64,000 nt of DNA, from contig NZ_NIDE01000007.1 of assembly GCF_002197845.1 (NCBI RefSeq), positions 1 to 64,000 on the forward strand, read 5' to 3'. The stretch's first letter is position 1, and each line of letters opens with the position of its first letter. A program made the translations under genes and the position numbers. Below, piece by piece: positions 1-64,000 of this stretch. The notes below the pieces were generated by a model that worked only from the letters and a program-made list of their open reading frames with translations, did not search any database and had not been told where the DNA came from. The DNA is from Fimbriiglobus ruber. GTDB lineage: Bacteria > Planctomycetota > Planctomycetia > Gemmatales > Gemmataceae.

Positions 1-1514
1 TGCCCGCCATCGCCCAGCAACCGCCCGCCCCCAAACCGCTCACGGAGGACGGTGGCCAACCCGTCGGCAACAACCAAAACAGTCGCACCGCAGGTCCCGG
101 CGGGCCGGTGCTGCTCGACAACTTCCACCTCATTCAGAAGTTGGCCCGGTTCGACCGCGAACGCATCCCGGAGCGGGTCGTCCACGCCCGCGGCGTCGGG
201 GTCCACGGCGAGTTCGTCAGCTACGGCGACTGGTCGACCCACACCAAAGCGAAGCTGTTTGCCGCCAAGGGCAAGACGACGCCGACGTTCGTGCGGTTCA
301 GCACGGTCATCCACCCAGCCGGCTCGCCCGAACAGCTCCGCGACCCGCGCGGGTTCGCCGTCAAGTTTTACACGGAGGAGGGGAACTGGGATCTGGTGGG
401 GAACAACTTGCCGGTGTTCTTCATCCGCGACGCGATGAAGTTCCCGGACATGGTTCACTCGCTCAAGCCGAGCCCGGTCACCAACCAGCAAGACCCGAAT
501 CGGTTCTTCGACTTCTTCAGCCACGTGCCCGAATCGACGCACATGCTGACCTTCCTGTACTCGGACCAGGGTACCCCGGCGAACCTCCGGCAGATGGACG
601 GTTTCGGCGTCCATGCGTTCAAGTGGGTCAACGCCAAGGGCGACGTGACTTACGTGAAGTTCAACTGGCGGAGCCAACAGGGGCACAAAACGATGACTGC
701 GGCCGAGGCCGCTGCCGCGTCGGCCAAGAACCACAGCGGGCACACCGAAGACCTGTACGAAGCGATTGCCGCAAAGGACTTCCCGAGCTGGGAACTCGGC
801 GTGCAGATGCTCCCGGCCGCCGACCTCGACAAGTTCGACTTCGACCTGCTCGACGCAACGAAAGTCTGGACCGGCGTGGACGAAGTGAAAGTCGGCAAAC
901 TGACACTGAACCGCGTACCCGAGAACTTCTTCCAGGTCACCGAGCAGGCCGCCTTTTCGCCCGGCATGGTAGTGCCCGGCATCGAGCCGAGCGAGGACAA
1001 ACTCCTCCAGGGCCGCCTGTTCAGCTACGCGGACACGCAGCGCTACCGCATCGGCGCCAACTATCTCGACGTGCCGGTGAACCGCCCGCTCGCCCAAGTC
1101 GCGAACAACAACCAGAACGGGGCGTTGAACCAGGGTGTCCGGGCGGGCGATGTGAACTACGAGCCGAGTGTGACCACCGGTGGCCGCCGCGACCAACCCG
1201 AGAGCGAAGCGAGTAAGGCCACGCTGGTCGGCACTGTAACCCAACAGCCGATCAAGAAGACGCTCAACTTCAAACAAGCAGGCGACCTGTTCGAGTCCTT
1301 CGCCGACGAGCAGAAGACGAACCTGATCGCCAACCTCGCGGGCGACCTGGGCCGCGTGAAGAACGCCGAGGTGAAGCTGACGATGGTGTCGTACTTTTAT
1401 CGGGCTAACGCGGACTACGGCACCCGATTGGCGAAGGCGGTGGGCGTGAACCTCGACGCGGTCAAGGAGAAGGTGGAACAACCCCAGACGAATACCGGGG
1501 CGAGCCGGAAGTAA
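1..1514 (+). CDS. katA: Catalase, 5' end cut off by window edge
   Basis: Heme catalase that converts hydrogen peroxide to water and oxygen. The reading frame is open from base 3, upstream of any start codon, and begins with the typical catalase N-terminal segment (PLTEDGGQPVGNNQNS), so only a few residues are missing. The distal histidine lies in RVVHARGVGVHGEF. The proximal heme-tyrosine region is RLFSYADTQRYRIG, and the NADPH/C-terminal region ends with TGASRK. The visible length (about 500 residues) fits small-subunit monofunctional catalases. The next gene on the same strand, 43 bases downstream, is a secreted ankyrin protein, as in the katB-ankB arrangement known from Pseudomonas. No signal peptide can be judged because the start is missing. 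Confidence 0.95.
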   Translation, partial: PAIAQQPPAPKPLTEDGGQPVGNNQNSRTAGPGGPVLLDNFHLIQKLARFDRERIPERVVHARGVGVHGEFVSYGDWSTHTKAKLFAAKGKTTPTFVRFSTVIHPAGSPEQLRDPRGFAVKFYTEEGNWDLVGNNLPVFFIRDAMKFPDMVHSLKPSPVTNQQDPNRFFDFFSHVPESTHMLTFLYSDQGTPANLRQMDGFGVHAFKWVNAKGDVTYVKFNWRSQQGHKTMTAAEAAAASAKNHSGHTEDLYEAIAAKDFPSWELGVQMLPAADLDKFDFDLLDATKVWTGVDEVKVGKLTLNRVPENFFQVTEQAAFSPGMVVPGIEPSEDKLLQGRLFSYADTQRYRIGANYLDVPVNRPLAQVANNNQNGALNQGVRAGDVNYEPSVTTGGRRDQPESEASKATLVGTVTQQPIKKTLNFKQAGDLFESFADEQKTNLIANLAGDLGRVKNAEVKLTMVSYFYRANADYGTRLAKAVGVNLDAVKEKVEQPQTNTGASRK

Positions 1515-1557
1515 GGCCGGACCTTTGATCTGGAGGGATCATAAATCGAGGCATATC

Positions 1558-2184
1558 ATGTGGTTCCCGGCTCTGTCCGTCGTAGCGATCGCATTCGGCG
1601 GCGGTCCTGCTCAGGCTCGCGAGCGCGAGTCTGCCCCGGCACCTCGTGTCGCGGCTCTGGAACTCACGCCGGAAGTGGCCGTCAGGCTCCGCGAGGTGGC
1701 TTTCCAGGCTGCCCGGGAGGGAGACCTGACGACGTTGGCCGCGTATCTCGACACGGGCCGGCCGGTGAACGAACCCAATGCCCGTGGTGACACCTTGCTG
1801 ACGGTGGCGGCATACTCGGGCCAGGAAAGTGCCGTTGCCCTGATCCTGACGCGGCCCAAAGTCCAGGTCGACGCCCGCAACAAAATGGGCCTGACGGCAC
1901 TGGCTGCGGCCGCGTACAAGGGGCACGTCGGCATCGCCAGGAAGTTGGTCGCGGCCGGGGCCGACGTGAACGCCGCCAACGGCAGTGGCCAAACGGCCCT
2001 CATGTTCGCGGCCCTGACGGGGCGAACGAAGATGGTCGACTACCTGCTCTCGGCCGGCGCCGAACCCCGGATGGCTGATGCGAGTGGTAATACGGCGAAG
2101 ACGCTGGCCGCGAAGCAAGGAGCCGCGGAAGTGGTGCGGTTGATCGAAGCAGTTACGAAGCGGCAGCGAAAAGATGAGCAGTGA
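1558..2184 (+). CDS. Secreted ankyrin-repeat protein next to catalase
   Basis: A 208-residue protein with an N-terminal signal peptide (WFPALSVVAIAFGGGPAQA) followed by about four ankyrin repeats. Repeat signatures such as GDTLLTVAAYSGQESAVALI, GLTALAAAAYKGHVGIARKL and GQTALMFAALTGRTKMVDYL are spaced by about 33 residues. The ATG at 1558 is preferred over the upstream TTG in frame because the protein then begins with the signal sequence; a purine-rich GGAGG lies some 20 bases upstream. It follows katA closely and is probably co-transcribed. In Pseudomonas aeruginosa the ankyrin protein AnkB beside katB is needed for full catalase activity, so a supporting role at the membrane or in the periplasm is inferred here, not shown. 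Confidence 0.85.
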   Translation: MWFPALSVVAIAFGGGPAQARERESAPAPRVAALELTPEVAVRLREVAFQAAREGDLTTLAAYLDTGRPVNEPNARGDTLLTVAAYSGQESAVALILTRPKVQVDARNKMGLTALAAAAYKGHVGIARKLVAAGADVNAANGSGQTALMFAALTGRTKMVDYLLSAGAEPRMADASGNTAKTLAAKQGAAEVVRLIEAVTKRQRKDEQ

Positions 2185-2225
2185 CTGCGGCAGCGCCGTG
2201 TGATGGGATCGAAGAGTCATAACGT

Positions 2226-2251
2226 CCGTACCCGCTCCTACGCGGGTACGG
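2226..2251. terminator. Hairpin between convergent genes
   Basis: A perfect 10-bp stem (CCGTACCCGC/GCGGGTACGG) with a 6-base loop lies between the ends of the ankyrin gene (+) and the lipoprotein gene (-). There is no long T tract, so its role as a bidirectional terminator is inferred from position. Confidence 0.5.
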
Positions 2252-2267
2252 CGTTGGTTCGTTCGGG

Positions 2268-2738
2268 TTACTTCTTTCCAGTCGCCGTCAATTTCAAATC
2301 GTACGCCCCGGGCTGTGGGTGTTCGACGATCTCGATCGTGAGCGGCGTTCTGTTGGGATTGAGGTACTTGGGATCGATCTTGAAAGCCGGCTGGCCCGGG
2401 AAAACCGGCGGCGCGCCGACCATGTTCGCCCGCACGCTGACCTTGTACCACCCGAGCGGAATCCCCGAGCCCGAGTCGGAACGGGTGATCCCTGCCGTCT
2501 GGAGTTCAAACCGGCCGCCCCGGATCGGGCTCGTGCAACTTACCTGGGCCGTGTTCCCCCTGGACACGTCCGGGTCGAAGGACAAAATTCCGCCCTCCAT
2601 CGGCTTACCGTCCAACTCCACGGACCCACCGGCCGGCACCCGCTTGAGCCCCTGCGAGCAACCTACGGGGACGAGCAGCGCGACGGCACAAAGACCGATT
2701 AGCGCGTGCAACCCCCGGCGGACGAGGTATGAAGACAA
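2268..2738 (-). CDS. Small planctomycete lipoprotein, carboxypeptidase-regulatory-like
   Basis: A 156-residue protein with a lipoprotein signal: basic start, hydrophobic stretch and the lipobox-like LLVPVGCSQ with Cys about residue 27. The mature part has the pattern PAGGSVELDGKPMEGGILSFDP, typical of the small beta-sandwich lipoproteins that planctomycetes encode next to DUF1559 genes; it ends EIVEHPQPGAYDLKLTATGKK. It lies downstream of the DUF1559 gene on the same strand, with a 214-base gap that contains a GC-rich hairpin. The molecular function is unknown. The family assignment rests on the sequence pattern and neighbour, and is fairly secure. Confidence 0.8.
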   Translation of the reverse strand: MSSYLVRRGLHALIGLCAVALLVPVGCSQGLKRVPAGGSVELDGKPMEGGILSFDPDVSRGNTAQVSCTSPIRGGRFELQTAGITRSDSGSGIPLGWYKVSVRANMVGAPPVFPGQPAFKIDPKYLNPNRTPLTIEIVEHPQPGAYDLKLTATGKK

Positions 2739-2869
2739 GATAGCCTCCGATCAAATGCGATGAGTTCGGCGGCCCCCGAGACGGTCGGTTGGCGAGCCAT
2801 AAAGTAGGGATCGGTGGTCATATTTCCGCCGATTGAAATCATCCGTTTTGAGTTTTTTTCGTGTCGGGA

Positions 2870-2895
2870 GCGGGCGGGACCGCTGTCCCGCCCGC
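2870..2895. repeat. GC-rich hairpin between DUF1559 and lipoprotein genes
   Basis: Perfect 10-bp inverted repeat GCGGGCGGGA/TCCCGCCCGC with a 6-base loop. A run of seven T lies on the + strand before it, that is, on the side away from a minus-strand terminator tail. It could reduce read-through from the DUF1559 gene into the lipoprotein gene. Confidence 0.4.
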
Positions 2896-2952
2896 CGGAA
2901 TGATCATCTCACGGTTTCACACCGTATGCCCGACCGTGTTATGTCACACCGA

Positions 2953-3990
2953 TCACCAGTCGCTGCCGAGGACGTTGCCGTCGATCGGGTTGCAGGCGTT
3001 GATCCAGGTGGTTGACGACATGCCCGAGGCGACCGTGCGGACGCTGCCGTCCCCGAGACCGACGAGCATGGCGCCGGTGTGGGGCGAGGTCAGGATCGAC
3101 GGGCTACAGTTGCCGGTCGCCGGGGTGATCTGGAACGGCAGGTTCCCGGAGGCGAAGTCCGGGTAGCCGTAAATGTAAACCCCGATCTCGTTCCCGTTCG
3201 GTGCCCCGCCCGTGGGAGCCCCCGCGTAGTTGCCGGAGGAATCGCGGGCGGTATTGTTGGCCGCATACGTCGGCCAACCGAAGGCGGGGATCGGGTGCTG
3301 GGTGCCCGTGAAGTAAGGGTTCACGCCCCAGTCGACGTAATTCGCCGCGGCCCAACCCACGTTGGACCCGTTACAGTTCTCGACGTGGTGGGCGAGGATG
3401 ATCGTGTTCGAGAGCCCGTCCGGCATCGCGTTGATCAGGGGCTTGTTGATGTTCGGGTCGAACACCATGATGTTGGCCCGGTAGCCGGTGGTGCCCCACA
3501 GTGTCCCGAGTGGCGACCCGCCGGAGGCGTAAGAACCCGGGTCCAGGTGCGTCGGGTTCGTCGAGTCGGACGGGCACAGGTAAGTTTTGACGGTGGTCAC
3601 GGCGACGTAGTCGCTGAAATAGACGAACCCGTCGTTCGCGACGGTGGAATTCGAACTCGTTCCCATCGTGTAAAGCGCCGTCTGCTCGATGAACGGTAGG
3701 AGGTCGGTGAACAGAGTGCGCTCGTTCCAGTTCCCGTAAGTCGCGAACCCCTTGTTGCTGAACCACATCCCGGGAAGTTTCTGATACGTGTTTTCGTAGT
3801 TGTGGGCGGCCAGGCCGATCTGCTTGATGTTGTTCGAACACGTCATGCGGGCGGCCGCCTCGCGGACCTTTTGGACCGCGGGCAGGAGCAGGCCGATCAG
3901 GATCGCGATGATCGCGATGACGACCAGTAATTCGATCAGCGTAAACGCGCGGCGACCGACCCGCGCCCGTTGGCAGGAGGAAATAGGCAT
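2953..3990 (-). CDS. DUF1559 protein with prepilin-type N-terminus
   Basis: A 345-residue protein of the large planctomycete DUF1559 family. The N-terminus carries a type IV pilin-like cleavage/methylation motif ([20 protein letters not shown], residues about 14-33), followed by [20 protein letters not shown], the usual family signature. The C-terminus has the GLGDGSVR segment (the HxDG-type motif, here GDGSV) and ends [16 protein letters not shown]. Such proteins are thought to be pseudopilin-like and exported through a type II/IV-pilus-like system; individual roles are not established. The small lipoprotein downstream is its usual companion. Confidence 0.92.
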
Positions 3991-4284
3991 GGAAGATCTC
4001 GTGGACGACAGAAACGAATGGTGTCGAAAGGAAGGCTAATCCACTCGCTAGGGCAAAGGAAATGCCGGACGAGGACTCGCCCCTTGAAATCTAGCGCAAG
4101 GTCTTGCCGCGAAGATTATTAGCCTGGCGGCGTAATTTTCGCCGCCATATCCGATGCTGGAACGACCGACTGTCTTTCCAGCACGTTTCGCCGAGATTGC
4201 GCGCAATCTGACAACTCGTAACGAAGTCGTCCCGTGGCATCGCCGTCGGATATGAAGTGTGAGAATTGAAGGGGAGAAGCACGC
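3991..4284. other. Intergenic leader upstream of the DUF1559 gene
   Basis: No gene is supported here. The stretch is less GC-rich than its surroundings and contains a small hairpin (GGCGGCG/CGCCGCC, about 4124-4144). It should hold the promoter of the minus-strand DUF1559 gene, but no convincing promoter boxes were identified. Confidence 0.4.
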
Positions 4285-4311
4285 CGGGCCGCGGTTTTGT
4301 ACCGCGGCCCG
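4285..4311 (-). terminator. Terminator hairpin after the L9 gene
   Basis: Perfect 11-bp stem CGGGCCGCGGT/ACCGCGGCCCG with a 5-base loop, 32 bases past the rplI stop codon. The following minus-strand sequence is only weakly T-rich. It probably ends the L25-Pth-S6-SSB-L9 transcript. Confidence 0.6.
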
Positions 4312-4342
4312 ACTTATGAACATGCTTTCATTTCCCGGCGAC

Positions 4343-4927
4343 TTACTTCTTGGGCGGGGTCTGTTGCAGGGCGACGACCAGCACCTGGATCTTGGCCTCG
4401 ATCCCGTACCCGAGGGACAGCGGGACTTCGGTCAGGGTGTTGGCTTCCTTGATGTGGTGTTCGAGCTTGACCATTTCGTGCTCGACCATCAGGTTCTTGC
4501 CCTTGAGGGTCTTGCTGATCTCGATCGGGCCGATCGAGCCGTACAGGTGGCCATCCTCGGTCGCGTTCGCCTCGATCGTGAGGCTGGTGAGCCGGCTGAT
4601 CTGTTCGGCGAGAACCTTGAGGTCCGCGACCTTGGCGTCGCGGGCCTTCTGGACCTTGATCTTGTACCGCTCCAGCAACTTCAGGTTGTGGGCGGTCGGG
4701 ATCACGGCCAGGCTGTTCGGCAGGAGGTAGTTCCGGGCGTACCCGGCCTTGACCTCGACGAGGTCGCCTTGCTTGCCGAGGTGCTGCACGTCCTCGATCA
4801 ACACGATCTGGGTGCCGCCGTGGGTGCCCTTCGGCACCTGCTGCCGCTTCTTCACCTTCGGCTGCGGTAACTTCTTTTCCGTCTTGTCGGCGGCCTTGGT
4901 CTTGGCCTTGGTGGTCGTTTTGGCCAT
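4343..4927 (-). CDS. rplI: 50S ribosomal protein L9
   Basis: Large-subunit ribosomal protein L9. The conserved N-domain starts about residue 41 with QIVLIEDVQHLGKQGDLVEV followed by KAGYARNYLLP, and the C-domain contains GHLYGSIGPIEI. At 194 residues it is longer than the usual 150 or so because of a basic, lysine-rich N-terminal extension (MAKTTTKAKTKAADKTEKK…) before the L9 core. The ATG is preceded by AGGCTTCCTCCG, and no later start fits the core. It is the last gene of the minus-strand cluster. In most bacteria rpsR lies between ssb and rplI; here the 67-base gap has no room for it. Confidence 0.96.
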   Translation of the reverse strand: MAKTTTKAKTKAADKTEKKLPQPKVKKRQQVPKGTHGGTQIVLIEDVQHLGKQGDLVEVKAGYARNYLLPNSLAVIPTAHNLKLLERYKIKVQKARDAKVADLKVLAEQISRLTSLTIEANATEDGHLYGSIGPIEISKTLKGKNLMVEHEMVKLEHHIKEANTLTEVPLSLGYGIEAKIQVLVVALQQTPPKK

Positions 4928-4994
4928 CGGAGGAAGCCTTTAGGAGTATCCGCGGGTCGGGAGCTTGTGACCGGCCCGCGCGGGATCTTCGGAA

Positions 4995-5515
4995 TTAAAA
5001 CGGGATGTCGCCCTGGTCGCCGTGATCGTCCTGTTCGACGGGCGGCCGACTCCCCCCGGTCTTCGGGGGCGGGCCGAACGACCCGCGGTTGGCGGGCGGT
5101 CGCGGCGGGGCGTCCATCTCTTCGTCGCCGCCGCCACCCCCGCCCATCGGGTCCCCCCGCCGGTCCGCGGGTCGAGGAGTTGGAGGTTGTCGACGACGAT
5201 CTTGTGCTTGGACCGCTTCTGGCCGGTCGTCTTGTCGTCCCACCGGTCGAGGTGCAACTTGCCTTCGATCATCACCTGCGAGCCCTTGCGGCAGCGGTCG
5301 CGAACAATATCGGCCAGCTTGCCGAATTCACCGCGGTTGAACGCTTCCGCGTCGATGAACATCGGGTCGTCTTCCCACTGACCTGTCTGACTATTCTTGC
5401 GGCGGTTGGTCACCGCAAAGCCGAACGACGCTACCATGCCGCCGTTCGCGAAGGCGCGGGTTTCCGGGTCGCGGGTGAGCCGGCCGATCAGGATCACTTT
5501 GTTCAGGTTCGCCAC
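4995..5515 (-). CDS. ssb: Single-stranded DNA-binding protein, frameshifted near residue 120
   Basis: SSB binds single-stranded DNA in replication and repair. The OB-fold core runs from the GTG start (VANLNKVILIGRLTRDPE) to about residue 119 (KIVVDNLQLLDPRTGG). The GTG at 5515 has GGAGG eight bases upstream and is preferred to the longer ATG start at 5539. As written, the frame then leaves the SSB sequence and yields an Arg/Pro-rich tail ending at 4940. Adding one G to the six-G run (C6 at 5153-5158 on the + strand) instead gives a Gly-rich linker and the classic acidic tip DDHGDQGDIPF, ending at 4995. The gene is therefore either truly frameshifted or contains a sequencing error; the latter is more likely for an essential gene. 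Confidence 0.9.
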
Positions 5516-5682
5516 GGTCTGTCCTCCGATCGGCCCCACCCCAAGGGGAAGTTTTAGGTATTCAGGGAAGTCGTGTGAGCGGGGTCGAGCCGTTATTTAG
5601 AGGTTACGCGAAACAAGTACCGCGGTACAAGGTTCGTAAACGATTTCGGTGCGGCCGAACCTGACGCCAGGCCGAGCAGCTG

Positions 5683-6192
5683 TTACTCGGGCTTATCGCC
5701 GTCGCGACGCCGGCGGGGTCCGCCGCCGCCACCACCGCCGAAGCCGCCGCCGCTGATGCCGGCCGGGATGCCGTCCATCTCCACCCCGTCACCCAGGTTC
5801 GGGGTGACGTCCGTCGGGGCGGTTTCGTCCTGCATCCCGCGGACCGCGAAGGCCGCGCCGGTGTCGTTCTTGGCGACGTCCAGAATCGCTTCGGCCCACT
5901 TCGGGTCGACGTTCAACGTCATCTGCCGCAGAACACTTTCGTTGATGGCAAGGTCGCGTTCCAGTTCCCGCTGTTTCAGGCTGTCCATCTTGTAATAAAC
6001 GATGTGGAAGGCGCCCTTCTTCTGCTTCTTGATCGGGTACGCCAACTTCCGGTCGTCCCACGGGCGGCTGACCACGATCTCCGCCCCGTACCGCTCCAGC
6101 GTGGTGTGGAGCTGGCCCTTGACCCCGTCCGGGTCGGTGGAGAGCTTGGTGGAGTCGAGCAGGAAGAGCGTTTCGTACAGTTCTACAGACAT
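5683..6192 (-). CDS. rpsF: 30S ribosomal protein S6
   Basis: Small-subunit ribosomal protein S6, first of the canonical rpsF-ssb-(rpsR)-rplI group. The core begins MSVELYETLFLLDSTKLS and contains PWDDRKLAYPIKKQKKGAFH and the helix ELERDLAINESVLRQM, followed by the S6 strand TLNVDP. At 169 residues it exceeds the usual 95-135 because of a C-terminal extension of about 65 residues that ends in a glycine-rich, arginine-rich tail (GGGGGGGPRRRRDGDKPE). The tail is low complexity and its role is unknown. Neighbours are pth upstream and ssb downstream on the same strand. Confidence 0.96.
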   Translation of the reverse strand: MSVELYETLFLLDSTKLSTDPDGVKGQLHTTLERYGAEIVVSRPWDDRKLAYPIKKQKKGAFHIVYYKMDSLKQRELERDLAINESVLRQMTLNVDPKWAEAILDVAKNDTGAAFAVRGMQDETAPTDVTPNLGDGVEMDGIPAGISGGGFGGGGGGGPRRRRDGDKPE

Positions 6193-6352
6193 CGAATCCT
6201 CAGCCGGATGACCCGGCAGCGTGGTTACCGTGGCTCATGTGGCCAGGTCACCCCTGTCCCACACGACCCCGCCCACCGAGGCGGGGAGCAACCGGGGCTG
6301 GTGCCCCGTAAAAAACTCGTCGCAAGCAACTTCTGACCCAGAGGGAAGCCCG

Positions 6353-6405
6353 CCCAGGGTTTACACCCTGGGCTATTGACTTCCGCCCCGTTGGGGCTCA
6401 AAACC
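6353..6405. repeat. Dispersed palindromic repeat (copy 1)
   Basis: CCCAGGGTTTACACCCTGGG is followed by CTATTG and then by a second small hairpin (GCCCCGTTGGGGC). The same two-part pattern recurs at 61722-61775, so this is a dispersed REP-like element. It lies in the 223-base gap between pth and rpsF. Confidence 0.6.
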
Positions 6406-6415
6406 CGTCGTGTAT

Positions 6416-7111
6416 TTACGACGCCTTCGGGCCATCGGACCCCGTCGTGTCGGGCGTTTTTTCGTCTTTCTTCTTCCGCCGCTTCTCGGCGTCCGTGGCC
6501 TGGTCCCGACCTTCGCCGTCTTTCTTCGGAGCCTTCGGCTTGGCGTCCGGTTCGGGGCCGTTGGCCTTGTTCATACTGACTTCGATCCCGGCTCGCACCC
6601 ACAGGAGGGCAACCCCTGCGGCCTTGGCGACCGTATCTTCGACAGCCGATCGTTCTCCGGGCTTGAACCGCGAAAGCACAAAGTCGACCGCCTCATTCGG
6701 CCCGGGCTGCCCGACTCCAATTCGCAGGCGGGGGTATTCGTCCGTCCCCAGCTGCTCCTGAATGTTCCGCAGCCCGTTCTGTCCGCCGTGGCTGCCCTTC
6801 GAGCGAACCCGGAGCTTACCCAGCGGGAGGTTGAAGTCGTCGCTAATGACCAGCAGGTCGGCCGTCGCCAACTTGTAGAAGTCGACGACTTGCCGGACCG
6901 CCCGGCCGCTCAGGTTCATGAACGTCTCGGGTTTTACGAGCAACACCTGCTCGTTACCCTCTTTCAGTTCCGCGATCTGGGCCTGAAACTTGGCCCGGAA
7001 CGGTCCGCACCCGGGGGCCGCGGCGAGGTAGTCGACCACGTCGAACCCGACGTTGTGCCGGGTGCCGGCGTACTTCGGTCCCGGGTTGCCGAGGCCGACG
7101 ATGACCTTCAT
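6416..7111 (-). CDS. pth: Peptidyl-tRNA hydrolase
   Basis: Releases tRNA from stalled peptidyl-tRNA in the cytoplasm. The start MKVIVGLGNPGPKYAGTRHN holds the family signature with the catalytic histidine (TRHNVGF, about residue 20) and the conserved asparagine (GNPG). KPETFMNLSGRAV, SDDFNLPLGKLRVR and GSHGGQNGLRNI follow in order; the aspartate of SDD corresponds to catalytic Asp93 of E. coli Pth. At 231 residues it is about 40 longer than usual; the extra C-terminal part is highly charged (Lys/Glu/Asp-rich) and probably disordered. It lies between rplY and rpsF on the same strand, the common ctc-pth pairing. Confidence 0.96.
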   Translation of the reverse strand: MKVIVGLGNPGPKYAGTRHNVGFDVVDYLAAAPGCGPFRAKFQAQIAELKEGNEQVLLVKPETFMNLSGRAVRQVVDFYKLATADLLVISDDFNLPLGKLRVRSKGSHGGQNGLRNIQEQLGTDEYPRLRIGVGQPGPNEAVDFVLSRFKPGERSAVEDTVAKAAGVALLWVRAGIEVSMNKANGPEPDAKPKAPKKDGEGRDQATDAEKRRKKKDEKTPDTTGSDGPKAS

Positions 7112-7204
7112 GGCGGCACACTCGCGGCAGCGAGGAGCGGGACGCGGAGGCGGGAGTGCGACGGCCGCCGGTAGCGACGGCCGCGCGATTCCGCCTCACG
7201 GGCG

Positions 7205-7867
7205 TCACTTCTCCTCGGCTTCCCCTTCCTTCGGCTTCTTGGCGGTGAGGACTTCCGGTTCGGCCGGGCTGGCTTCCGCCACGACCGCTTCGGCGCCGGG
7301 CAGCTTGAGTTGGACGACGATGGCTTCGGGCCCTTCCAGCACCTTCACGCCTTCGGGCAGGGTGAGTTCCTTGACGTGGATCGGGTGGCCGAGGGTCAGG
7401 TTGGTCAGGTCGATGCGGATGGCGTCCGGGATCTGGGCGAACTCGCATTCGACGTGGAGATGGTGGAGCGGTTGGTCGAGCACCCCGCCGCCGGTCGCCT
7501 TGGGGGCGTTCCGGAGTTCGACCGGGACCACGACCTTGACGATTTCGGTCAGCGACCGCCGCTCGAAGTCGACGTGGATCATCTCTTTACCGAGGTGATC
7601 CCACTGGAGTTCCTTGATCAGCACGGTGTCGGTCTTGCCGCCGAGCGTCAGGGAAAACATCCGGGCGTGCTGGACGCGGATCGCGCGGTCGAGTTCTTCG
7701 GCGTTGACCGAGACGTGGGCGACCGGTTCCTTGTGTCCGTACACGATGGCCGGGATGAGCCCCTGCTTGCGGAGCTTGGCCGAGGCCCGGGAGCCCTTCT
7801 TGCCGTCGCGGGCCTGGGCGGTGAGGGTGGCGACCTTCTTATCCGACGACTTGGTGGCGGCTGCCAT
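7205..7867 (-). CDS. rplY: 50S ribosomal protein L25/general stress protein Ctc
   Basis: L25 binds 5S rRNA. The N-terminal L25 domain covers about residues 12-100 (ARDGKKGSRASAKLRKQGLI, PAIVYGHKEPV, LIKELQWDHLGKEMIHVDFE), and the Ctc-type C-terminal beta domain covers about 105-200 (GGGVLDQPLHHLHVECEFAQ; then LTLPEGVKVLEGPEAIVVQL). The ATG at 7867 (MAAATKSSDKKVATL) has GAGG about 11 bases upstream and is preferred to an earlier in-frame codon at 7900. Length is 220 residues, normal for the two-domain form. It is the first gene of the minus-strand cluster, so the cluster promoter should lie just upstream of 7867. Confidence 0.95.
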   Translation of the reverse strand: MAAATKSSDKKVATLTAQARDGKKGSRASAKLRKQGLIPAIVYGHKEPVAHVSVNAEELDRAIRVQHARMFSLTLGGKTDTVLIKELQWDHLGKEMIHVDFERRSLTEIVKVVVPVELRNAPKATGGGVLDQPLHHLHVECEFAQIPDAIRIDLTNLTLGHPIHVKELTLPEGVKVLEGPEAIVVQLKLPGAEAVVAEASPAEPEVLTAKKPKEGEAEEK

Positions 7868-8151
7868 GTGCGATCGACCTCGGGGGCCGGCTGCTCTCAC
7901 GGGTAATCAGCCCGCTACCATCGCCTGCCCCGAACCGTGAAAATCCCGGCGTGGGGATCGCGCCTGCAAAGCAAAAACAGGCGACCCAATGGTAGGCCGC
8001 ACTGTCCTGTTCCGGCGCGAAGCAAAGAGAGATTATGTCGCGCAGGCAAATGACCGACAAGGGGGCGGAGAAAAATCGTGCCGAACGGAACGCGGCTCGG
8101 TGAAACAAGAATACCTCCGAAGTCCGTGTCGGCAGCAAAGCACAACCATTC
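7868..8151. other. Intergenic region upstream of rplY
   Basis: No coding region is supported. It should contain the promoter for the L25-Pth-S6-SSB-L9 cluster on the minus strand. No clear promoter boxes, riboswitch or leader hairpin stood out by eye. Confidence 0.3.
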
Positions 8152-8414
8152 GGCTCATGAGGCGGCCGAGGTGCTTCGGCCCGACCGCAGGTCTCCCGCC
8201 CCGACCCCCCACCGGCGCTCGGCGCGGGTCTCCGACCCCGCCGCTCTTCGGACCGCAGGTCTCCCACGCCAGCCTGGCGCAGGCGGCGGTGTCCGAGGGG
8301 TGAGCGTCGGGAGACCTGCGGTCCGAAGAGCGGCGGGGTCGGAGACCCGCGCCGAGCGCCGGTGGGGGTCGGGGCGGGATGTTGCGCCCTTCCACCTCGG
8401 CCGTCTCATGAACC
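8152..8414. mobile_element. MITE-like inverted-repeat element with 8-bp flanking repeats
   Basis: The 263-bp block is nearly all inverted repeat. Its outer ends read GGCTCATGAGGCGGCCGAGG and, on the other strand, GGTTCATGAGACGGCCGAGG, and the inner arms match for about 75 bp around CGGCGCTCGGCGCGGGTCTC. The octamer AACCATTC lies immediately outside both ends (8144-8151 and 8415-8422), as expected of a target-site duplication. There is no transposase, so a non-autonomous element is likely. The remaining 400 bases to the next gene (8423-8811) hold no supported gene and are less GC-rich. Confidence 0.75.
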
Positions 8415-8811
8415 AACCATTCATCGAGCGCATTTGATCCGTGGCGCCGGAGGGCAATCCGTGGCGATGTGAAAATGTGCAGTACCAGAATAAGGAGAAA
8501 AGAGGTAGGAGCGGAAAATCAGACCCTCGTCGCAATTTAAAGGTGTGCCAAGACTCGATGGCCTTTCGACGCTGGGAGCGTGGTCTCGTTCGTTGAAATG
8601 GAGCGACAGGAATTCTTGGTTCCAAATGCGTCACAAGTCTTTGTCAGCGAAACGATTTTGCCGACAATCGCGTGCAGTCGTTTTTCGCGCCCGGATTCCC
8701 TACATGCGCAAAATGCACCATCTCCTCTCTTCCACTTAACAACCCCGGCCGCGTCTGCCTATACTCTTCGGCTCGGGGGAACGGCTTCCGGCGGCTACCA
8801 AGGATGGACCC

Positions 8812-9885
8812 ATGCGCATCGGCTTCGCGATCCCGACGTTGGTCGACGGTGACGCGGTCGGGAACGACCTGCTCGGAATGGCCCGCATCCTCCGGCGACG
8901 CGGGCACGACGTCCTCTTCTTCGCGTGGAACAGTCGGATCAACGAGCCGGTCAAGGGGCCGGCCGACCTACCCCGGATGCTCAACAGCCCGGATGACGTC
9001 CTCATCTATCACCATTCCATCGGCTGCGAGTGGGCAGTCAAGGCGGTCGAAACACTTCCGTGCCGGCGGAAGGCGGTCAAGTACCACAACGTCACCCCGC
9101 CCGAATTCTTCGCGAAGCTGAACGCGGAAGTCGCGGCCGGATGCGCCCAGGGAATCGCCGAGGTCTCCCGGCTCGCTAAGACAGGGGCGCACATCTGGGC
9201 CGACTCCGAGTTCAACGCCCGCCACGTCCGGGAAGTCTGCCCCGGCCGGGCGGTCGCGGAACTCCCGCCGTTTCACCAGGCCGACGACCTGTTCGCCGCC
9301 GAGCCGGACTTCCGGGCCGCGAACGGCCTAGACGACTGGAATACCAACATCCTTCTCGTCGGCCGGCTGGTCCCGAACAAGAACATCCCGCTCGCCGTCC
9401 GTGCGTTCGCCGACTACCGGGCCCGGTTCGACCCCCGCGCCCGGCTCATCGTGGTCGGCGACCGGCCGGTCCCGGAACACGCGGCCGAAGTGGACGCCGA
9501 GATCCACGCCAGCGGCCAGGCGGCCCACACGGTCGTCACCGGCAAGGTCACGCTCTCGCAACTGAAGGCGCTCTACCTGACCGCCGACGCCCTGCTCGTG
9601 ACGAGCCTGCACGAGGGCTTCTGCGTCCCGCTGATCGAGGCGATGGGCCTTCGGCTCCCAGTCGTGGCCGTGCCGAACGCGGCCGTCCCGTTCACCGGCG
9701 GGGACGCGGCCCGGTACGCCGGGTCGGACCCGGCCGCGATCGCCGACCAGCTCGCGGCCGTCATCAATGATCGGGTGTCCCGCGAAGCCCAGATCGTCCG
9801 CGGGTGGGACCGGTACGCGGCCACATTCTCCAATGATGTGATCGGGCAGAAGTTCGAGACGCTGTTCGACGAGTTGATGGTGTAA
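8812..9885 (+). CDS. Glycosyltransferase family 4
   Basis: A 357-residue GT-B-fold enzyme that moves a sugar from an activated donor, acting in the cytoplasm or at the inner membrane face. The N-terminal half has MRIGFAIPTLVDGDAVGNDL and an acceptor-side region. The C-terminal GT4 domain starts about residue 175 with NILLVGRLVPNKNIPLAVRA and carries the donor-site E-x7-E motif in TSLHEGFCVPLIEAMGLRLP followed by VVAVP. There is no signal peptide. Upstream is the inverted-repeat element and downstream the ECF-WD40 gene; neither names an acceptor. It could belong to cell-surface glycan synthesis, but the substrate cannot be read from sequence. Confidence 0.88.
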   Translation: MRIGFAIPTLVDGDAVGNDLLGMARILRRRGHDVLFFAWNSRINEPVKGPADLPRMLNSPDDVLIYHHSIGCEWAVKAVETLPCRRKAVKYHNVTPPEFFAKLNAEVAAGCAQGIAEVSRLAKTGAHIWADSEFNARHVREVCPGRAVAELPPFHQADDLFAAEPDFRAANGLDDWNTNILLVGRLVPNKNIPLAVRAFADYRARFDPRARLIVVGDRPVPEHAAEVDAEIHASGQAAHTVVTGKVTLSQLKALYLTADALLVTSLHEGFCVPLIEAMGLRLPVVAVPNAAVPFTGGDAARYAGSDPAAIADQLAAVINDRVSREAQIVRGWDRYAATFSNDVIGQKFETLFDELMV

Positions 9886-9909
9886 ACAACCACTCGCGTA
9901 AATTGGTCT

Positions 9910-9943
9910 GGGCGAGCGGGGGACGTGAGTCCCCCGCTCGCCC
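9910..9943. repeat. Perfect palindrome after the GT4 gene
   Basis: Arms of 15 bp (GGGCGAGCGGGGGAC/GTCCCCCGCTCGCCC) around a GTGA loop, 25 bases past the GT4 stop. The same arm sequence starts the 35-bp palindrome at 19028-19117, so it is a dispersed element that could also act as a terminator. Confidence 0.65.
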
Positions 9944-10097
9944 AAAAGAGTTTGTCTGTCTTACTTTCATCTCGGCTGGCACCTTCCACAAGAATTCGCC
10001 CTCCTCGCAATTTTCTCACATCAGGTCGGCCGTCACTGGGCAATAGCATGGTGTAAGCCCGGCGCGGTGCCGGGGCGGTCAGGCGAGTACCCACGTC

Positions 10098-13000
10098 ATG
10101 CCCATCGGCCCGGTCGCGGACGCCATCCGCACCCTCTCCCGACCCCCGGACGCCCGATCCGACGGCGAGCTGCTCGCCCGGTTCGTCGCCGACCGGGACG
10201 AGGCCGCGTTCGCCGAGTTGATCCGGCGGCACGGCCCCACCGTGTACGGCGTCTGCCGGCGGGCACTCGGGCACGCGGACGACGCGGACGACGCGTTCCA
10301 GGCGGTCTTCCTCGTTCTCGCACGCCGGGCCCGGGACGTTCGCCCGGGCGGCGCGGTCGGGAACTTCTTGTACGGGGTGGCAGTCCGAACCGCGGCCAAG
10401 GCCCGGGCGGCGGCCGCTAAACGGAGGCGCCGGCTCATGTCCGCGGCGAAACCCGAACCGCTCGCGTACCCGGTCGAGCCGTCCGACCTCGGGCCGGTCC
10501 TCGACGAGGAAGTGGCCCGCCTGCCGGACAAGTACCGGGCCGTCGTCGTGCTCTGCGACTTGAACGGGAAATCCCGGTCGGAAGCGGCGGCCGAACTCGG
10601 CTGGCCCGAGGGGACGGTCGCAGCGCGCGTCACGAAGGCACGCGAGATGCTCGCCGCCCGACTCCGGGCCAGGGGCGTAACCCTGTCGGTCGGCGGGTTG
10701 ACCGCCGTACTCGCGGGCCAGGCTTCAGCCGTCTCCCCGACCCTGGCCGCCGACGCCCTCACCTCGGCCCTCGCGTTCGCCGCCCCGACCGCCGCCCTCG
10801 CGGCCGCGGTCCCGCCGGCGGCGCGCGCACTCGCGGAGGAAATCATGCGCGGAATGGCATTCGGAAAGTGGAAACTGCCGGCTGTCCTGCTCCTGATGAG
10901 CGGGATGATGATCGGCGGAATCGGGGTCACGTACACCGCCGGCTCCGGTCCGGCCGACACTGCCGCCGGGACCCCGAAAGCCGCGAATGCGGCCGACCAA
11001 TCCGATGTTCCGATCGGCAACGTGGCCCTCAAGGACCACGGCACACTGGTCGACGCGGTGGCCTGGGCTCCGGACGGAAAGACGTTCGCGTCCGTCGGTG
11101 TGGACGGCTCGGTCATCGTTTGGGACGCCAGGACGTTCAAGGTACGAGTGAAGATCGAATCGACCGGTGAGAGTCACTTCGAGTTGTCGTACACCCGAGA
11201 CGGCAAGTCGCTGGCTGTGATCGGCTCCGGGCCGGACTACGCGAGCGGGTTGGTCACGTTCTACGACCCGGCCACGGGCGCGCAACAAAAGAAGGTCGCC
11301 TGGAATCCGAACCGGCGTTTCGGCGGCCTCGTCGGACCGGACGGACTGAAGCTGGAGATGAAGCTGCGGATCGGTCTTTCGCCCGACGGCACACGTCTGG
11401 CAGCTCCGAGCGACCGCCAGAACGCGATCGACATTCTGACCGTCCCGAACCTTCAGGTCACGGCCGCGTGCGAGGCGGCCGAGAGCGGCCGGAACTTGGT
11501 ACACGCCCCGCCCGTCTTCTCCGCGGACGGGAAACGGGCCGCGTTTGTCGAAAGCTCCGTGGACGTAAAACGTGACCCGGTCACGATTACATACATCCGC
11601 GTCTGCGAGGCCGCGACGGGCAAAACAGTTGCCACCCTGTCTGAGGAGCAGACTGAACATTTCTGGGGCCTGGCTTTTTCCCCGGACGGTACACATCTGG
11701 CCGCCGCGGGGCACCAGCGGGGAGGGCGCGGGCGGATAACGGTCTGGGAAATCGCCACGGGCAAGGTGGTGTTTGGCTTCACCCCGAAATACGGCACCGC
11801 TGACGCGGTCGCGTATTCCCCGGACGGCAAGACCGTCGCGTGTGGCTTCGCCACTCGCCGGGCGGGGTGGCTTTCGACCTGGGGAGTCAACGAGATCCGT
11901 CTATTCGACGCGGCTGCCGGCAAACTCTTGAAAACCCTGGAATGCGAAACGGACGCCCGGATTACGGGGCTCGCCTTCTCGCCCGACGGCAAGTCGCTTC
12001 TGTCGTCCAATGGCGGGCTCTACGACACAAACGGCCAGCGCGTGACTGACCCGGCCGCGATGGCGAAAAACGGCACCGTCCGGCTCTGGCGGTTGGCCCC
12101 GGTCGACCCTACGGGCGAGGTGAAGCCCCCTGCCAAGGCGCTGGCGGGTGGCGTTGCGAAGAAACCCGAGGAGCGGCCGATGTGGACCGAACGACCGGCC
12201 CTCGAACTGCCGGGCTGGCTGGCCGGGTCCGCGGCGTACTCGCCGGACGGCAAGTTGCTGGTCGTCAGCGGCAGCGACGGCCACGTCCGGGCGTGTGACG
12301 CGGCTACCCTCAAGATGGTCTGGGAATACAAGAGCGACGCCCCCTTCGCCGCCGTCGCGTTTTCGACCGACGGAAAAACGGTCGGGGTCACGGCTAAAGA
12401 CGGCGTGCAGTTCCTAGACACGGCCACCGGGAAGCCAACCAACACCCTGGAAGAGAAAGGCAGTTCGCCGACCGCAGTCGGCTTCTTCGCGGACGAAGCG
12501 ACCGGTCGCGATGGTCCGGGGCCGGGCAGCGCGGTTCATCAGGTGATCTTCGGGAGCGGAAGCGGCTATTCGGTAAAAACGTGGCTGACGGGCGGCCCCC
12601 CGTCGACCATGCATCTCGGCGTGACCCGGCCCGAGAAGCAACCGGCCGACCCGTATGCCGTCCCGCTCGCCGTCGGCCCGGCCAACGTGAGCAAGCATGT
12701 TCTCGTGACGGGGCCGCTCGATCGGGCATCGGGCCGGAATGTGTTCTGGGCGAAACGAACAGGTAACGGCGGCAGCAATCAGCTTCTCGACGGGCACAAA
12801 GCAACCGTCACCGCGGCGGCCTGGTCAACGGACGGCAAGACGATCGTCTCCGGCGACGTGGACGGAATCGTCATCACGTGGGACGCGGCGACGTTCAAGG
12901 AGAAATCGCGCCTCACGCTACCGGGCCGGGTCGCGGCGGTCGCGGTGACGACCGACGGAACGCGGACAGCCGCGGCGGTCGTTCCTCTGACCGGCAATGC

Positions 13001-16000
13001 CGCACGGTCTGACAACATCCGAAGTCCGGAGGGGAAGTCGGCGGCCGAAGTTCGGGCCCAACCGCCCGCGGCGGCCGACAATCCGTCATACGCCGAGGAA
13101 ATCTTCGCGTGGGACACCGCCCAACCGCCGGCCGCGCCGAAGCCGCTTTCCACGCGCCCCGCGGGCGGGACGTTCATAGGAACCGCCGGCCTCGCCTTCT
13201 CCCCGAACGGCAAGAGCCTTGCAGCGACATTCTTCAACTCCGACCACCTGCGAAGTCTCGGCGTACTTGTCGGCAAGCTGCGCGTGTGGGATGTGACCGC
13301 GCCCGAATCGGCACCGCCTGCCAACCCAGCGGCTGCCCCGATCGAGCAGACGTGGGAGGAGAAGAAGATTTTGGACGACAACGGCGGCTCGGTGTCTTCA
13401 GTGATGTACAACGCGTATCGGAAAACATTCACTTCGGTCGGGAGCAACGGGATCGTGATTACATGGGACGCGAAACTTTCAGCATCGTCGTCCCGCGTGA
13501 AGCTGGATGAAGGCGATCGCCCGGTACTAGCGAATCAAGGATCGGGAACGGCTTTATTCGCCACGACACGGAAAGGGTATTGGATGATCCAACCCGCCAT
13601 GAATGAAACCTTCGGTCCGGTTTCGTTTCCCGGTGCCACTGCCGTGGCTTATGCCCCGACCAAGAAGCGGCTCGCAGTCAGCGACGGGCGCAAGACAGCG
13701 GTAGTTCCGATCCCCATTTCCATAACTGGTACTCTCTCTCTGGACGTACCACCCAATACGGGCACCGGCGAACAGCCTGCCGGGCTCGCGTGGTCACCGG
13801 ACGGGGAACGGCTTGCCGTGATCCGGAACGAAAGGGTCGGCGGGAAGTGGGTAGTCGGGATCTGGAGCGACGGGAAAGACCAAGCCATGAAACTGCTCGC
13901 CGGGCACGAAAATCGGGTGATTGCCATCGACTGGTCGGGCGACGGCGCGACGATCGCCACCGCGGACGAGGGCGGGGAGATCATTCTGTGGGACGCCAAG
14001 ACTCTGGCAGAAACCCACCGCATACAGGTGGCGACGAAGGGAAAGATCGACGCCAGTATCCGGTGCGTGACCTTCAGCCCAGACGGCAAGACGCTGGCCG
14101 CCGGCGTCACCACCACTCTCGCCCGCGCCGCCGGCAAACAGGTTCCTCGACAGGGCGTCTGGATATGGGACGTGGTGACCGGCGGGCAGGTTGCCCACTT
14201 CGGCGATTCGACCGGCCCGTCGTTCAATGCCCTGGCATTCTCGTCCGATGGGAAGACGTTGGCCGTCGCCCGGGGCAGTGTCGACCCGGTGGGGAAGGCC
14301 GATGAAAAGATGGGATGCCTGCAAATGTTCGAGCGCGTAGCTGCGAAGCCTGTGGCGCCAGCAGTCGCCCCGGGAGAGCAGACGTGGAACTTTAAGAAGA
14401 TTCTGGACGACAGCGGTGCTGTGTCGTCGGTCGCCTACGGCGCTCGTTCGCAAGTGTTCGCTTCGGCCAGAGCCGATGGCACTGTAACGGTGTGGGACGG
14501 TAAAACTCTGAATCCGCAGTTCCGCGTCAAGCTGGACAATGCGGACCGCCCGGCCCTGGCATTTTCTTCTTATGTGGACATTAAAGACTTGCTGGCTACG
14601 CCACGGCGACAGCCATTCTATCGAGAAAACCTGCTGGCTACCGTGGAGGTTGGAATCGCGCAAATCAATTTGCCGACCCAGAAATTATTAACGATCATTC
14701 CATACGGTCCCCGAATCAAGTCGTCGCCGTTGTTGGGGGCTGGATTAACCGCAAAATTTGACGCCTCTCAATGGGCAGATAGTCCTGACAAGCCATCCCT
14801 ACCCGATCTCTCCAAGGCCCGCGAAATCGTATTGAACCAGTTACCCGACGATGTGTGGCTGGACGTACCCGATCAACCGGACGAGAACTCCGGGCGGGTT
14901 CCGAACGGGCTAGCCTGGTCGGAAAGGCGCGGACAGTATGTGGTGATCCGAAAAGAACCAGTAGACGGGAAATGGGCCATTGCCGTCGTCGACCCATCCG
15001 TCGGACCGGCGCCGGATGTACCAGTCCGGGGCCGTCTCGGTGGCAGGTCGCCCAAAATCCTCGCCGGACATGCGCATCTGGTCAAAGCCGTCGCGTGGGG
15101 GGCTAATAGCAGTTTGATCGTAAGCGGCGATGCGGGCGGAGAAATCATCGTGTGGGATGCGGACCTGTTCAACAAAGTTTGTCGCATAAGGCTGGACGAA
15201 AGTGGCAACGCGGATGCCTCGGTGCAATGCGTGGCCTTCAGCCCGGACGGCCGGACAGTCGCGGCCGGCATGTCGATCGTGCCCGCCGGGGCAGGTAAGC
15301 GCGTGGCACGACACGGCGTCTGGATGTGGGACGTGAGCACAGGAAAATTGGCCGCCCGGCTCGACGAGGCGGCCGGCCCACCCTGTACCTCCCTGGCATT
15401 CTCCAACGACGGGCGGACCCTCCTCGTCGGCCGCGGCGGTCGCGACTCGGCCGGGCCAGCCGGTGTCGAGGCGGGGAACCTGATCGCATACGAGCGGGTG
15501 GTGGCGACCCTGCCCCCTGACGCGCGCCAAACGTGGAAACCTGATTGGCCGCTCGCCCTTGAAACCAAGTTCACGTTCGATGTGACGTTCGCGGCGGACG
15601 GGAAGACATTCGCGGTCGACGAACTCCAGAAAAGTGTCGTGCGGGACATCGACGACCTGAAGGTGCGATACACCGTCGATGGAGGTTCGCCGCGCTTCGT
15701 AGGTGCCGAGCTGTTAACCTGGAGTGGCGCGATCACGTCTTATACCAACGCCGGAACAACGAAGAAAATCCTATCCGTGCCGGCGACCAAGGGAGGGATT
15801 TTATCCCACCCGGTGTTCAGCCGCGGCGGCAAACGGCTCGCCGGGTTGAATCTGATCCGGGCACGGCAATTCGACGTGGCTACTGGGAAAGAGCCCACCC
15901 CGCTCGCCGGTCAGCAAGATGGTTTCGGGGACGGCAAAAGTGGCTCCCCCGGGGTCGGCTTCGACTGGTCGCCGGACGGGACGCGCCTCGCGGGCTTTTT

Positions 16001-16541
16001 CCCCTTCGGCGAACCCGGTCAGGCCGGCGGCCTCGGGGTCTGGGACGCCGAATCGGGTAAGCAACTCGCTGTGAAACGGGTTCCGCCGAACGACCCGGCC
16101 GTAGCAGCGTACTACGTTCTCGCGGCGTTCACACCGGACGGCAAAAACCTCGCGGTCGCGAAAACGTCACCCAGCCGCGAGACCGCCGTGGCGTTACTCG
16201 ATGCCGCGTCGTTGAAAGAGGTCTGGTCCACGCCGACCGCGAAGACGCTTGGCGCCGCGGATTTTTACGCGATCGCCGTGTCCCCGGACGGCAAGACGAT
16301 CGCGGCCGGCCTCTATCCCATTCTCACCCGACAAGGGCGAGTCCTGCTCTTCGATTCGGCGTCCGGGAAAGCGGTCGGCGATCTTCCCGTCCCCGCGGAC
16401 GCGTGGTGCGTCTCCTCACTCGCGTTTTCCCCGGACGGGACGACCCTGGTCGCGGTCACCGGGGCGCACCCGTCGGTGACCGCGGGCGACGGCGACAAGG
16501 GAAAGGCTTACCTGTGTGTCTGGCGGGCGGCCAAAGAGTGA
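10098..16541 (+). CDS. Giant ECF sigma factor-transmembrane-WD40 fusion
   Basis: A 2147-residue protein. Residues about 20-95 are sigma-70 region 2 (DGELLARFVADRDEAAFAEL; then ADDAFQAVFLVLARRA), and about 130-190 are region 4 (LPDKYRAVVVLCDLNGKSRS; then WPEGTVAARVTKAREMLAAR). A single membrane segment follows at about 258-280 (LPAVLLLMSGMMIGGIGVTY). From about 300 to the end it is a string of WD40-type blades (AWAPDGKTFASVGVDGSVIVWD; SPDGKTLA repeats), which would lie outside the membrane. Residues about 1080-1425 and 1427-1800 are two related copies of one large module (EQTW…KKILDD…SSV, LAGH…GGEIILWD, RHGVWMWDV). ECF factors with WD40 tails are known in planctomycetes. The topology suggests signal sensing coupled to transcription, but how sigma is released is unknown. 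No anti-sigma gene is adjacent. Confidence 0.93.
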   Translation: MPIGPVADAIRTLSRPPDARSDGELLARFVADRDEAAFAELIRRHGPTVYGVCRRALGHADDADDAFQAVFLVLARRARDVRPGGAVGNFLYGVAVRTAAKARAAAAKRRRRLMSAAKPEPLAYPVEPSDLGPVLDEEVARLPDKYRAVVVLCDLNGKSRSEAAAELGWPEGTVAARVTKAREMLAARLRARGVTLSVGGLTAVLAGQASAVSPTLAADALTSALAFAAPTAALAAAVPPAARALAEEIMRGMAFGKWKLPAVLLLMSGMMIGGIGVTYTAGSGPADTAAGTPKAANAADQSDVPIGNVALKDHGTLVDAVAWAPDGKTFASVGVDGSVIVWDARTFKVRVKIESTGESHFELSYTRDGKSLAVIGSGPDYASGLVTFYDPATGAQQKKVAWNPNRRFGGLVGPDGLKLEMKLRIGLSPDGTRLAAPSDRQNAIDILTVPNLQVTAACEAAESGRNLVHAPPVFSADGKRAAFVESSVDVKRDPVTITYIRVCEAATGKTVATLSEEQTEHFWGLAFSPDGTHLAAAGHQRGGRGRITVWEIATGKVVFGFTPKYGTADAVAYSPDGKTVACGFATRRAGWLSTWGVNEIRLFDAAAGKLLKTLECETDARITGLAFSPDGKSLLSSNGGLYDTNGQRVTDPAAMAKNGTVRLWRLAPVDPTGEVKPPAKALAGGVAKKPEERPMWTERPALELPGWLAGSAAYSPDGKLLVVSGSDGHVRACDAATLKMVWEYKSDAPFAAVAFSTDGKTVGVTAKDGVQFLDTATGKPTNTLEEKGSSPTAVGFFADEATGRDGPGPGSAVHQVIFGSGSGYSVKTWLTGGPPSTMHLGVTRPEKQPADPYAVPLAVGPANVSKHVLVTGPLDRASGRNVFWAKRTGNGGSNQLLDGHKATVTAAAWSTDGKTIVSGDVDGIVITWDAATFKEKSRLTLPGRVAAVAVTTDGTRTAAAVVPLTGNAARSDNIRSPEGKSAAEVRAQPPAAADNPSYAEEIFAWDTAQPPAAPKPLSTRPAGGTFIGTAGLAFSPNGKSLAATFFNSDHLRSLGVLVGKLRVWDVTAPESAPPANPAAAPIEQTWEEKKILDDNGGSVSSVMYNAYRKTFTSVGSNGIVITWDAKLSASSSRVKLDEGDRPVLANQGSGTALFATTRKGYWMIQPAMNETFGPVSFPGATAVAYAPTKKRLAVSDGRKTAVVPIPISITGTLSLDVPPNTGTGEQPAGLAWSPDGERLAVIRNERVGGKWVVGIWSDGKDQAMKLLAGHENRVIAIDWSGDGATIATADEGGEIILWDAKTLAETHRIQVATKGKIDASIRCVTFSPDGKTLAAGVTTTLARAAGKQVPRQGVWIWDVVTGGQVAHFGDSTGPSFNALAFSSDGKTLAVARGSVDPVGKADEKMGCLQMFERVAAKPVAPAVAPGEQTWNFKKILDDSGAVSSVAYGARSQVFASARADGTVTVWDGKTLNPQFRVKLDNADRPALAFSSYVDIKDLLATPRRQPFYRENLLATVEVGIAQINLPTQKLLTIIPYGPRIKSSPLLGAGLTAKFDASQWADSPDKPSLPDLSKAREIVLNQLPDDVWLDVPDQPDENSGRVPNGLAWSERRGQYVVIRKEPVDGKWAIAVVDPSVGPAPDVPVRGRLGGRSPKILAGHAHLVKAVAWGANSSLIVSGDAGGEIIVWDADLFNKVCRIRLDESGNADASVQCVAFSPDGRTVAAGMSIVPAGAGKRVARHGVWMWDVSTGKLAARLDEAAGPPCTSLAFSNDGRTLLVGRGGRDSAGPAGVEAGNLIAYERVVATLPPDARQTWKPDWPLALETKFTFDVTFAADGKTFAVDELQKSVVRDIDDLKVRYTVDGGSPRFVGAELLTWSGAITSYTNAGTTKKILSVPATKGGILSHPVFSRGGKRLAGLNLIRARQFDVATGKEPTPLAGQQDGFGDGKSGSPGVGFDWSPDGTRLAGFFPFGEPGQAGGLGVWDAESGKQLAVKRVPPNDPAVAAYYVLAAFTPDGKNLAVAKTSPSRETAVALLDAASLKEVWSTPTAKTLGAADFYAIAVSPDGKTIAAGLYPILTRQGRVLLFDSASGKAVGDLPVPADAWCVSSLAFSPDGTTLVAVTGAHPSVTAGDGDKGKAYLCVWRAAKE

Positions 16542-16728
16542 CGGCACGCGCGGCGATCCATAAAACGGCCCGCGGACGACGACAAGTCCGCGTCACCGGG
16601 GCGCACCCGTCGGTGACCGCAGGCGACGGCGACAAGGGAAAGGCTTACCTGTGCGTCTGGCGGGCGGCCAAAGAGTGACGGCACGCGCGGCGATCCATAA
16701 AACGGCCCGCGGACGACGACAAGTCCGC
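16455..16728 (+). repeat. Tandem duplication of gene 3' end plus terminator half
   Basis: Two near-identical 137-bp units (16455-16591 and 16592-16728). Each contains the last 29 codons of the ECF-WD40 gene, its stop codon and the 5' arm of the terminator hairpin. They differ at only a few bases (for example GCGGGC/GCAGGC). The second copy of the coding end has no start codon. Confidence 0.93.
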
Positions 16729-16737
16729 GGGCCGTTT
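16700..16737 (+). terminator. Terminator hairpin of the ECF-WD40 gene
   Basis: Perfect 14-bp stem AAACGGCCCGCGGA/TCCGCGGGCCGTTT with a 10-base loop. The 3' arm exists only after the second duplication unit; after the first unit it is interrupted after TCCGC. It ends 19 bases before fabI. Confidence 0.75.
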
Positions 16738-16756
16738 CATTTCCGAGGTATCGAGC

Positions 16757-17644
16757 ATGATCCCGATCGATTTCACGGGCAAGGTCGCCCTGATCACCGG
16801 CGTGGGCGACAACGAGAGCTTCGCCTGGTTCATCTCGAAGGCGCTCGCCGCGGCCGGGGCCAAGATCGTCCTCGCCAGTCACCCGCGGATGGTCGGGATC
16901 GTCGAATCGTTCTTGACCCGCGAGCAGGACAAGGAATCGCGGCTGCTCCCCTACGGCGGCGGTGAGTTCAAGGTCGAAAAGATCCTCCCCTGTGACGTCA
17001 GCTATGACACCATGAGCGATGTGCCGGACGAGGTGAAGAACGACCGCCGGTACGCCAAATTCCCGGACTACTCGATCCAGGGAACGGTGGACGCCGTCGG
17101 CAAGGAATTCGGCGGGATCGACATCCTGATCCATTCGGTCGCGTTCAGCCGGGAGATCACCAAGCCGCATAAGAGTACGAGCCGCAAGGGCTACCTGGAA
17201 GCCATCGGCATCTCGGCATACTCGCTGACGAGCCTGATGCGGGCGGCCGAGCCGTACATGATCGGCCGCCCGGGTGGGGCCAGCGCGGTCGGGTTGACGT
17301 ACCTAGGCGGCGAGAAAGTGATTCCGTATTACGGCGGCGGGATGAGTACCGCGAAGGCGGCCCTCCAGATCGACGCCCAGCAACTCGCGAGCAACCTGGG
17401 GGCGAAGAACATCCGCGTCAACCTGATCTCGGCCGGCCCCTACGCCAGCCGGGCGGCCCGGAGCATCCGCCCCGGCGAGTTCGAGAAGTCAGTCGACCAC
17501 GCGGCTGCCAAATCGCCGCTGCCCCGCCCGATCACGCCGGATGAAGTCGCGAACGCGACCGTCTTCCTCTGCAGCAACCTGGCCTCGGCGGTCACGGGCC
17601 AGATCCTGTACGTCGACTGTGGGTACAACGTGATGGGGATTTAG
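16757..17644 (+). CDS. fabI: Enoyl-[acyl-carrier-protein] reductase (NADH), plant/chlamydial type
   Basis: Last step of each fatty-acid elongation cycle: reduces trans-2-enoyl-ACP. The SDR fold starts FTGKVALITGVGDNESFAWF (glycine-rich dinucleotide site). The active-site region is YYGGGMSTAKAALQ with a Tyr-x7-Lys spacing as in plant reductases, followed by NIRVNLISAGPYASRAARSI and the C-terminal end GQILYVDCGYNVMGI. At 295 residues, with a long insertion after the first Rossmann strand, it resembles the plant and Chlamydia enzymes more than the 262-residue E. coli form. The ATG at 16757 is 20 bases after the preceding terminator stem. Its TAG stop lies inside the left inverted repeat of the next element. 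Confidence 0.95.
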   Translation: MIPIDFTGKVALITGVGDNESFAWFISKALAAAGAKIVLASHPRMVGIVESFLTREQDKESRLLPYGGGEFKVEKILPCDVSYDTMSDVPDEVKNDRRYAKFPDYSIQGTVDAVGKEFGGIDILIHSVAFSREITKPHKSTSRKGYLEAIGISAYSLTSLMRAAEPYMIGRPGGASAVGLTYLGGEKVIPYYGGGMSTAKAALQIDAQQLASNLGAKNIRVNLISAGPYASRAARSIRPGEFEKSVDHAAAKSPLPRPITPDEVANATVFLCSNLASAVTGQILYVDCGYNVMGI

Positions 17645-18225
17645 AGCATTTTCACTTCCAGTCTGGCGGCTGACCCATGATCGTTGTTTTCAAGCGTTAC
17701 GGCCGCCCCCGCTTGCTATAGGTCTTTACGCCGGAGGCGTTGCAGCGATTAGCCGGTGGTTGAGCGCAGCGACACCACCGGTTCTTCCAGTCTGGCGGCT
17801 GACCCATGATCGTTGTTTTCAAGCGTTACGGCCGCCCCCGCTTGCTATAGGTCTTTACGCCGGAGGCGTTGCAGCGATTAGCCGGTGGTTGAGCGCAGCG
17901 ACACCACCGGTTCTTCCTGGCGGCTGACCCATGATCGTTGTTTTCAAGCGTTACGGCCGCCCCCGCTTGCTATAGGTCTTTACGCCGGAGGCGTTGCAGC
18001 GATTAGCCGGTGGTTGAGCGCAGCGACACCACCGGTTCACTGCGACCCCGACCGGAGTGGCAATCGCGAACCGGTGGTGTCGCTGCGCTCAACCACCGGC
18101 TAATCGCTGTAACGCCTCCGGCGTAAAGATTAGAACATTTTTACCTCCAATCTGGCGGCTGACCCGTGATCGTTGGCCTTTAAGATCAAGGTTGGGTCGC
18201 CAGACTGAGAGTAAAAGTGCTCTAA
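17641..18225. mobile_element. 585-bp element with inverted termini and internal direct repeats
   Basis: The left end TTAGAGCATTTTCACTTCCA, continuing into GTCTGGCG, matches the reverse complement of the right end (TTAGAGCACTTTTACTCTCA, then GTCTGGCG) over about 27-28 bp with a few mismatches. Inside are three direct repeats of about 129 bp and an inverted partial copy at 18067-18130. No ORF resembles a transposase, and no target-site duplication was seen. It may be a non-autonomous transposable element or an expanded palindromic repeat. The fabI stop codon is formed by its first bases. Confidence 0.7.
17656..18038 (+). repeat. Three tandem copies of a 125-129-bp unit
   Basis: Units at 17656-17784, 17785-17913 and 17914-18038. 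The third lacks four bases (AGTC) near its start. Each unit includes CGGAGGCGTTGCAGCGATTA and GAGCGCAGCGACACCACCGG. An inverted partial copy lies at 18067-18130. The unit is far too long and unspaced for a CRISPR repeat. Confidence 0.92.
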
Positions 18226-18250
18226 GACTGAAGGTTAAGGACGGATTGAA

Positions 18251-18306
18251 GCGGGCCGGGCGGCGCGGGAAAACATCTTAACGTTTTCCCGCGCCGCCCG
18301 GCCCGC
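18251..18306. repeat. Perfect 24-bp-arm palindrome
   Basis: GCGGGCCGGGCGGCGCGGGA (+AAAC) pairs exactly with its reverse complement at 18283-18306 around the 8-base loop ATCTTAAC. It lies between the 585-bp element and the DUF1016 relic. It could terminate transcription from the fabI side. Confidence 0.7.
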
Positions 18307-18384
18307 GTCGTACACATCCTTGAACGCGCTTCAAATCGGTTACTTCGTCCCGCGGCAGAAGAGACTTCCCCACCAATTCAAGGT

Positions 18385-19014
18385 GTGGGCGAACATGGCA
18401 AAGCGTACGAACTCGGCCGGCGCATCGTGGAGTTCGAGCAGGGCGGGAAGGAACGCGCCGAGTATGGTGAGGAACGACTCAAGCGGCGCGGTAAAGATCT
18501 TTCAGAGCAATTCGGGCGGGGACTCGGTTGGCGCAACCTCTTCTCGATGCGGGCCTTTTACCGTGGTTGGGAACCCCATCAGATGGCCCCTGGCAAACTT
18601 CAGGTTCGGGCAAAGGACTCTTCGGGTGAGAAATTGCAGACAGCGTCTGCAATTTCTCACCCGCTACTCGCCGCGGAAACTTTTCCCCTTCCGTCGTCCC
18701 ATTACGTCCGACTGATGACCGTGCCGAACCTGGCCGCCCGCCGGTTCTACGAGGAGGAAGCGATCAAGGGCGGGTAGTCCGTTGGGTAACGGCGTTGCTT
18801 GGGAGCGGGGCATCCCAAATCGGAGTAAAACTGCCGGGGCAGAAAAACCGCAGACACTGTCTGCGAAATTGAGGCCGTTCGAATCCACGGTGGTGGCGTC
18901 TTCATTCCCTCTTCCGTGGTCCCACCACGTCCAACTGCTGACCGTGCCGAACCTGGCCGCCCGCAGGTTCTACGAGGAGGAAGCGATCAGGGGTGGGCCG
19001 CCAGTTCGACAAAC
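18385..19014 (+). pseudogene. Decayed DUF1016 (YhcG/PDDEXK-type nuclease) gene
   Basis: The frame from 18385 reads LGRRIVEFEQGGKERAEYGE, then RLKRRGKDLSEQFGRGLGWR and NLFSMRAFYRGW, which is the N-terminal winged-helix part of DUF1016 proteins. It goes on to SSHYVRLMTVPNLAARRFYE and stops at 18777. A second, shifted copy of the last block (WSHHVQLLTVPNLAARRFYE, then EEAIRGGPPVRQ) lies at about 18900-19005, so part of the gene has been duplicated. The catalytic C-terminal nuclease domain is absent. DUF1016 proteins are often found in defence or recombination contexts. This is clearly a relic. Confidence 0.8.
18624..18662. repeat. Palindrome inside the DUF1016 relic
   Basis: Perfect 18-bp arms GGGTGAGAAATTGCAGAC/GTCTGCAATTTCTCACCC with a 3-base loop. 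It sits where intact DUF1016 genes have a short linker before the FPLPWS-type block, and is read through in frame. Confidence 0.7.
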
Positions 19015-19027
19015 AGGAAATTTTAAA

Positions 19028-19117
19028 GGCGAGCGGGGGATGTCAGTCCCCTGATTCTGAACCGTCGAATTATTCGGCGATAGTTCAGAATCAGGGGACT
19101 GACATCCCCCGCTCGCC
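19028..19117. repeat. Perfect 35-bp-arm palindrome
   Basis: Arms 19028-19062 and 19083-19117 are exact reverse complements, starting GGCGAGCGGGGGATGTCAGT, with a 20-base centre. The outer arm matches the palindrome at 9910-9943. It lies just past the stop of the minus-strand DUF1549 gene. Confidence 0.8.
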
Positions 19118-19175
19118 AAGTCAGAATCACGAGGACTCATCACGTCCCCCGCGCGCCGTTCTTCATTCTTAATTC

Positions 19176-21680
19176 TTAATGCCGGAACAGGAACTCGCGG
19201 GTGTTGATGACCGCCCAGAGGACGTCTTCCCACGCCCGCCGCTTGTCCTGGCCCTTCGCCACGTGCGCGAGGGCCGTTTTCACTTCCTCGGCGTCCGGCG
19301 TCCGGGCCAGGGCGGTCAGGTAAATCTCTTCGAGGATACTCTTCTCGGCCGTCTTTGCGCTCAGAAGCGGCCCGAGACGGTTGTTGGCGTTGCGGACCTT
19401 CTCGTTCACGGTCGGGCCGTTGATGAGTTGGAGCGCCTGGGCCAGGTTGCCGTCGCTCTCCCGCTCGCACTCACAGGCCAGTTCCCGGGCCGGCTGGCCG
19501 AACGTCTTCAGGAACGGGTGATTGATCTCGCCGTCCGGGAGCTGGATCGCCCGCGTCCCGGCCGGCAACCCGGCGAACTTCTCCGGCACGGCCGTCACGT
19601 CGCACAGGGCGTCGAGCAGTTGCTCGGCCGTGAGCAGTTTGGTGACGGCGTGCGAGAAGTACTTACCGTCGTCCTTGTTCGTCTCGTTCGGCTGGGCGGA
19701 GAGCTGGTACGTCCGCGACTTCATCACCGTCGAGACGATATGCCGCAGGTCGAACTGGTTGGCCGCGAAATCCTTGCCCAAAGCGTCGAGCAGTTCGTCG
19801 TTGCACGACGGGTTCGACTCGCGGAAGTCGTCGACCGGGTCGACGATCCCCTTGCCCATCAGGTGGAACCAGACCCGGTTAGCCACGGACTTGGCGAAGA
19901 ACGGGTTCTCCTTGGCCGTCAGCCACACGGCAAACGCCTCGCGGCGGTCGGCCCCCGGCTTCACATCCTGATCGCCGGAACCGGGGAACCGCGGCTTCAT
20001 GGTCTTCCCGGTCCGCGGCTGGGTCACTTCGCCGTCTCGCGTGGCCATGACCACCTCGGCTGTCGCCGCGTTCGGCCCCTTCGCCCCGGGATTGTTCTCC
20101 GGCGCAGGCTTGTTCTTCACCCGCGCGAAGATGGCCGCGAAGCCGTAGTAGTCGTCCTGCGTCCACCGCTCGAACGGGTGGTTGTGGCACTTCGCGCACT
20201 GCATACGGACACCGAGGAAGAGCTGGGCGGTCGACTCGGCGAGACCCTGCGGGTCTTTGGCGATTCGGTAGTAGTTCGCCGGCGGGTTCGTGAACGTGTT
20301 CCCGGTCGAGGTAATCAGGTCGCGTACGATCTGGTCGATCCCGGTGTTGGTGGCGATCTTCTCGCGGAGCCAGAGGTGGAAGGCATGGCTGCCCTTGAGC
20401 TGGATCGTCTTCCGGCTCGACCGCAGCACGTCCGCCCACTTCAGCGCCCAGAAGTCGGCGAACTCGGGCTCGGTCACGAGCCGGTCGACCAACTTGGCCC
20501 GCTTGTCGGCGGCCGCGTCGGCCAGGAACACCTTGGCTTCCCCGGCGGTCGGCATGCGGCCGATCGCGTCGAGGTACGCCCGGCGGACGAACTCCGCGTC
20601 CGTGCAGACGTCGGACGGCAGGATCGTCATCTGCCGCAGCTTGGCGAAAACGTGCTTGTCGATGAACGATGGCTCGGGCGGATTCGTCCAGGCGAAGTTG
20701 GCCCGCGGTTCGAGGTACGTGAGGCGGACGGACACCATTTCTTCCAGGTAGCGGACGAGAACCGCGACCTCGCCCGGCCGCTTGAATTCGACGAGCCCGT
20801 TCAGGTTCACGTCGGCAATGGCCGGGTCGCTACAGCTGAAGTTGGTGAGCCGGGTCACGTCCCGCTTAGCCCCGTCCGCGTAGGTCGCGGTGACGGATAG
20901 TTGCTGCCACTTGGCCGGCGCGAGCAGGACGCGGGCGCCGGGGGCGACATCCAGGCTCTTGACCGCCGGGAGCGAGGTCGAATCATCTTGCAACCCCTCG
21001 GCGAGCCACGTCGAGATGGCTTCCGACGGGTAGCTCGACCCGCCGAACCGCGCCCCGCCCTCGTGAGGTACGCGACCGAGGCCTTTGAGCAGGATCAGGG
21101 CGGCGTCCGGGTTGTGGCGGTCGGACCGGCGGCCGAACTGTTCGCGGGTGAGTTGGTTGTAGTCAGCTGCCGGGTCGAAACCGCGGAGGCTGAGCTTGAA
21201 CCCGTTCTTGCCACTCGGCGTCCCGTGACAGGCTCCCATGTTGCAGCCGCCGACGTTGAACGCGGCCATGACGTCGTGCCGGAAGCTGACCGGCTTCGGC
21301 TGGTCGAGGCCCGCGATCGTAACGGCGACCGTCGTTTCCTTTCCGCCGGCCGACAGGGTCAGCGTCGCGGTGCCGTTCTTCGCCCCGCGGAGGAAGAGTC
21401 CCTCGCCCACGGTGAGGACGTCCGACTTGTCGCTCTTCGCGGCCACGGCCCACGTCAGGTCGCGGACCACGCCGTTCGGGTAAGTCCCGGTCACGACGAG
21501 TTGCCGCACGTCCCGCGGGCCGGTCAGGGTGACGGCGGCTGGGGCGACGGTGAGTGACGCGGGTTGGCCGACGAGGGCGGTTTTGTCGTCGTCGGAAGGC
21601 GGACTGGCGTAAGCGGATGAAAGCGAGAGGATAGCGGCCGCGCAGACGACTGCGGCCGTCGAAAGGAACCTACTGGTCAT
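19176..21680 (-). CDS. Secreted DUF1549/DUF1553 protein with CxxCH-type motifs
   Basis: An 834-residue protein. The signal peptide is SRFLSTAAVVCAAAILSLSS; the ATG at 21680 has GAGGG eight bases upstream and is preferred to 21698. Two Big2/Ig-like segments (about 30-110 and 220-320) flank a cytochrome-like stretch with CNMGACHG. PSCyt2/DUF1549 follows (about 340-545), with CAKCHNHPFERWTQDDYYGF, and then PSD1/DUF1553 to the end (AWEDVLWAVINTREFLFRH). These proteins are abundant and paralogous in planctomycetes, usually followed by a DUF1501 gene; here that partner is missing. Heme attachment at CxxCH is plausible but unproven. Some authors link the family to polysaccharide use; no such partner is visible here. 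Confidence 0.92.
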   Translation of the reverse strand: MTSRFLSTAAVVCAAAILSLSSAYASPPSDDDKTALVGQPASLTVAPAAVTLTGPRDVRQLVVTGTYPNGVVRDLTWAVAAKSDKSDVLTVGEGLFLRGAKNGTATLTLSAGGKETTVAVTIAGLDQPKPVSFRHDVMAAFNVGGCNMGACHGTPSGKNGFKLSLRGFDPAADYNQLTREQFGRRSDRHNPDAALILLKGLGRVPHEGGARFGGSSYPSEAISTWLAEGLQDDSTSLPAVKSLDVAPGARVLLAPAKWQQLSVTATYADGAKRDVTRLTNFSCSDPAIADVNLNGLVEFKRPGEVAVLVRYLEEMVSVRLTYLEPRANFAWTNPPEPSFIDKHVFAKLRQMTILPSDVCTDAEFVRRAYLDAIGRMPTAGEAKVFLADAAADKRAKLVDRLVTEPEFADFWALKWADVLRSSRKTIQLKGSHAFHLWLREKIATNTGIDQIVRDLITSTGNTFTNPPANYYRIAKDPQGLAESTAQLFLGVRMQCAKCHNHPFERWTQDDYYGFAAIFARVKNKPAPENNPGAKGPNAATAEVVMATRDGEVTQPRTGKTMKPRFPGSGDQDVKPGADRREAFAVWLTAKENPFFAKSVANRVWFHLMGKGIVDPVDDFRESNPSCNDELLDALGKDFAANQFDLRHIVSTVMKSRTYQLSAQPNETNKDDGKYFSHAVTKLLTAEQLLDALCDVTAVPEKFAGLPAGTRAIQLPDGEINHPFLKTFGQPARELACECERESDGNLAQALQLINGPTVNEKVRNANNRLGPLLSAKTAEKSILEEIYLTALARTPDAEEVKTALAHVAKGQDKRRAWEDVLWAVINTREFLFRH

Positions 21681-22370
21681 CGTGGACCCTCGCAGCAAAG
21701 TGGTTCAGGGCGGCAAGAAGCGGCCCGGTAGGAGAACCCGTGGGAGTGCGTGTCCATAGGTTACCCGCTCCGGACGGCCGGAGCGAGGGGAAAAGTGAGA
21801 ATATCAGGGATCAAGGGCCGCTCCGAAGCGGCCCTGGTTTTCGAGAAGTTAGGACCGCGCGAACGTTCTCGCCAGGTCTTTCACCTCCCGAATCAGGATG
21901 TTATCCGCCGTCGGCCCCAATCTCCCGTGAACGAATCTCTCGGTCGAACCGACCGCACGACCGCGCAGAAACCGGCCCCGGCCCGCGCGTGCATGTCGAT
22001 GCCCGTCGACGAAACGCGGTCCACGGAGCCGGCCATTTTCCGTGCACGGATATCCTGGTCGGTCCACCGTCAGCAAACGCGATTTTAGGCGCAAAAAGCG
22101 CAGAAATTCCCTCGGGCCCAGGTTTCGCGGCCCCGGCGGCCCCCCGCGTCGCAACAGGCGGTCGGACACGGGCTCCCACCCATTCTTCCACCCGGTGTCC
22201 GCGATTAGTCTGAGATCTGAGGGGAAGAGCGATCCGCTCGGGATCGCGAGTCCGGACCGCGTCGACGGATCACGGCCCGGTCCGGAAGGGAACGATCGCT
22301 CACGGTCGCAATTTCCGGGAATTGATCTTTCGGTTGATCCTGAGCCGAAATTCACCCATCAATCCACGGA
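21681..22370. other. 690-base gap with one short hairpin, no supported gene
   Basis: None of the overlapping frames has a recognisable protein. A hairpin AGGGCCGC/GCGGCCCT at 21814-21835 is followed by GGTTTT on the + strand, so it may be a terminator or transcript boundary. The rest should carry the promoter of the minus-strand DUF1549 gene. Confidence 0.4.
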
Positions 22371-23318
22371 TTACGAGTGCGGCCCGGCCGCCCGGCGGCG
22401 CCGCCCACTCATCAGGTAGATCGCCGACCGGATCTCGGTCAGCGGGTCTCCCGCGGAATCAATACCGGCGACCCTTGGGATCGGATCGAAGATGATTTTC
22501 CACAACTCGGGATCGTGAGCATCGGCCTGCTGCGTCAGGGTGATAGTTCCGAACTCGACAACTTCGCGGTCGTTCGGCCAGACCGCGGAGGCGTCCGTCA
22601 CGTCGTCGCCGGCAGCCGCGAGCTGCACGCGGATGTGAAAAACCACCGGCCCGTGCGCCAGTCGTTCGCCGAGTTCGTCGGACAGGAAGTCGGCGGACTT
22701 TTTCTCGGCGTCTTCGGGCGACAGGTATTCGTTCCCGGCCGCCGGCGCGATCCGGAAGCGGCCGAATCGGGTCGCTCCGCTATCGTTCGTGAACTTGAAT
22801 GCCGTCACAGCGAAGAACGACTCCCGCGCATAGCTGGTGGGAATCGGCTTGGGGGCCGTCGCGAACTGGAAGGCCCGCGGGTGGGTTCCGAAGAAGGTTT
22901 CCAGGGGTGTCGGCTTCGGGGCGTCGGGACCGCTGAGCGGCACGGCGCGGAGGAACTCCAGAAACTCTTCCCCGGTGTGGACCGGGAAACCGTTGTGCGA
23001 ATGCGCGACAATGTCGGTGTGGACGTGGTCGGCGAGATGGAAGCGGATCGCGATCCCGCGGGGACCCGCGCCCCGCAAGTCGTTGTCGGGGATGGTGGGC
23101 AATCCCGCGGCGGCCGAGAACCGGACGACCACCGGCGTCGACGGCCGGCGGGCGTGATCGGCACGGGTCAACCCTGCGGCCCCGGGTGCGGGCGTAAACG
23201 TTCCCGTGCAGAACACGCCCTTGGCGTGGACGGGGCGAAAACCCGGGTGTGTCCCCGAGAGCGTGTCGAGGGCGTCGAGCAGGTTCTTGATGAGTGCCGG
23301 GTCCGCGTCGGTCGCCAT
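22371..23318 (-). CDS. Catalase-family peroxidase (SrpA-like)
   Basis: A 315-residue protein with the catalase fold but lacking the large catalase C-terminal parts, as in SrpA-type heme peroxidases. Recognisable segments are HPGFRPVHAKGVFCTGTFTP (distal histidine region), VVVRFSAAAGLPTIPDND, PRGIAIRFHL, HSHNGFPVHTGEEFLEFLRA, and the C-terminal DPLTEIRSAIYLMSGRR, whose tyrosine is in the position of the heme ligand. The ATG at 23318 has GGAG eight bases upstream; the longer upstream frame is not needed. No signal peptide. It probably uses peroxides as oxidant; the reductant is unknown. It is unrelated by position to the catalase at the left edge. Confidence 0.9.
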   Translation of the reverse strand: MATDADPALIKNLLDALDTLSGTHPGFRPVHAKGVFCTGTFTPAPGAAGLTRADHARRPSTPVVVRFSAAAGLPTIPDNDLRGAGPRGIAIRFHLADHVHTDIVAHSHNGFPVHTGEEFLEFLRAVPLSGPDAPKPTPLETFFGTHPRAFQFATAPKPIPTSYARESFFAVTAFKFTNDSGATRFGRFRIAPAAGNEYLSPEDAEKKSADFLSDELGERLAHGPVVFHIRVQLAAAGDDVTDASAVWPNDREVVEFGTITLTQQADAHDPELWKIIFDPIPRVAGIDSAGDPLTEIRSAIYLMSGRRRRAAGPHS

Positions 23319-23484
23319 GCCGTTAGCTCCAATAAGTGTTGCCCAACGTGGCAAAGTGAAAAAGCCCGCTACCACTATAAGGCGGCGCGGGCGGACAGAA
23401 TCGAAGTGATGTGTACCAGCCGTTTCAACCCGATCCGCGCTCACGGGACCGCGTCGAGCCCCGCGCGCCACCAACCGCCGTCGA

Positions 23485-24351
23485 CTACTCGGCGACGCAA
23501 GGGTTCTTCAGAACGCCGATCTTCTCGATCTCGACTTCGACCACGTCGCCGGCTTTGAGGAGGATCGGCGGCTTCCGCGCGATCCCGACGCCCGGCGGCG
23601 TGCCGGTGAAGATCAGGTCGCCCGGTTCGAGGGTGATCACTTGCGACAGGAAGGCGAGCAGGGCGGGGACGCCGAAGATGAATTCCTTCGTGTTCGAGTT
23701 CTGCAGCGTTTGGCCGTTTAGTCGCAGTTGAATTTGCAGCTTGTGCGGGTCGGTGAGTTCGTCGGTGGTGACGACGACCGGCCCGATCGGAGCGAACGTG
23801 TCAAACGTCTTCCCGATGATCCACTGCTTCTCCGCCCCGCGAAACTGCCAGTCGCGCCCGGAGACGTCGTGCCCGCAGGTGTAACCGCCGACGTAGTCGA
23901 ACGCGGAGGCGTCGTTCGGGATGTGTTTTCCGGTCTTGCCGATGACGACGACGAGTTCGGCTTCGTAGTCGACTTCCTTGGAGACCTTCGGGATTTTGAT
24001 CGGGTCGCCCTGACCGACGAGCGTGTTCGCGAATTTGCCGAAGACGACCGGCTCCGTCGGGATCGGTTTGCCGCCTTCGATCGCGTGGTCGCGGTAGTTC
24101 AGCCCGATGCAAAGGATCTTGGACGGGTCGGGGATGGGCGGCAGGATCTTGACGGCGTCGGCGGCGTACTTGACCGCATGGGGAGACGCGGCGGCTTCGG
24201 CGGCCGCCTTGCGGACGGTGGCGCTGGCGGCGAGCAGGTGTTTGACCGACGTGGGCAGGCCGGGGTCGGTGGCGTGGAGGTCGACGAAGTGGTTGCCGAC
24301 CTGGGCGGCGGCGCGGGGTCCGTGCGGGGTGAGAATCGTGGCGAGGCGCAT
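23485..24351 (-). CDS. Fumarylacetoacetate hydrolase (FAH) family protein
   Basis: A 289-residue protein of the FAH superfamily, which includes hydrolases, decarboxylases and isomerases of beta-dicarbonyl acids. The N-terminal domain is MRLATILTPHGPRAAAQVGN. The catalytic domain starts about residue 80 with KILCIGLNYRDHAIEGGKPI and has the metal-binding EVDYEAELVVVIGKTGK and GYTCGHDVSGRDWQ, ending GDLIFTGTPPGVGIARKP. The ATG at 24351 has GGAG about seven bases upstream. No aromatic-degradation genes are nearby, so the substrate is open; acylpyruvate hydrolase or oxaloacetate decarboxylase activity are both common in this subgroup. Confidence 0.93.
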   Translation of the reverse strand: MRLATILTPHGPRAAAQVGNHFVDLHATDPGLPTSVKHLLAASATVRKAAAEAAASPHAVKYAADAVKILPPIPDPSKILCIGLNYRDHAIEGGKPIPTEPVVFGKFANTLVGQGDPIKIPKVSKEVDYEAELVVVIGKTGKHIPNDASAFDYVGGYTCGHDVSGRDWQFRGAEKQWIIGKTFDTFAPIGPVVVTTDELTDPHKLQIQLRLNGQTLQNSNTKEFIFGVPALLAFLSQVITLEPGDLIFTGTPPGVGIARKPPILLKAGDVVEVEIEKIGVLKNPCVAE

Positions 24352-24576
24352 GGATAGCTCCGGGTAGGCGGAAGAAGTCAGGGGGCTATTCTCACGTCTG
24401 GCCCGCCCCGGGACCAGTTCCTCGCCCGACAAATCCGCCATCTCCGCGGCCCGCGCCGCGTCGCGGCCGACCCGGGCCGACGGGCCGCCCACTCTCACAA
24501 TTGGGGTGGCGGCCGCCGGCGCGACTCCGGTACACTTTTGCCCCCAGTCCGGTTACCGATCTCCCGAGGCGACCCG

Positions 24577-25728
24577 ATGACGGTGGTTTTGATCTGTACT
24601 TTGTTTCTGGCGGCCGCGACCGCGGCGTGTTTGTATTACGCCGTCCTGACCACTCTCGGGTGGCTCGCGGCGAGTCAGCCGGGCGAAGTGGCCGCGGAGC
24701 CGCGGCACGCGTTCACGGTCCTCATCCCGGCGCACGACGAAGAGCAAGGGCTGCCCGCGACGGTCCACTCCGCGCTCGCGGCCGATTATCCGACCGCGAA
24801 ACGGCGGGTACTCGTCGTGGCCGACAACTGCTCCGATCGGACGGCGGAAGTCGCGAGGGCCGCCGGGGCCGAATGCGTCGAGCGGTACGACGACGACCTG
24901 CGCGGGAAAGGGTACGCCCTGGCTTACGCGATGCCGTACGCCCTCGGCCCCGAGACGGACGCGGTCGTGGTGATCGACGCGGACTGCGAACTGGCCGCCG
25001 ACGCGCTCCACGTACTCGACGCGGCCCTGACCCGTGGCGCTGCCGTCGCTCAGTCGGCCGTCATCTCCCGCAACCCGCAGGTGCAACCGGCCGGTCTAGT
25101 CGCGATGGTCGGCTCGGTGATCGAGAACGGCGTCTCGGCCGGCCTCGACCGGCTCGGAATGGCGGTTCCCCTCCGCGGCACCGGCATGGTGTTCCGCCGC
25201 GACGTGTTGGAACGCTTCCCCTGGACCGCGTTCGGCCTGACCGAGGACGCGGAGTACGGCGCGAAGCTGGCCGCGGCCGGCGAGCGCGTCCGGTTCGTGG
25301 CGAACGCCCTGGTGCGAAGCGAGGCCCCGCCGGACACGACGGCCCTCTACACCCAGCGCCGCCGCTGGCGGACGGCCCTCTTTTCCGGCGGCCAGTCGTG
25401 GGTCCACCGGGCGTTTCGCAGCAAGCCGCTGGTCTTGACCCACCTGTTTGCGACGGCGGTCGTTACGTCGGCGTGCGCGGGTATGGGCTGGCTCTCGCCC
25501 GCGTGGGAGGTCGGCCTGGGTGCGTGGGCGGTCGCTCTCCTGGGGCTGACGTGTCTTGTGTACCTGCGGGCGATGCGCCGCGCCGACCAGGACGCGAGTG
25601 GCGTACTCGGCTTATGGCGGGCGGCCGTGGTGGTGACGCGGCTGGCGTGGGTCACTGCGGCCGGACTCGTCAAGCGGAGCGCGACGTGGGAGCGGACGCC
25701 GCGGGCGACCCGCGCGGTGGCCCCGTGA
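24577..25728 (+). CDS. Membrane glycosyltransferase family 2
   Basis: A 383-residue inner-membrane GT2 enzyme. One N-terminal membrane helix (VVLICTLFLAAATAACLYYA) precedes the GT-A domain: FTVLIPAHDEEQGLPATVHS, VVADNCSDRTAEVA, VVVIDADCEL (DxD-type metal site) and LTEDAEYG (acid/base region). The QRRRW motif (TQRRRWRTALF, about residue 270) marks the processive cellulose/chitin/hyaluronan synthase type. About three membrane helices follow at the C-terminus. The ATG at 24577 follows CGAGG. It overlaps the deacetylase gene by four bases (GTGA), so the two are translationally coupled. The pair recalls NodC-NodB and PNAG synthesis, where a polymer or oligomer of N-acetylglucosamine is made and deacetylated. 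Confidence 0.9.
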   Translation: MTVVLICTLFLAAATAACLYYAVLTTLGWLAASQPGEVAAEPRHAFTVLIPAHDEEQGLPATVHSALAADYPTAKRRVLVVADNCSDRTAEVARAAGAECVERYDDDLRGKGYALAYAMPYALGPETDAVVVIDADCELAADALHVLDAALTRGAAVAQSAVISRNPQVQPAGLVAMVGSVIENGVSAGLDRLGMAVPLRGTGMVFRRDVLERFPWTAFGLTEDAEYGAKLAAAGERVRFVANALVRSEAPPDTTALYTQRRRWRTALFSGGQSWVHRAFRSKPLVLTHLFATAVVTSACAGMGWLSPAWEVGLGAWAVALLGLTCLVYLRAMRRADQDASGVLGLWRAAVVVTRLAWVTAAGLVKRSATWERTPRATRAVAP

Positions 25729-26348
25729 CGCCGACGTTCGCGGCCCGACCCGGGTGGGCCAAGCGGCTCATCCCGGACAGGGTCGTCCGCCGGCAGGCCA
25801 GCCGCGGCGCGACCATCCAGCTCACCTTCGACGACGGCCCGGACCCGGAAACGACCCCCGGGGTGTTGGATCGCCTGGAGGAATACGGCCTCCGGGCCAC
25901 CTTTTTCCTGGTCGGCAATCGCGTCGCCCGAGCCCCGCACGTCGTCCGGCGGATTCGCGAAGCCGGCCACGTCCTCGGCAACCACACCTTCTCGCACGCG
26001 GTGCCGTCGTACTTCAGCACCCGCGCCGCGTGGCGGGAAGTCGCCACTTGCCAGCGCATCGTCGCCGAGGCGGCCGGCGCCGCGCCGACGCTGTTCCGCC
26101 CGCCGCTGGGCCGACTCACGCCCGGACTGGTAGCCGCAGCCTGGGCACACGGTCTGGCCGTAACGAACTGGTCGCTCGATAGCGGCGACTGGCAGTGCCG
26201 ATCAGCAGAGGATGCCGACCGCTGCGCACGCGAAACGCTGGACCGGATCCGCCCGGGCGACATCCTGCTCTTTCACGACGACCACCCTTATATCGGGCGC
26301 ATTCTGGACGTGGTGTTGCCCGTTGTCTTGGGTAGTGGACCGGCGTAG
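25725..26348 (+). CDS. Polysaccharide deacetylase (NodB domain)
   Basis: A 207-residue carbohydrate esterase family 4 enzyme. All five NodB motifs are visible: TFDDGPD (metal and catalytic base), HTFSH (H-x3-H metal ligands), RPPLGR, DSGDW, and ILLFHDDH (catalytic histidine). The start is GTG at 25725 inside GTGA, the stop of the upstream GT2 gene; a much longer open frame upstream is antisense to reason, since GT2 occupies that DNA. There is no signal peptide, so the enzyme may act on the cytoplasmic side or with the membrane transferase. Likely substrate: N-acetyl groups of an amino-sugar glycan. Confidence 0.94.
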   Translation: MTPTFAARPGWAKRLIPDRVVRRQASRGATIQLTFDDGPDPETTPGVLDRLEEYGLRATFFLVGNRVARAPHVVRRIREAGHVLGNHTFSHAVPSYFSTRAAWREVATCQRIVAEAAGAAPTLFRPPLGRLTPGLVAAAWAHGLAVTNWSLDSGDWQCRSAEDADRCARETLDRIRPGDILLFHDDHPYIGRILDVVLPVVLGSGPA

Positions 26349-26391
26349 GGCATCCCAGCACTTCTACCCGGCGGTGACAGATCGGCGGCGA

Positions 26392-26704
26392 CCGAACGCA
26401 GTTTATACTTCCCGCGGCCCGGATTGAGGTCTTTCGCCGACCGGGTGTGGGCGGGGTCGGCGTCCCCGGCAGGTGCGACCTCACCCCCGGCCCCTCTCCT
26501 CCGAGAGGAGAGGGGAGCAAAGAGGCGAACGTCACCGACATTGGGGACGCCGTTTCCCGAACCGCCACTCTCCATCCGCGAGCCGTCCGCTCGTGTTCCC
26601 CTCTCCTCCCGGAGGAGAAGGGTTGGGGGTGAGGTCGCCGCTCCCACCCCTCTCCACTCGCCGGGACGGAGAAACACCTCATTCCGGGCCGAACGCAGTT
26701 TGTA
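26392..26704. repeat. Inverted-repeat block flanked by 13-bp direct repeats
   Basis: Inner arms around GCGACCTCACCCCCGGCCCC (26473 on) and TTGGGGGTGAGGTCGC (to about 26639) pair imperfectly, each carrying a CCTCTCCTCC/GGAGGAGA mini-hairpin. CCGAACGCAGTTT occurs directly at 26392-26404 and 26689-26701, followed in both by TAT or a near match. It may be a mobile REP-type element or the product of an unequal exchange. No gene was found. Confidence 0.65.
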
Positions 26705-26815
26705 TTGATTTTCGGAATGCTTTAATGGCGCAGCAGACTACTCAAAGTGTCAGTTGATTAATGGTAAAAATGGCGATTCGGAATTTTGGGCACACCAAAT
26801 GCAATGTACATTTGC

Positions 26816-26877
26816 GGCGGGATGACTGACGTGAACCGAGTGGGCGACGGTTCATGGAGGTCATCCCGCCGTTTTTT
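26816..26877 (+). terminator. Strong intrinsic terminator or small structured RNA
   Basis: GGCGGGATGAC (26816-26826) pairs perfectly with GTCATCCCGCC (26860-26870); an inner stem GAACC/GGTTC lies at 26833-26853, and GTTTTTTG follows directly. It points rightward on the + strand, 470 bases beyond the NodB stop with only repeats between, so it may end a short independent RNA. The remaining bases to 27126 hold no supported gene. Confidence 0.7.
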
Positions 26878-27126
26878 GTTTAGCGTGCCACTTTCCCGGT
26901 CACTATTCCCAGTGATTTCCAGCAAATTGGACGACTCTTCGAGCAAGGACGTCCACCCACGCAGTTTCCGGCCCGATGACTGTGTCTTGTGACCGGTCGC
27001 GACGCGGTGGCGAAAAAATCCCCGCTTGGTCAAAATTTCTCCGCGTTGGAGTGGGATTGTTCACGACCGCCGAACAGCACGCCTTTTGGCAGTCGCCATT
27101 TTCTCGCGACCGACCTTCGTACCTGA

Positions 27127-27531
27127 TCACACGCTCGTGTTCGTCTCCGCCTCCACTTTCGACCAATCCGGTCCCCAACCACCGGCCGCGCGGTACATCT
27201 CATCGCCGGTGTGTTGGGTAAATTCGACCACCAGCCGGTCGCTCCTCAAACCAAGCAGTTCGACACAGATGTCGATGAGCGCCTGTGCCAGCTCGGCTCG
27301 CTGTTCGGGCGGCCGGCCGGAGCGGACGTCGCACATCAGGATGGCCGCCGGCTCGGGCTCACCGCCCAGTGCGCTCCACAGGTTCCCCTCGCCGAGTTCG
27401 CGGAAGCCGACGGTCACGCGATCGATCGAGGTCTGCATGATCCGCGCGTACAGGGCGGCGAAGCGGAGAGCCGCCTGCCGTTTCAATTCGACCGGGTAAC
27501 GGGTCGGCACATCGAGTTGCAGGTACGGCAT
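27127..27531 (-). CDS. Tautomerase-superfamily protein
   Basis: A 134-residue protein of the 4-oxalocrotonate tautomerase fold. The start MPYLQLDVPTRYPVELKRQA puts a proline directly after the initiator methionine; after Met removal this is the catalytic N-terminal proline of the family. The length fits the double-motif members (MIF/malonate-semialdehyde-decarboxylase-like) rather than the 62-residue form, and the second half (ILMCDVRSGRPPEQRAELAQ) starts a second beta-alpha-beta unit. Substrate unknown. It lies 112 bases from the ATP-grasp gene on the same strand; co-transcription is possible but not proven. Confidence 0.85.
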   Translation of the reverse strand: MPYLQLDVPTRYPVELKRQAALRFAALYARIMQTSIDRVTVGFRELGEGNLWSALGGEPEPAAILMCDVRSGRPPEQRAELAQALIDICVELLGLRSDRLVVEFTQHTGDEMYRAAGGWGPDWSKVEAETNTSV

Positions 27532-27642
27532 CGTCGGGCCTCCTGGCGGAATGGGCGTTACGTCCCATTTTACCCCGCGGCCGATGCCTCAGTCGAATCC
27601 GCCCCACCATTGACGTTCGCAGATGTGGTGTCGAGAGAGTTG

Positions 27643-28392
27643 TTACCCCGTCCCGAGATCGGAAGCCGGCACGGCCGCGTGTCGGATGACCTGCAGTACA
27701 CTCGCGGGATCGCAGCCGTAAATGCCAGACCCCCAGGCCGAATTTTGTTCGACGACGGCCCAACCACGCCCGGCGATTACTCCAACATCGAGAACGGCCG
27801 CACGCGGGAGATCGACGCGCGGGTCGCCGAGAACCGTTTCCAAGAATGCACGGACTTCGGACTCCTCGATCGCGGAGCAGGCGAAATCGTTCTCGCGTTG
27901 CAACTCCCCGTCGCGAAGGTAAACGGACATCGTGCGGACCTTGCGGTCCAGTACGAAACCGCGAAACTCCTTCTCCCAGCTGACCACCTCGGCAACAAGA
28001 ACGGGGGTCGCGTCGTCGTATTCAAGGGGAAGATCACGTCCGGCGTAAACCCGTGCCGGGAAACTCTTATCATTCGGCGGCTTGATAAACGCGGGTTGTG
28101 CGATCGTCCGGGCCTGTCCGAGCGTTGTGAGATAGACCCAGCGCTTGCGGTACTCCTCCGGAAGCCGGGGGAGCCAATCGACCGCCGGTTCAAGTAGGCG
28201 GAGTCCGAATTGTTCGGCCAAGGTCGGCCCAAATAGGGCTTCCAAGTACAGCAGCGGCTCGGGCACCGTCAGCAGGTCGTCGGGAACCCGCCAGGACGTG
28301 AGCCGCTCGACCGCCCAACCGAGTTGGGCGGCCGCCCGCCACAACGCTTGGGCGTCTTCGGTAAACCGCGGCGTGAGTACGAGCGTAGGCAT
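27643..28392 (-). CDS. ATP-grasp domain protein (DUF4343-like)
   Basis: A 250-residue protein resembling short ATP-grasp ligases annotated with DUF4343. Visible parts are MPTLVLTPRFTEDAQALWRA (N-terminal fold), QPAFIKPPNDKSFPARVY (ATP-binding lysine region), VLVAEVVSWEKEFRGFVLDR and DVGVIAGRGWAVVEQNSAWG (metal-binding E/N of the ATP-grasp site). The ATG at 28392 starts at the conserved region; the upstream ATG at 28428 is also possible. The product is unknown; family members join a carboxylate to an amine or thiol at the cost of ATP. It lies downstream of the desaturase gene on the same strand. Confidence 0.8.
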   Translation of the reverse strand: MPTLVLTPRFTEDAQALWRAAAQLGWAVERLTSWRVPDDLLTVPEPLLYLEALFGPTLAEQFGLRLLEPAVDWLPRLPEEYRKRWVYLTTLGQARTIAQPAFIKPPNDKSFPARVYAGRDLPLEYDDATPVLVAEVVSWEKEFRGFVLDRKVRTMSVYLRDGELQRENDFACSAIEESEVRAFLETVLGDPRVDLPRAAVLDVGVIAGRGWAVVEQNSAWGSGIYGCDPASVLQVIRHAAVPASDLGTG

Positions 28393-28446
28393 CGGCCCCA
28401 ACCTAACACCACGACCGCGCGACGGCAAATCTCGTTCTCGACCGGC

Positions 28447-29541
28447 TCACACGGTCACGGGAGCAGGACTCACGGTCCGGCCGGCCGCCGCGAGAGCCGC
28501 GGCCGGCGGCTGGCGGACATCCCACACCAGCCGTAACCCGCGGAGGAGGCGGATGATCAGGTACGCGAAGTCGACCTCATACCACGCGAACCCGTGCCGG
28601 GCCGACGTGGGCGCCCGGTGGTGGTTGTTGTGCCACCCGTCGCCCATCGCCAGAATCCCGAGGACCCAGTTGTTCCGGCTCCCTTCCCCCGTCGCGAACC
28701 GCTGCCGCCCCCACACGTGCCCGAACGAGTTCACCGCGAACGTGACCTGAAAAACCACGGCCGTACTCAGACAGTACCCCCAGAACAATCCCGACCACCC
28801 GTCGATAAGGTAACACACCCCGGCCGCGGCGAAGCCCGGGAGCATCCACAGGCGGTCCAGCCAGACCAGTTCCGGGAACTTGGTCAGGTCGCGGATCGAG
28901 CTGAGGTCGGGCCGTGTCAGATCGCGGGCGAACAGCCACCCCATGTGGGCGTACCAGAAGCCGTCAACGACCGGCGAGTGGACGTCGCCCTCGGTGTCCG
29001 AATGCGTGTGGTGCTGGCGGTGATAGATGACCCACCAGAGCGGTCCCTTTTGCAGCGCCGTACACCCGGCCGCGGCCAGGACGAACTGGAACCACCGGGA
29101 CGTTTTAAACGCGTGGTGGGCCAGGTAGCGGTGAAACCCGACCGTCACCCCGATGCCGGTCAGCCGGGTCATGACCAGGAACATTACGAGTTCGACCCAG
29201 GTGGCCGGGACGAAGAAGAGAGCCACGAGCGACAAGTGGACGACGATGAGGGGCAATAGGGCCGACCCCACCCGGAGGGCACGATACCATGCCGGGCGGG
29301 CGGGAAGTTCGGCCGCCGGGCTGGCCGGAAGCTGTTCCGGTTCCTGGTCGAGACTTCGGACGAGCCCTTCACCATCGTCCGCTCGCCCGGGTCGATCCGA
29401 ATCAGGTGTTGGCGCTATATCCCGCTGGTGGGAGTGTGCGACATCCCCGCCGAGGTCGCGCTCGACCCGGAGCGCCGGGCTCGCGAGGGCCGACGAAGAC
29501 CCGCCCCCGAACTCGTTCGCTTCTTCCGCGGCCTTTTTCAT
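28447..29541 (-). CDS. Membrane fatty-acid (acyl-CoA delta-9) desaturase
   Basis: A 364-residue integral membrane di-iron desaturase that introduces a double bond into an acyl chain. The three histidine boxes are HRYLAHH (about 137), HRQHHTHSD (about 173) and HNNHHR (about 311). Membrane helices lie around LLPLIVVHLSLVALFFVPAT, VMFLVMTRLTGIGVTVGF and FAAAGVCYLIDGWSGLFWGY. The first 75 residues are hydrophilic, so the true start may be further in; 29541 is the only ATG before the core. A terminator-like hairpin lies only 30 bases upstream of this ATG, within the leader. It makes unsaturated lipids and fits with the FabI gene elsewhere in the window. Confidence 0.93.
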   Translation of the reverse strand: MKKAAEEANEFGGGSSSALASPALRVERDLGGDVAHSHQRDIAPTPDSDRPGRADDGEGLVRSLDQEPEQLPASPAAELPARPAWYRALRVGSALLPLIVVHLSLVALFFVPATWVELVMFLVMTRLTGIGVTVGFHRYLAHHAFKTSRWFQFVLAAAGCTALQKGPLWWVIYHRQHHTHSDTEGDVHSPVVDGFWYAHMGWLFARDLTRPDLSSIRDLTKFPELVWLDRLWMLPGFAAAGVCYLIDGWSGLFWGYCLSTAVVFQVTFAVNSFGHVWGRQRFATGEGSRNNWVLGILAMGDGWHNNHHRAPTSARHGFAWYEVDFAYLIIRLLRGLRLVWDVRQPPAAALAAAGRTVSPAPVTV

Positions 29542-29572
29542 GCCTGACTCTTTTGCGGGGAATTAAAGAAAA

Positions 29573-29605
29573 CGCCCGCGGAAGGAGGGGCTCTTCCTGC
29601 GGGCG
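29573..29605 (-). terminator. Terminator or attenuator upstream of the desaturase
   Basis: On the minus strand, CGCCCGC-(bulge A)-GGAAG pairs with CTTCC-GCGGGCG and is followed by TTTTCTTT, about 27 bases before the desaturase ATG. It can end transcripts of the TlpA gene at 29762-30904; if the desaturase promoter lies upstream of it, it would act as an attenuator. Confidence 0.6.
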
Positions 29606-29761
29606 CGTCACTCAGTTATACCCGGAAATTTTTGTGAATACGCGATAATCCCAACAGATGATAGGTAAAAAAATTACAAAAGTGCCATCAAATCGCCGGC
29701 TGTAACTGTTACCACGGGCGGCGCGGCGGGTCGCCCGGTGACGTAGCGGACGTAACGTTCG

Positions 29762-30904
29762 CTATTTCTTCGCGTCGGCCTCGGCCGCGGCGACGAGTTT
29801 GTCAATTTCTTTGTCGAGAACTTCATCACCCGGAGAACCAAGCCAGATGGAGCGGATGACGCCCTTGTGATCGATCAGGTACAGGGTCGGCCAGCCGTCC
29901 AGGTTCCATTCCTCGGCCAGCTCCGGTTTGTCGGCCCCGCGGACGCTCTTGAACGACCGCCACGAAATCTCGTGCTTGCCGATCGCCTTGTTCGCGTCGT
30001 CCGCGGTCGGGTCGCCGTTCACGCCGATCAGGGTAAACGGCTTGTCCTTCATTCGGGCGACGATCTTCTTGTTGTGCGGGACCATCCCCATGCACGGCCC
30101 GCACCACGACGCCCAGAAGTCGAGCAGGACGACCTTCCCGCGGGCGTCGCTGAGCTTGAGCGCCTTTCCGGTTGTGTCCTCCCCTTCGATCTCGGGTACG
30201 GTCTTGCCAACCACCAGGTTCAGGACATTCTTTAAACCCGCCAGCTGGCCCGCGGCCATCACGCCGAGCGGCTTTTCCAGTTGGGGTGTCTTGACGGTCG
30301 CGTAGTCGCTCGCGGCGGCTTTGAGCAACCCTTCGGCCTCGGCCGCCAACTTGGCCCGGTCGTCGTCGGACGCTGCCTTGGCTTTGTGCTTGAGGCGGAC
30401 GCCGAGCGCGTAGGTGGCGACGCCTTTGACGTCTTTACTCTTGTTCTGCTCGGCGATCGCCCGCAAGACGGTTTCGGCCCGGGGACTGTCCGAATACGCG
30501 AGGGCGTACGCGAACTCGGCCGCGTCCGGGTGGGCGGCGTGGTGTTTGGCGATCAGGTCGAGGGCGGCCCCGCTCTTGTCCCCGCCGGCCGAACTGACCG
30601 TCACCAGTGCGTCGAACGCGGCCGGGTTCGCGGGTTGTGGTTCGACCAATTTGAAGAGCGTGTCGACGTACTTCACGAGCGCTTTGTCCGACTCGTCCGA
30701 GATGCGCTCCCGCTCCTTGTCGGTCTTGGCCTTTTCAAACGCGGCCTCGAACTGCTCCCGCTCCTTCCCGAACGCGGCCTTGGCCGCCTTGATGCGCGCC
30801 GCCAGGTCGCCCGGTTCCTCGGCCCGGGTGGTCCCGCCCGGGAGCATCGTGAGACCGCACGCCAGGAGGAGCCCGACCGCGGCGGCCCGGAACCAGTAAC
30901 TCAT
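29762..30904 (-). CDS. TlpA-family thiol-disulfide oxidoreductase, long N-terminal domain
   Basis: A 380-residue exported thioredoxin-fold protein. The signal peptide is SYWFRAAAVGLLLACGLTML; the ATG at 30904 has GGAG eight bases upstream. Residues about 30-240 form an alpha-helical, charged domain. The thioredoxin domain (about 245-370) has VPEIEGEDTTGKALKL, FWASWCGPCMGMVPHNKKIV with the CGPC active site, and the cis-proline region DGWPTLYLIDHKGVIR. It probably keeps exported proteins or cytochromes reduced. The upstream sequence and signal-peptide region are duplicated at 32182-32253, and relics of similar genes lie upstream. Confidence 0.92.
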   Translation of the reverse strand: MSYWFRAAAVGLLLACGLTMLPGGTTRAEEPGDLAARIKAAKAAFGKEREQFEAAFEKAKTDKERERISDESDKALVKYVDTLFKLVEPQPANPAAFDALVTVSSAGGDKSGAALDLIAKHHAAHPDAAEFAYALAYSDSPRAETVLRAIAEQNKSKDVKGVATYALGVRLKHKAKAASDDDRAKLAAEAEGLLKAAASDYATVKTPQLEKPLGVMAAGQLAGLKNVLNLVVGKTVPEIEGEDTTGKALKLSDARGKVVLLDFWASWCGPCMGMVPHNKKIVARMKDKPFTLIGVNGDPTADDANKAIGKHEISWRSFKSVRGADKPELAEEWNLDGWPTLYLIDHKGVIRSIWLGSPGDEVLDKEIDKLVAAAEADAKK

Positions 30905-31008
30905 GACGATCTCCGTCGGGTATGGGGCGAACGACTGTCGTGCCGACACCCCGGCTATGATGAGCGCGGCCGGTCGCCGGGGCAAGAGACCAGGCCGGCG
31001 CCTCGTGA

Positions 31009-31120
31009 TTTCTTACCGGTCCCCTTGGCCGCAGCGACGAGCGTGTCGATCGCCGAGTCGAACCAGGCTGTCGCTCGGAGAACCGGGCGGAATCTGACGC
31101 GCGACGAGATCGCGGTCCGC
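31009..31120 (-). pseudogene. 3' remnant of a TlpA-like gene
   Basis: Read on the minus strand, one frame gives IPPGSPSDSL and the neighbouring frame gives WFDSAIDTLVAAAKGTGKK. Together these match the C-terminal pattern of the intact neighbour (GSPGDEVLDKEIDKLVAAA). A frameshift separates the two pieces, and nothing of the thioredoxin core is left. It is a short match and is called a relic with modest confidence. Confidence 0.5.
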
Positions 31121-31378
31121 CACGGGCCCCGGAGATTCGGCCCGGCCGCCGAAAATGGTCGGCGAAATCACACCGCCGGGCTTGCCGAGATTCCGTCGGC
31201 GATTTATTCTTGAGTCTATTTTTACGATGTTAACTTCTCGACGTTGTTCAACTAGTCCTGGACCACGGGACGAACTGTAACGCCCGCGAAGGTCTCGGCC
31301 TTGCCATTAGCAGCGTCTATCGTTCGACGAATTGAAAATTGGATCAGGGTGAACTCCGCTTCTTTGTGAGAGTGACCG

Positions 31379-31969
31379 ATGCCGATTTTGTTTAGATGCC
31401 CTTGCGGCAAGATACTCCAAACCAAAGACGAGTACGCCGGGCGGAGGGTGCAGTGCCAGGCGTGCGGCAGAGCGCTGTTCGTTCCGGAAGCCGAATTAGG
31501 CTACGAGGTGGTGGACGACGCCCCGCCGCCACCCGCCAGTTCAGCGGACCCGGGCTACGAGGTGGTGAACAACGTCTCGCTGCCGGTGGCTACGCCGACG
31601 AGAGCCAGGCCCGTCCCCGCCAAGGCGGTGGAACGACCCGACGACGAAGACGACCGGCCTCGTTCCTATCAGGTACGCGACGATGACGACGATCGACCTC
31701 CCAGTCGCCGCCAACGGGATGAGGACGACCGGCCGCGGAAGAGGCCACTGCGAAAGAAGCCGAGAGAAGCGGAAAAGTCGTCGTCCTTTGGGTTGGAGCG
31801 GAAAGTCCTCTCCGGCGGGGTCTTGGGCGGTCTGCTGGCGATGGTGATCGCCGCCGTGTGGTTTGTACTCGGACTGATGGCGGACCGAATCTTTTTCTAC
31901 CCGCCCATTCTTTTCGTACTCGGGTTGATCGCCATGATCAGGGGAGCCGCGGGCGGGAACGATGATTAA
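31379..31969 (+). CDS. Zinc-ribbon protein with two membrane helices
   Basis: A 196-residue protein. The N-terminal CPCGKILQTKDEYAGRRVQC plus QAC forms a zinc-ribbon-like four-cysteine knuckle (C-x-C…C-x2-C), common in planctomycete proteins. Residues about 45-140 are Pro-rich then highly charged (DDEDDRPRS, RRQRDEDDRPRKRP), likely disordered. Two membrane segments follow near the C-terminus (GGVLGGLLAMVIAAVWFVLG and FFYPPILFVLGLIAMI). Function unknown. It is encoded between TlpA-like genes and relics, on the opposite strand to the intact one. Confidence 0.8.
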   Translation: MPILFRCPCGKILQTKDEYAGRRVQCQACGRALFVPEAELGYEVVDDAPPPPASSADPGYEVVNNVSLPVATPTRARPVPAKAVERPDDEDDRPRSYQVRDDDDDRPPSRRQRDEDDRPRKRPLRKKPREAEKSSSFGLERKVLSGGVLGGLLAMVIAAVWFVLGLMADRIFFYPPILFVLGLIAMIRGAAGGNDD

Positions 31970-32086
31970 TCCGCGACCGGGATGAAATGCACGAACGGCG
32001 TCGATCGCGGCCGAGAGGTCGACAAGGGTTACACCCGTTGTGCCGTTGGCCGCATGCGACGGGCTGCGGGGATTTTTCACCGGTGG

Positions 32087-32212
32087 CTACTTCTTGCAAG
32101 TCCCTTTGGCCGTGACAGGCGCGGCCGGTTCCTCAGCCCGCATGTTCCTGGCTGTTGCCACCAACCCACCGGTTAGGATTTCGACCGCGGCGGCCCGGAA
32201 CCAGTAACTCAT
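32087..32212 (-). pseudogene. 41-codon TlpA remnant: signal peptide joined to a C-terminal tail
   Basis: The minus-strand frame starts MSYWFRAAAV, identical to the start of the TlpA protein at 29762-30904, continues to MRAEEPAAP (cleavage region conserved as RAEEP) and ends VTAKGTCKK, like the tails of the neighbouring relic (AAAKGTGKK). It looks like a TlpA gene with its whole core deleted. It could still encode a small exported peptide, because the copied upstream region keeps the GGAG ribosome-binding site. Confidence 0.6.
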
Positions 32213-32397
32213 GACGATCTCCGTCGGATTATGGGGCAAACGGCTGTCGTGTCGAGCAAGGAACCGGGCCGGCGACTGGGACCGGCACCGGTGGCGATTG
32301 CACTTTCATCTTGGCCTGGCTAGCGTGATTGCGAGCGGGTACTCCTGCCCGAATACCTCGGACCTGGGAAGCGGCCAGTTCAGCACGGAGATATTAC

Positions 32398-33462
32398 GTG
32401 ATCCGAGCAGCCTGCACGGTAGCGATCGCTTTGTCCTTTGGTGGGGTCATTCGCGCCGATGAGGCTCTCTCGATCGGGAGTCCGGCCCCAGAACTCAAGC
32501 TCTCCACCTTCTTGCTCGGCGAGCCGCTTAATGAGTTAAAGCATGGAACGATTTACGTGATTGAATTTTCTGGAACTCAATGCCCTCCCTGCGTCCGTTG
32601 CATTCCGCACCTGACCGACTTGCAGAAAAAACACAAGGAAACCGTCTTTTTCAGTGTCTACTCGGAAAACCGAAAGAACGTATCTGACTTCCTGAACCAG
32701 CACCGAGACAAGATTGGCTATCGGGTCGCAGTCGATCCCGATCGGGCTGTTTGGAACGCCTGGATGAGGAAGGCGTCTCAGGAAGGAATACCGACTGTAT
32801 TCGTGATAGACGCGAAGGGGCTTATCGCCTGGATCGGTACACCTGACGACATGGCTGATCCTCTTGCCGGGATCGTCGCCGGTACGTTCGACCCGGGTGT
32901 GGACAAGATGCGCCTTCGGTTCGAGAAAAGGCTGTCGGCCGGACGGGAACAACTTGACAAGCGTGAAGAAAGGGCCTGGGTAAACTACGGGCAAGCCACT
33001 GCGCTAATTGCAATAGGGAAATTGACCGAAGCCTTGGCCATCGTTGAAGCGGGCCTCAGGGAATGTGAAGATATTCCCAACGGCGTATACCCGCTCAAAG
33101 GGGCAAAATTGCAGATACTCGCCCGGCAACCCAGCACCAAGGAAGCGGCAATCGAGTTCGCCGTCGAGTGGGCCGTGGCCACCAAGTTTGCCAGAGATGA
33201 GTTTCGCTGGGTACAAGTGATTAGTTCCCTGTTGAAAGCTGCGAGCCCCCCCGAATCGCGGGATTTGCGGCTCATTGACCTGGCGATGGCGATGCTGCGA
33301 GATTTAGAGAAGTCTCTGGAACAGAAATCTGACAACTCGACTATTAAGAATGCTAATGTGCTGCGCATCCAGAGCCAGGAACTACTGTCGCGTGCATATC
33401 ATTTGCGTGGAGAGACTGAGAGCCTGTCCGGGAAGACTATTTTGATGCAACTCTATATTTAA
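32398..33462 (+). pseudogene. TlpA/thioredoxin-like gene, 5' part, cut by an IS element
   Basis: Exported thioredoxin-like protein. The GTG at 32398 has GGAG eight bases upstream and begins the signal peptide IRAACTVAIALSFGGVIRAD. The thioredoxin domain has ALSIGSPAPELKLSTFL, FSGTQCPPCVRCIPHLTDLQ (CPPC active site) and GIPTVFVIDAKG. A helical, TPR-like C-terminal half follows (LIAIGKLTEALAIVEAGLRE). At 33417-33419 the gene runs into the IS; the last 15 residues (to MQLYI) are IS-encoded. The missing 3' end lies at 34371-34532; joining the two across the TGA duplication restores a 393-residue frame. The truncated product keeps the whole thioredoxin domain and may still be made. Confidence 0.85.
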
Positions 33463-34369
33463 ACGGGGGATAACGCTCTTGTGGATCCATGCGATTGAGG
33501 ATCAGCTGGATTGACCGCACACGAATCATGGATTCGCTGGAACTATTCAGTCGCTCATAATTACGACTTAACCGCCGGGCCCGCCCGAGCCACCCGAACG
33601 TCCGCTCGACGACCCACCGCTTGGGTAACAGGGTGAACCCCTTGACCCCGTCCGGTCGGCGGACGATGACGAGTTCCCATCCGAGTTCCGGGTGGCCGTC
33701 TTTCCACCCGTTCAGGGCATGGTTGTGGTACTTCCCGTCGGCCCACACGACCTTCAATCGCGGGTACGCGTCACGGTCCAACCCTTCGAGTACGGTCGGG
33801 GCCGCGGCCGCGTCGTCGACGTGCCCGGCGGTCACCGCCACGACCATCAGCAGGCCCAGCGTATCGACCACGATCGACCGCTTCCGGCCCTGGATTTTCT
33901 TGCCCGCATCGTACCCGTTCCCGCCCGCGTGTTCGGTCCCTTTGACCGACTGGCTGTCGATGCTCGCGGCACTCGGGGTCCGCTCGTGACTCGGGGCGTG
34001 GACTTCCCGATACCCCTCCCGGAGGACATCCAGGAGTTCTTGCCAGGTGCCATCGTCCCGCCACTGGGCGAAGTATTCGTACACCGTACTCTTGGCCGGG
34101 AAGTCGTGCGGGAGCATCGACCACTGACACCCCGACCGGTTCACGTACACGATCGCGTTCAGCACCTCCCGGAGGTCCACCGACCGGGGCGTCCTCCGGG
34201 TCGGGCGGCCGGCAGGACGACCTGGATGATCTCCCATTGGAGGTCGGTCAAATCGGTCGGATACGGTTTGCGAACGGTCGCATCCATGACTTCGCTCCTC
34301 GAGTACGAAGGAGCGACTAACTTACAAGAGACGCACAACTTACAGCAAGGTCACTTTTCGGACAGCCTC
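33420..34369. mobile_element. IS5-family insertion sequence
   Basis: About 950 bp, bounded by imperfect 15-bp inverted repeats GAGCCTGTCCGGGAA (33420-33434) and TTTTCGGACAGCCTC (34355-34369). The trinucleotide TGA flanks both ends (33417-33419 and 34370-34372), a TNA-type target duplication used by several IS5 subgroups. It carries one transposase gene on the minus strand, in two frames. The near-perfect junctions suggest a recent insertion. Confidence 0.9.
33437..34287 (-). CDS. IS5-family transposase in two overlapping frames
   Basis: DDE transposase. The first frame starts with ATG at 34287 (GAGGAG eight bases upstream), MDATVRKPYPTDLTDLQWEI, and runs to LPAARPGGRP. The sequence then continues, one frame back, with RSVDLREVLNAIVYVNRSGC in the long frame down to 33437. 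The shift lies at a four-C run (34186-34189 on the + strand as GGGG). Catalytic residues are visible: D in ASIDSQSVKG, D in VVWADGKYHN, and E in WVVERTFGWLGRARRLSRNY. Some IS5 subgroups use programmed -1 frameshifting; a one-base loss is the other explanation. Confidence 0.9.
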
Positions 34370-34532
34370 TGAAACCGCCGTCAAGCATATCGAAACCGCC
34401 ATCCATCTACTCAAGACGTCGCAGCCCGAGCTGGGAGAAAGTGCCGATCGCTTCAAGAAAAGGCAAGCGTTTATGCTCGCGGACTATGAGAAATATCGGG
34501 AGCAATATAAACAGGCGAAAAAATTACCGTAG
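34370..34532 (+). pseudogene. 3' remnant of the TlpA-like gene beyond the IS
   Basis: Directly after the IS, the frame joined to codon ACT at 33415 reads ETAVKHIETAIHLLKTSQPE and ends EKYREQYKQAKKLP at a TAG (34530-34532). It is a helical continuation of the interrupted gene, 53 codons long. It has no start of its own. Confidence 0.8.
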
Positions 34533-34735
34533 TCTGAGTATCCGATTGCACCGGAGTTTCTGGACCGGATGCATGGGAAGTGGTTTGGGACAGGTTGCCC
34601 GAAACCTCGAACGGCGCCACTATCGAAATGCTGTGGCAGTTGGCAACGCGGCCGGAGTTGCCGTTTGCCCGGATTGTGCGATAATCGCCCGCATCCGTTG
34701 GCCCGCCGCCCGCACCACCCGCCGAGATCCGACTC

Positions 34736-35971
34736 ATGTCGCGCGCACCCGCCTGGACGCTTTCGTTAACGCTCACACTAGCCGCGACACTTACCGCGGT
34801 CGCCGGCGACTGGCCACGGTTCCGCGGGCCGAACGGGGCCGGGACCATCGATGAAGAAGCGGTCCCGACCAAGTGGTCGCGTGCGCAAAACGTCGTCTGG
34901 AAGGTCGAAGTCCCCGGCGTCGGGCACTCGTCGCCGATCGTGGTCAAGGGGAAGATCTTCCTCCAAAGCGCCTCGTCCGACGGGTCGCAGCGGATGCTCC
35001 ACTGCTTCGACGCCGCCTCGGGCAAACTCGACTGGACGAAGACGGTTCCGGGACAGACGGCCCCCACGCACGCCAAGAACTCGCTCGCGTCGTCCACCCC
35101 GGGGAGTGATGGCGAGCGGGTGTACGCCGTGGTCTGGTCGGGCGAGGCCGTCGCCCTGCACGCTTACGACTTCGCCGGCAAGGAACTCTGGTCGACCGCC
35201 CTCGGGGCCTACGTCAGCCAGCACGGGCCGGGCATGTCGCCGGTCGCGTACGCTGGCAAGGTGTACGTGAACTACGACCAGGACGGGGCGGCCGAGTTCG
35301 ACTGCTTCGACGGGGCGACCGGCGCGAAGAAGTGGTCGGCCCCGCGGAAGCCGTTCCGCGCGTGCTACTCGTGCCCGCTCGTCCGCGACGTCGACGGCAA
35401 GGCCGAGATCGTGAACGCCAGCACCGCCGGGCTCACCGGGTACGACCCGGACACCGGCAAGGTGATCTGGAGCTGGGACTGGAAGTTCGAGGGCATGGCC
35501 CTGCGGACGGTCGGCTCGCCGATCCTGGCGGGCGACCTCGTGGTGGCCGTCTCCGGCGACGGCGGCGGGTCGCGGAGTACGGTCGCCGTCGCCCCGAGCC
35601 CGAAACCGCGGCTGCTGTGGGAGAAGAAGAAAGACACGCCCTACGTTCCCGGCCCGCTGGTTAAAAACGATTATCTGTACTGGATTACGGACGCCGGGTT
35701 CGCCACCTGCGCGCAACTCCGCACCGGGAAGATCGTCTGGTCCGAACGGGTGTTCACGAAGCCGGTGTCGGCGTCGCCCGTGTTGGTGAACGGTAACGTC
35801 ATCGCGATCGCCGAAGACGGCAAGGCGGTCGTCTTCGCGGCGTCGCCGGACGGGCTGGACAAGGTCGCGGAAAATGCGCTCGGGGAGACGGTGTTCGCGT
35901 CCCCAGCTGTCGCGGACGGCCGGTTGTACGTCCGCGGCGCGGAACACCTGTTCTGCATCGGGAAGAAGTAA
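34736..35971 (+). CDS. Secreted PQQ-like beta-propeller protein
   Basis: A 411-residue protein with a signal peptide (APAWTLSLTLTLAATLTAVA) followed directly by DWPRFRGPNGAG, the usual start of planctomycete PQQ-like (BamB/quinoprotein-type) propellers. About seven blades show the pattern GKIFLQSASSDG…FDAASGKLDWTK, TGYDPDTGKVIWSW, and AQLRTGKIVWSERV. The catalytic residues of true PQQ dehydrogenases are not evident, so a binding or scaffold role is more likely. The 203-base gap before it is mostly unassigned sequence after the TlpA remnant. The next gene converges from the other strand. Confidence 0.88.
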   Translation: MSRAPAWTLSLTLTLAATLTAVAGDWPRFRGPNGAGTIDEEAVPTKWSRAQNVVWKVEVPGVGHSSPIVVKGKIFLQSASSDGSQRMLHCFDAASGKLDWTKTVPGQTAPTHAKNSLASSTPGSDGERVYAVVWSGEAVALHAYDFAGKELWSTALGAYVSQHGPGMSPVAYAGKVYVNYDQDGAAEFDCFDGATGAKKWSAPRKPFRACYSCPLVRDVDGKAEIVNASTAGLTGYDPDTGKVIWSWDWKFEGMALRTVGSPILAGDLVVAVSGDGGGSRSTVAVAPSPKPRLLWEKKKDTPYVPGPLVKNDYLYWITDAGFATCAQLRTGKIVWSERVFTKPVSASPVLVNGNVIAIAEDGKAVVFAASPDGLDKVAENALGETVFASPAVADGRLYVRGAEHLFCIGKK

Positions 35972-35980
35972 GCCGGCTCG

Positions 35981-36781
35981 TTACTTCGCCGGCGCGGTCG
36001 CCGCCGCTGGTAGCGCCGGCGGGACCGCGTTCAGGTTGAACAGCAGCGGCACGGCGATGAACATGGTCGCGCCACCGAGGATGGCGGTGAACGTCAGCGA
36101 GTGCCCAATGCTGTACCTGAGGACCACCCAGAACACCAGGAACCACGCCAGCAGGTGACCCAGGTTTAACAGCAGGGCGACGACGAGCGCGCCGGAGTTC
36201 GGCGACGCGACCAGCTGCAGGGCGTCTTCGCTCATCGTCCGCGGGCCGCCTTGCTCGCGGAACTGAACCGGGTCGTTGCGGTTCGGCCCGCGGTCGTAGA
36301 GGGTCTTGTCCTTCCGGTCCATCACCGCGTCGAACCGCGCCTTTTTGCCGTCCTCGTCCGTGACCAGAATCGCCGACGTGATGGTACTCGAATCGCTCAG
36401 GCGGAACGGCTTCTGGCCATCGCTGTCGACGAACGGGGCGTCCTTGGTGGCGGACAGCCGGTGGTATTTGACCGTCGTCTCCTTCGGCTTCGCGTCCTTG
36501 GTCCGCGGGTCGACGCGGACCGCCTCGAACTCGGTAATCTCCCGCGTACTCGTCGCACTGAACTCGAACAGCGTGCCGTACTTGTCCTTGTGCGAGGCCC
36601 GCGTGTTGGCGTAGACCCACAGCGTCACCACGCACGCGATCGCGACCCCGCCGACCAGGGCGCGGAGCGGCAACCGGTCGGCCACGTCGCTGTACAGATA
36701 CCCCTGGATGAAGATCGACACACCCCAGAACAGCGCGGTCAGCGCGAGGGCGGTGAGGGCGAACGTGAGAACGAGCGTCAC
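35981..36781 (-). CDS. Conserved membrane protein, unknown function
   Basis: A 266-residue protein not recognised as a named family. Two N-terminal membrane helices (LVLTFALTALALTALFWGVS and ALVGGVAIACVVTLWVYANT) are followed by a soluble domain of about 130 residues (KDKYGTLFEFSATSTREITE) and two C-terminal helices (LLNLGHLLAWFLVFWVVLRY and FTAILGGATMFIAVPLLF). It ends in an Ala/Pro-rich tail. The soluble part would face the periplasm if the N-terminus is cytoplasmic. The convergent propeller gene ends only 9 bases away. Confidence 0.65.
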   Translation of the reverse strand: MTLVLTFALTALALTALFWGVSIFIQGYLYSDVADRLPLRALVGGVAIACVVTLWVYANTRASHKDKYGTLFEFSATSTREITEFEAVRVDPRTKDAKPKETTVKYHRLSATKDAPFVDSDGQKPFRLSDSSTITSAILVTDEDGKKARFDAVMDRKDKTLYDRGPNRNDPVQFREQGGPRTMSEDALQLVASPNSGALVVALLLNLGHLLAWFLVFWVVLRYSIGHSLTFTAILGGATMFIAVPLLFNLNAVPPALPAAATAPAK

Positions 36782-37015
36782 GGAGAGGCTCCCGGGCCGG
36801 AGGTCGGTGCGAACGGGGTTATCCTCCGCACGCGGCCCGGTAGCGTCAACCGGGAAAGCGCGGGGTCTGCTCGTATCCTTCGAACAGGCCGTGCGCAGGT
36901 TTCATGGGAAACGCCCCAAGAAGCCGAGCCTGATTCCTCAGTACGGGCAGCGGTTTTCGGTCGTGGACGGGGTGCGGCCCTGCGGTTAAAGTTGGGGGCC
37001 ACCCAGGAGACCGCC

Positions 37016-38407
37016 ATGCCGGCACCTTCCCGCCGATTCAGCCGCCGGACATTTCTTACCGAATCCACGGCAGCCGCGGCCCTGACCGCCGCGTCTTACA
37101 GCCGCGTTTACGGGGCGACCGAGCGCGTCGGGGTCGGGTTCATCGGGTACGGGCTGATCGGCAATCGCCACGTTACCGACTTCCTGAAGGAACCCGACGT
37201 CGATCCGGTGGCGGCGGCCGAAGTCCACCGCGGGCGGTTGGCCGAGGCGGTCGCCGCCACCGGCGGGCGGGCGAAAGGGGAAGCCGACTTCCGCCGGTTG
37301 CTCGACGACAAGGCGGTCCACGCGGTCGTCGTCTCCACGCCCGACCACTGGCACGTGCCGATGGCCCTACTCGCGTGTGCGGCCGGGAAGGACGTGTACG
37401 TCGAGAAGCCGATGAGCCTATTCGTCCGCGAGGGCCGGTGGCTCGCGGACGCTGCCAAGCGAACCGGCCGGGTCGTGCAGGTCGGCACCCAGCAGCGGTC
37501 CGGGAAGCACTACCAGCGGGCCCGCGATTTGATCCAGGGCGGTGCGATCGGGAAGGTCGTCTCGGTCCGGTGCCAATCGCTGCGGAACGCCTACCCCGGC
37601 TTCGGCAACCCGCCCGACCAGGACCCGCCGGCCGACCTCGACTGGGACCAGTGGCTCGGGCCGGCTCCGGCCCGGAAGTACAACCCGCACCGGGGGATTT
37701 ACTTCTTCCGCTGGATGTGGGACACGGCCGGCGGTCAGATGACCAACATCGGGGCTCACCATTTCGACGTGGCGGACTGGATTCTCGGGCTCGGGACGCT
37801 GAAAGCCGTATCAAGTTCCGGCGGTCGGTTCGCCCTGACTGACAATTTCGAGACGCCGGACACGCAGGACGCCCTGTTCGAGTTCGACGGCTGGACGGCA
37901 TCCTGGATGCTGAGGGAGTGCAGCCGCGGGGCGTATGCCCCTTACCCGCTGGAGTTTTTCGGCACGAAGGGCAGTCTGGGCATCACCCGGCAAGGGTTCC
38001 TGGTCACACCCGATCTCGACACCCCGGCGGTGAACACGATTCCGGGGGTATCGTCCGGACATCCGGCCGGCGGCCCCAAGCCCATCAAGGTCGTCGGCGG
38101 CCCGCGACCCCGGACCGAGGCAATCACCGACCAGACCGGCAGCGAAGATGAGCAGTTCCGCGGCCACGTCCGGAACTTCCTCGACTGCGTGAAGTCGCGG
38201 ACGGCGCCGCACTCGGACGCCGAAAGCGGCCACCGCGTAGCGACACTTTGCCACCTCGCGAACCTGTCCCTCCGGCTCGGCCGGAAACTTCGCTGGGACG
38301 CCAAAACGGAGACGGTGATTGACGATGCGGAAGCGAACCGGGCACTCGTGCGGTCGTACCGGGCGCCGTGGGACCGGGAATTGAAGGCGATCGGGGTGGG
38401 TACGTGA
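37016..38407 (+). CDS. Tat-exported Gfo/Idh/MocA-family oxidoreductase
   Basis: A 463-residue NAD(P)-dependent sugar/inositol dehydrogenase-like protein. The N-terminus has a twin-arginine signal (SRRFSRRTFLTESTAAAALT), common for this family in planctomycetes. The Rossmann domain starts VGVGFIGYGLIGNRHVTDF; PDHWHVPMALLACAAGKDVY and VEKPM give the conserved EKP motif, and QVGTQQRSGKHYQRA is typical. The C-terminal domain has GGQMTNIGAHHFDVADWILG. The ATG at 37016 follows AGGAGA. The 234-base gap upstream holds no gene. The substrate is likely a sugar derivative; no pathway partners are adjacent. Confidence 0.93.
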   Translation: MPAPSRRFSRRTFLTESTAAAALTAASYSRVYGATERVGVGFIGYGLIGNRHVTDFLKEPDVDPVAAAEVHRGRLAEAVAATGGRAKGEADFRRLLDDKAVHAVVVSTPDHWHVPMALLACAAGKDVYVEKPMSLFVREGRWLADAAKRTGRVVQVGTQQRSGKHYQRARDLIQGGAIGKVVSVRCQSLRNAYPGFGNPPDQDPPADLDWDQWLGPAPARKYNPHRGIYFFRWMWDTAGGQMTNIGAHHFDVADWILGLGTLKAVSSSGGRFALTDNFETPDTQDALFEFDGWTASWMLRECSRGAYAPYPLEFFGTKGSLGITRQGFLVTPDLDTPAVNTIPGVSSGHPAGGPKPIKVVGGPRPRTEAITDQTGSEDEQFRGHVRNFLDCVKSRTAPHSDAESGHRVATLCHLANLSLRLGRKLRWDAKTETVIDDAEANRALVRSYRAPWDRELKAIGVGT

Positions 38408-38566
38408 TGGGCCGACAGTTGGCGCCCGCCTCGATTCCGGCTTTCCTTCCCCGTCACCTTCTCCGGTTTCTCATTTGATTGCGGCCGCGTCCGTGCCCAT
38501 CATAGTCCCGGTGCGGACCCGGTCCGCTCGCGACCCGCTCGCCCCATTTCTCGGAGGAACCGTTAC

Positions 38567-39643
38567 ATGCGTCCCCTGTTCGCACTCCTGGCCGCCGCGG
38601 TCGTCGCCGCGTCGGCCGTCCCGGCCCGCGCCGCCGAGACCGGCCTGGAAAAAGGCACCCCGGCCCTGAAGTCCGTCTCCGCGCTCGCGTTCAGCCCGGA
38701 CGGCATCCTGTTCATCGGCGACTCGCAGGCCGGCACCATCTACGCCGTCGGCACCGACGACACGAAGTCCGCCTCTGCCGGCGACGTGGCGGTTGATAAT
38801 CTGGGCGACAAGGTCGGATCCGCGCTCGGCACCACCGCGGCCAACGTCACGATCAACGACGTGAAGGTGAACCCGGCCAGTGGCAACATTTATCTGGCCG
38901 TCACCCGCGGTAAAGGCGCGGAGGCGACCCCGGTCATCGCCCGGCTCGACCGGACGAGCGGCAACGTCGCCGAATTCCCGCTGAAGGACGTGCCGTGCGC
39001 CAAGGTCACCGTCCCGAACGCGGTGGTCGGCAACAAGCGCCAGGAGGCGTTCACCAGCCTCGCGTTCGTCGACGGGAGGGTCATCGTCGCCGGGTTGTCG
39101 AACGAAGAGTTCGCGTCCACCCTGCGGGCGCTCCCGTTCCCGTTCAAGGACGCGGACAAGGGCACCAGCGTCGAGATCTTCCACGGCGCGCACGGCAAGC
39201 TCGAAACGCAGGCGCCGGTCCGCACGTTCGTCGCGTACAAGATCAGCGGCGCAGACTACCTACTGGCCGCTTACACCTGTACCCCGCTCGTCAAGGTTCC
39301 CCTCGCCGACCTCAAGCCGGGCCAAAAGGTGAAGGGCACGACCATCGCCGAACTCGGCAACGGCAACCGGCCGCTCGATATGATCGTTTACAACAAGGAC
39401 GGCAAGGATTACATCCTTCTGGCCAACGACAAGCGCGGCGTGATGAAGATCCTGATCGACGGGTTCGACTCGGCCGAGCCGATCACCGCCCGCCCGAAAG
39501 GCGCGACGGCCGGCGTTAAGTACGAAACGATCAAGGAACTGACCGGCGTCCTCCAGCTCGACAAGCTCGACGCCGGCCGGGCCCTCGTCCTCGCCCAGGC
39601 GGCGGACAAGACCCTGTCCCTGAAGTCGGTCCCGCTGCCGTAA
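38567..39643 (+). CDS. Secreted beta-propeller-like protein, unknown function
   Basis: A 358-residue exported protein with the signal peptide RPLFALLAAAVVAASAVPAR. The mature part shows propeller-type repeats: SALAFSPDGILFIGDSQAGT, INDVKVNPASGNIYLAVTRG, FTSLAFVDGRVIVAGLSNEE, and NRPLDMIVYNKDGKDYILLA. No catalytic motif or cofactor site is evident. It is followed by a palindromic element and a second small secreted protein; the two may or may not be co-transcribed. Propeller assignment rests on the repeat pattern only. Confidence 0.8.
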   Translation: MRPLFALLAAAVVAASAVPARAAETGLEKGTPALKSVSALAFSPDGILFIGDSQAGTIYAVGTDDTKSASAGDVAVDNLGDKVGSALGTTAANVTINDVKVNPASGNIYLAVTRGKGAEATPVIARLDRTSGNVAEFPLKDVPCAKVTVPNAVVGNKRQEAFTSLAFVDGRVIVAGLSNEEFASTLRALPFPFKDADKGTSVEIFHGAHGKLETQAPVRTFVAYKISGADYLLAAYTCTPLVKVPLADLKPGQKVKGTTIAELGNGNRPLDMIVYNKDGKDYILLANDKRGVMKILIDGFDSAEPITARPKGATAGVKYETIKELTGVLQLDKLDAGRALVLAQAADKTLSLKSVPLP

Positions 39644-39647
39644 GCAT

Positions 39648-39752
39648 TTTTCGCCGCAGATTTGCGCAGATGAACGCGGATTAGATCAGAAGAAGAGAAG
39701 AGAGTTCTGTTCTTTTCTGGTCCGCGTTCTCGGTGTTGATCTGCGGCGAAAA
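39648..39752. repeat. Palindromic repeat, copy A
   Basis: Ends TTTTCGCCGCAGAT and ATCTGCGGCGAAAA are exact reverse complements; a second inner pair is GAACGCGGA/TCCGCGTTC. The same words occur at 40361-40438, so two copies of one dispersed element bracket the gene at 39825-40346. Confidence 0.75.
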
Positions 39753-39824
39753 CTCTTTATTATCTCCCGACCCGCCGCGTTGTCGTTGGCGCACTTCCGC
39801 CGGACTATAGGTAGGAAACCTCTG

Positions 39825-40346
39825 ATGAATCGCATCAGCATCGTCTGCCTCGCTGTCGTCGTGAGTGGTCTGCCGGTTTGGGCCGCGGAGCCGTCCAAGG
39901 AGGCGGTGAGGAAACTCGCCGCGGAAGTGGGCGATGCGACCGTCGCCGGGGATTACGCCAAAGTCATCGATAACACGTACCCCACTCTGGTCAAGGAACT
40001 CGGCGGCCGTGACAAGGCGCTCGCGGCCGCCGAAGCGGCCATGAAGCAACTCGCGGCCAAGGGGTTTGCCATCAAGAAATACGAGGTTGGCGAACCGGAC
40101 AAGTTTTACACCGAAGGCGACAACACGTTCGTCGTCCTACCGGCGGTGTTGCACATGGCGCTTCCCGTGGGCAAGATCCGCACCAAGTCGTACCTCCTCG
40201 GCATCTCGTCCGATGGCGGAAAAACGTGGAAGTTTCTCGACGGCACCAGCCTTCAGAGGAAGGAGTTCCGCGAGCGGGTACTGCCCAAAATGCCGGCCGA
40301 CCTGAAGCTGCCGGAAATGAGCAAGCCCGAGATCGAGAAGAATTAA
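39825..40346 (+). CDS. Small secreted protein, unknown function
   Basis: A 173-residue protein. The ATG at 39825 has AGGA upstream and starts a signal peptide (NRISIVCLAVVVSGLPVWAA). The mature part is helical then beta-rich (EAVRKLAAEVGDATVAGDYA; ADKFYTEG-like region EVGEPDKFYTEGDNTFVVLP; YLLGISSDGGKTWKFLDGTS) and ends KLPEMSKPEIEKN. The pattern resembles small NTF2-like or DUF-type exported proteins of planctomycetes, but no family is claimed. It is enclosed by two copies of one palindromic element. Confidence 0.75.
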   Translation: MNRISIVCLAVVVSGLPVWAAEPSKEAVRKLAAEVGDATVAGDYAKVIDNTYPTLVKELGGRDKALAAAEAAMKQLAAKGFAIKKYEVGEPDKFYTEGDNTFVVLPAVLHMALPVGKIRTKSYLLGISSDGGKTWKFLDGTSLQRKEFRERVLPKMPADLKLPEMSKPEIEKN

Positions 40347-40360
40347 AACACCCAAGCTGT

Positions 40361-40438
40361 TTCGCCGCCGATGAACGCGGATCAGAAAAGAATTCCGCTT
40401 TCTGATCCGCGTTCATCGGCGCAAATCTGCGGCGAAAA
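40361..40438. repeat. Palindromic repeat, copy B
   Basis: TTCGCCGCCGATGAACGCGG(+ATCAGAAA) pairs with the right arm (40399-40436) apart from an 8-base insertion. The minus-strand QueA-like gene reads into it: its last 18 or so codons are encoded by this repeat. Confidence 0.75.
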
Positions 40439-41488
40439 ATATTCGCGTCGCCCGTATTCCCGCTCGATGAAAACCGAATCGCCAAACTCGTGCGTCCGGT
40501 AGTCGCCCGCCTGGAGGGCGACGTTCACCCGGTCTAAAACGGCGTCGGCCGCGAACGCCCGCAGCAGTTCGTAGTGGCTGGTGTCCGGTTCGTGGGTGCC
40601 CGAGAGTATCGCGTCCGCGACGCACAAGCGGGTGGCCGCGCCAATGCGCTGCGTGGCTACCCCATCGCCGGCGCGGACCCGGCCGTCGGCGAGGGCCGCG
40701 TGTTCGAGAGCACGCACGACGGTCGTGCCGATCGCGACGACCCGGCTGCCGCGGGCCCGGGTCAGGCGGACCGCGAGGGCGGTGGCCGCCGGGATGTGGT
40801 AGGGCTCGTCGAACGGCAGCCGCCGGTCCAGTTCGGGGTCGCCCGTGGACGAAATCCCGGCCGCGTGCGTGAGCGTGGCGAATCCGACGCCGCGGGCACG
40901 GAACCCCTCAAGGACGTGCCAGTCCAGCGCGAAGCCGGCCGATGGCGACTCGAACGCCACCGGCGGACCGGCGACGGGCGTCCACACATCCCACAGAGCT
41001 AGCGGCACCGGCATGTGTGCGTACTGGATCGGCCGCCCGTGGCGGGCCAGACCGGCCCAGATCGCGTCCGGTGTCCCGTCGAAGCGGAGCCCGACCAGGC
41101 GGGCGTGGCCGAGGCGGCGCTCGACCGTCGCCACGAGCGGGCTGAGGGTGAGCCGGTCGCCCGGATCGAGGACCGGCGGCGGCGGGCGGTCTTCGGTGCG
41201 CGCGTGGTAATCGCCCGCGCCGAACACGACGGCGACGAACTGGCGGACGTCGTCCGCCGCCAGCGACCGCCGGCCCGCGAGCCGAACTTCGACGGGCTCG
41301 CCGCTCCGCACGTGGACGCCCTGAAGACTGGCGGGCAGCGTTGCCGCGTCGTTGGCGACGACCAGATCACCCGGCCGCAGGAATTCGACGAGCGCGGACC
41401 TGACGGCGTGGGTCATCGCGCCGAAGCGATCGACCACCAGTAACTTCGCCAGCGGCGGCCGCTGGACGGGACTGTCGGCGGCGATCAT
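40382..41488 (-). CDS. QueA-like S-adenosylmethionine:tRNA ribosyltransferase-isomerase homologue
   Basis: A 368-residue protein of the QueA family, whose canonical member moves the ribosyl part of SAM to 7-aminomethyl-deazaguanine in tRNA (queuosine synthesis). Visible are RPGDLVVANDAATLPASLQG (QueA-like FxPGDLLVxNDTxVxPARL), GRPIQYAHMPVPLALWDVWT (compare the family's H-x-QY region) and VGFATLTHAAGISSTGDPEL and HIPAATALAV. Several positions differ from classical QueA (for example NDAATLPASL for NDTKVIPARL), so this may be a paralogue with another substrate. The last 18 residues (FSPQICADERGSESGILF) come from a palindromic repeat. It overlaps the SDR gene by four bases. Confidence 0.85.
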   Translation of the reverse strand: MIAADSPVQRPPLAKLLVVDRFGAMTHAVRSALVEFLRPGDLVVANDAATLPASLQGVHVRSGEPVEVRLAGRRSLAADDVRQFVAVVFGAGDYHARTEDRPPPPVLDPGDRLTLSPLVATVERRLGHARLVGLRFDGTPDAIWAGLARHGRPIQYAHMPVPLALWDVWTPVAGPPVAFESPSAGFALDWHVLEGFRARGVGFATLTHAAGISSTGDPELDRRLPFDEPYHIPAATALAVRLTRARGSRVVAIGTTVVRALEHAALADGRVRAGDGVATQRIGAATRLCVADAILSGTHEPDTSHYELLRAFAADAVLDRVNVALQAGDYRTHEFGDSVFIEREYGRREYFSPQICADERGSESGILF

Positions 41489-42252
41489 AAGGCACCTCCC
41501 GCGTTCCGGTCACCGGCGCCTACACCTGACGCGAGAATGGATCCGGGCAGGGCGGCGCGAATGGCGTCGGCCAGTTCACGCGCGGCTGTTTCCGGGCGCT
41601 TCAACGTCGTGGGGTCCGCGTCGGGAATCGCGGCCTGGTGCATCGGCGTGTCCATGTCGCCCGGGTCGACCGACAGAAAGCGCACGCCCTCTGCCGCGAG
41701 TTCGGCGTCCCAGATCGCCGTCATGTGGCGGAGGGCCGCCTTGCTCGCGCCGTACGCACCCCAGCGCGGGTACGCATTGACCGCCGCGTCGCTCGACACG
41801 TTTAGCACTACCGCCCCGCTCCCCTCGCGGGCCGACGCGGCCAGCGCGCCGAGGACCGCCTTCGTCAACCGGAACGGTCCGAGCAGGTTCGTGGCGAGGG
41901 CGCGTTCCAGGTCCTCGCAGTCCGTGTCGCCGAGCAGCCGCAGCGGCACCGGCCCCAGGTCCGAGGCGTTGTTGACCAGAACGTCCAACCCGCCCAGTTC
42001 GCCGACGATTTGCAGGGCGAGGAGGTAGATGTCCTCTTTCTTGGACACGTCCCCCACGATCCCCTTCGCCCCGGGATTCGCTTCCGCAACTTGCACGACA
42101 CGCTCCGGGGTGCGGGCGACGAACGCCACCCGTGCCCCGCGCCCGAGCAATTCCCGAACGAGTGCCAGGCCCAGTCCGGAGGTGCCGCCCGTGACGGCCA
42201 CCCGCAGGCCCGCGAAGTGATCCGGCGACTCGGAATGCCAAGATGGTTCCAT
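41485..42252 (-). CDS. Short-chain dehydrogenase/reductase (SDR)
   Basis: A 255-residue classical SDR, NAD(P)-dependent. The cofactor motif is VAVTGGTSGLGLALVRELLG; VLVNNASDLG is the NNAG-type motif; VVLNVSSDAAVNAYPRWGAY plus GASK supplies the catalytic Ser and Tyr-x3-Lys. The C-terminus ends with the substrate-loop region (VDPGDMDTPMHQAAIPDADP). It is the first gene of a minus-strand pair; its stop overlaps the start of the QueA-like gene (ATGA), so the two are coupled. The divergent HTH regulator begins 121 bases away and may control the pair. Confidence 0.92.
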   Translation of the reverse strand: MEPSWHSESPDHFAGLRVAVTGGTSGLGLALVRELLGRGARVAFVARTPERVVQVAEANPGAKGIVGDVSKKEDIYLLALQIVGELGGLDVLVNNASDLGPVPLRLLGDTDCEDLERALATNLLGPFRLTKAVLGALAASAREGSGAVVLNVSSDAAVNAYPRWGAYGASKAALRHMTAIWDAELAAEGVRFLSVDPGDMDTPMHQAAIPDADPTTLKRPETAARELADAIRAALPGSILASGVGAGDRNAGGAL

Positions 42253-42307
42253 GACTCGACTCCGTGAGGAGTTACCAGCCCGCTCGTAACCGAAGTGCGG
42301 CGGGTTG

Positions 42308-42352
42308 CATAAGAGCCGGTCGGCCCTTATGATTTACCAAGTTGATGCTTGG
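42308..42352. promoter_or_regulatory. Inverted repeats between SDR operon and regulator
   Basis: Two short inverted repeats lie in the divergent spacer: CATAAG…CTTATG (42308-42331) and CCAAG-TTGATG-CTTGG (42337-42352). Either could be an operator for the adjacent regulator. The spacer is lower in GC than the genes. Position is the main evidence. Confidence 0.45.
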
Positions 42353-42373
42353 ATAATAGACGGGGTCGCAAAT

Positions 42374-43075
42374 ATGTCAAGCGACGACTTGGAAAACTCG
42401 CCGCGTTCGGCCGCGGACCGCTTCCTGTTACTACTGAAGACCCGTGGGCCGCAAACCGCGGCCGACCTGGGGACCGCCGCCGGCGTCACCGGGGAGGCTG
42501 CCCGGCAGCAACTCGTCCGGCTCGCGGCTTCCGGCCTCGTCGTGGCGGCGGCGGAGCCCCGCGGCGTCGGCCGGCCGACCCAGGTGTGGACGTTGACCGC
42601 TGCCGGGAACGCCCGATTCCCGGACGCGCACGCCGAACTCACCGCCCACCTCATCCAGACGATCCGGACGCAATTGGGCGAAGACGTACTCGACCGATTG
42701 ATCGACGCGCGGGCGGCCGAGTCGAAGGCGGCTTACGCGGCGGCGCTGGACGGGTCGGCCGACCTAGGCGAGAAGGTGGCCCGGCTCGCCCAGGCGCGGA
42801 CGCGCGAAGGGTACATGGCGGAGTCTCAGGCGGAGGGGCGGGGTTATCTCCTGGTCGAGAATCACTGCCCGATTTGCGTGGCCGCGACGGCCTGCCAGGG
42901 GTTCTGCCGGGCCGAACTCGACACGTTCCGCGAAGTGCTGGGGCAGGACGCGGCCGTCGAGCGGACCGAACACATTGTTCAAGGGGATCGGCGCTGCGCG
43001 TACCGGATCTCGCTCAATACCAGATCCGAAAGTGAGCCGAGACGCCGAAAGAGCCGGGATGAAAAACCCAGTTGA
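42374..43075 (+). CDS. HTH transcriptional regulator with cysteine cluster (SufR/DeoR-like)
   Basis: A 233-residue regulator. The winged helix lies at about residues 10-80 (LLLLKTRGPQTAADLGTAAG; GEAARQQLVRLAASGLV; RPTQVWTLTAAGNARF). The C-terminal half has C-P-I-C-x6-C-x3-C (NHCPICVAATACQGFCRAEL), with a further cysteine at RRCAYRI, as in SufR-type repressors that bind an Fe-S cluster. The ATG at 42374 is chosen because it begins the conserved part; an upstream ATG at 42329 is possible. It is divergent from the SDR/QueA-like operon and may sense iron-sulfur or redox state. Confidence 0.85.
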   Translation: MSSDDLENSPRSAADRFLLLLKTRGPQTAADLGTAAGVTGEAARQQLVRLAASGLVVAAAEPRGVGRPTQVWTLTAAGNARFPDAHAELTAHLIQTIRTQLGEDVLDRLIDARAAESKAAYAAALDGSADLGEKVARLAQARTREGYMAESQAEGRGYLLVENHCPICVAATACQGFCRAELDTFREVLGQDAAVERTEHIVQGDRRCAYRISLNTRSESEPRRRKSRDEKPS

Positions 43076-43159
43076 ATAGTCGTCAAACACACATCTCGAA
43101 ATTCCGGAACGTCGGCAAACTTCCACCCCCCCAACGAGACCGCGGGCGAGTACGAAAGT

Positions 43160-43483
43160 GTGGCCGCGGCCGTGAAGTACGCGGGCGCCCACTTGGACCG
43201 CCGACTGACGGCCGACGAACTGGGGGGCGTCGCCGGATTGTCCGCTTATCAAGCCGACCAAAAAATCCGTCACCTGTTTCGGTTGACGACCGGACAGTTA
43301 CTACTCAAGCTCCGCATGGATTCGGCCGCCGAACAACTCCGGGACACCAACCTGACGATTGTCGAGATCGGATTCGCGTGCGGGTACGCCGACCAGAGTT
43401 CGTTCACACGGCAGTTCCGGTCGACAACCGGGTTGACGCCCGGTGAGTACCGCCGGACGTTCCGCCCGACTTCGGGGCACTGA
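43160..43483 (+). CDS. AraC-type HTH domain protein or fragment
   Basis: Encodes about 107 residues that are essentially a complete AraC C-terminal DNA-binding domain: LTADELGGVAGLSAYQADQK and LRDTNLTIVEIGFACGYADQ plus SSFTRQFRSTTGLTPGEYRR. The frame is open back to 43076, just after the regulator's stop, but has no ATG; GTG at 43160 is the best start. The ligand-binding domain usual in the family is absent, so it is either a short stand-alone HTH protein or the surviving end of a broken gene. Confidence 0.65.
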   Translation: MAAAVKYAGAHLDRRLTADELGGVAGLSAYQADQKIRHLFRLTTGQLLLKLRMDSAAEQLRDTNLTIVEIGFACGYADQSSFTRQFRSTTGLTPGEYRRTFRPTSGH

Positions 43484-43606
43484 AGCGGATCATCGTTATT
43501 CGTTGCGAACGCGCTCCGTCGTACACCCTCACTCAACTGACCTATCGCTCCCGCCCAGACGGCATTACCTTCTCCTTTCTTCAACGTCTCACAAAGAGGC
43601 GATATT

Positions 43607-43633
43607 AGCGTACCCATCGGTCAAGGGTACGCT
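43607..43633. repeat. Hairpin upstream of the ECF42-type gene
   Basis: Perfect 9-bp stem AGCGTACCC/GGGTACGCT with a 9-base loop, 68 bases before the sigma-factor start. It could end the AraC fragment transcript or form part of the leader. Confidence 0.5.
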
Positions 43634-43700
43634 CTCACGTCACCACACGTCCCCCGTGGCGCGTAAATGGTGACGGTGGTTCCGAGTCGAGGTGAGTCAC

Positions 43701-44945
43701 GTGCCGCCGAACCCGTCCGACGTCCGCGCGCTGATCGACGAGACGTACCGCTCCGAGTCCCGGCGCGTGTTCGCCTCCTTGGTGCGACTGGTGCGGGACT
43801 TCGACCTGGCCGAGGAGGCCCTGCACGAGGCGTTCGCGGCCGCGCTCGAGCGGTGGCCCCGGGACGGCGTCCCGGACAACCCGCGGGCGTGGCTGGTGTC
43901 GACCGGCCGCTTCAAGGCGGTCGACGCGCTCCGCCGGCGCGGCCACTTCGACACCCTCCAACCGGAACTCGCCGGCCGGCTGGCGGAGATCGCCGGGGCC
44001 AACGCCGCCCGCGCGGACCGGGCGATCGAGGACGACCGCCTGCGACTCGTCTTCGCCTGCTGCCACCCGGCGCTCGACCGCACGGTCCAGGTCCCGCTCA
44101 CCCTGCGGGAGGTGTGCGGGCTGACGACGGAGGAGATCGCCGGGGCGTTCCTGACCGCGCCAACGACGATGGCCCAGCGGATCGTGCGGGGCAAGGCCAA
44201 GATCCGCGTCGCCGGCATCCCGTTCGCCGTCCCGGCCGCCACCGACCTCCCGGAACGGCTGGGGCCGGTGCTGGCGGTCGTCTACCTGGTGTTCAACGAG
44301 GGGTACTCGGCCACCTCCGGCGGGACGCTCACGCGGGCCGACCTGTCGGGCGAGGCCATCCGCCTGGGGCGACTGGTGGTCGAACTGCTGCCCGACCCGG
44401 AGGCCGTCGGCCTGCTCGCGCTCATGCTCCTCCAGGAGTCGCGCCGCCACGCGCGGACAACGCCGGACGGCGACGTCGTCCTGCTCGAAGACCAGGACCG
44501 GTCGGCGTGGGACGCCCGGCTGATTGCCGAGGGCCGCGAGTTGGTCGAGCGGGCACTGGGCACCCGGCAGTTCGGGCCGTACACGCTCCAGGCAACCATC
44601 GCCGCCGTTCACGCGGAAGCACCCACCGCCGCGGACACCGACTGGCAGCAAATCGCGTCGCTGTACGACGTCCTGATCGCCCTGAACCCGTCGCCGGTCG
44701 TGGAGTTAAACCGCGCCGTGGCGGTGGCGATGCGGGACGGCCCCGCGGCCGGCGTCGACCTGATCGACCTCATCCTCGCCCGCGGCGATCTCGCCGAGTA
44801 CCACCTCGCCCACGCCGCCCGCGCGGACCTGCTCCGCCGCCTGGGGAAAAAAAGAGATGCCCGAGTGGCGTACAAGCGGGCTCTTGAACTGGCTCAGCAG
44901 GAGCCGGAACGGCGGTTCCTGCTGAAACGGTTGTCGCAACTTTGA
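43701..44945 (+). CDS. ECF RNA polymerase sigma factor with TPR-like tail (ECF42 type)
   Basis: A 414-residue sigma factor. Region 2 (about 10-75: RVFASLVRLVRDFDLAEEAL; DNPRAWLVSTGRFKAVDALR) and region 4 (about 120-170: LTLREVCGLTTEEIAGAFLT) are followed by the conserved extension (LAVVYLVFNEGYSATSGG) and a helical TPR-like C-terminus (YDVLIALNPSPVVELNRAVA; LGKKRDARVAYKRALELA). This is the ECF42 layout, typically near a DGPF/YCII-domain gene. None is seen on either side here. The GTG at 43701 is chosen because GAGGTGAG lies five bases upstream; another in-frame GTG at 43692 overlaps that site. Confidence 0.92.
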   Translation: MPPNPSDVRALIDETYRSESRRVFASLVRLVRDFDLAEEALHEAFAAALERWPRDGVPDNPRAWLVSTGRFKAVDALRRRGHFDTLQPELAGRLAEIAGANAARADRAIEDDRLRLVFACCHPALDRTVQVPLTLREVCGLTTEEIAGAFLTAPTTMAQRIVRGKAKIRVAGIPFAVPAATDLPERLGPVLAVVYLVFNEGYSATSGGTLTRADLSGEAIRLGRLVVELLPDPEAVGLLALMLLQESRRHARTTPDGDVVLLEDQDRSAWDARLIAEGRELVERALGTRQFGPYTLQATIAAVHAEAPTAADTDWQQIASLYDVLIALNPSPVVELNRAVAVAMRDGPAAGVDLIDLILARGDLAEYHLAHAARADLLRRLGKKRDARVAYKRALELAQQEPERRFLLKRLSQL

Positions 44946-44993
44946 ATGATTTTGCTGATTGAGATTATGTGTGAGGTTGGAAGTGAGTGGGAG

Positions 44994-45097
44994 CCTTGGG
45001 GCTCTGCCCCAAACCCCGCTGGAGGGACGGAATCCCTCCAGACCTCCCTACTTGCTCCCGGCCAGGGGAGGATCCCAAAGCGGATCCTCCCCTGGCC
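44994..45097. repeat. Three consecutive hairpins after the sigma-factor gene
   Basis: TTGGGGCTCTGCCCCAA, CTGGAGGGACGGAATCCCTC(+CAG), and a perfect 16-bp-arm hairpin GGCCAGGGGAGGATCC/GGATCCTCCCCTGGCC (45060-45097). The array has the look of a dispersed intergenic repeat. The remaining bases to 45375 hold no supported gene. Confidence 0.6.
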
Positions 45098-45375
45098 GCT
45101 CGCGGTGGCTTTTGTTGCCCCGGCGTGAGGAGGCACGAGGGGCCGAACCATTCGCCGTTTACGAATCCGATAACGCTGCGGGCCGGTTGGCCACACTGAT
45201 CGGGCGTACTGAGGTACAGGAAAGAAAAACTGTCTCGGATCCCGGCCAGACCTCGCCCCATTCGGGTCGCCAGCCGCCTGACTGATATACGTAGCTGCGA
45301 CAGTGTTCGATTTCCGGCGTCTACGGCCGAGCGACTCCCGGCGATTGACCTTGTGACCTTTACGTGTCGGCTGTG

Positions 45376-45840
45376 TTACTTGATCTCTCCCCTGGCGAGC
45401 CACAGTTCGGCTCGGGTGCGGTGGTAATGGCCCGCCACGGCATCGGATTGCCTGCCCTGGCCGGCTTTCGCCTGGTTGGCGGCCATCTTCTCGACCTCCC
45501 GCATTCGTTCGAGGTGGCCTTTCAGGGCCGCCGTCTTCGCGGCGGCGTCGGCCGCCAGGTCGAGTTCCGCTTCGAGCCAGCGGACCGACCACAGGTATGT
45601 GTCTTCCACCACCACGGGTCCTTCAAGCGCGCGGTATCGTTTCTGGTTCATCTCGTAAACTTGGCGGGCGTCCTCCAGGATCGCCTTCTTGACGGCCGCG
45701 TCCGCGTTGGCGCCCCGAGCCGGGGGAGCGTCTTTCCGGTCCGCCGGTTCTTCGGCGGGCAGGCGGTAGACCAGCCCGCCGATCGCCACCCCGACGGCCG
45801 CGGCCATCGCCCACCACGCACGCTGTTTCGACACCCGCAT
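45376..45840 (-). CDS. Small membrane-anchored helical protein, unknown function
   Basis: A 154-residue protein with an N-terminal signal anchor (RAWWAMAAAVGVAIGGLVYR) and a mature helical, Ala/Glu-rich part that could form a coiled coil (AAVKKAILEDARQVYEMNQK; AALKGHLERMREVEKMAANQ). It ends RTRAELWLARGEIK. Similar proteins are found in Gemmataceae genomes, but no named family is claimed. It lies 140 bases after the rhodanese gene on the same strand. Confidence 0.7.
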   Translation of the reverse strand: MRVSKQRAWWAMAAAVGVAIGGLVYRLPAEEPADRKDAPPARGANADAAVKKAILEDARQVYEMNQKRYRALEGPVVVEDTYLWSVRWLEAELDLAADAAAKTAALKGHLERMREVEKMAANQAKAGQGRQSDAVAGHYHRTRAELWLARGEIK

Positions 45841-45979
45841 AACCCGTACCTCCTGAGAGAGTTCGGTAAGAGGTTACTTCCCCGGCCCGAGCGGCCGGCT
45901 GGGAGGTGAACCTGCAAGCCCGCGGGTTCGCATACGTCCCCAGCTCACTGACTTGGCGAGCCGACGACGTTCGTTTCCT

Positions 45980-46369
45980 CTACTTCGCCTTCTCGAATCC
46001 CGCCTTCACCAAACTATCATACCCGGCCTTCAGGGGGCGGACGTCGTACCCGTCCTTCTTGAGCAAGTCGGCCGCGGCCAGGCACCGCTTCCCGGACGCA
46101 CAGTGCAGGTACACGACCGACCCGGCCGGGAGTGTCATCTTGAGCTTGTCGGCCGGCACCCCGGCCTTGAGGTCCGAGAGGGCCAGGTGCTTCGCGTCCT
46201 TCAGGTGTCCGTCCTTCCATTCGTCCGCCTCCCGAACGTCCACGAGCAGCGCCTTCCCGTCCGCCACATTTTTCTTCACGGTATCAAGGCTGTCGGTCGT
46301 ATGCTCGGCGGCGACTACCGCCCCGGCGACCACACACGTCACCACGGTCGTGGTTAAGAATCGATTCAT
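45980..46369 (-). CDS. Exported single-domain rhodanese
   Basis: A 129-residue sulfurtransferase-like protein. The ATG at 46369 has AAGGAG eight bases upstream and begins a signal peptide (NRFLTTTVVTCVVAGAVVAA). The rhodanese domain follows: LVDVREADEWKDGHLKDAKH, then the active-site loop HCASGKRCLAAADLLKKDGY with the catalytic cysteine, and DVRPLKAGYDSLVKAGF. It would act in the periplasm, moving sulfane sulfur or serving a redox role. The upstream frame to 46411 is not needed. Confidence 0.92.
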   Translation of the reverse strand: MNRFLTTTVVTCVVAGAVVAAEHTTDSLDTVKKNVADGKALLVDVREADEWKDGHLKDAKHLALSDLKAGVPADKLKMTLPAGSVVYLHCASGKRCLAAADLLKKDGYDVRPLKAGYDSLVKAGFEKAK

Positions 46370-46688
46370 TGTTGAGACTCCTTTTAGTTGGATCGCATTC
46401 GGGACGGTCATACCCGACGCCGGGGCACAACCCGCGGAACGATGTCGCTAGCGTTTTGAAAAGGCGGCTCGCAAACGACCCTGCCAATCAGGGTATACCA
46501 GAACCGCGAACGGCGGCCTTACGGGATGGCCCAGTATGGCGGTTGGCGGATACCATGATGCGGGATAAGCAACACTTATCCGCGACAGAACGGACGGCCC
46601 GCGGCCGGTTGGAGTTGTCGGACGGCAGGAGGGTAGTTTGGTGGACGGATTTATCCCGCCTTTCTTTCCGAGTACGCTGACGGATCCC
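46370..46688. other. Divergent intergenic spacer
   Basis: No gene is supported. It should hold the promoter of the rhodanese gene (-) and of the small gene at 46689 (+). One short hairpin ACCCTG/CAGGGT at about 46479-46495 is the only structure seen. Confidence 0.3.
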
Positions 46689-47051
46689 ATGTGTCGTACG
46701 TACCGAGTGGAACAAGAACTGGCTTATTGCCAGACGCTCCTCGGATTGGTCCTGGACCATTTCGGCCGGACTTTGAGTCCGGACGACCGCAACTCTCCAC
46801 TCGGCCGGGTTCTCGTCGTTGATAAGCCCGCCGAGACGGAGCGCGTCGTGACCGAGGTCACTCGGCACCTCGCGACCAGGCACTCCGATCTGGCACTGCG
46901 TCTGCTGCGGGAGGAAACCGGGCTGGCCTGGGACGACCTTTATACACTTGTCGGCGACTGGGCCAAACTCGACACGGAGCGCAAGAAGCGGTGGGTCCGT
47001 TTTGCCCGATTAGCGAAGGCCGCCCGGGACGCGAGCCGGGGGCCGGCGTGA
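46689..47051 (+). CDS. Small soluble protein, unknown function
   Basis: A 120-residue protein starting MCRTYRVEQELAYCQTLLGL; no signal peptide or membrane segment. It is helical and charged (RVVTEVTRHLATRHSDLALR; LVGDWAKLDTERKKRWVRFA). It is not recognised. A GTG inside its stop region (GTGA at 47048-47051) is in frame with the next small membrane protein, which suggests translational coupling. Moderate confidence that it is a real gene, based on codon pattern and coupling. Confidence 0.6.
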   Translation: MCRTYRVEQELAYCQTLLGLVLDHFGRTLSPDDRNSPLGRVLVVDKPAETERVVTEVTRHLATRHSDLALRLLREETGLAWDDLYTLVGDWAKLDTERKKRWVRFARLAKAARDASRGPA

Positions 47052-47098
47052 CGGCCGTCCGCGACGCTGACCGTCGGCGGTTGAAATGCGGGGGGGCC

Positions 47099-47431
47099 AT
47101 GACCCAAGCCGTTGAACAACAGAAGTCTCGGGCCGGTTCACCCTCGCGGGTGCCATGGTCCGTGTGGCCTCTGTATCCACTGATCCTGTTGGTTGGGGTT
47201 CCTGTGTTATTGCTCCTTGTGTTGCTGGTGTTACTTCTGACGCCTCTTTTCGTGCTGTATCCCGACCGCGTGAGGCAGTTGCACGATGTCCAGGGCACAC
47301 CGCGTCAGCGCGAGTTGTTGGCGCGGTGGCGGGCGGCGTACCGTCGGCTCGGGCCGTGGGGGCGGGTCGGGCGTGCCGTCAAAGTTGGCCGACGATCGTT
47401 GCGCTCGCGCATAATCGGGCACGGCGCTTGA
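47099..47431 (+). CDS. Small membrane protein, unknown function
   Basis: A 110-residue protein with one long hydrophobic stretch (VWPLYPLILLVGVPVLLLLV, then LLVLLLTPLFVLYP) and a basic C-terminus (RQRELLARWRAAYRRLGPWG; VKVGRRSLRSRIIG). Two starts are possible: ATG at 47099 preceded by a G-rich run, or GTG at 47048 overlapping the previous stop. It ends six bases before the stop of the convergent DUF72 gene. Confidence 0.6.
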   Translation: MTQAVEQQKSRAGSPSRVPWSVWPLYPLILLVGVPVLLLLVLLVLLLTPLFVLYPDRVRQLHDVQGTPRQRELLARWRAAYRRLGPWGRVGRAVKVGRRSLRSRIIGHGA

Positions 47432-47436
47432 CGTGT

Positions 47437-48162
47437 CTACCCGGCCCCCTTCTTTGGTCCACTCGCGGCAAGCATTTCCAGCAGACGCGCGGCCATCTTC
47501 GGCCCTCTACCCTCGTCTTCGTGCTTGAAGAAGACAAAACAGTCGCCCCAGGCCTGGGCTTTAGCTCGGGCTGCCCACGCTGCTAACGCCGCGGCGTCGT
47601 AGTCGGGTCGCCGCAATCGGAGGTAGCCCCAATCTGTTGTTGCCACGAAAGGGACTACCAGATCGTCTGTCTCGTCCGCGATGCAGAGCCCCGCCCGGTG
47701 GTCACGGAGTGTTCCGAATACCTCGTCGTCGAACCAGGACGAGTGGCGGAACTCCATCGCCGCGCGGCACCCCGGCGGCAGTAGCGCGAGGAACGCGAGT
47801 AGCCGCGGGACGTCCTTCTTGAAGTTCGGCGGCAGTTGAAAGAGCAGTGGGCCCAGCCGCTCCTTCAAAACGCCGGCTGCTTCGAGGAACGACGCCACCG
47901 ACTCGCCGACATCCTTGAGTCGCTTGATGTGCGTAATTTCCTGGGGCGCCTTGAGAACGAAGCGGAAATCGACGGGCACCTGTTCGGCCCAGCCTTCCAG
48001 CGTCGAGGCGGTCGGGGCACGGTAGAAGGTGTTGTTCATCTCGACCGAGCGGAACTGCGTGGCGTAGAAGCCCAGCATCTGCTTGGCCGGCAGTTTCGCG
48101 GGGTAGAAACTGCCCTTCCACTTCGGGTACGAGAAGCCGCTGGTGCCGACGGAGAAGTTCAT
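47437..48162 (-). CDS. DUF72 family protein
   Basis: A 241-residue TIM-barrel-like protein of the DUF72 (YecE) family, function unknown. Diagnostic segments are NFSVGTSGFSYPKWKGSFYP, FYATQFRSVEMNNTFYRAPT, FRFVLKAPQEITHIKRLKDV, GPLLFQLPPNFKKDVPRL and AMEFRHSSWFDDEVFGTLRD, and the C-terminal ARAKAQAWGDCFVFFKHEDE. The ATG at 48162 starts at the conserved segment; one seven codons upstream is possible. It converges with the small membrane-protein gene. Confidence 0.94.
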   Translation of the reverse strand: MNFSVGTSGFSYPKWKGSFYPAKLPAKQMLGFYATQFRSVEMNNTFYRAPTASTLEGWAEQVPVDFRFVLKAPQEITHIKRLKDVGESVASFLEAAGVLKERLGPLLFQLPPNFKKDVPRLLAFLALLPPGCRAAMEFRHSSWFDDEVFGTLRDHRAGLCIADETDDLVVPFVATTDWGYLRLRRPDYDAAALAAWAARAKAQAWGDCFVFFKHEDEGRGPKMAARLLEMLAASGPKKGAG

Positions 48163-48289
48163 GGTCTGCTGTCTCTCATACACAAACCCGGTGAACGCGA
48201 CACAGCTACCGGGTTGAATGGCACTTCCGTGGCCGAATGCGATACAGATAAAATCTTTGTATCAGATGCTTCATTTTGTCCCTTGGTAC

Positions 48290-48515
48290 GCAAAGCGGCT
48301 CGGCCGACCGATCGCGGTTGTGTCATCCGTGCGTAGACTTTCGGCCGGCGTTTGACCGCCCGGAGTTCCGGCCGACCCGGGCGCGTTCCGATCCGGTGCC
48401 CACCGATCACTCGCAACAACGCCTCGGCATGACGCCCCCACAAGTCCCCCTCACCGACCTGGAGTCCCGCCCGGAACGCCTCCAACGTTTGCTTCGCCCC
48501 GGCGAAACGGATCTG
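48290..48515 (-). pseudogene. C-terminal remnant of an IS4-type transposase
   Basis: The minus-strand frame reads QIRFAGAKQTLEAFRAGLQV and then HRIGTRPGRPELRAVKRRPK and VYARMTQPR, the end of IS4-type transposases found in planctomycetes (…IRFAGA…; …PRAVKRRPK…). The N-terminal and catalytic parts are absent. No terminal repeats were found. Confidence 0.65.
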
Positions 48516-48580
48516 CCGGGGCGAACACCCACGGACCCGAGCTGGAGTTCCCCACGAAAAACGGACAGGGGGGTTAAGGG

Positions 48581-48970
48581 TTATCCGGGGTGCGCGGCGT
48601 CGAAATCTGCTGGCGAGACGTCACCGCGCGTCGAGTGTCTCCGCACCCGGTTGTCGAACGTCTCGATGTACTCGAAGATGCCGGCCGTCGCCCGCTCGCG
48701 GGTCGGGATGTCTGTCATGTGGGCCACCCACGATTCATTCCTCGCGGGCGGATCGAACGGCCGATCGAGTACGTTCGCGGCCACCGGGAGGGGATGGTTG
48801 GAGTCCCTCGTCGGGCGGTATTTGCGGGCTGTTTTCGCCGCAATTCCGGCGTCCCGCATGAGCCGGGCCACCGTGTTCTCACGGCACTCGTGTCCCTGGG
48901 CCACCAACTCCGCGTGCATCCGCGGGCTGCCGTACCGGGCGTGAACCTCGGCGTGAGCGGTCCTTTTTGC
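48581..48970 (-). pseudogene. IS3-family OrfB transposase remnant with internal deletion
   Basis: YGSPRMHAELVAQGHECREN, then TVARLMRDAGIAAKTARKYR and PFDPPARNESWVAHMTDIPT is the start of an IS3 OrfB. It jumps to FEYIETFDNRVRRHSTRGDV plus SPADFDA, the OrfB C-terminus. The central DDE core is missing, so it is inactive. It abuts pyrD. Confidence 0.8.
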
Positions 48971-48979
48971 TCTTCAATT

Positions 48980-50029
48980 TCAGTCTTTTTGCGCATCCGT
49001 TTTCGTTGATTCGCGTCCACTACTCTTTGCGAGTTCTCGCGTGACCTCGGCCGCCAGGAACGGCCCCTCGTAGACGAGCCCCGTGTAAATCTGCACGAGG
49101 TCGGCACCGGCGGAGAGCATCGCCCGGGCAGACGCCGCGTCGTCGATCCCGCCGCAGCCGATCAGTGCCGCACGGGTACCGATGTGTGCGCGGATCTCGG
49201 CCACCTTCTTCAACGCAATCTCACGGAGCGGCCGACCGCTCAGGCCGCCTTGCGGCAAGTCAGGTCGGCCGGCCGTGGAGAGCGTGTTCGTCGCGATGAA
49301 CCCGGCCGCGCCCGCTTCCAGGGCAGCGTCGAGGACGGTCATCAAGTCCGCGCCACCCAGTTCCGGTGCGACTTTCACCAGTACCGGCTTAGTCCCCGAC
49401 GCGGCGCGGACGGCAGCCACCAGCGCCCGAACATCGGCGGCGTTTTGCAGCGCCCGTAGGCCGACCGTGTTGGGCGAACTGACGTTGATCGTCACGAAGT
49501 CCGCGTGCGGCGCGAGGACGGCCGCCGCGCCCGCGAAGTCGTCGGCCGCCCGCTCGGCCGACGTGTCCTTGTTCTTTCCGACGCTGATACCGATCGGGAT
49601 CGGCGGCCGTAGCCCTCGGCGGGTCTGGTCCGCCAGTCGGTCGGCCACGGCGACCGCACCGGCGTTGTTGAAGCCCATGCGGTTCACGACCGCGCCGGTC
49701 GCCGGGAAACGGAACATGCGGGGCTTGTCGTTGCCCGCCTGCGGCCGCGGGGTGACGGTCCCGAGTTCCAGAAACCCGAACCCGAACGCCCACCACGCGA
49801 GCGGCGCGACCGCATTTTTGTCCATCCCGCCGGCCAGGCCGACGGGGTTCGGAAAGGTGAGCCCGAGGACGTCGACCGGCCGGCTACGCGGCCGAGCGAC
49901 CGCGTCGTGGACGATTTGCGCGAGCGTCCGCGACCGGGCGAGGCTGGCGGCGGCGGTCAGAGCGAGGGTGTGGGCGCGCTCGGCGTCGAGCCGGAACAAC
50001 GCGGGGCGGAGGAGCGTTTGGTACAGCAT
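48980..50029 (-). CDS. pyrD: Quinone-dependent dihydroorotate dehydrogenase (class 2)
   Basis: Membrane-associated FMN enzyme of pyrimidine synthesis: oxidises dihydroorotate to orotate with quinone. The N-terminal amphipathic helices (LYQTLLRPALFRLDAERAHT) mark class 2. The barrel has LGLTFPNPVGLAGGMDKNAV, GFLELGTVTPRPQAGNDKPR, NRMGFNNAG, and the catalytic serine region VTINVSSPNTVGLRALQNAA; FMN-phosphate binding is in LIGCGGIDDAASARAMLSAG. At 349 residues it is normal. The last residues (STKTDAQKD) look like repeat-derived sequence next to the IS3 relic, so the original C-terminus may have been altered. Confidence 0.95.
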   Translation of the reverse strand: MLYQTLLRPALFRLDAERAHTLALTAAASLARSRTLAQIVHDAVARPRSRPVDVLGLTFPNPVGLAGGMDKNAVAPLAWWAFGFGFLELGTVTPRPQAGNDKPRMFRFPATGAVVNRMGFNNAGAVAVADRLADQTRRGLRPPIPIGISVGKNKDTSAERAADDFAGAAAVLAPHADFVTINVSSPNTVGLRALQNAADVRALVAAVRAASGTKPVLVKVAPELGGADLMTVLDAALEAGAAGFIATNTLSTAGRPDLPQGGLSGRPLREIALKKVAEIRAHIGTRAALIGCGGIDDAASARAMLSAGADLVQIYTGLVYEGPFLAAEVTRELAKSSGRESTKTDAQKD

Positions 50030-50152
50030 CCGGAAATTGTACGTACACGGCCGGGCAAACGACCCGGTCGCTGCGTAGTCGATGAGCGGCCGGCCGAGTG
50101 CGGGTTGCTAGACTCACAGAGAGAGCCCTTTTTCTCCCCGCGGGCGAGCAGC

Positions 50153-51502
50153 ATGAGTACGGACGGCACCGACAACCCGGTCCTCGAAGTGCCACCGTCC
50201 CGCTCCCGCGGGATGCTCCGGGACAACACGTTTCGGTCGCTCAAACACCGCAACTACCGGCTCTACTTCTTCGGCCAGATCGTGTCGTTCACCGGCAGCT
50301 GGATGCAGTCGGCCGCCCTCATGTGGCTGGTGTACGACCGCACCGGCGACCCGCGGTGGCCGCCGCTCATGCTCGTCGCCCAGGTCGGGCCGACCGTCCT
50401 CCTGGGCACGTGGGGCGGCGCCCTGGCGGACCGGTGGCCGAAGCGGTCGCTGATCTTCCTCACCCAAAGCGGGTTCCTCGTCACCGCGAGCCTGCTCACG
50501 GGCCTGGCCGCGGCCGACCTCGCGGAGCCGTGGCTGTTGCTCGCGATTCAACTCGCGAACGGGACCATTCAATCGATCGACCTGCCGGCCCGGCTGGCGT
50601 TCGTCCCGGACCTGGTGCCGCGGGCCGATTTAATCAATGCTGTCTCGCTCAACTCGTTGCTGTTCAACTCGGCCCGTGCCGTCGGTCCGGCCGTCACCGG
50701 GCTGGTGTTTCTGCTGGCGGACGCGATCACGGGCGCGGGCTGGCTACCCGGCGTGCGGCCGGTCGTCGCCGGGGCGTCGCTCTGCTTCGGGTTGAACGCG
50801 GTCAGTTTCGTCGCCGTCCTGATTGCACTGCGGCTCATCAGCGTGCCGGGGGTTGGCGCCCACAAAAATCAAAAGGGATCGGTGTGGGACGGCTTCCGCT
50901 ACGTGATCGAAAACCCGCGGGCGGGCGGGTTGCTCGTCCTGACCGGGGCGATCTGCGTGGCGGGGTGGCCGGCCCTCACGCTGTTCCCGGCGTACACAAA
51001 GTTGGCGCTGGGGCTGGCGGAGAAAGAGTACAGTCTGCTGGTGAGCGGATTGGGGGGCGGGGCGCTGGTCGCCGCACTGACCACGGCCACGTTCGGGTCG
51101 GTCGCCCGCCGCGGCTTCTTCCTGGCCGCCGGGGCGTGGCTGATGGTCGCCGGGTTGGCCGGGCTGGCGGCCGCAGGCGGTCTCGACACGGCCGTCGCGT
51201 CGGCCGGTTGCCTCGGTTTCGGGATGATCTTGTACCTGTCCACCGGGCAATCCGCGCTCCAGCTCAATCTGCCGGACGACAAGCGTGGACGGGTGATGGC
51301 GCTCTGGGCGATGACGCTCAGCGCGTCCGCCCCGATCGGGCACCTGATGGCCGGACAGGCCGCGACGGTGTGGCCGATCCGCGAGGTGTTGGCGGGGATG
51401 GCGGTCGGAGCCGGGGTCATTGCCGTCGGCGTCTTGACGATTGCCGTCCGCGGGTGGAAGCGGGCAGCCCGGCCTGGTCGCGAAGCCACCCCGGCCGAGT
51501 GA
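50153..51502 (+). CDS. MFS exporter (EntS-like, MFS_3)
   Basis: A 449-residue inner-membrane transporter of the major facilitator superfamily. After a hydrophilic start, FRSLKHRNYRLYFFGQIVSF and TGSWMQSAALMWLVYDRTGD begin the first helices, as in the EntS/MFS_3 group. WGGALADRWPKRSLIFLTQS is the loop 2-3 motif (GxxxDRxGRR type), and about 12 hydrophobic segments can be counted. The ATG at 50153 begins the conserved part but has no strong ribosome-binding site. Substrate unknown; siderophores and drugs are exported by relatives. It is divergent from pyrD. Confidence 0.9.
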   Translation: MSTDGTDNPVLEVPPSRSRGMLRDNTFRSLKHRNYRLYFFGQIVSFTGSWMQSAALMWLVYDRTGDPRWPPLMLVAQVGPTVLLGTWGGALADRWPKRSLIFLTQSGFLVTASLLTGLAAADLAEPWLLLAIQLANGTIQSIDLPARLAFVPDLVPRADLINAVSLNSLLFNSARAVGPAVTGLVFLLADAITGAGWLPGVRPVVAGASLCFGLNAVSFVAVLIALRLISVPGVGAHKNQKGSVWDGFRYVIENPRAGGLLVLTGAICVAGWPALTLFPAYTKLALGLAEKEYSLLVSGLGGGALVAALTTATFGSVARRGFFLAAGAWLMVAGLAGLAAAGGLDTAVASAGCLGFGMILYLSTGQSALQLNLPDDKRGRVMALWAMTLSASAPIGHLMAGQAATVWPIREVLAGMAVGAGVIAVGVLTIAVRGWKRAARPGREATPAE

Positions 51503-51568
51503 CGCGAACACCGTCGACGATAAGGGCCATCGCCGGTCACATGCCGAATGAATGTTGGCGTCCGCCCG

Positions 51569-51901
51569 TCAAAGCCCGATGATCTCGCACGGTCCCCAGA
51601 AGATGAGGGCGTAAGTCGTTGCCAGGTAGATGTGGGCCGCGGTCGCCAGACAAGTCGCCGGCAGTTGGCACCGCCCGGGGGCACGAAGCGCTACGACTGC
51701 CGCGAACACGACAGACCCGGCTCGAACCGCCGCGGCCGCTGTGATCCCGTAAGTCTCCATCACCCAGAGCATGGCCGGATTCGTTTCCCAGGACGCGGCC
51801 GAATCCTGATAGCGCAGCGCCCAATCGATGTCGACCGCGGTGACGGCCGCCACGAACGCCCACGCCAGCGCACAACTCTTGATTCTAACGGAACGACTCA
51901 T
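51569..51901 (-). CDS. Small integral membrane protein, unknown function
   Basis: A 110-residue protein with about three hydrophobic segments (CALAWAFVAAVTAVDIDWAL; AAVRAGSVVFAAVVAL; AAHIYLATTYALIFWG). It begins MSRSVRIKSC. It is not recognised, but reads like a genuine gene (hydrophobic periodicity, regular length). It converges with the MFS gene 67 bases away. Confidence 0.6.
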   Translation of the reverse strand: MSRSVRIKSCALAWAFVAAVTAVDIDWALRYQDSAASWETNPAMLWVMETYGITAAAAVRAGSVVFAAVVALRAPGRCQLPATCLATAAHIYLATTYALIFWGPCEIIGL

Positions 51902-52134
51902 TCGACGCCCCCCGATCGGGTGTTCGTGAAGAGGCGGTGAAGCTTACATTATTTTTCCGCCCGCGAGTAGCCGATTCTCGCAGTACAGATAGCATGACTA
52001 GTTATCGACATGAAGCCAAGGGAAGTAATAGCTTTTCGATTTTCTTGGAATTGTTAAACGCGTAACGACCGGCGACGCCGCGACCGCGACAGCGGTTCCG
52101 TTCAAGAGACATGCCAAAGACTGATAAGCGACCG

Positions 52135-54033
52135 TTACAAGCGTGCGCCCCGCCCGACACGGGCCAGAGCGGCGACCCCGGCTGCCAACATCCGCGCGGC
52201 CATCTTGCGGAAAGACGCGCCATCCCGAGCCGACGTGCCGCCGGAAACAGACACCGGCTCGGCCGCGGTGACTATATCCAGTTCGCTGACCAAGTCCGGC
52301 TCGGCGTCGGCCCCGGCGAGCGAGAGAATGTGAACGCCGATCCCGACCGCGATCGTTGTCAACCCGGCTCCCACCGGCCACACCCGTTCGAGCGGCGAGC
52401 GTGAGGAACGTTCCCGCCTGGCTGTGGGTCGAACGTCGACGTCGTCCGGCAACGGACCGGCGGCGAATTGCTGCAACAGCAGCACCCCCGCGGCGTTTTG
52501 CAAGGAGAATTGTGGGAGAACCGGGTCGCCCGCCACCGCCGCACCGAGCAAGACGAGGTCGTCCGCCACGGGCGGCAGGCGATCAGGCGGCAAATCGACC
52601 GGAGCCGGAGCGATCCGGACGGTCGACGCGACGGTGACCCGCACGCGGTCGTCTCGCTCCGCCAAGTGCCCGGGGGATGCCCAGTCACTCGCCCCACCGA
52701 CGACGCCAACCGACCGGACGAGTGCCCGGTTCGCCGCCTCGTCGCGCAAATCGATAGCGGTCGCGGGTCGCCCCGACCACGCGGCGGTCAACATAATCGG
52801 TCCCGGATCGGTCGCGGGTGCGGAGAGCCACACCGCGGCGGCCGGTTCCCCGTACCGCTGACCGGCGTCGTACGGGGTCGGGGGGGCGGATTTGAAGTCC
52901 AACTGATAGGACGCCGCCAACCCGGCGAGCGCGGTCCCGCTACCGCTCGCCGTCACCGAAGTCGGAAGGACCGACGGCGTGGGTGACGGCGCCGGCTGGG
53001 GTTGGGACTGGGTGGGCGTTTTGGGCAAGTAAATTTGTGGGCCGACGGGGGTAATCCCGTTCGGCGCACCGGGAGTCGACCCGTTCGGGGGCGCCGGAGT
53101 GTTCGGGGGGGTGGTATTTTCGACGTCGGGGCTAGTGCCAAAGGCGGGGCTCAGATTAGTTGGCCCCGACGGCGGCGGGGCAGCCCCAGGTTGGAACGTC
53201 ACGAACACCGTGTAGGTCAGCGCGGGCGGGCCGGCATCCGGCCCGCCCAGCGTGACCAGGCCCACGTAGTTGGCTCGTTTCAGATTGAACGTCTGGGTCG
53301 TCTGCACGACAGCCCGGTCGGGGTTCGTGGGGTCCGGCTGGAACGTGCCGGGCGTCGTCGATCCGTCATTCCAGGTCACGGTGGCGGTGCGCCCCGCCGT
53401 GGCCTTAATCGGAACCGAAGCCACCGGAAGGGTCGCGCTGACGGTCGCGCCGTCGGCCCCCACAGCGGCTGACGCGACAGAGCCGGTCGTCGAAAACTGA
53501 GTGGGCGGCGGAGTGAGGTCGGAAGAATCGCTCGTGGTGGTCAAAAGTGGAGCTGCAGCGCCTCCCCCTCCTCCAGCGGTCGGGGGTGGTGGAGCGATCG
53601 GGAGTGGTGGAACGGTGGGAGTCGTCGCGGCGGCCGCGGGCGCCGGCGGCAGCACCGTTATCCCCCTCGACGTTTCGATAGTGACCTGTGTGAGCGGCGT
53701 GCTGTCCGGGGCGGTGCCGGAGGGTATCGAAATTTGGATCGTCCACGACGGGGGGACTGTGGCCGGCACCGCGGTCACGACCGAAGTGCCTTCCGACGTT
53801 ATCGTGACAAGCGTGCCCGCTGGCGCGCTCACCACGGTGCCCGAACTGAAGCTGATCGGAGACCCGACGGAGGTAACGGTGGTCGGGGTATCGGGACCGA
53901 GATTCGTCAATTGATTGGTTAGCGGCTGCATGGCGGTCGCGGACGCGACTGCCCGACCCTCCAACAGTTCCACGCCCAGGGGGACGAAACTGAGGCGGCG
54001 CCGAACGGGGGCGCGATACCGTCGAGTCCGCAT
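52135..54033 (-). CDS. Large surface-type protein, planctomycete sorting-motif start, C-terminal membrane helix
   Basis: A 632-residue protein. The N-terminus MRTRRYRAPVRRRLSFVPLG plus VELLEGRAV is the planctomycete LEPR/LEDR-type export motif, also seen at the two delta-60 genes. Most of the chain is Pro/Thr/Ser/Gly-rich, with long low-complexity tracts (PPNTPAPPNGSTPGAP) and a beta-rich domain around TATVTWNDGSTTPGTF. One membrane helix lies near the C-terminus (VGAGLTTIAVGIGVHILSLA). The ATG at 54033 is chosen over 54075 because the sorting motif then sits as in its relatives. It is downstream of the kinase on the same strand. Confidence 0.75.
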   Translation of the reverse strand: MRTRRYRAPVRRRLSFVPLGVELLEGRAVASATAMQPLTNQLTNLGPDTPTTVTSVGSPISFSSGTVVSAPAGTLVTITSEGTSVVTAVPATVPPSWTIQISIPSGTAPDSTPLTQVTIETSRGITVLPPAPAAAATTPTVPPLPIAPPPPTAGGGGGAAAPLLTTTSDSSDLTPPPTQFSTTGSVASAAVGADGATVSATLPVASVPIKATAGRTATVTWNDGSTTPGTFQPDPTNPDRAVVQTTQTFNLKRANYVGLVTLGGPDAGPPALTYTVFVTFQPGAAPPPSGPTNLSPAFGTSPDVENTTPPNTPAPPNGSTPGAPNGITPVGPQIYLPKTPTQSQPQPAPSPTPSVLPTSVTASGSGTALAGLAASYQLDFKSAPPTPYDAGQRYGEPAAAVWLSAPATDPGPIMLTAAWSGRPATAIDLRDEAANRALVRSVGVVGGASDWASPGHLAERDDRVRVTVASTVRIAPAPVDLPPDRLPPVADDLVLLGAAVAGDPVLPQFSLQNAAGVLLLQQFAAGPLPDDVDVRPTARRERSSRSPLERVWPVGAGLTTIAVGIGVHILSLAGADAEPDLVSELDIVTAAEPVSVSGGTSARDGASFRKMAARMLAAGVAALARVGRGARL

Positions 54034-54090
54034 CAGGAACCTCGCTCGAAGGCCGGGTACCCAGTCGGGTACCATCAGAACTCTTTTTTC

Positions 54091-56739
54091 CTACTGCCGC
54101 AAGGTCGGGATGTCTGCCCGATCGGGGATCGAACGTGGCGGTGGTGCGATCTCCGGATCGACTGCACGGGCGAGCGGCCCGGCCGCGGCCGCGCGGCCGA
54201 CCTCCGCGAGAACGCGGGCGAGTTCGCGCCGGCAGGCCCCGGCCGCCCGTTCGTCAGATGACCCGCCGGTTGCCTGAACAGCCGCGCGAAGAACGGACTC
54301 CGCTTCGGCCCAGCGTCCCGTTGCGGCCAGCAGCGTGCCGAGGGCGTGTCGCGTCCGCAACAGCTCCGCCGCCGCCCGCGGGTGATCGGTGCCCCTCAGC
54401 AGCTCGACCGCCCGCTCCAAATCGGGCCGCGCGGCACCCGGCCGGTCGGCCGCGATCTGTCGCATCGCGTCGTCCCGGCAGCTGCACGCCAGTTCCAGAC
54501 GGTAGAGCGGTACCCGGGGGAATTCGGCAGCCAGTCGCTCGCGCCCCGCACGGGCGGCGCGGGCCAGCGGCTCGGCGTCGGCGAGCCGGCCCGTCGCGGT
54601 GTCCAGAGCCGCGAGGGCCGCCCGGGTCTCGGCCAGTGCGTGCCGGTAAAGTGGTAAACCGGGGTCATCGCGGGCGAGCTGCTCGCGGAACTGGAGGGCG
54701 TGAGCGTACTCGGTCCCGGCGTCGGCCGCCCGGCCCGACTCGCGGAGTAGGTCGCCCAGGTGGTGTGAACAACTCGCGACTTCGTACACGTAGTCGGGTC
54801 GGTCCGGGAACTCGCCGGCCAGCCGCGCGAACCGCGTCCGGGCCGCGCGAAATGCGGCGTCGGCTTCTTCTTCGCGGCCCCGGGCGCGGGCCACGAGCCC
54901 CCGGTTCAGCTCGAGCCCGGCGAACACGGCCCGGTCTCCCGGATCGGCTTCGGGCGCCCGGACCAATTCCCGGAGCCAGTCAGCGGCCGCCGTGTAATCG
55001 GCGTCCGCGTCGTCGAGTCGGTCGGCGGCGAGCGCGAGGTTGCCGCGGTTCGCGGTGCAGACGGCCCGCTCGCGGGTCACGTCGTCGGAGGGCGCCTTGG
55101 ACGCGAGCCGGCCGAGCCGATCGAGTGCGGCGGAATAGGCCCGTCCGGCTGCGTCCGCGTGACCGAACCGCTGTTCGATGTCTCCGACCCGTCGCAGAGC
55201 CCGGGCGGCGGCGACGCGATCGGCGGGGTCGGCCCCCTCCTTGGCAGCGGTGCGCTCGTAATAAGCGAGTGCCTTCAGTAAGAATTCTCGCTGGACGGGT
55301 TCGAGGTGGGGCTCCCGGACCAGCCACCGTTCGGCGAACTGGGTGTACATGTCGTCCACCGCCGCCCGCGCCTCGCGGTTGGCCGCGGCCGTCGCGTCCC
55401 GCTGTCGGACCAGAAAATAGCTGTTGATGCCCTGCCCGACGACGGCAAGCGCGACCAGGGCCGCGGCCGCGGCGGCCGCCCGCCGGTGCCGCCCCGCCCA
55501 CTTGATCGCGCGGTCGGCGAGCGACGGCCGGCGGGCCAGGACCGCGCGGCCGGCGAGGAACCGCCGCAGGTCGTCGCCCGCGTCGGCCGCGGACGCGTAC
55601 CGGTCGGCCGGGTCTTTGGCCAGCAGTTTAAGGACGATCGTTTCAAGGTCGACGGGGATCGCCCGGTTCAACCGCCGCGGTGGCACCAGGGGGGCGGTGA
55701 GGATCTGGTGGATGAGGTGTTCGCGCTCGGTGGACGTGTGGGGTGGGTGGGCGGTGAGCAGTTCGTAGAGTGTCGCCCCGAGGCCGTACAGGTCGGCCCG
55801 GTGGTCCACCACCCCGCGGCGCGGGTCGATCTGCTCGGGACTCATGTAGCAGAGGGTGCCGACGAGCGTGCCCGAGGTGGTCAGGCGCGGGGCGCCGGGG
55901 ACGCAGGCCAGGCCGAAGTCGGCGACCCACACGTGATCTCGCTCGTCGAGCAGCAAGTTGGCCGGCTTGACGTCGCGGTGGACGATCCCCTGTTGGTGGG
56001 CGTGGTCGAGTGCGTCGGCCGCCGCCGCGGCGAGGGCGGCCGCGAACCGGGCGTCGTCCGGCCGCGGGGCCGCGGGCAGCAGCGGGACGACGAGTGGCAC
56101 GGCAGCGTCCGTCGTGGGCGCCCCGGGGGGGACGTCCGGGCGGGTCGATCGGCGGGCCCGCGCGGACCGCTCGATGTGGTCGGCCAGGGACCGGCCGGCG
56201 ATCAGCCGCATGGCGAAGTAGAGGACGCCGCCGTCCTCGCCCACGGCGTACACCGGGACGATGTGCGGGTGATCGAGCATGGCCGCCGCCCGGGCCTCGT
56301 GGCGGAACCGCTCCTGCCGCGGCCCGGTGCCCCCGATCCCCAGCGGCAGCGTCTTGAGCGCGACCTTGCGCCCGAGCGACACCTGCTCGGCCTCGTACAC
56401 GACGCCCATGCCGCCCCGCCCGATCTCGCGGACGATGCGGAAGTCGCCGAGTTGGTTCTCCCCCGCCGCGGAACTCACGCCCCGGCCGGAGGACGCGGCG
56501 GCCGGAGAGGTGGCCGCGAGAGCCGTCGGAGTGTCGTTGGGTGGGGCGACCGCCCGGTAAAGGAAGTCGAGCCCGCCCAGGCACTCGGCCAGGGGGCCAG
56601 CGATGTCCGGGCGGGCGGCCAGGAACGCGGCCCGGTCCGGCGCGCGGCCGGCCTCAAGTTCGCCGAGGTAATCTTCCAGCGCCCGCACGACCCGGGGGTC
56701 GTCGTGTGCCGAGGCTGTGGTATCGAGGGTGGGTATCAT
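54091..56739 (-). CDS. Membrane Ser/Thr protein kinase with TPR-like sensor domain
   Basis: An 882-residue kinase. The cytoplasmic kinase domain (about 97-390) has [13 protein letters not shown] (ATP loop) and VALKTL (lysine), [12 protein letters not shown] (catalytic loop), DFGLA and [11 protein letters not shown] membrane helix follows ([20 protein letters not shown], about 430-455). The outer part is helical TPR-like ([40 protein letters not shown]). The ATG at 56739 overlaps the ECF stop by four bases (ATGA), so the two are coupled. This is the planctomycete STK-ECF arrangement, where the kinase probably activates the sigma factor. Confidence 0.95.
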
Positions 56740-57359
56740 GTCTCGGTCAGTAACCCCTTGAGCCGGGCCAACCCCCGGGCCCATAATTTTTTGACGCTGT
56801 CCTGCGTCCGGTCCATCCGCGCGGCCACGTCCGGGAAACTGAGTTCTTCCAGGTTACGGAGGATCAGCACCTCGCGGTAGTCGGGCGGGAGTCGTCCGAG
56901 GGCGTCCGCCAGCAGCACTGCTTCCTCGTGCTGCGCGGCCGCCTGGCTGGGCGAGGTCACCGCCGCGGTGAGCCCGACGACCAACCCCTCGGACGACTTC
57001 CCGAGCGACGCGATCAGCCCGAGTTCCAGGCGGACGTCCCGCCGCTTGGTCCCGCGGTAGTGCCGGATCTGGTTCGCCAGGTTCCGGGCCATGATCGTCC
57101 GCAGCCAGCCCACCAGTTCCGCCGGCGTGGCCCCGCGGAATTGTTCAAAGTCCCGGTGCGCCTCCAGAAACGTCTCTTGAACCAGATCCGAGGCACCAAC
57201 CTTACCCCGCAGCTCGCGGTCGAGTTCCAGCCGCGCGAGCAGGTACAGGTAGTTCCGGTACAGTTCGAACAGATGTCCCTGGGCAGTCGAATCCCCGGCC
57301 CGCGCGCGGGCGATCAATTTCTCGGACTCGCCGCGGGACTGCGACACGACATCTCCCAT
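56736..57359 (-). CDS. ECF sigma factor coupled to a Ser/Thr kinase
   Basis: A 207-residue sigma factor. Region 2 (about 25-105: [40 protein letters not shown]; then [20 protein letters not shown]) and region 4 (about 145-200: [40 protein letters not shown]) are complete. No anti-sigma gene is adjacent; the kinase downstream is translationally coupled and takes that place. Planctomycete ECF groups linked to Ser/Thr kinases are known, with sigma phosphorylation inferred as the switch. Start: ATG at 57359. Confidence 0.95.
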
Positions 57360-57951
57360 TAGATGACAGGCACCAAACGGACGCGAATGGTGTCACCCGG
57401 GGCGGTATTTTTTCCCTTTTTTCCCCCACAGGGCACTTTGCAGAGGAATTATAATCTGTCATTTGATAGTTATCTTATCCTGTTCTGCACTTTGCATTCG
57501 CTGTATTTCCTTCGTACTGGAAGAAATAAGACAAATCTCAAGACCCGTCCTGCCTGCCAAACACTGTTTGCTCTTTTCGCAGGCTGGAGAAAGGAATCGA
57601 CCTCGAGATTGGGCGTTTCACCCAGTTGTATTTGGAGAACGTGTGGCGTCGGGAGACCGAGGCTCTTGCGAAAATTGCATCGACACCAGTTTTCGCGTTT
57701 CTCATTTTCACAAAAAGTGACAGAAATCTTCTTCGCCCGTGTTTTATGGAGCCGGCCCCCCGGCTCCGCCCCGACCCTTGGCCGCCACAACGGGTTGCGG
57801 CCGGCAACCCGGGCGAAGTCGAACGATTGTAGAGCCGGTCACACGCCAGGAGACCACACTATTCCGCCTGGGTTGCGAAATATCGCGGCACTATTCCGCG
57901 CGGACTCGGGCCTGTACGGATAGGTAGCTGGCCCTCCCCGGAGTTCGCCTC
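57360..57951. other. AT-richer divergent spacer
   Basis: The 592 bases between the ECF gene and the giant delta-60 gene contain no supported gene. About 57430-57740 is visibly lower in GC than the rest of the window, with a TATAAT-like box at 57440-57445 but no good -35 box. Two GC-rich hairpins follow at about 57748-57767 (GGAGCCGG/CCGGCTCC) and 57790-57815. Likely promoters for both directions. Confidence 0.5.
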
Positions 57952-60900
57952 ATGCGTACGACCCGCCCGCGATTTCGCGCCGAACTGCTGGAAGACCGCG
58001 TCACGCCCTCGTACGCACTCGATCCGACTTTCGGGACCACTGGTACGGCCATGTGGCCGCTGGCCCCGAACGGTTGGGCTGTGTACGCGACGAACACTTA
58101 CGTCCAGCCGGACGGCCGGATCGTCGAACTCGGTCAAATGTTTTTGGCCAGCAAAAATGAATACGCTTCGTATGTCACCCGACTCACGGCTGACGGGCAG
58201 GTCGACCCGACGTTCAACGGCGGAAATAGTGAACCGGTCGGGCAGGCGAGTGCCCTCGCGTTCGCGCCCGACGGGGATTTGGTGATTGTCGGGCGGACCC
58301 CGTCGTCAGCCCTGGACAACAACGCCCCGGCTGACACTTACAGCCAGGTGGCGATTACGGTACTGAACCCGGACGGGACGGCGGACACCGCGTTCAACGG
58401 CACCGGCTACGAAACCCTCTCGCTCGACCCCTCCGACGGCACGATTGACGAGAACGGCGGCTCGGTGGCGGTCGCCTCCGACGGGAGCATCACCGTTCTT
58501 GGTTTTCGGAGCAACGACGGCGCGATTACACAACCCGAGTCACAAGCAATGGACCCGGTCGTCGTCCGCCTCAACCCCGACGGGGCGCTCGACACGACGT
58601 TCAACGGCACCGGCAAGCAGACGATTCCAGCCGACCAGTTCGCAATGGTACAGAGTGCCGGGACGGTTTTCGTCACCCCGGCCGGAGGCGTGCTCGTCGT
58701 CGGTGGGCAGTCGCACCCTATTGCTGACGCATCTCCCCCGGTGACCGACATCGGCGTCGTCCGCCTCGACGCCGCCGGCCAGCTGGACACCACCTTCAAC
58801 GGGACCGGTCACGCCGTTTACCCCTCGGGCCTGACCGTGACCGGCGCGTTCGACGGCGCCGTCGCAACGCCCGACGGGCAGATTCTCACACTCTTTTTGG
58901 ACGCCGGTGACCAGAAATCGTCGGTGACCCGCCTCGCCTCGGACGGGTCGCTCGATACCGGGTTCGGAGCGAACGGGTCCGTCCAGGTGGCGGGGTATCC
59001 GGTCGGCGCGGCGGGCGATGCGAGCGGCAACGTGGTGGTGGCGACGACGAGTACCCAGTACCAATTTATCCCGCTCAGGCCCGGGTATGTCCTTCCTTTG
59101 ATCGTCGTCTCCAATCCATCGGACGCAGTTCGGCTCTATGCGTTCAATTCTGCGGGGAACCTTGACCCGACATTCGGTTCGGCCGGACAGGTCGTCCACC
59201 AGCTGGGTGCGTCCACTGAAGACGGGTACGGGTCCGACCGGAGCCTGTCTCTGGCCATGCGGCCCGACGGGCGCGTGATTTTGACCCAGACCTCGACCGA
59301 CGACGCGACCCAGAACGGTGCCTTCCAGTACGACCCCACGTCGTCGAACGTCCTGTCACCGGACCCGAACTTCGGGACCGGCGGGACGGCAACCCTCACT
59401 CCCCCCACCGGGCAACTCGGGCAGGTCGTCGACGGCACGTCACTCGAACCGGACGGTAGTGTCCTGGTCTTCGGGCACGTCACACCCGAAATCCCGGCCG
59501 CCCCGTTCCTCACCCGGTTGACCCCGACCGGCCAGACCGACCCGACGTTCAACGGCGGCCGGGAACTGCAGTTCGATCCTTTTGTGACACTCAAGCAAGT
59601 CGCGTACACCCCCGATGGGCACATCGTTGTTGTCGGCAACGTGTTGGCTTCGAAAGCCTCGTTCGGAACGATTCCGATGGGGCAGTACGGCACGTTCGTC
59701 GCCCGCTTGAACCCGGACGGAAGCTACGACACGTCGTTCAACGGGACCGGGTGGGAAACCCTGTCGCTGACCGGCGGAGCGGCCGCGGACGGCGTCTTAT
59801 CCGCGGCCGACGGGGCCGACGGGACCATCGACCTGCTCGTTTCCAATTCCGTCGTCGCACAACCGGGCGTGGACTACGCGCCTGGGGTCATCCACAACGC
59901 CGACCCGATCATTGTCCGGTTGAACGCCGACGGCACGCTCGACACCGCGTTCAACGGGACGGGCACACTCACCCTCCCCGCGGCGGCCCTGGGCCTCACC
60001 CAGACGAGCGGGAGCCTGTTCGCGACGGCCACCGGCGGACTCCTGTTCGTCGGCACTGCACCGGCTACCGGGACGGGTACACACCCGTCCCTGGCCGTCG
60101 CGAGGCTGAACCCGGACGGGACGCTCGACACGACGTTCGGCACCGCCGGCACCGGCGTCGCCGTCTACGACACGCCGACCCTGTCGGACGGCTCGGGCGA
60201 CGGGTTCGCGGGGGTTGCCAGCGCCACACAGGGACCGGACGGCCACATTCTGGTACTCGCCTCCTACGACAGGTCGCTGGGATCACCAGATGCGGTCGTA
60301 GAAGACGCGGCCGTCGTCCGGCTAACAGCGGACGGAAGCCTGGACACGGGGTTCGGGACGAACGGCGTCGTCACCGTTCCCGGCACCGCGGTCCACTTCC
60401 CGGTGTTATCGGGCGCGTTGATCGCGGGCGGTGCCGACGGGAGCGTCACGACCGCGACGTGGAGCCAACCCACCTCGGGCGGGGCGAGTCCGTCGCTCAT
60501 TCTCGCCCGGTTCGATACGACCGGCAGTCCGGACCCGGCGTTCGGCCCGGGCGGGGCAATCAGCGACCCGATCGTCGCAAACGTCGCGAGCCTGTCCGTC
60601 CGCCCGGACGGGCAGGTGCTGGTGGGCGAATACGATTTTACCACCAGCACGGAACCAGGAGCTGTCAGCGAGGTGGTCCAGTACGGCTCCGCCAGCCCGC
60701 CGGTCGTTCCACCCCCGCCAGTCAGCCCTCCGCCGGTCAGTCCTCCACCTTCGCCGCCGGCCCAGCCGCCGGAAGTCGCGGTCCCGGCCGGTCAGGAAGT
60801 CGTCCTGGCGGACGTCAACGGGGACGGGGTGAACGACATCATCACCACCGGCACCGACGGGACCACCCTGGAGGTCATCAACGGCGCGACCGGGACCGAC

Positions 60901-61689
60901 CTCGTCGCCCCCTTCCACCCATTCGAGGTGGGCTTCACCGGCACCATCGGCATCGCCGCCGCCGACCTGTCCGGGACCGGCCGGGCCGACGTGATCGTCA
61001 CCGCCGGCGCCGGCGGCGGGGCCCGGGTGATCGTGTACGACGGGGCCACGTTGGCCGCCGGGAGTACGACGCCGCTCTTCACATACTTCGGCATCCCCGA
61101 CCCGGCCTTCCGGGGCGGGGCGCGCCTGGCGGTCGCGGACGTGACCGGGGACGGGGTGCCCGACGTGATCGTGGCGGCCGGGGCCGGGGGCGGCCCGCGG
61201 GTCACCATCTGGGACGGAGCCTCGATCCTGGCCGGCCACCCGGTCGTCGTCGAGGACTTTTTCGCGTTCGAGCCGTCTGTCCAGAACGGGGTGTTCGTCT
61301 CGGCCGGCGACTTCGCGGGGACGGGCGGGACGTCGTTGGCGTTCGGCGCCGGCCCGGGGTCGGCCCCGCGGGTCCGGGTGTTCGACGCCGCCCAGCTCCT
61401 GGCGGCCGGCCCGTTCGCCACCCTGGACCAGGCCCCGGCGGCCGCCCAGCTGGCTAATTTTTACGCCGGCGATCCGAACCAGCGGACCGGCGCCCAGGTG
61501 GCGATTGTCCCCGCGACCGCGTCCACCCCGGCGGAGTTGTACACCCGGACCGGGGCGGCCGGCGCGGCCCCGGTCAACATGTACTCGGCGGCGGCCTTGA
61601 CCGGGGCCGCCGTCCCGTCGCCCGACCAGACCCTCGACGCGACCACCGCGGCCGCGACGCCGGCCCTCGACGGCGTGTTCGTCGGGTAG
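57952..61689 (+). CDS. Giant delta-60 repeat and FG-GAP surface protein
   Basis: A 1245-residue protein. The start MRTTRPRFRAELLEDRVTPS is the planctomycete sorting motif and is followed at once by YALDPTFGTTG, the first delta-60 repeat. About 15 repeats with LDTTFNGTG and VQPDGRIVELG-like words run to about residue 900. A proline linker follows (VVPPPPVSPPPVSPPPSPPA), and then FG-GAP/integrin-like repeats (VVLADVNGDGVNDIITTG; GVPDVIVAAGAGGGPRVTIW). No membrane helix at the end. It is probably secreted or surface-bound, with calcium binding at the FG-GAP DxDG-type loops. Divergent from the ECF-kinase operon. Confidence 0.9.
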   Translation: MRTTRPRFRAELLEDRVTPSYALDPTFGTTGTAMWPLAPNGWAVYATNTYVQPDGRIVELGQMFLASKNEYASYVTRLTADGQVDPTFNGGNSEPVGQASALAFAPDGDLVIVGRTPSSALDNNAPADTYSQVAITVLNPDGTADTAFNGTGYETLSLDPSDGTIDENGGSVAVASDGSITVLGFRSNDGAITQPESQAMDPVVVRLNPDGALDTTFNGTGKQTIPADQFAMVQSAGTVFVTPAGGVLVVGGQSHPIADASPPVTDIGVVRLDAAGQLDTTFNGTGHAVYPSGLTVTGAFDGAVATPDGQILTLFLDAGDQKSSVTRLASDGSLDTGFGANGSVQVAGYPVGAAGDASGNVVVATTSTQYQFIPLRPGYVLPLIVVSNPSDAVRLYAFNSAGNLDPTFGSAGQVVHQLGASTEDGYGSDRSLSLAMRPDGRVILTQTSTDDATQNGAFQYDPTSSNVLSPDPNFGTGGTATLTPPTGQLGQVVDGTSLEPDGSVLVFGHVTPEIPAAPFLTRLTPTGQTDPTFNGGRELQFDPFVTLKQVAYTPDGHIVVVGNVLASKASFGTIPMGQYGTFVARLNPDGSYDTSFNGTGWETLSLTGGAAADGVLSAADGADGTIDLLVSNSVVAQPGVDYAPGVIHNADPIIVRLNADGTLDTAFNGTGTLTLPAAALGLTQTSGSLFATATGGLLFVGTAPATGTGTHPSLAVARLNPDGTLDTTFGTAGTGVAVYDTPTLSDGSGDGFAGVASATQGPDGHILVLASYDRSLGSPDAVVEDAAVVRLTADGSLDTGFGTNGVVTVPGTAVHFPVLSGALIAGGADGSVTTATWSQPTSGGASPSLILARFDTTGSPDPAFGPGGAISDPIVANVASLSVRPDGQVLVGEYDFTTSTEPGAVSEVVQYGSASPPVVPPPPVSPPPVSPPPSPPAQPPEVAVPAGQEVVLADVNGDGVNDIITTGTDGTTLEVINGATGTDLVAPFHPFEVGFTGTIGIAAADLSGTGRADVIVTAGAGGGARVIVYDGATLAAGSTTPLFTYFGIPDPAFRGGARLAVADVTGDGVPDVIVAAGAGGGPRVTIWDGASILAGHPVVVEDFFAFEPSVQNGVFVSAGDFAGTGGTSLAFGAGPGSAPRVRVFDAAQLLAAGPFATLDQAPAAAQLANFYAGDPNQRTGAQVAIVPATASTPAELYTRTGAAGAAPVNMYSAAALTGAAVPSPDQTLDATTAAATPALDGVFVG

Positions 61690-61721
61690 TGGGACGGGTC
61701 GCGCGATCGATCTTCGGACGG

Positions 61722-61775
61722 TCCAGGGTTGATACCCTGGGCTATTGTGTGGCGACCCCGTTGGAACTCGAGACC
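61722..61775. repeat. Dispersed palindromic repeat (copy 2)
   Basis: CCAGGGTTGATACCCTGGG is followed by CTATTG and a second small hairpin near CCCCGTTGG, the same order as at 6353-6405. It lies 32 bases after the giant gene's stop and may terminate it. A related CCCGGGGTGTCAGCCCTGG lies nearby at about 61820. Confidence 0.6.
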
Positions 61776-61975
61776 GATTTTCTGGGGCGGTTGAGAGTCC
61801 AAAAGGGTGGCGCATGGTAGCCCGGGGTGTCAGCCCTGGCCGTCCTGACCTGCGTTGAAAAAATGAGCAGGTCAGTGTCGCTCCGCGACAAAATAGCGCT
61901 GCACGATTCCGTGTGAGCTCGTGTCTGTTAGAGTAGCTAGTCAGAACCGATACTGTTTCATCCGGAATCCGATTC

Positions 61976-64000
61976 ATGCGCACGACACGCCAACGCCTCC
62001 GCCCCGAACCGCTCGAAGACCGCCTCACCCCGGCGCTCGCCCTCGACCCGACGTTCGGCACCGGCGGTGTCCAATCGGTCGGCACCGGGCCGGCGTCGGC
62101 CGTGTACGCCGTTACGACCGCCCCGAGCGGGACGATCTACACTGCCGTGACGACCCCGTCCGAATTTGACATTGTGGCCACCAACCCGGACGGGACGCCG
62201 GACACGGCGTTCGCGACCGGCGGGGCCGTGAACGTGGAGACGCTCTTTCCCCAGCCGCCGTTTGACGCCACGGTGGCAAACATCTACGCCCAACCCGACG
62301 GCAAGCTATTGGTGCTGGAAAACTACGTGGGGCCCGGCGGGTTCGTTCTGGTCCGTTTGAACGCGGACGGGTCGGTCGACACCACGTTCGGGACGGGCGG
62401 GGAAGTCGTGTCGGCCCAGGTCGCTCCGACGAACATCACGGGGGAGTCCCTGACCATCCAGCCCGACGGGAAGTTGCTCGTCGTCGGTTATCCGTCATTC
62501 GCCAACGACCAAACCGGCTTTTCCGTCGTCCGGATGAATCCGGACGGCTCGCCGGACACGACGTTCAACCAGACCGGGTACCAGTTCATCCCGGCCCGAG
62601 TTCGTCCAGCCCGTTTGCGTCGACCCAGGAAGGAGCGCGGGCGGTGGCCGTCCGGCCGAACGGGCAGATCCTGGTGGTTGGCGACCTTTGGCCCGCGGGA
62701 CCGGCGCCCGCGCTTCCGGACGGGGCGAACTTGGCTGTCGCCCAGCTCAACCCGGACGGGTCGGTCGACACCACGTTCGGGACCGACGGGCTAACGATCA
62801 CGCCGTTCGTCGCCTACGAGAGCGGGCTCGGCGAGCAGGCGACCCTGCTGGCCGACGGGCGGTTGGAAGTGTTCCTGCCGGGGTCGACGGCGGACCTGGT
62901 CCGGTTCACCCCGACCGGCGGCCTCGATACGACCCTGAACGGGACCGGGGAGGCGACACTCTCCCTACTTCCCGGCGCCGGTGCGTACCAAGCCACCGCG
63001 GCGGTCGCCCTCTCCGACGGTTCGTTCGCGGTCGCCGGCGTTGCACCGGACGGCCGGGCGCGGTTGGCGTTCTTCACCCAGGACGGCCAACTCGAACTCG
63101 GGAGCCTGGCCGACGGAGCCGGGTCTACCGAATTCCAGCTCGCACCCGGTGACGTATTGGATTCCGTCTTCGCGGTCGCCGTAACTCCCGACGGAGGAAT
63201 CCTGGTAGCCGGGGCGGCCGGGTCCGACACGAATAACACGAGCTACCAGGCGGCCCTCGCCGCGTTCGCGACCGCCCCGCCGACGGTAATGCTCCCACTC
63301 GCCCTCGACCCGACGTTCGGCACCGGCGGCCTCCAACCCCTCAACGCGGGGCTGTTCGTGGAAGGCATCTCGGCCGCCCCGGACGGGCGCGTGTACACGG
63401 CCGCGGAGACGTCGACCGGATACTACATCGAGGCCACCAACCCGGACGGGACGCCGGACACCGGATTCGGCACCGGCGGGGCGGTGAACGTTGAGTCGCT
63501 CATCCCGCCCGCGGCCCTCGGGATCACGAACCACTTTTATCTGTACAACGTGTACGCCTTGCCGGACGGCGGCTTGCTGGTCCTGGGCGGCGACCTGCCC
63601 TTCTTCGGGAGTGAGGTCGAAGTCCTGAAGCTGACCCGGAGCGGCGCCCTCGATACGAGTTTCGGGACCGGCGGGATCGCTCAATTCGCCAGTTCGACCA
63701 CGCACATGGGGACCGCTCGCGGGTTGACCGTGGACGCCGCGGGTAAGATCCTGATCGTGGGCCAGCCGGACTTTACGAATGCGGTTCTCCCCCAAGATCC
63801 CGGATTCTCGGTCCTTCGTCTGAACCCGGACGGGTCGCTCGACACCACGTTTAACGGGACCGGGACCCAATTCATCCCGGCCGTCAATCCGGCACCCTAC
63901 AACGGTACGCTCTTTTTGGCGTCATTGGAGGGGGCCACATCGGTCGCCGTCCGGCCGAACGGCCAGATCCTGGTCATCGGCAACCTCCTGCCCGCGGACG
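61976..64000 (+). CDS. Second delta-60 repeat protein, frameshifted, 3' end beyond window
   Basis: Starts MRTTRQRLRPEPLEDRLTPA with the sorting motif and continues LALDPTFGTGGVQSV, then delta-60 repeats. After YQFIPA (about 62598) the frame breaks at a three-C run (62595-62597). Adding one C restores SSSPFASTQEGARAVAVRPN and GQILVVGDL, and the repeats then run open to base 64000. At 63304 the beginning of the protein (LALDPTFGTGGLQPL; NPDGTPDTGFGTGGAVNVES) repeats, about 421 codons after the first copy. It is a paralogue of the preceding giant gene and probably surface-exposed. The reading ends inside a repeat (LLPAD). Confidence 0.85.

Follow-up and report, generated by a model that had tools for sequence, protein, structure and literature searches.

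A conserved pair of a divergent QueA-family protein and an SDR-family oxidoreductase in Fimbriiglobus ruber and other bacteria, a possible redox-stress module separate from queuosine

Using a 64,000-nucleotide stretch of the Fimbriiglobus ruber genome (the window), we identified a two-gene operon encoding an SDR-family oxidoreductase and a divergent QueA-family protein, the latter belonging to a clade sister to canonical QueA for which we coin the name QueA2. We observe this pair in very different bacteria, and in a few archaea; it is independent of queuosine synthesis in some of these genomes and has several kinds of regulator as neighbors. We propose, with a probability of about one half, that the SDR and QueA2 form a two-enzyme module that is induced by redox stress, is separate from queuosine, and acts on a redox-active metabolite or a damage product. 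The preliminary description had reported a QueA-like gene, an SDR gene, and a divergent regulator gene, and all three were found where it had placed them, with the following layout:

40382..41488, minus strand: QueA2, divergent QueA-family protein P0001 (368 aa), operon gene 2; PF02547 at E 5e-38, QueA2 clade and signature residues, AlphaFold2 model
41485..42252, minus strand: SDR-family oxidoreductase P0002 (255 aa), operon gene 1; Pfam adh_short at E 2e-41, Ser154-Tyr167-Lys171
42253..42373, no strand: divergent intergenic region, by its position probably containing both promoters
42308..42331, no strand: near-perfect 24-bp palindrome CATAAG-N12-CTTATG, arms 10/11 complementary
42337..42352, no strand: candidate operator 1, CCAAG-N6-CTTGG, with SufR-box-like spacing
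42374..43075, plus strand: SufR-type winged-helix regulator P0003 (233 aa), Cys165/168/174/178/208; TIGR02702 at E 8e-29, below cut-off
42378..42391, no strand: candidate operator 2, CAAG-N6-CTTG, overlapping the start of the P0003 gene

The stop of P0002 and the start of P0001 share four bases (ATGA), and the start of P0003 is backed by alignment with an 80% identical homologue in another genome (G135). The AraC-type ORF that follows P0003 is not shared with the loci we fetched, except for two weak matches.

P0001 is a member of the Pfam family Queuosine_synth (PF02547; 131 bits, with a cut-off of 25), and scores far under the cut-offs of the QueA equivalogs, at 70 of 267 bits for TIGR00113 and 101 of 324 bits for NF001140. 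Its place in QueA2 comes from a quick tree search with branch support by SH-aLRT alone. The altered motif residues noted previously in this QueA paralogue were confirmed at seven signature positions, where T50, Y156, E180, S183, G297, H305, and E334 of QueA2 replace canonical V, P, A, T, N, L, and S. These seven residues, whose change is of a pocket type, are present in 60 of 60 aligned QueA2 members and absent from 26 of 26 canonical QueAs, a canonical set that excludes L157, the same Trinickia QueA2 already included as L068, and L158, a long-branched third Trinickia protein on the canonical side of the tree. Other positions unite the two groups: D41, N46, G254-T255-T256, R259, E262, H299, Y330, G336, and D337 are each conserved in 90% or more of the members on either side. 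The AlphaFold2 model of P0001 (pLDDT 91.5) gave four Foldseek matches at E ≤ 0.001, all of them QueA chains, with modest TM-scores of 0.48 to 0.63 against 1yy3, 1vky, and 1wdi. These conserved residues and the modeled fold suggest that QueA2 has kept the QueA reaction, and since the QueA core is kept, a SAM-like ligand would be expected. The mechanism of QueA is described as still poorly explored in a review (PMC10491745). A different QueA relative is present on S. meliloti pRmeGR4a, accompanied by two radical SAM genes in what may be a biosynthetic cluster.

QueA2 differs from canonical QueA not only as a sister clade with an SDR partner, but also in occurring in genomes without TGT or QueF. 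The previous observation that no other queuosine genes lie nearby holds for the ORFs listed between 36 and 48 kb, but not for the genome as a whole, where a canonical queA (410 bits, on contig C14), tgt, queC, and queF are present on contigs other than that of the window. P0001 is therefore a second, different QueA, and the objection foreseen in the preliminary description, that the genome might have a complete queuosine pathway and no queA but this one, does not apply. Our survey also showed that TGT above cut-off, QueF, and canonical QueA are all missing from 10 of 40 QueA2 genomes (40 of the best 80 loci, out of more than 550, chosen by hand and partly MAGs). All ten are actinobacterial, seven with isolate names and three MAGs, and preQ1-tRNA therefore cannot be needed by QueA2 in these genomes. 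This supports the earlier suggestion that the QueA-like enzyme may use a substrate outside queuosine synthesis. An ordinary QueA, i.e., a sole or redundant queuosine enzyme, was rejected for P0001 on the low equivalog scores, the separate canonical queA, the replaced residues, and the genomes without TGT above cut-off. A role for QueA2 on tRNA, as a second, stress-induced enzyme for queuosine with the SDR modifying the cyclopentene ring, is also quite improbable; the family and fold are those of QueA and the F. ruber genome makes queuosine precursors, but the ten genomes above, the coexistence of canonical QueA with QueA2 in F. ruber itself, and the replacement in every QueA2 of residues that are fixed in canonical QueAs all argue against this.

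P0002 has the features of a classical SDR (TGxxxGxG and Ser-Tyr-Lys), with T21, G22, G26, G28, S154, Y167, and K171 nearly or fully invariant; all of the 79 SDRs aligned from QueA2 loci have the S, Y, and K. An SDR gene is located directly upstream of QueA2 in 82 of the 84 loci listed, from 14 named phyla, the search having returned the best 80 loci by similarity out of more than 550 (with P0001 and proteins from Rhizobium (three) and Nonomuraea (one) as queries). In L096, there is no SDR gene within 785 bp upstream of QueA2. As a control, 31 places with canonical queA, in the same class and in the F. ruber genome, gave one weak SDR match (45 bits). Distances among the SDRs correlate with those among the QueA2 proteins (r 0.87, 58 loci), a value calculated with no species-tree control. 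Within the class, F. ruber alone of 148 sampled genomes has a close homologue, and the locus is therefore sporadic in this class.

Conservation of all three genes, which the preliminary description had proposed to check, was found for the pair but only in part for the kind of regulator, with a SufR-type gene near the pair in 7 of the 84 loci listed. The same divergent SufR-type arrangement is present right beside the pair in two Acidobacteria (L059 and L060), and the laboratory strain Rhizobium etli CFN 42 contains a SoxR-linked copy of the pair on plasmid p42f (RHE_RS29345/29350/29355). Strict conservation of the entire trio was not found, as the type of regulator differs among loci. In 22 Bacilli loci among those listed, the gene after QueA2 encodes a glyoxalase-family protein, and an FMN reductase gene follows the pair in an archaeal operon (L126). 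It is somewhat unlikely that QueA2 and the SDR turn SAM into a new small molecule or cofactor that is helpful under redox stress, with QueA2 rearranging the SAM ribose and the SDR setting the oxidation state. An ancient, wide pairing with correlated divergence fits a dedicated two-step product, and the pRmeGR4a cluster is in keeping with such a role; against it, the glyoxalase-family gene of Bacilli is the one recurrent companion of the pair in the loci listed, with no other gene dedicated to biosynthesis or transport found repeatedly beside it.

The regulator encoded in the window, P0003, matches SufR_cyano (TIGR02702) with 101 bits, under the 179-bit cut-off. The cysteine cluster reported previously in this HTH protein is present, but its spacing is C165-x2-C168-x5-C174-x3-C178, i.e., x5 and not x6, with a fifth cysteine at C208. 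Across an alignment of 15 relatives, only C165, C178, and C208 never vary, and C168 and C174 are common to only part of them. The resulting C-x12-C-x29-C pattern resembles the ligand spacing of M. tuberculosis SufR (C-x12-C-x27-C type), for which PMC6034842 gives three required cysteines, C203, C216, and C244. P0003 is also like SufR in its winged-helix N-terminus, and the candidate CAAG-N6-CTTG sites near its gene resemble the cyanobacterial SufR site CAAC-N6-GTTG (PMC8593673). CAAG-N6-CTTG occurs three times in the window (42338, 42378, and 44873), with the first two sites flanking the P0003 start codon; CCAAG-N6-CTTGG and CATAAG-N12-CTTATG occur once each in the window.

P0003 differs from SufR in its two extra cysteines, C168 and C174, in the operon it would control, judged by position, and in its genome, where no SUF system is detectable. 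The SUF core protein (PF01458) was not found in this 97% complete genome, in which 14 of 14 controls were detected, and P0003 is therefore very probably not a suf repressor. A role as an ordinary SufR for Fe-S assembly, next to the pair by chance, fits the SufR family match and the invariant SufR cysteines, but is very improbable indeed given the missing SUF core protein, the same trio in L059 and L060, and two further loci (L126 and L128) where a SufR-type gene overlaps the genes of the pair on the same strand. RisR was rejected as a precedent, as PMC9973013 describes Rrf2-type proteins, not SufR-type. In G135, the regulator 80% identical to P0003 is divergent from genes encoding a glyoxalase-family protein and an arylamine N-acetyltransferase; this company, the glyoxalase-family gene of Bacilli, and the FMN reductase of L126 would fit a theme of detoxification.

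Examination of the regulators near the pair in the 84 loci listed identified SoxR in 21, SufR-type proteins in 7, AirS-like kinases in 12, and DosS-like kinases in 4, all of them families of redox or gas sensors. An XRE-cupin protein, which is not a known redox sensor, is present in 11 of 84, and 29 of 84 have none of these five types within the range searched. All 21 SoxR neighbors contain the C-x2-C-x-C-x5-C motif, and a SoxR-box-like site precedes the pair in each of these loci: no more than 6 of its 18 positions mismatch in 21 of 21, and no more than 5 in 18 of 21. Among 1680 random 350-bp windows taken from these loci, 79 and 20, respectively, come within the same limits. The 21 loci include 8 rhizobial ones and are not independent. 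On the tree (40 labeled rows), the type of regulator changed at least 14 times, and the same pair has therefore been joined to different sensors repeatedly.

The 21 SoxR loci resemble the non-enteric SoxR regulons of S. coelicolor and P. aeruginosa, where SoxR and a SoxR box accompany small sets of oxidoreductase and tailoring genes; PMC4146615 describes SoxR in Streptomyces and Pseudomonas as governing transporters and enzymes like those of antibiotic tailoring. A term search of this S. coelicolor regulon paper found neither "ribosyltransferase" nor "short-chain". The locus in the window differs from these regulons in having a SufR-type regulator. The AirS-like systems resemble AirSR of S. 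aureus, a [2Fe-2S] GAF-kinase system, in combining a GAF histidine kinase with a LuxR-type response regulator. Of the 16 kinases found close to the pair, 9 contain C-x-C-x17-C but just 1 (L121) has the exact AirS pattern (C-x7-C-x-C-x17-C; PMC4601167), and no AirS-like kinase is found at the locus in the window. Comparison among loci supports the putative redox control suggested for this operon. The redox-sensor neighbors, the absence of a tie to any single lifestyle or xenobiotic, and the SAM-like ligand expected of a kept QueA core would also suit an enzyme that repairs or salvages S-adenosyl or nucleoside compounds damaged by oxidative stress. We consider this unlikely, as the locus is sporadic in the class sample and the glyoxalase and N-acetyltransferase near the G135 regulator point to foreign or reactive compounds.

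Returning to the redox-stress module, our inferences run from the cluster and operator to induction, and on to the cofactor, the chemistry, and the substrate. P0003, with a predicted Fe-S cluster on Cys165/178/208, would occupy the CAAG-N6-CTTG sites on either side of its start codon and keep both its own gene and the SDR-QueA2 operon repressed. Oxidants, NO, and redox-cycling compounds would damage this cluster, leading to derepression. The SDR, as a putative NAD(P)H enzyme, would then reduce, or oxidize, a carbonyl or quinone, and QueA2 would take SAM as ribosyl donor, as QueA does, with a nucleophile, perhaps an amine, on that same small molecule or on a partner as acceptor, releasing adenine and methionine. 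The outcome would be that a redox-active metabolite, or a product of its damage, is tailored or defused; as the function, we favor the processing of such a redox-active small molecule with NADPH and SAM. The substrate of the SDR could be unrelated to that of QueA2.

Our literature search found no paper on a QueA paralogue with an SDR or on a link between SoxR and QueA, and only PMC1282579 on QueA-like proteins, homologs, paralogs, or the family; it covered few subscription journals or preprints and is weak evidence of absence. A queA and an SDR are named in one island of P. syringae pv. tagetis, with queA beside tRNA-Leu at its edge in a figure legend of PMC11760712, and this position led us to set the island aside as a precedent. 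We take that queA to be the usual canonical gene.

QueA is the enzyme known for transferring and isomerizing the ribose of SAM, and a relative that works without queuosine genes would, if true, be a second use of QueA chemistry. Genes that carry the annotation "S-adenosylmethionine:tRNA ribosyltransferase-isomerase" next to an SDR gene probably have the wrong name. That the pair is joined again and again to Fe-S and gas sensors points to redox-cycling drugs, peroxide, and NO as candidate inducers. More tentatively, the pair may be a widespread, undescribed stress module, in which a SAM-ribosyl QueA relative acting outside tRNA and a dedicated SDR together rebuild a redox-active small molecule or cap it, and which came several times under the control of Fe-S or gas sensors of unrelated families (SoxR, SufR-type, AirS-like, and DosS-like). 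Because the pair recurs in bacteria of very different kinds and in a few archaea, in many cases by unrelated redox sensors, an unstudied stress response with an unusual use of SAM is probable.

The preliminary description placed here a QueA paralogue coupled to an SDR and divergent from an HTH-type regulator, and all three genes are present in the window:

Features of the locus and its surroundings
36251-38407, plus strand: Gfo/Idh/MocA-type oxidoreductase ORF, named by reading its translation
41488-40382, minus strand: QueA-family gene (protein P0001), a Pfam Queuosine_synth protein
42252-41485, minus strand: SDR gene (protein P0002), a classical SDR
42308-42331: near-perfect palindrome of 24 bp between the divergent genes, in addition to the two candidate sites
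42338 and 42378: candidate sites CAAG-N6-CTTG flanking the P0003 start, two of the three in the 64 kb
42374-43075, plus strand: winged-helix regulator gene (protein P0003), divergent from the SDR and QueA-family genes
43160-43483, plus strand: standalone AraC-type DNA-binding domain of 107 aa (HTH_18, E 2e-19)
43692-44945, plus strand: RNA polymerase sigma-like ORF of 417 aa, named by reading its translation

The P0002 and P0001 genes overlap by 4 bases, and profile scores place P0001 within Pfam Queuosine_synth, yet far under the QueA equivalog cut-offs. The AraC-type ORF follows the P0003 gene on the plus strand after 84 bp, and its PDB matches include SoxS (E 6e-9); in the fetched loci of P0001 relatives we found two weak matches to it and otherwise none shared.

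P0001 matches at E <= 1e-10 in 70 of 148 genomes of its class, the best outside its own genome being 32% identical, and the 29 other class loci that we fetched all carry the canonical QueA motif and none the motif of the P0001 clade, which we call QueA2. Scanning species genomes of bacteria and archaea identified more than 550 relatives; the best 80 of these, joined by one Nonomuraea locus and three from Rhizobium plasmids, form a set of 84 loci whose identities to P0001 range from 70% (Acidobacteria) down to about 30%. A quick tree separates 60 QueA2 rows (59 relatives and P0001) from 27 other QueA-family rows on a branch with SH-aLRT 99, provided that L157, which is the L068 protein fetched a second time, is grouped with QueA2. 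All 60 carry T50, Y156, E180, S183, G297, H305 and E334, where 26 of 26 canonical rows have V, P, A, T, N, L and S, respectively; H333 is likewise fixed in QueA2, with F or Y there in canonical QueA. Common to both are D41, N46, G254-T255-T256, R259, E262, H299, Y330, G336 and D337. An AlphaFold2 model of P0001 (59 rows; mean pLDDT 91.5, pTM 0.90) has four PDB matches at E <= 0.001, each to a QueA chain and each at a modest TM-score (0.48-0.63). We read this as a retained SAM-ribose core with an altered acceptor side; on the account in PMC10491745, residue-to-ligand roles are not established even in QueA itself. Our literature search, partial in coverage, found no description of such a paralogue, and we file QueA2 as a known kind of enzyme in a new form and setting. 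Two other relatives were seen: a third QueA-family protein in Trinickia symbiotica, long-branched and placed with the canonical rows in the tree, and one 29% identical on Sinorhizobium meliloti pRmeGR4a (L048, 5366-12360), in what is perhaps a biosynthetic cluster that also encodes an NTF2-like protein, two radical SAM proteins, a diaminopimelate-decarboxylase-like protein and a CPBP protease.

A non-queuosine substrate had been suggested for P0001, and the P0001 gene is not the sole queA of its 12.36 Mb genome, by gene content probably that of a planctomycete, which has tgt, queC, queF and, on contig C14, a canonical queA (410 bits) outside the QueA2 locus. QueA2 is the only PF02547 protein in 13 of 40 QueA2 genomes examined, and in 10 of these, all Actinomycetota, no TGT was found above the cut-off (in one, a 19-bit match falls below it), with the same search positive in 14 of 14 control genomes. 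Since there is no preQ1-tRNA without TGT, QueA2 must act on something other than preQ1-tRNA in those ten genomes. QueF was found in none of the ten, which alone is no proof because Sporosarcina, with TGT and QueA, also lacks a detected QueF.

Conservation of all three genes had been proposed as a check; the SDR-QueA2 pair stood, in 82 of 84 loci, but the type of regulator varied. By profile, an SDR lies directly upstream of QueA2 in 80 loci and tblastn added two (L070, L099), while the L131 sequence is truncated at its end and L096 has none within 785 bp. These loci span 14 named phyla, two of them archaeal, though assignments of MAG contigs call for the customary caution. At 31 control places with other QueA genes (the 29 class loci, the own genome and that of G135, described below), most with only 1.5 kb of flank, there was one weak SDR match. 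Ser-Tyr-Lys is retained in 79 of 79 SDRs, no SDR-QueA2 fusion was found among the loci examined, and SDR and QueA2 distances correlate (r 0.87, 58 loci), part of which is expected from shared descent alone. A small glyoxalase-family gene directly follows QueA2 in 22 Bacilli loci (within L087-L135), often adjoined by a GAF kinase and response regulator, and an FMN reductase gene follows it in archaeal L126.

P0003 matches the SufR family under the family cut-off, and its C165-x12-C178-x29-C208 are counterparts of C203, C216 and C244, reported in PMC6034842 as needed for function of M. tuberculosis SufR. Regulation of suf is very unlikely, since no SUFBD core protein was found in the window's genome (controls positive in 14 of 14), an assembly from which about 3% may be absent. 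The candidate sites around the P0003 start, CAAG-N6-CTTG, compare with the SufR target CAAC-N6-GTTG given in PMC8593673. This trio recurs, identically arranged, in acidobacterial L059 and L060 (identities of 51 and 48% for the SufR-type protein, 74 and 76% for the SDR, 70 and 69% for QueA2). In genome G135, where no QueA2 was found, a regulator 80% identical to P0003 is divergent from glyoxalase-family and arylamine N-acetyltransferase genes (L050, about 6550-8980); judged from sequence, a P0003-type switch appears to be set there on other small-molecule-processing genes. A CCAAG-N6-CTTTG site lies between that regulator and the divergent genes.

In the range searched around the pair we identified SoxR in 21 of 84 loci, a GAF kinase in 16 (usually with a LuxR-type response regulator), an XRE-cupin protein in 11 (one partial only), a SufR-type protein in 7, and none of the four in 29. 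All 21 SoxR proteins, eight from rhizobial loci and hence not independent, contain C-x2-C-x-C-x5-C, and a SoxR-box-like site precedes the pair with <=6 of 18 mismatches in all 21 loci (two needing a wider search) and <=5 in 18, versus 79 and 20 of 1680 windows of 350 bp drawn at random from these loci. Of the 16 kinases, 12 contain a CWC or CYC motif; nine have C-x-C-x17-C, as does the [2Fe-2S] kinase AirS described in PMC4601167, with complete AirS spacing in L121 only, and four resemble DosS-type GAF kinases without these cysteines. At least 14 regulator-type changes on the tree (40 labelled rows) show that the pair was joined repeatedly to different sensors, most of which, by their sequence features, appear to belong to Fe-S or gas-sensing families.

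We propose that holo-P0003, with its predicted cluster, would repress both its own gene and the SDR-QueA2 side, and that oxidative or nitrosative damage to the cluster would release the promoters. SDR and QueA2 would then act on a small molecule that is redox-active or on a product of damage, with QueA2 using up SAM as ribosyl donor; the reaction, its acceptor and which enzyme acts first are what we infer. SoxR of Streptomyces and Pseudomonas, as described in PMC4146615, has a role in transport and tailoring of redox-active metabolites. The repeated joining of the pair to varied sensors, mostly of Fe-S or gas-sensing families, is the strongest argument that the pair serves in redox stress, an argument drawn from what related regulators do.
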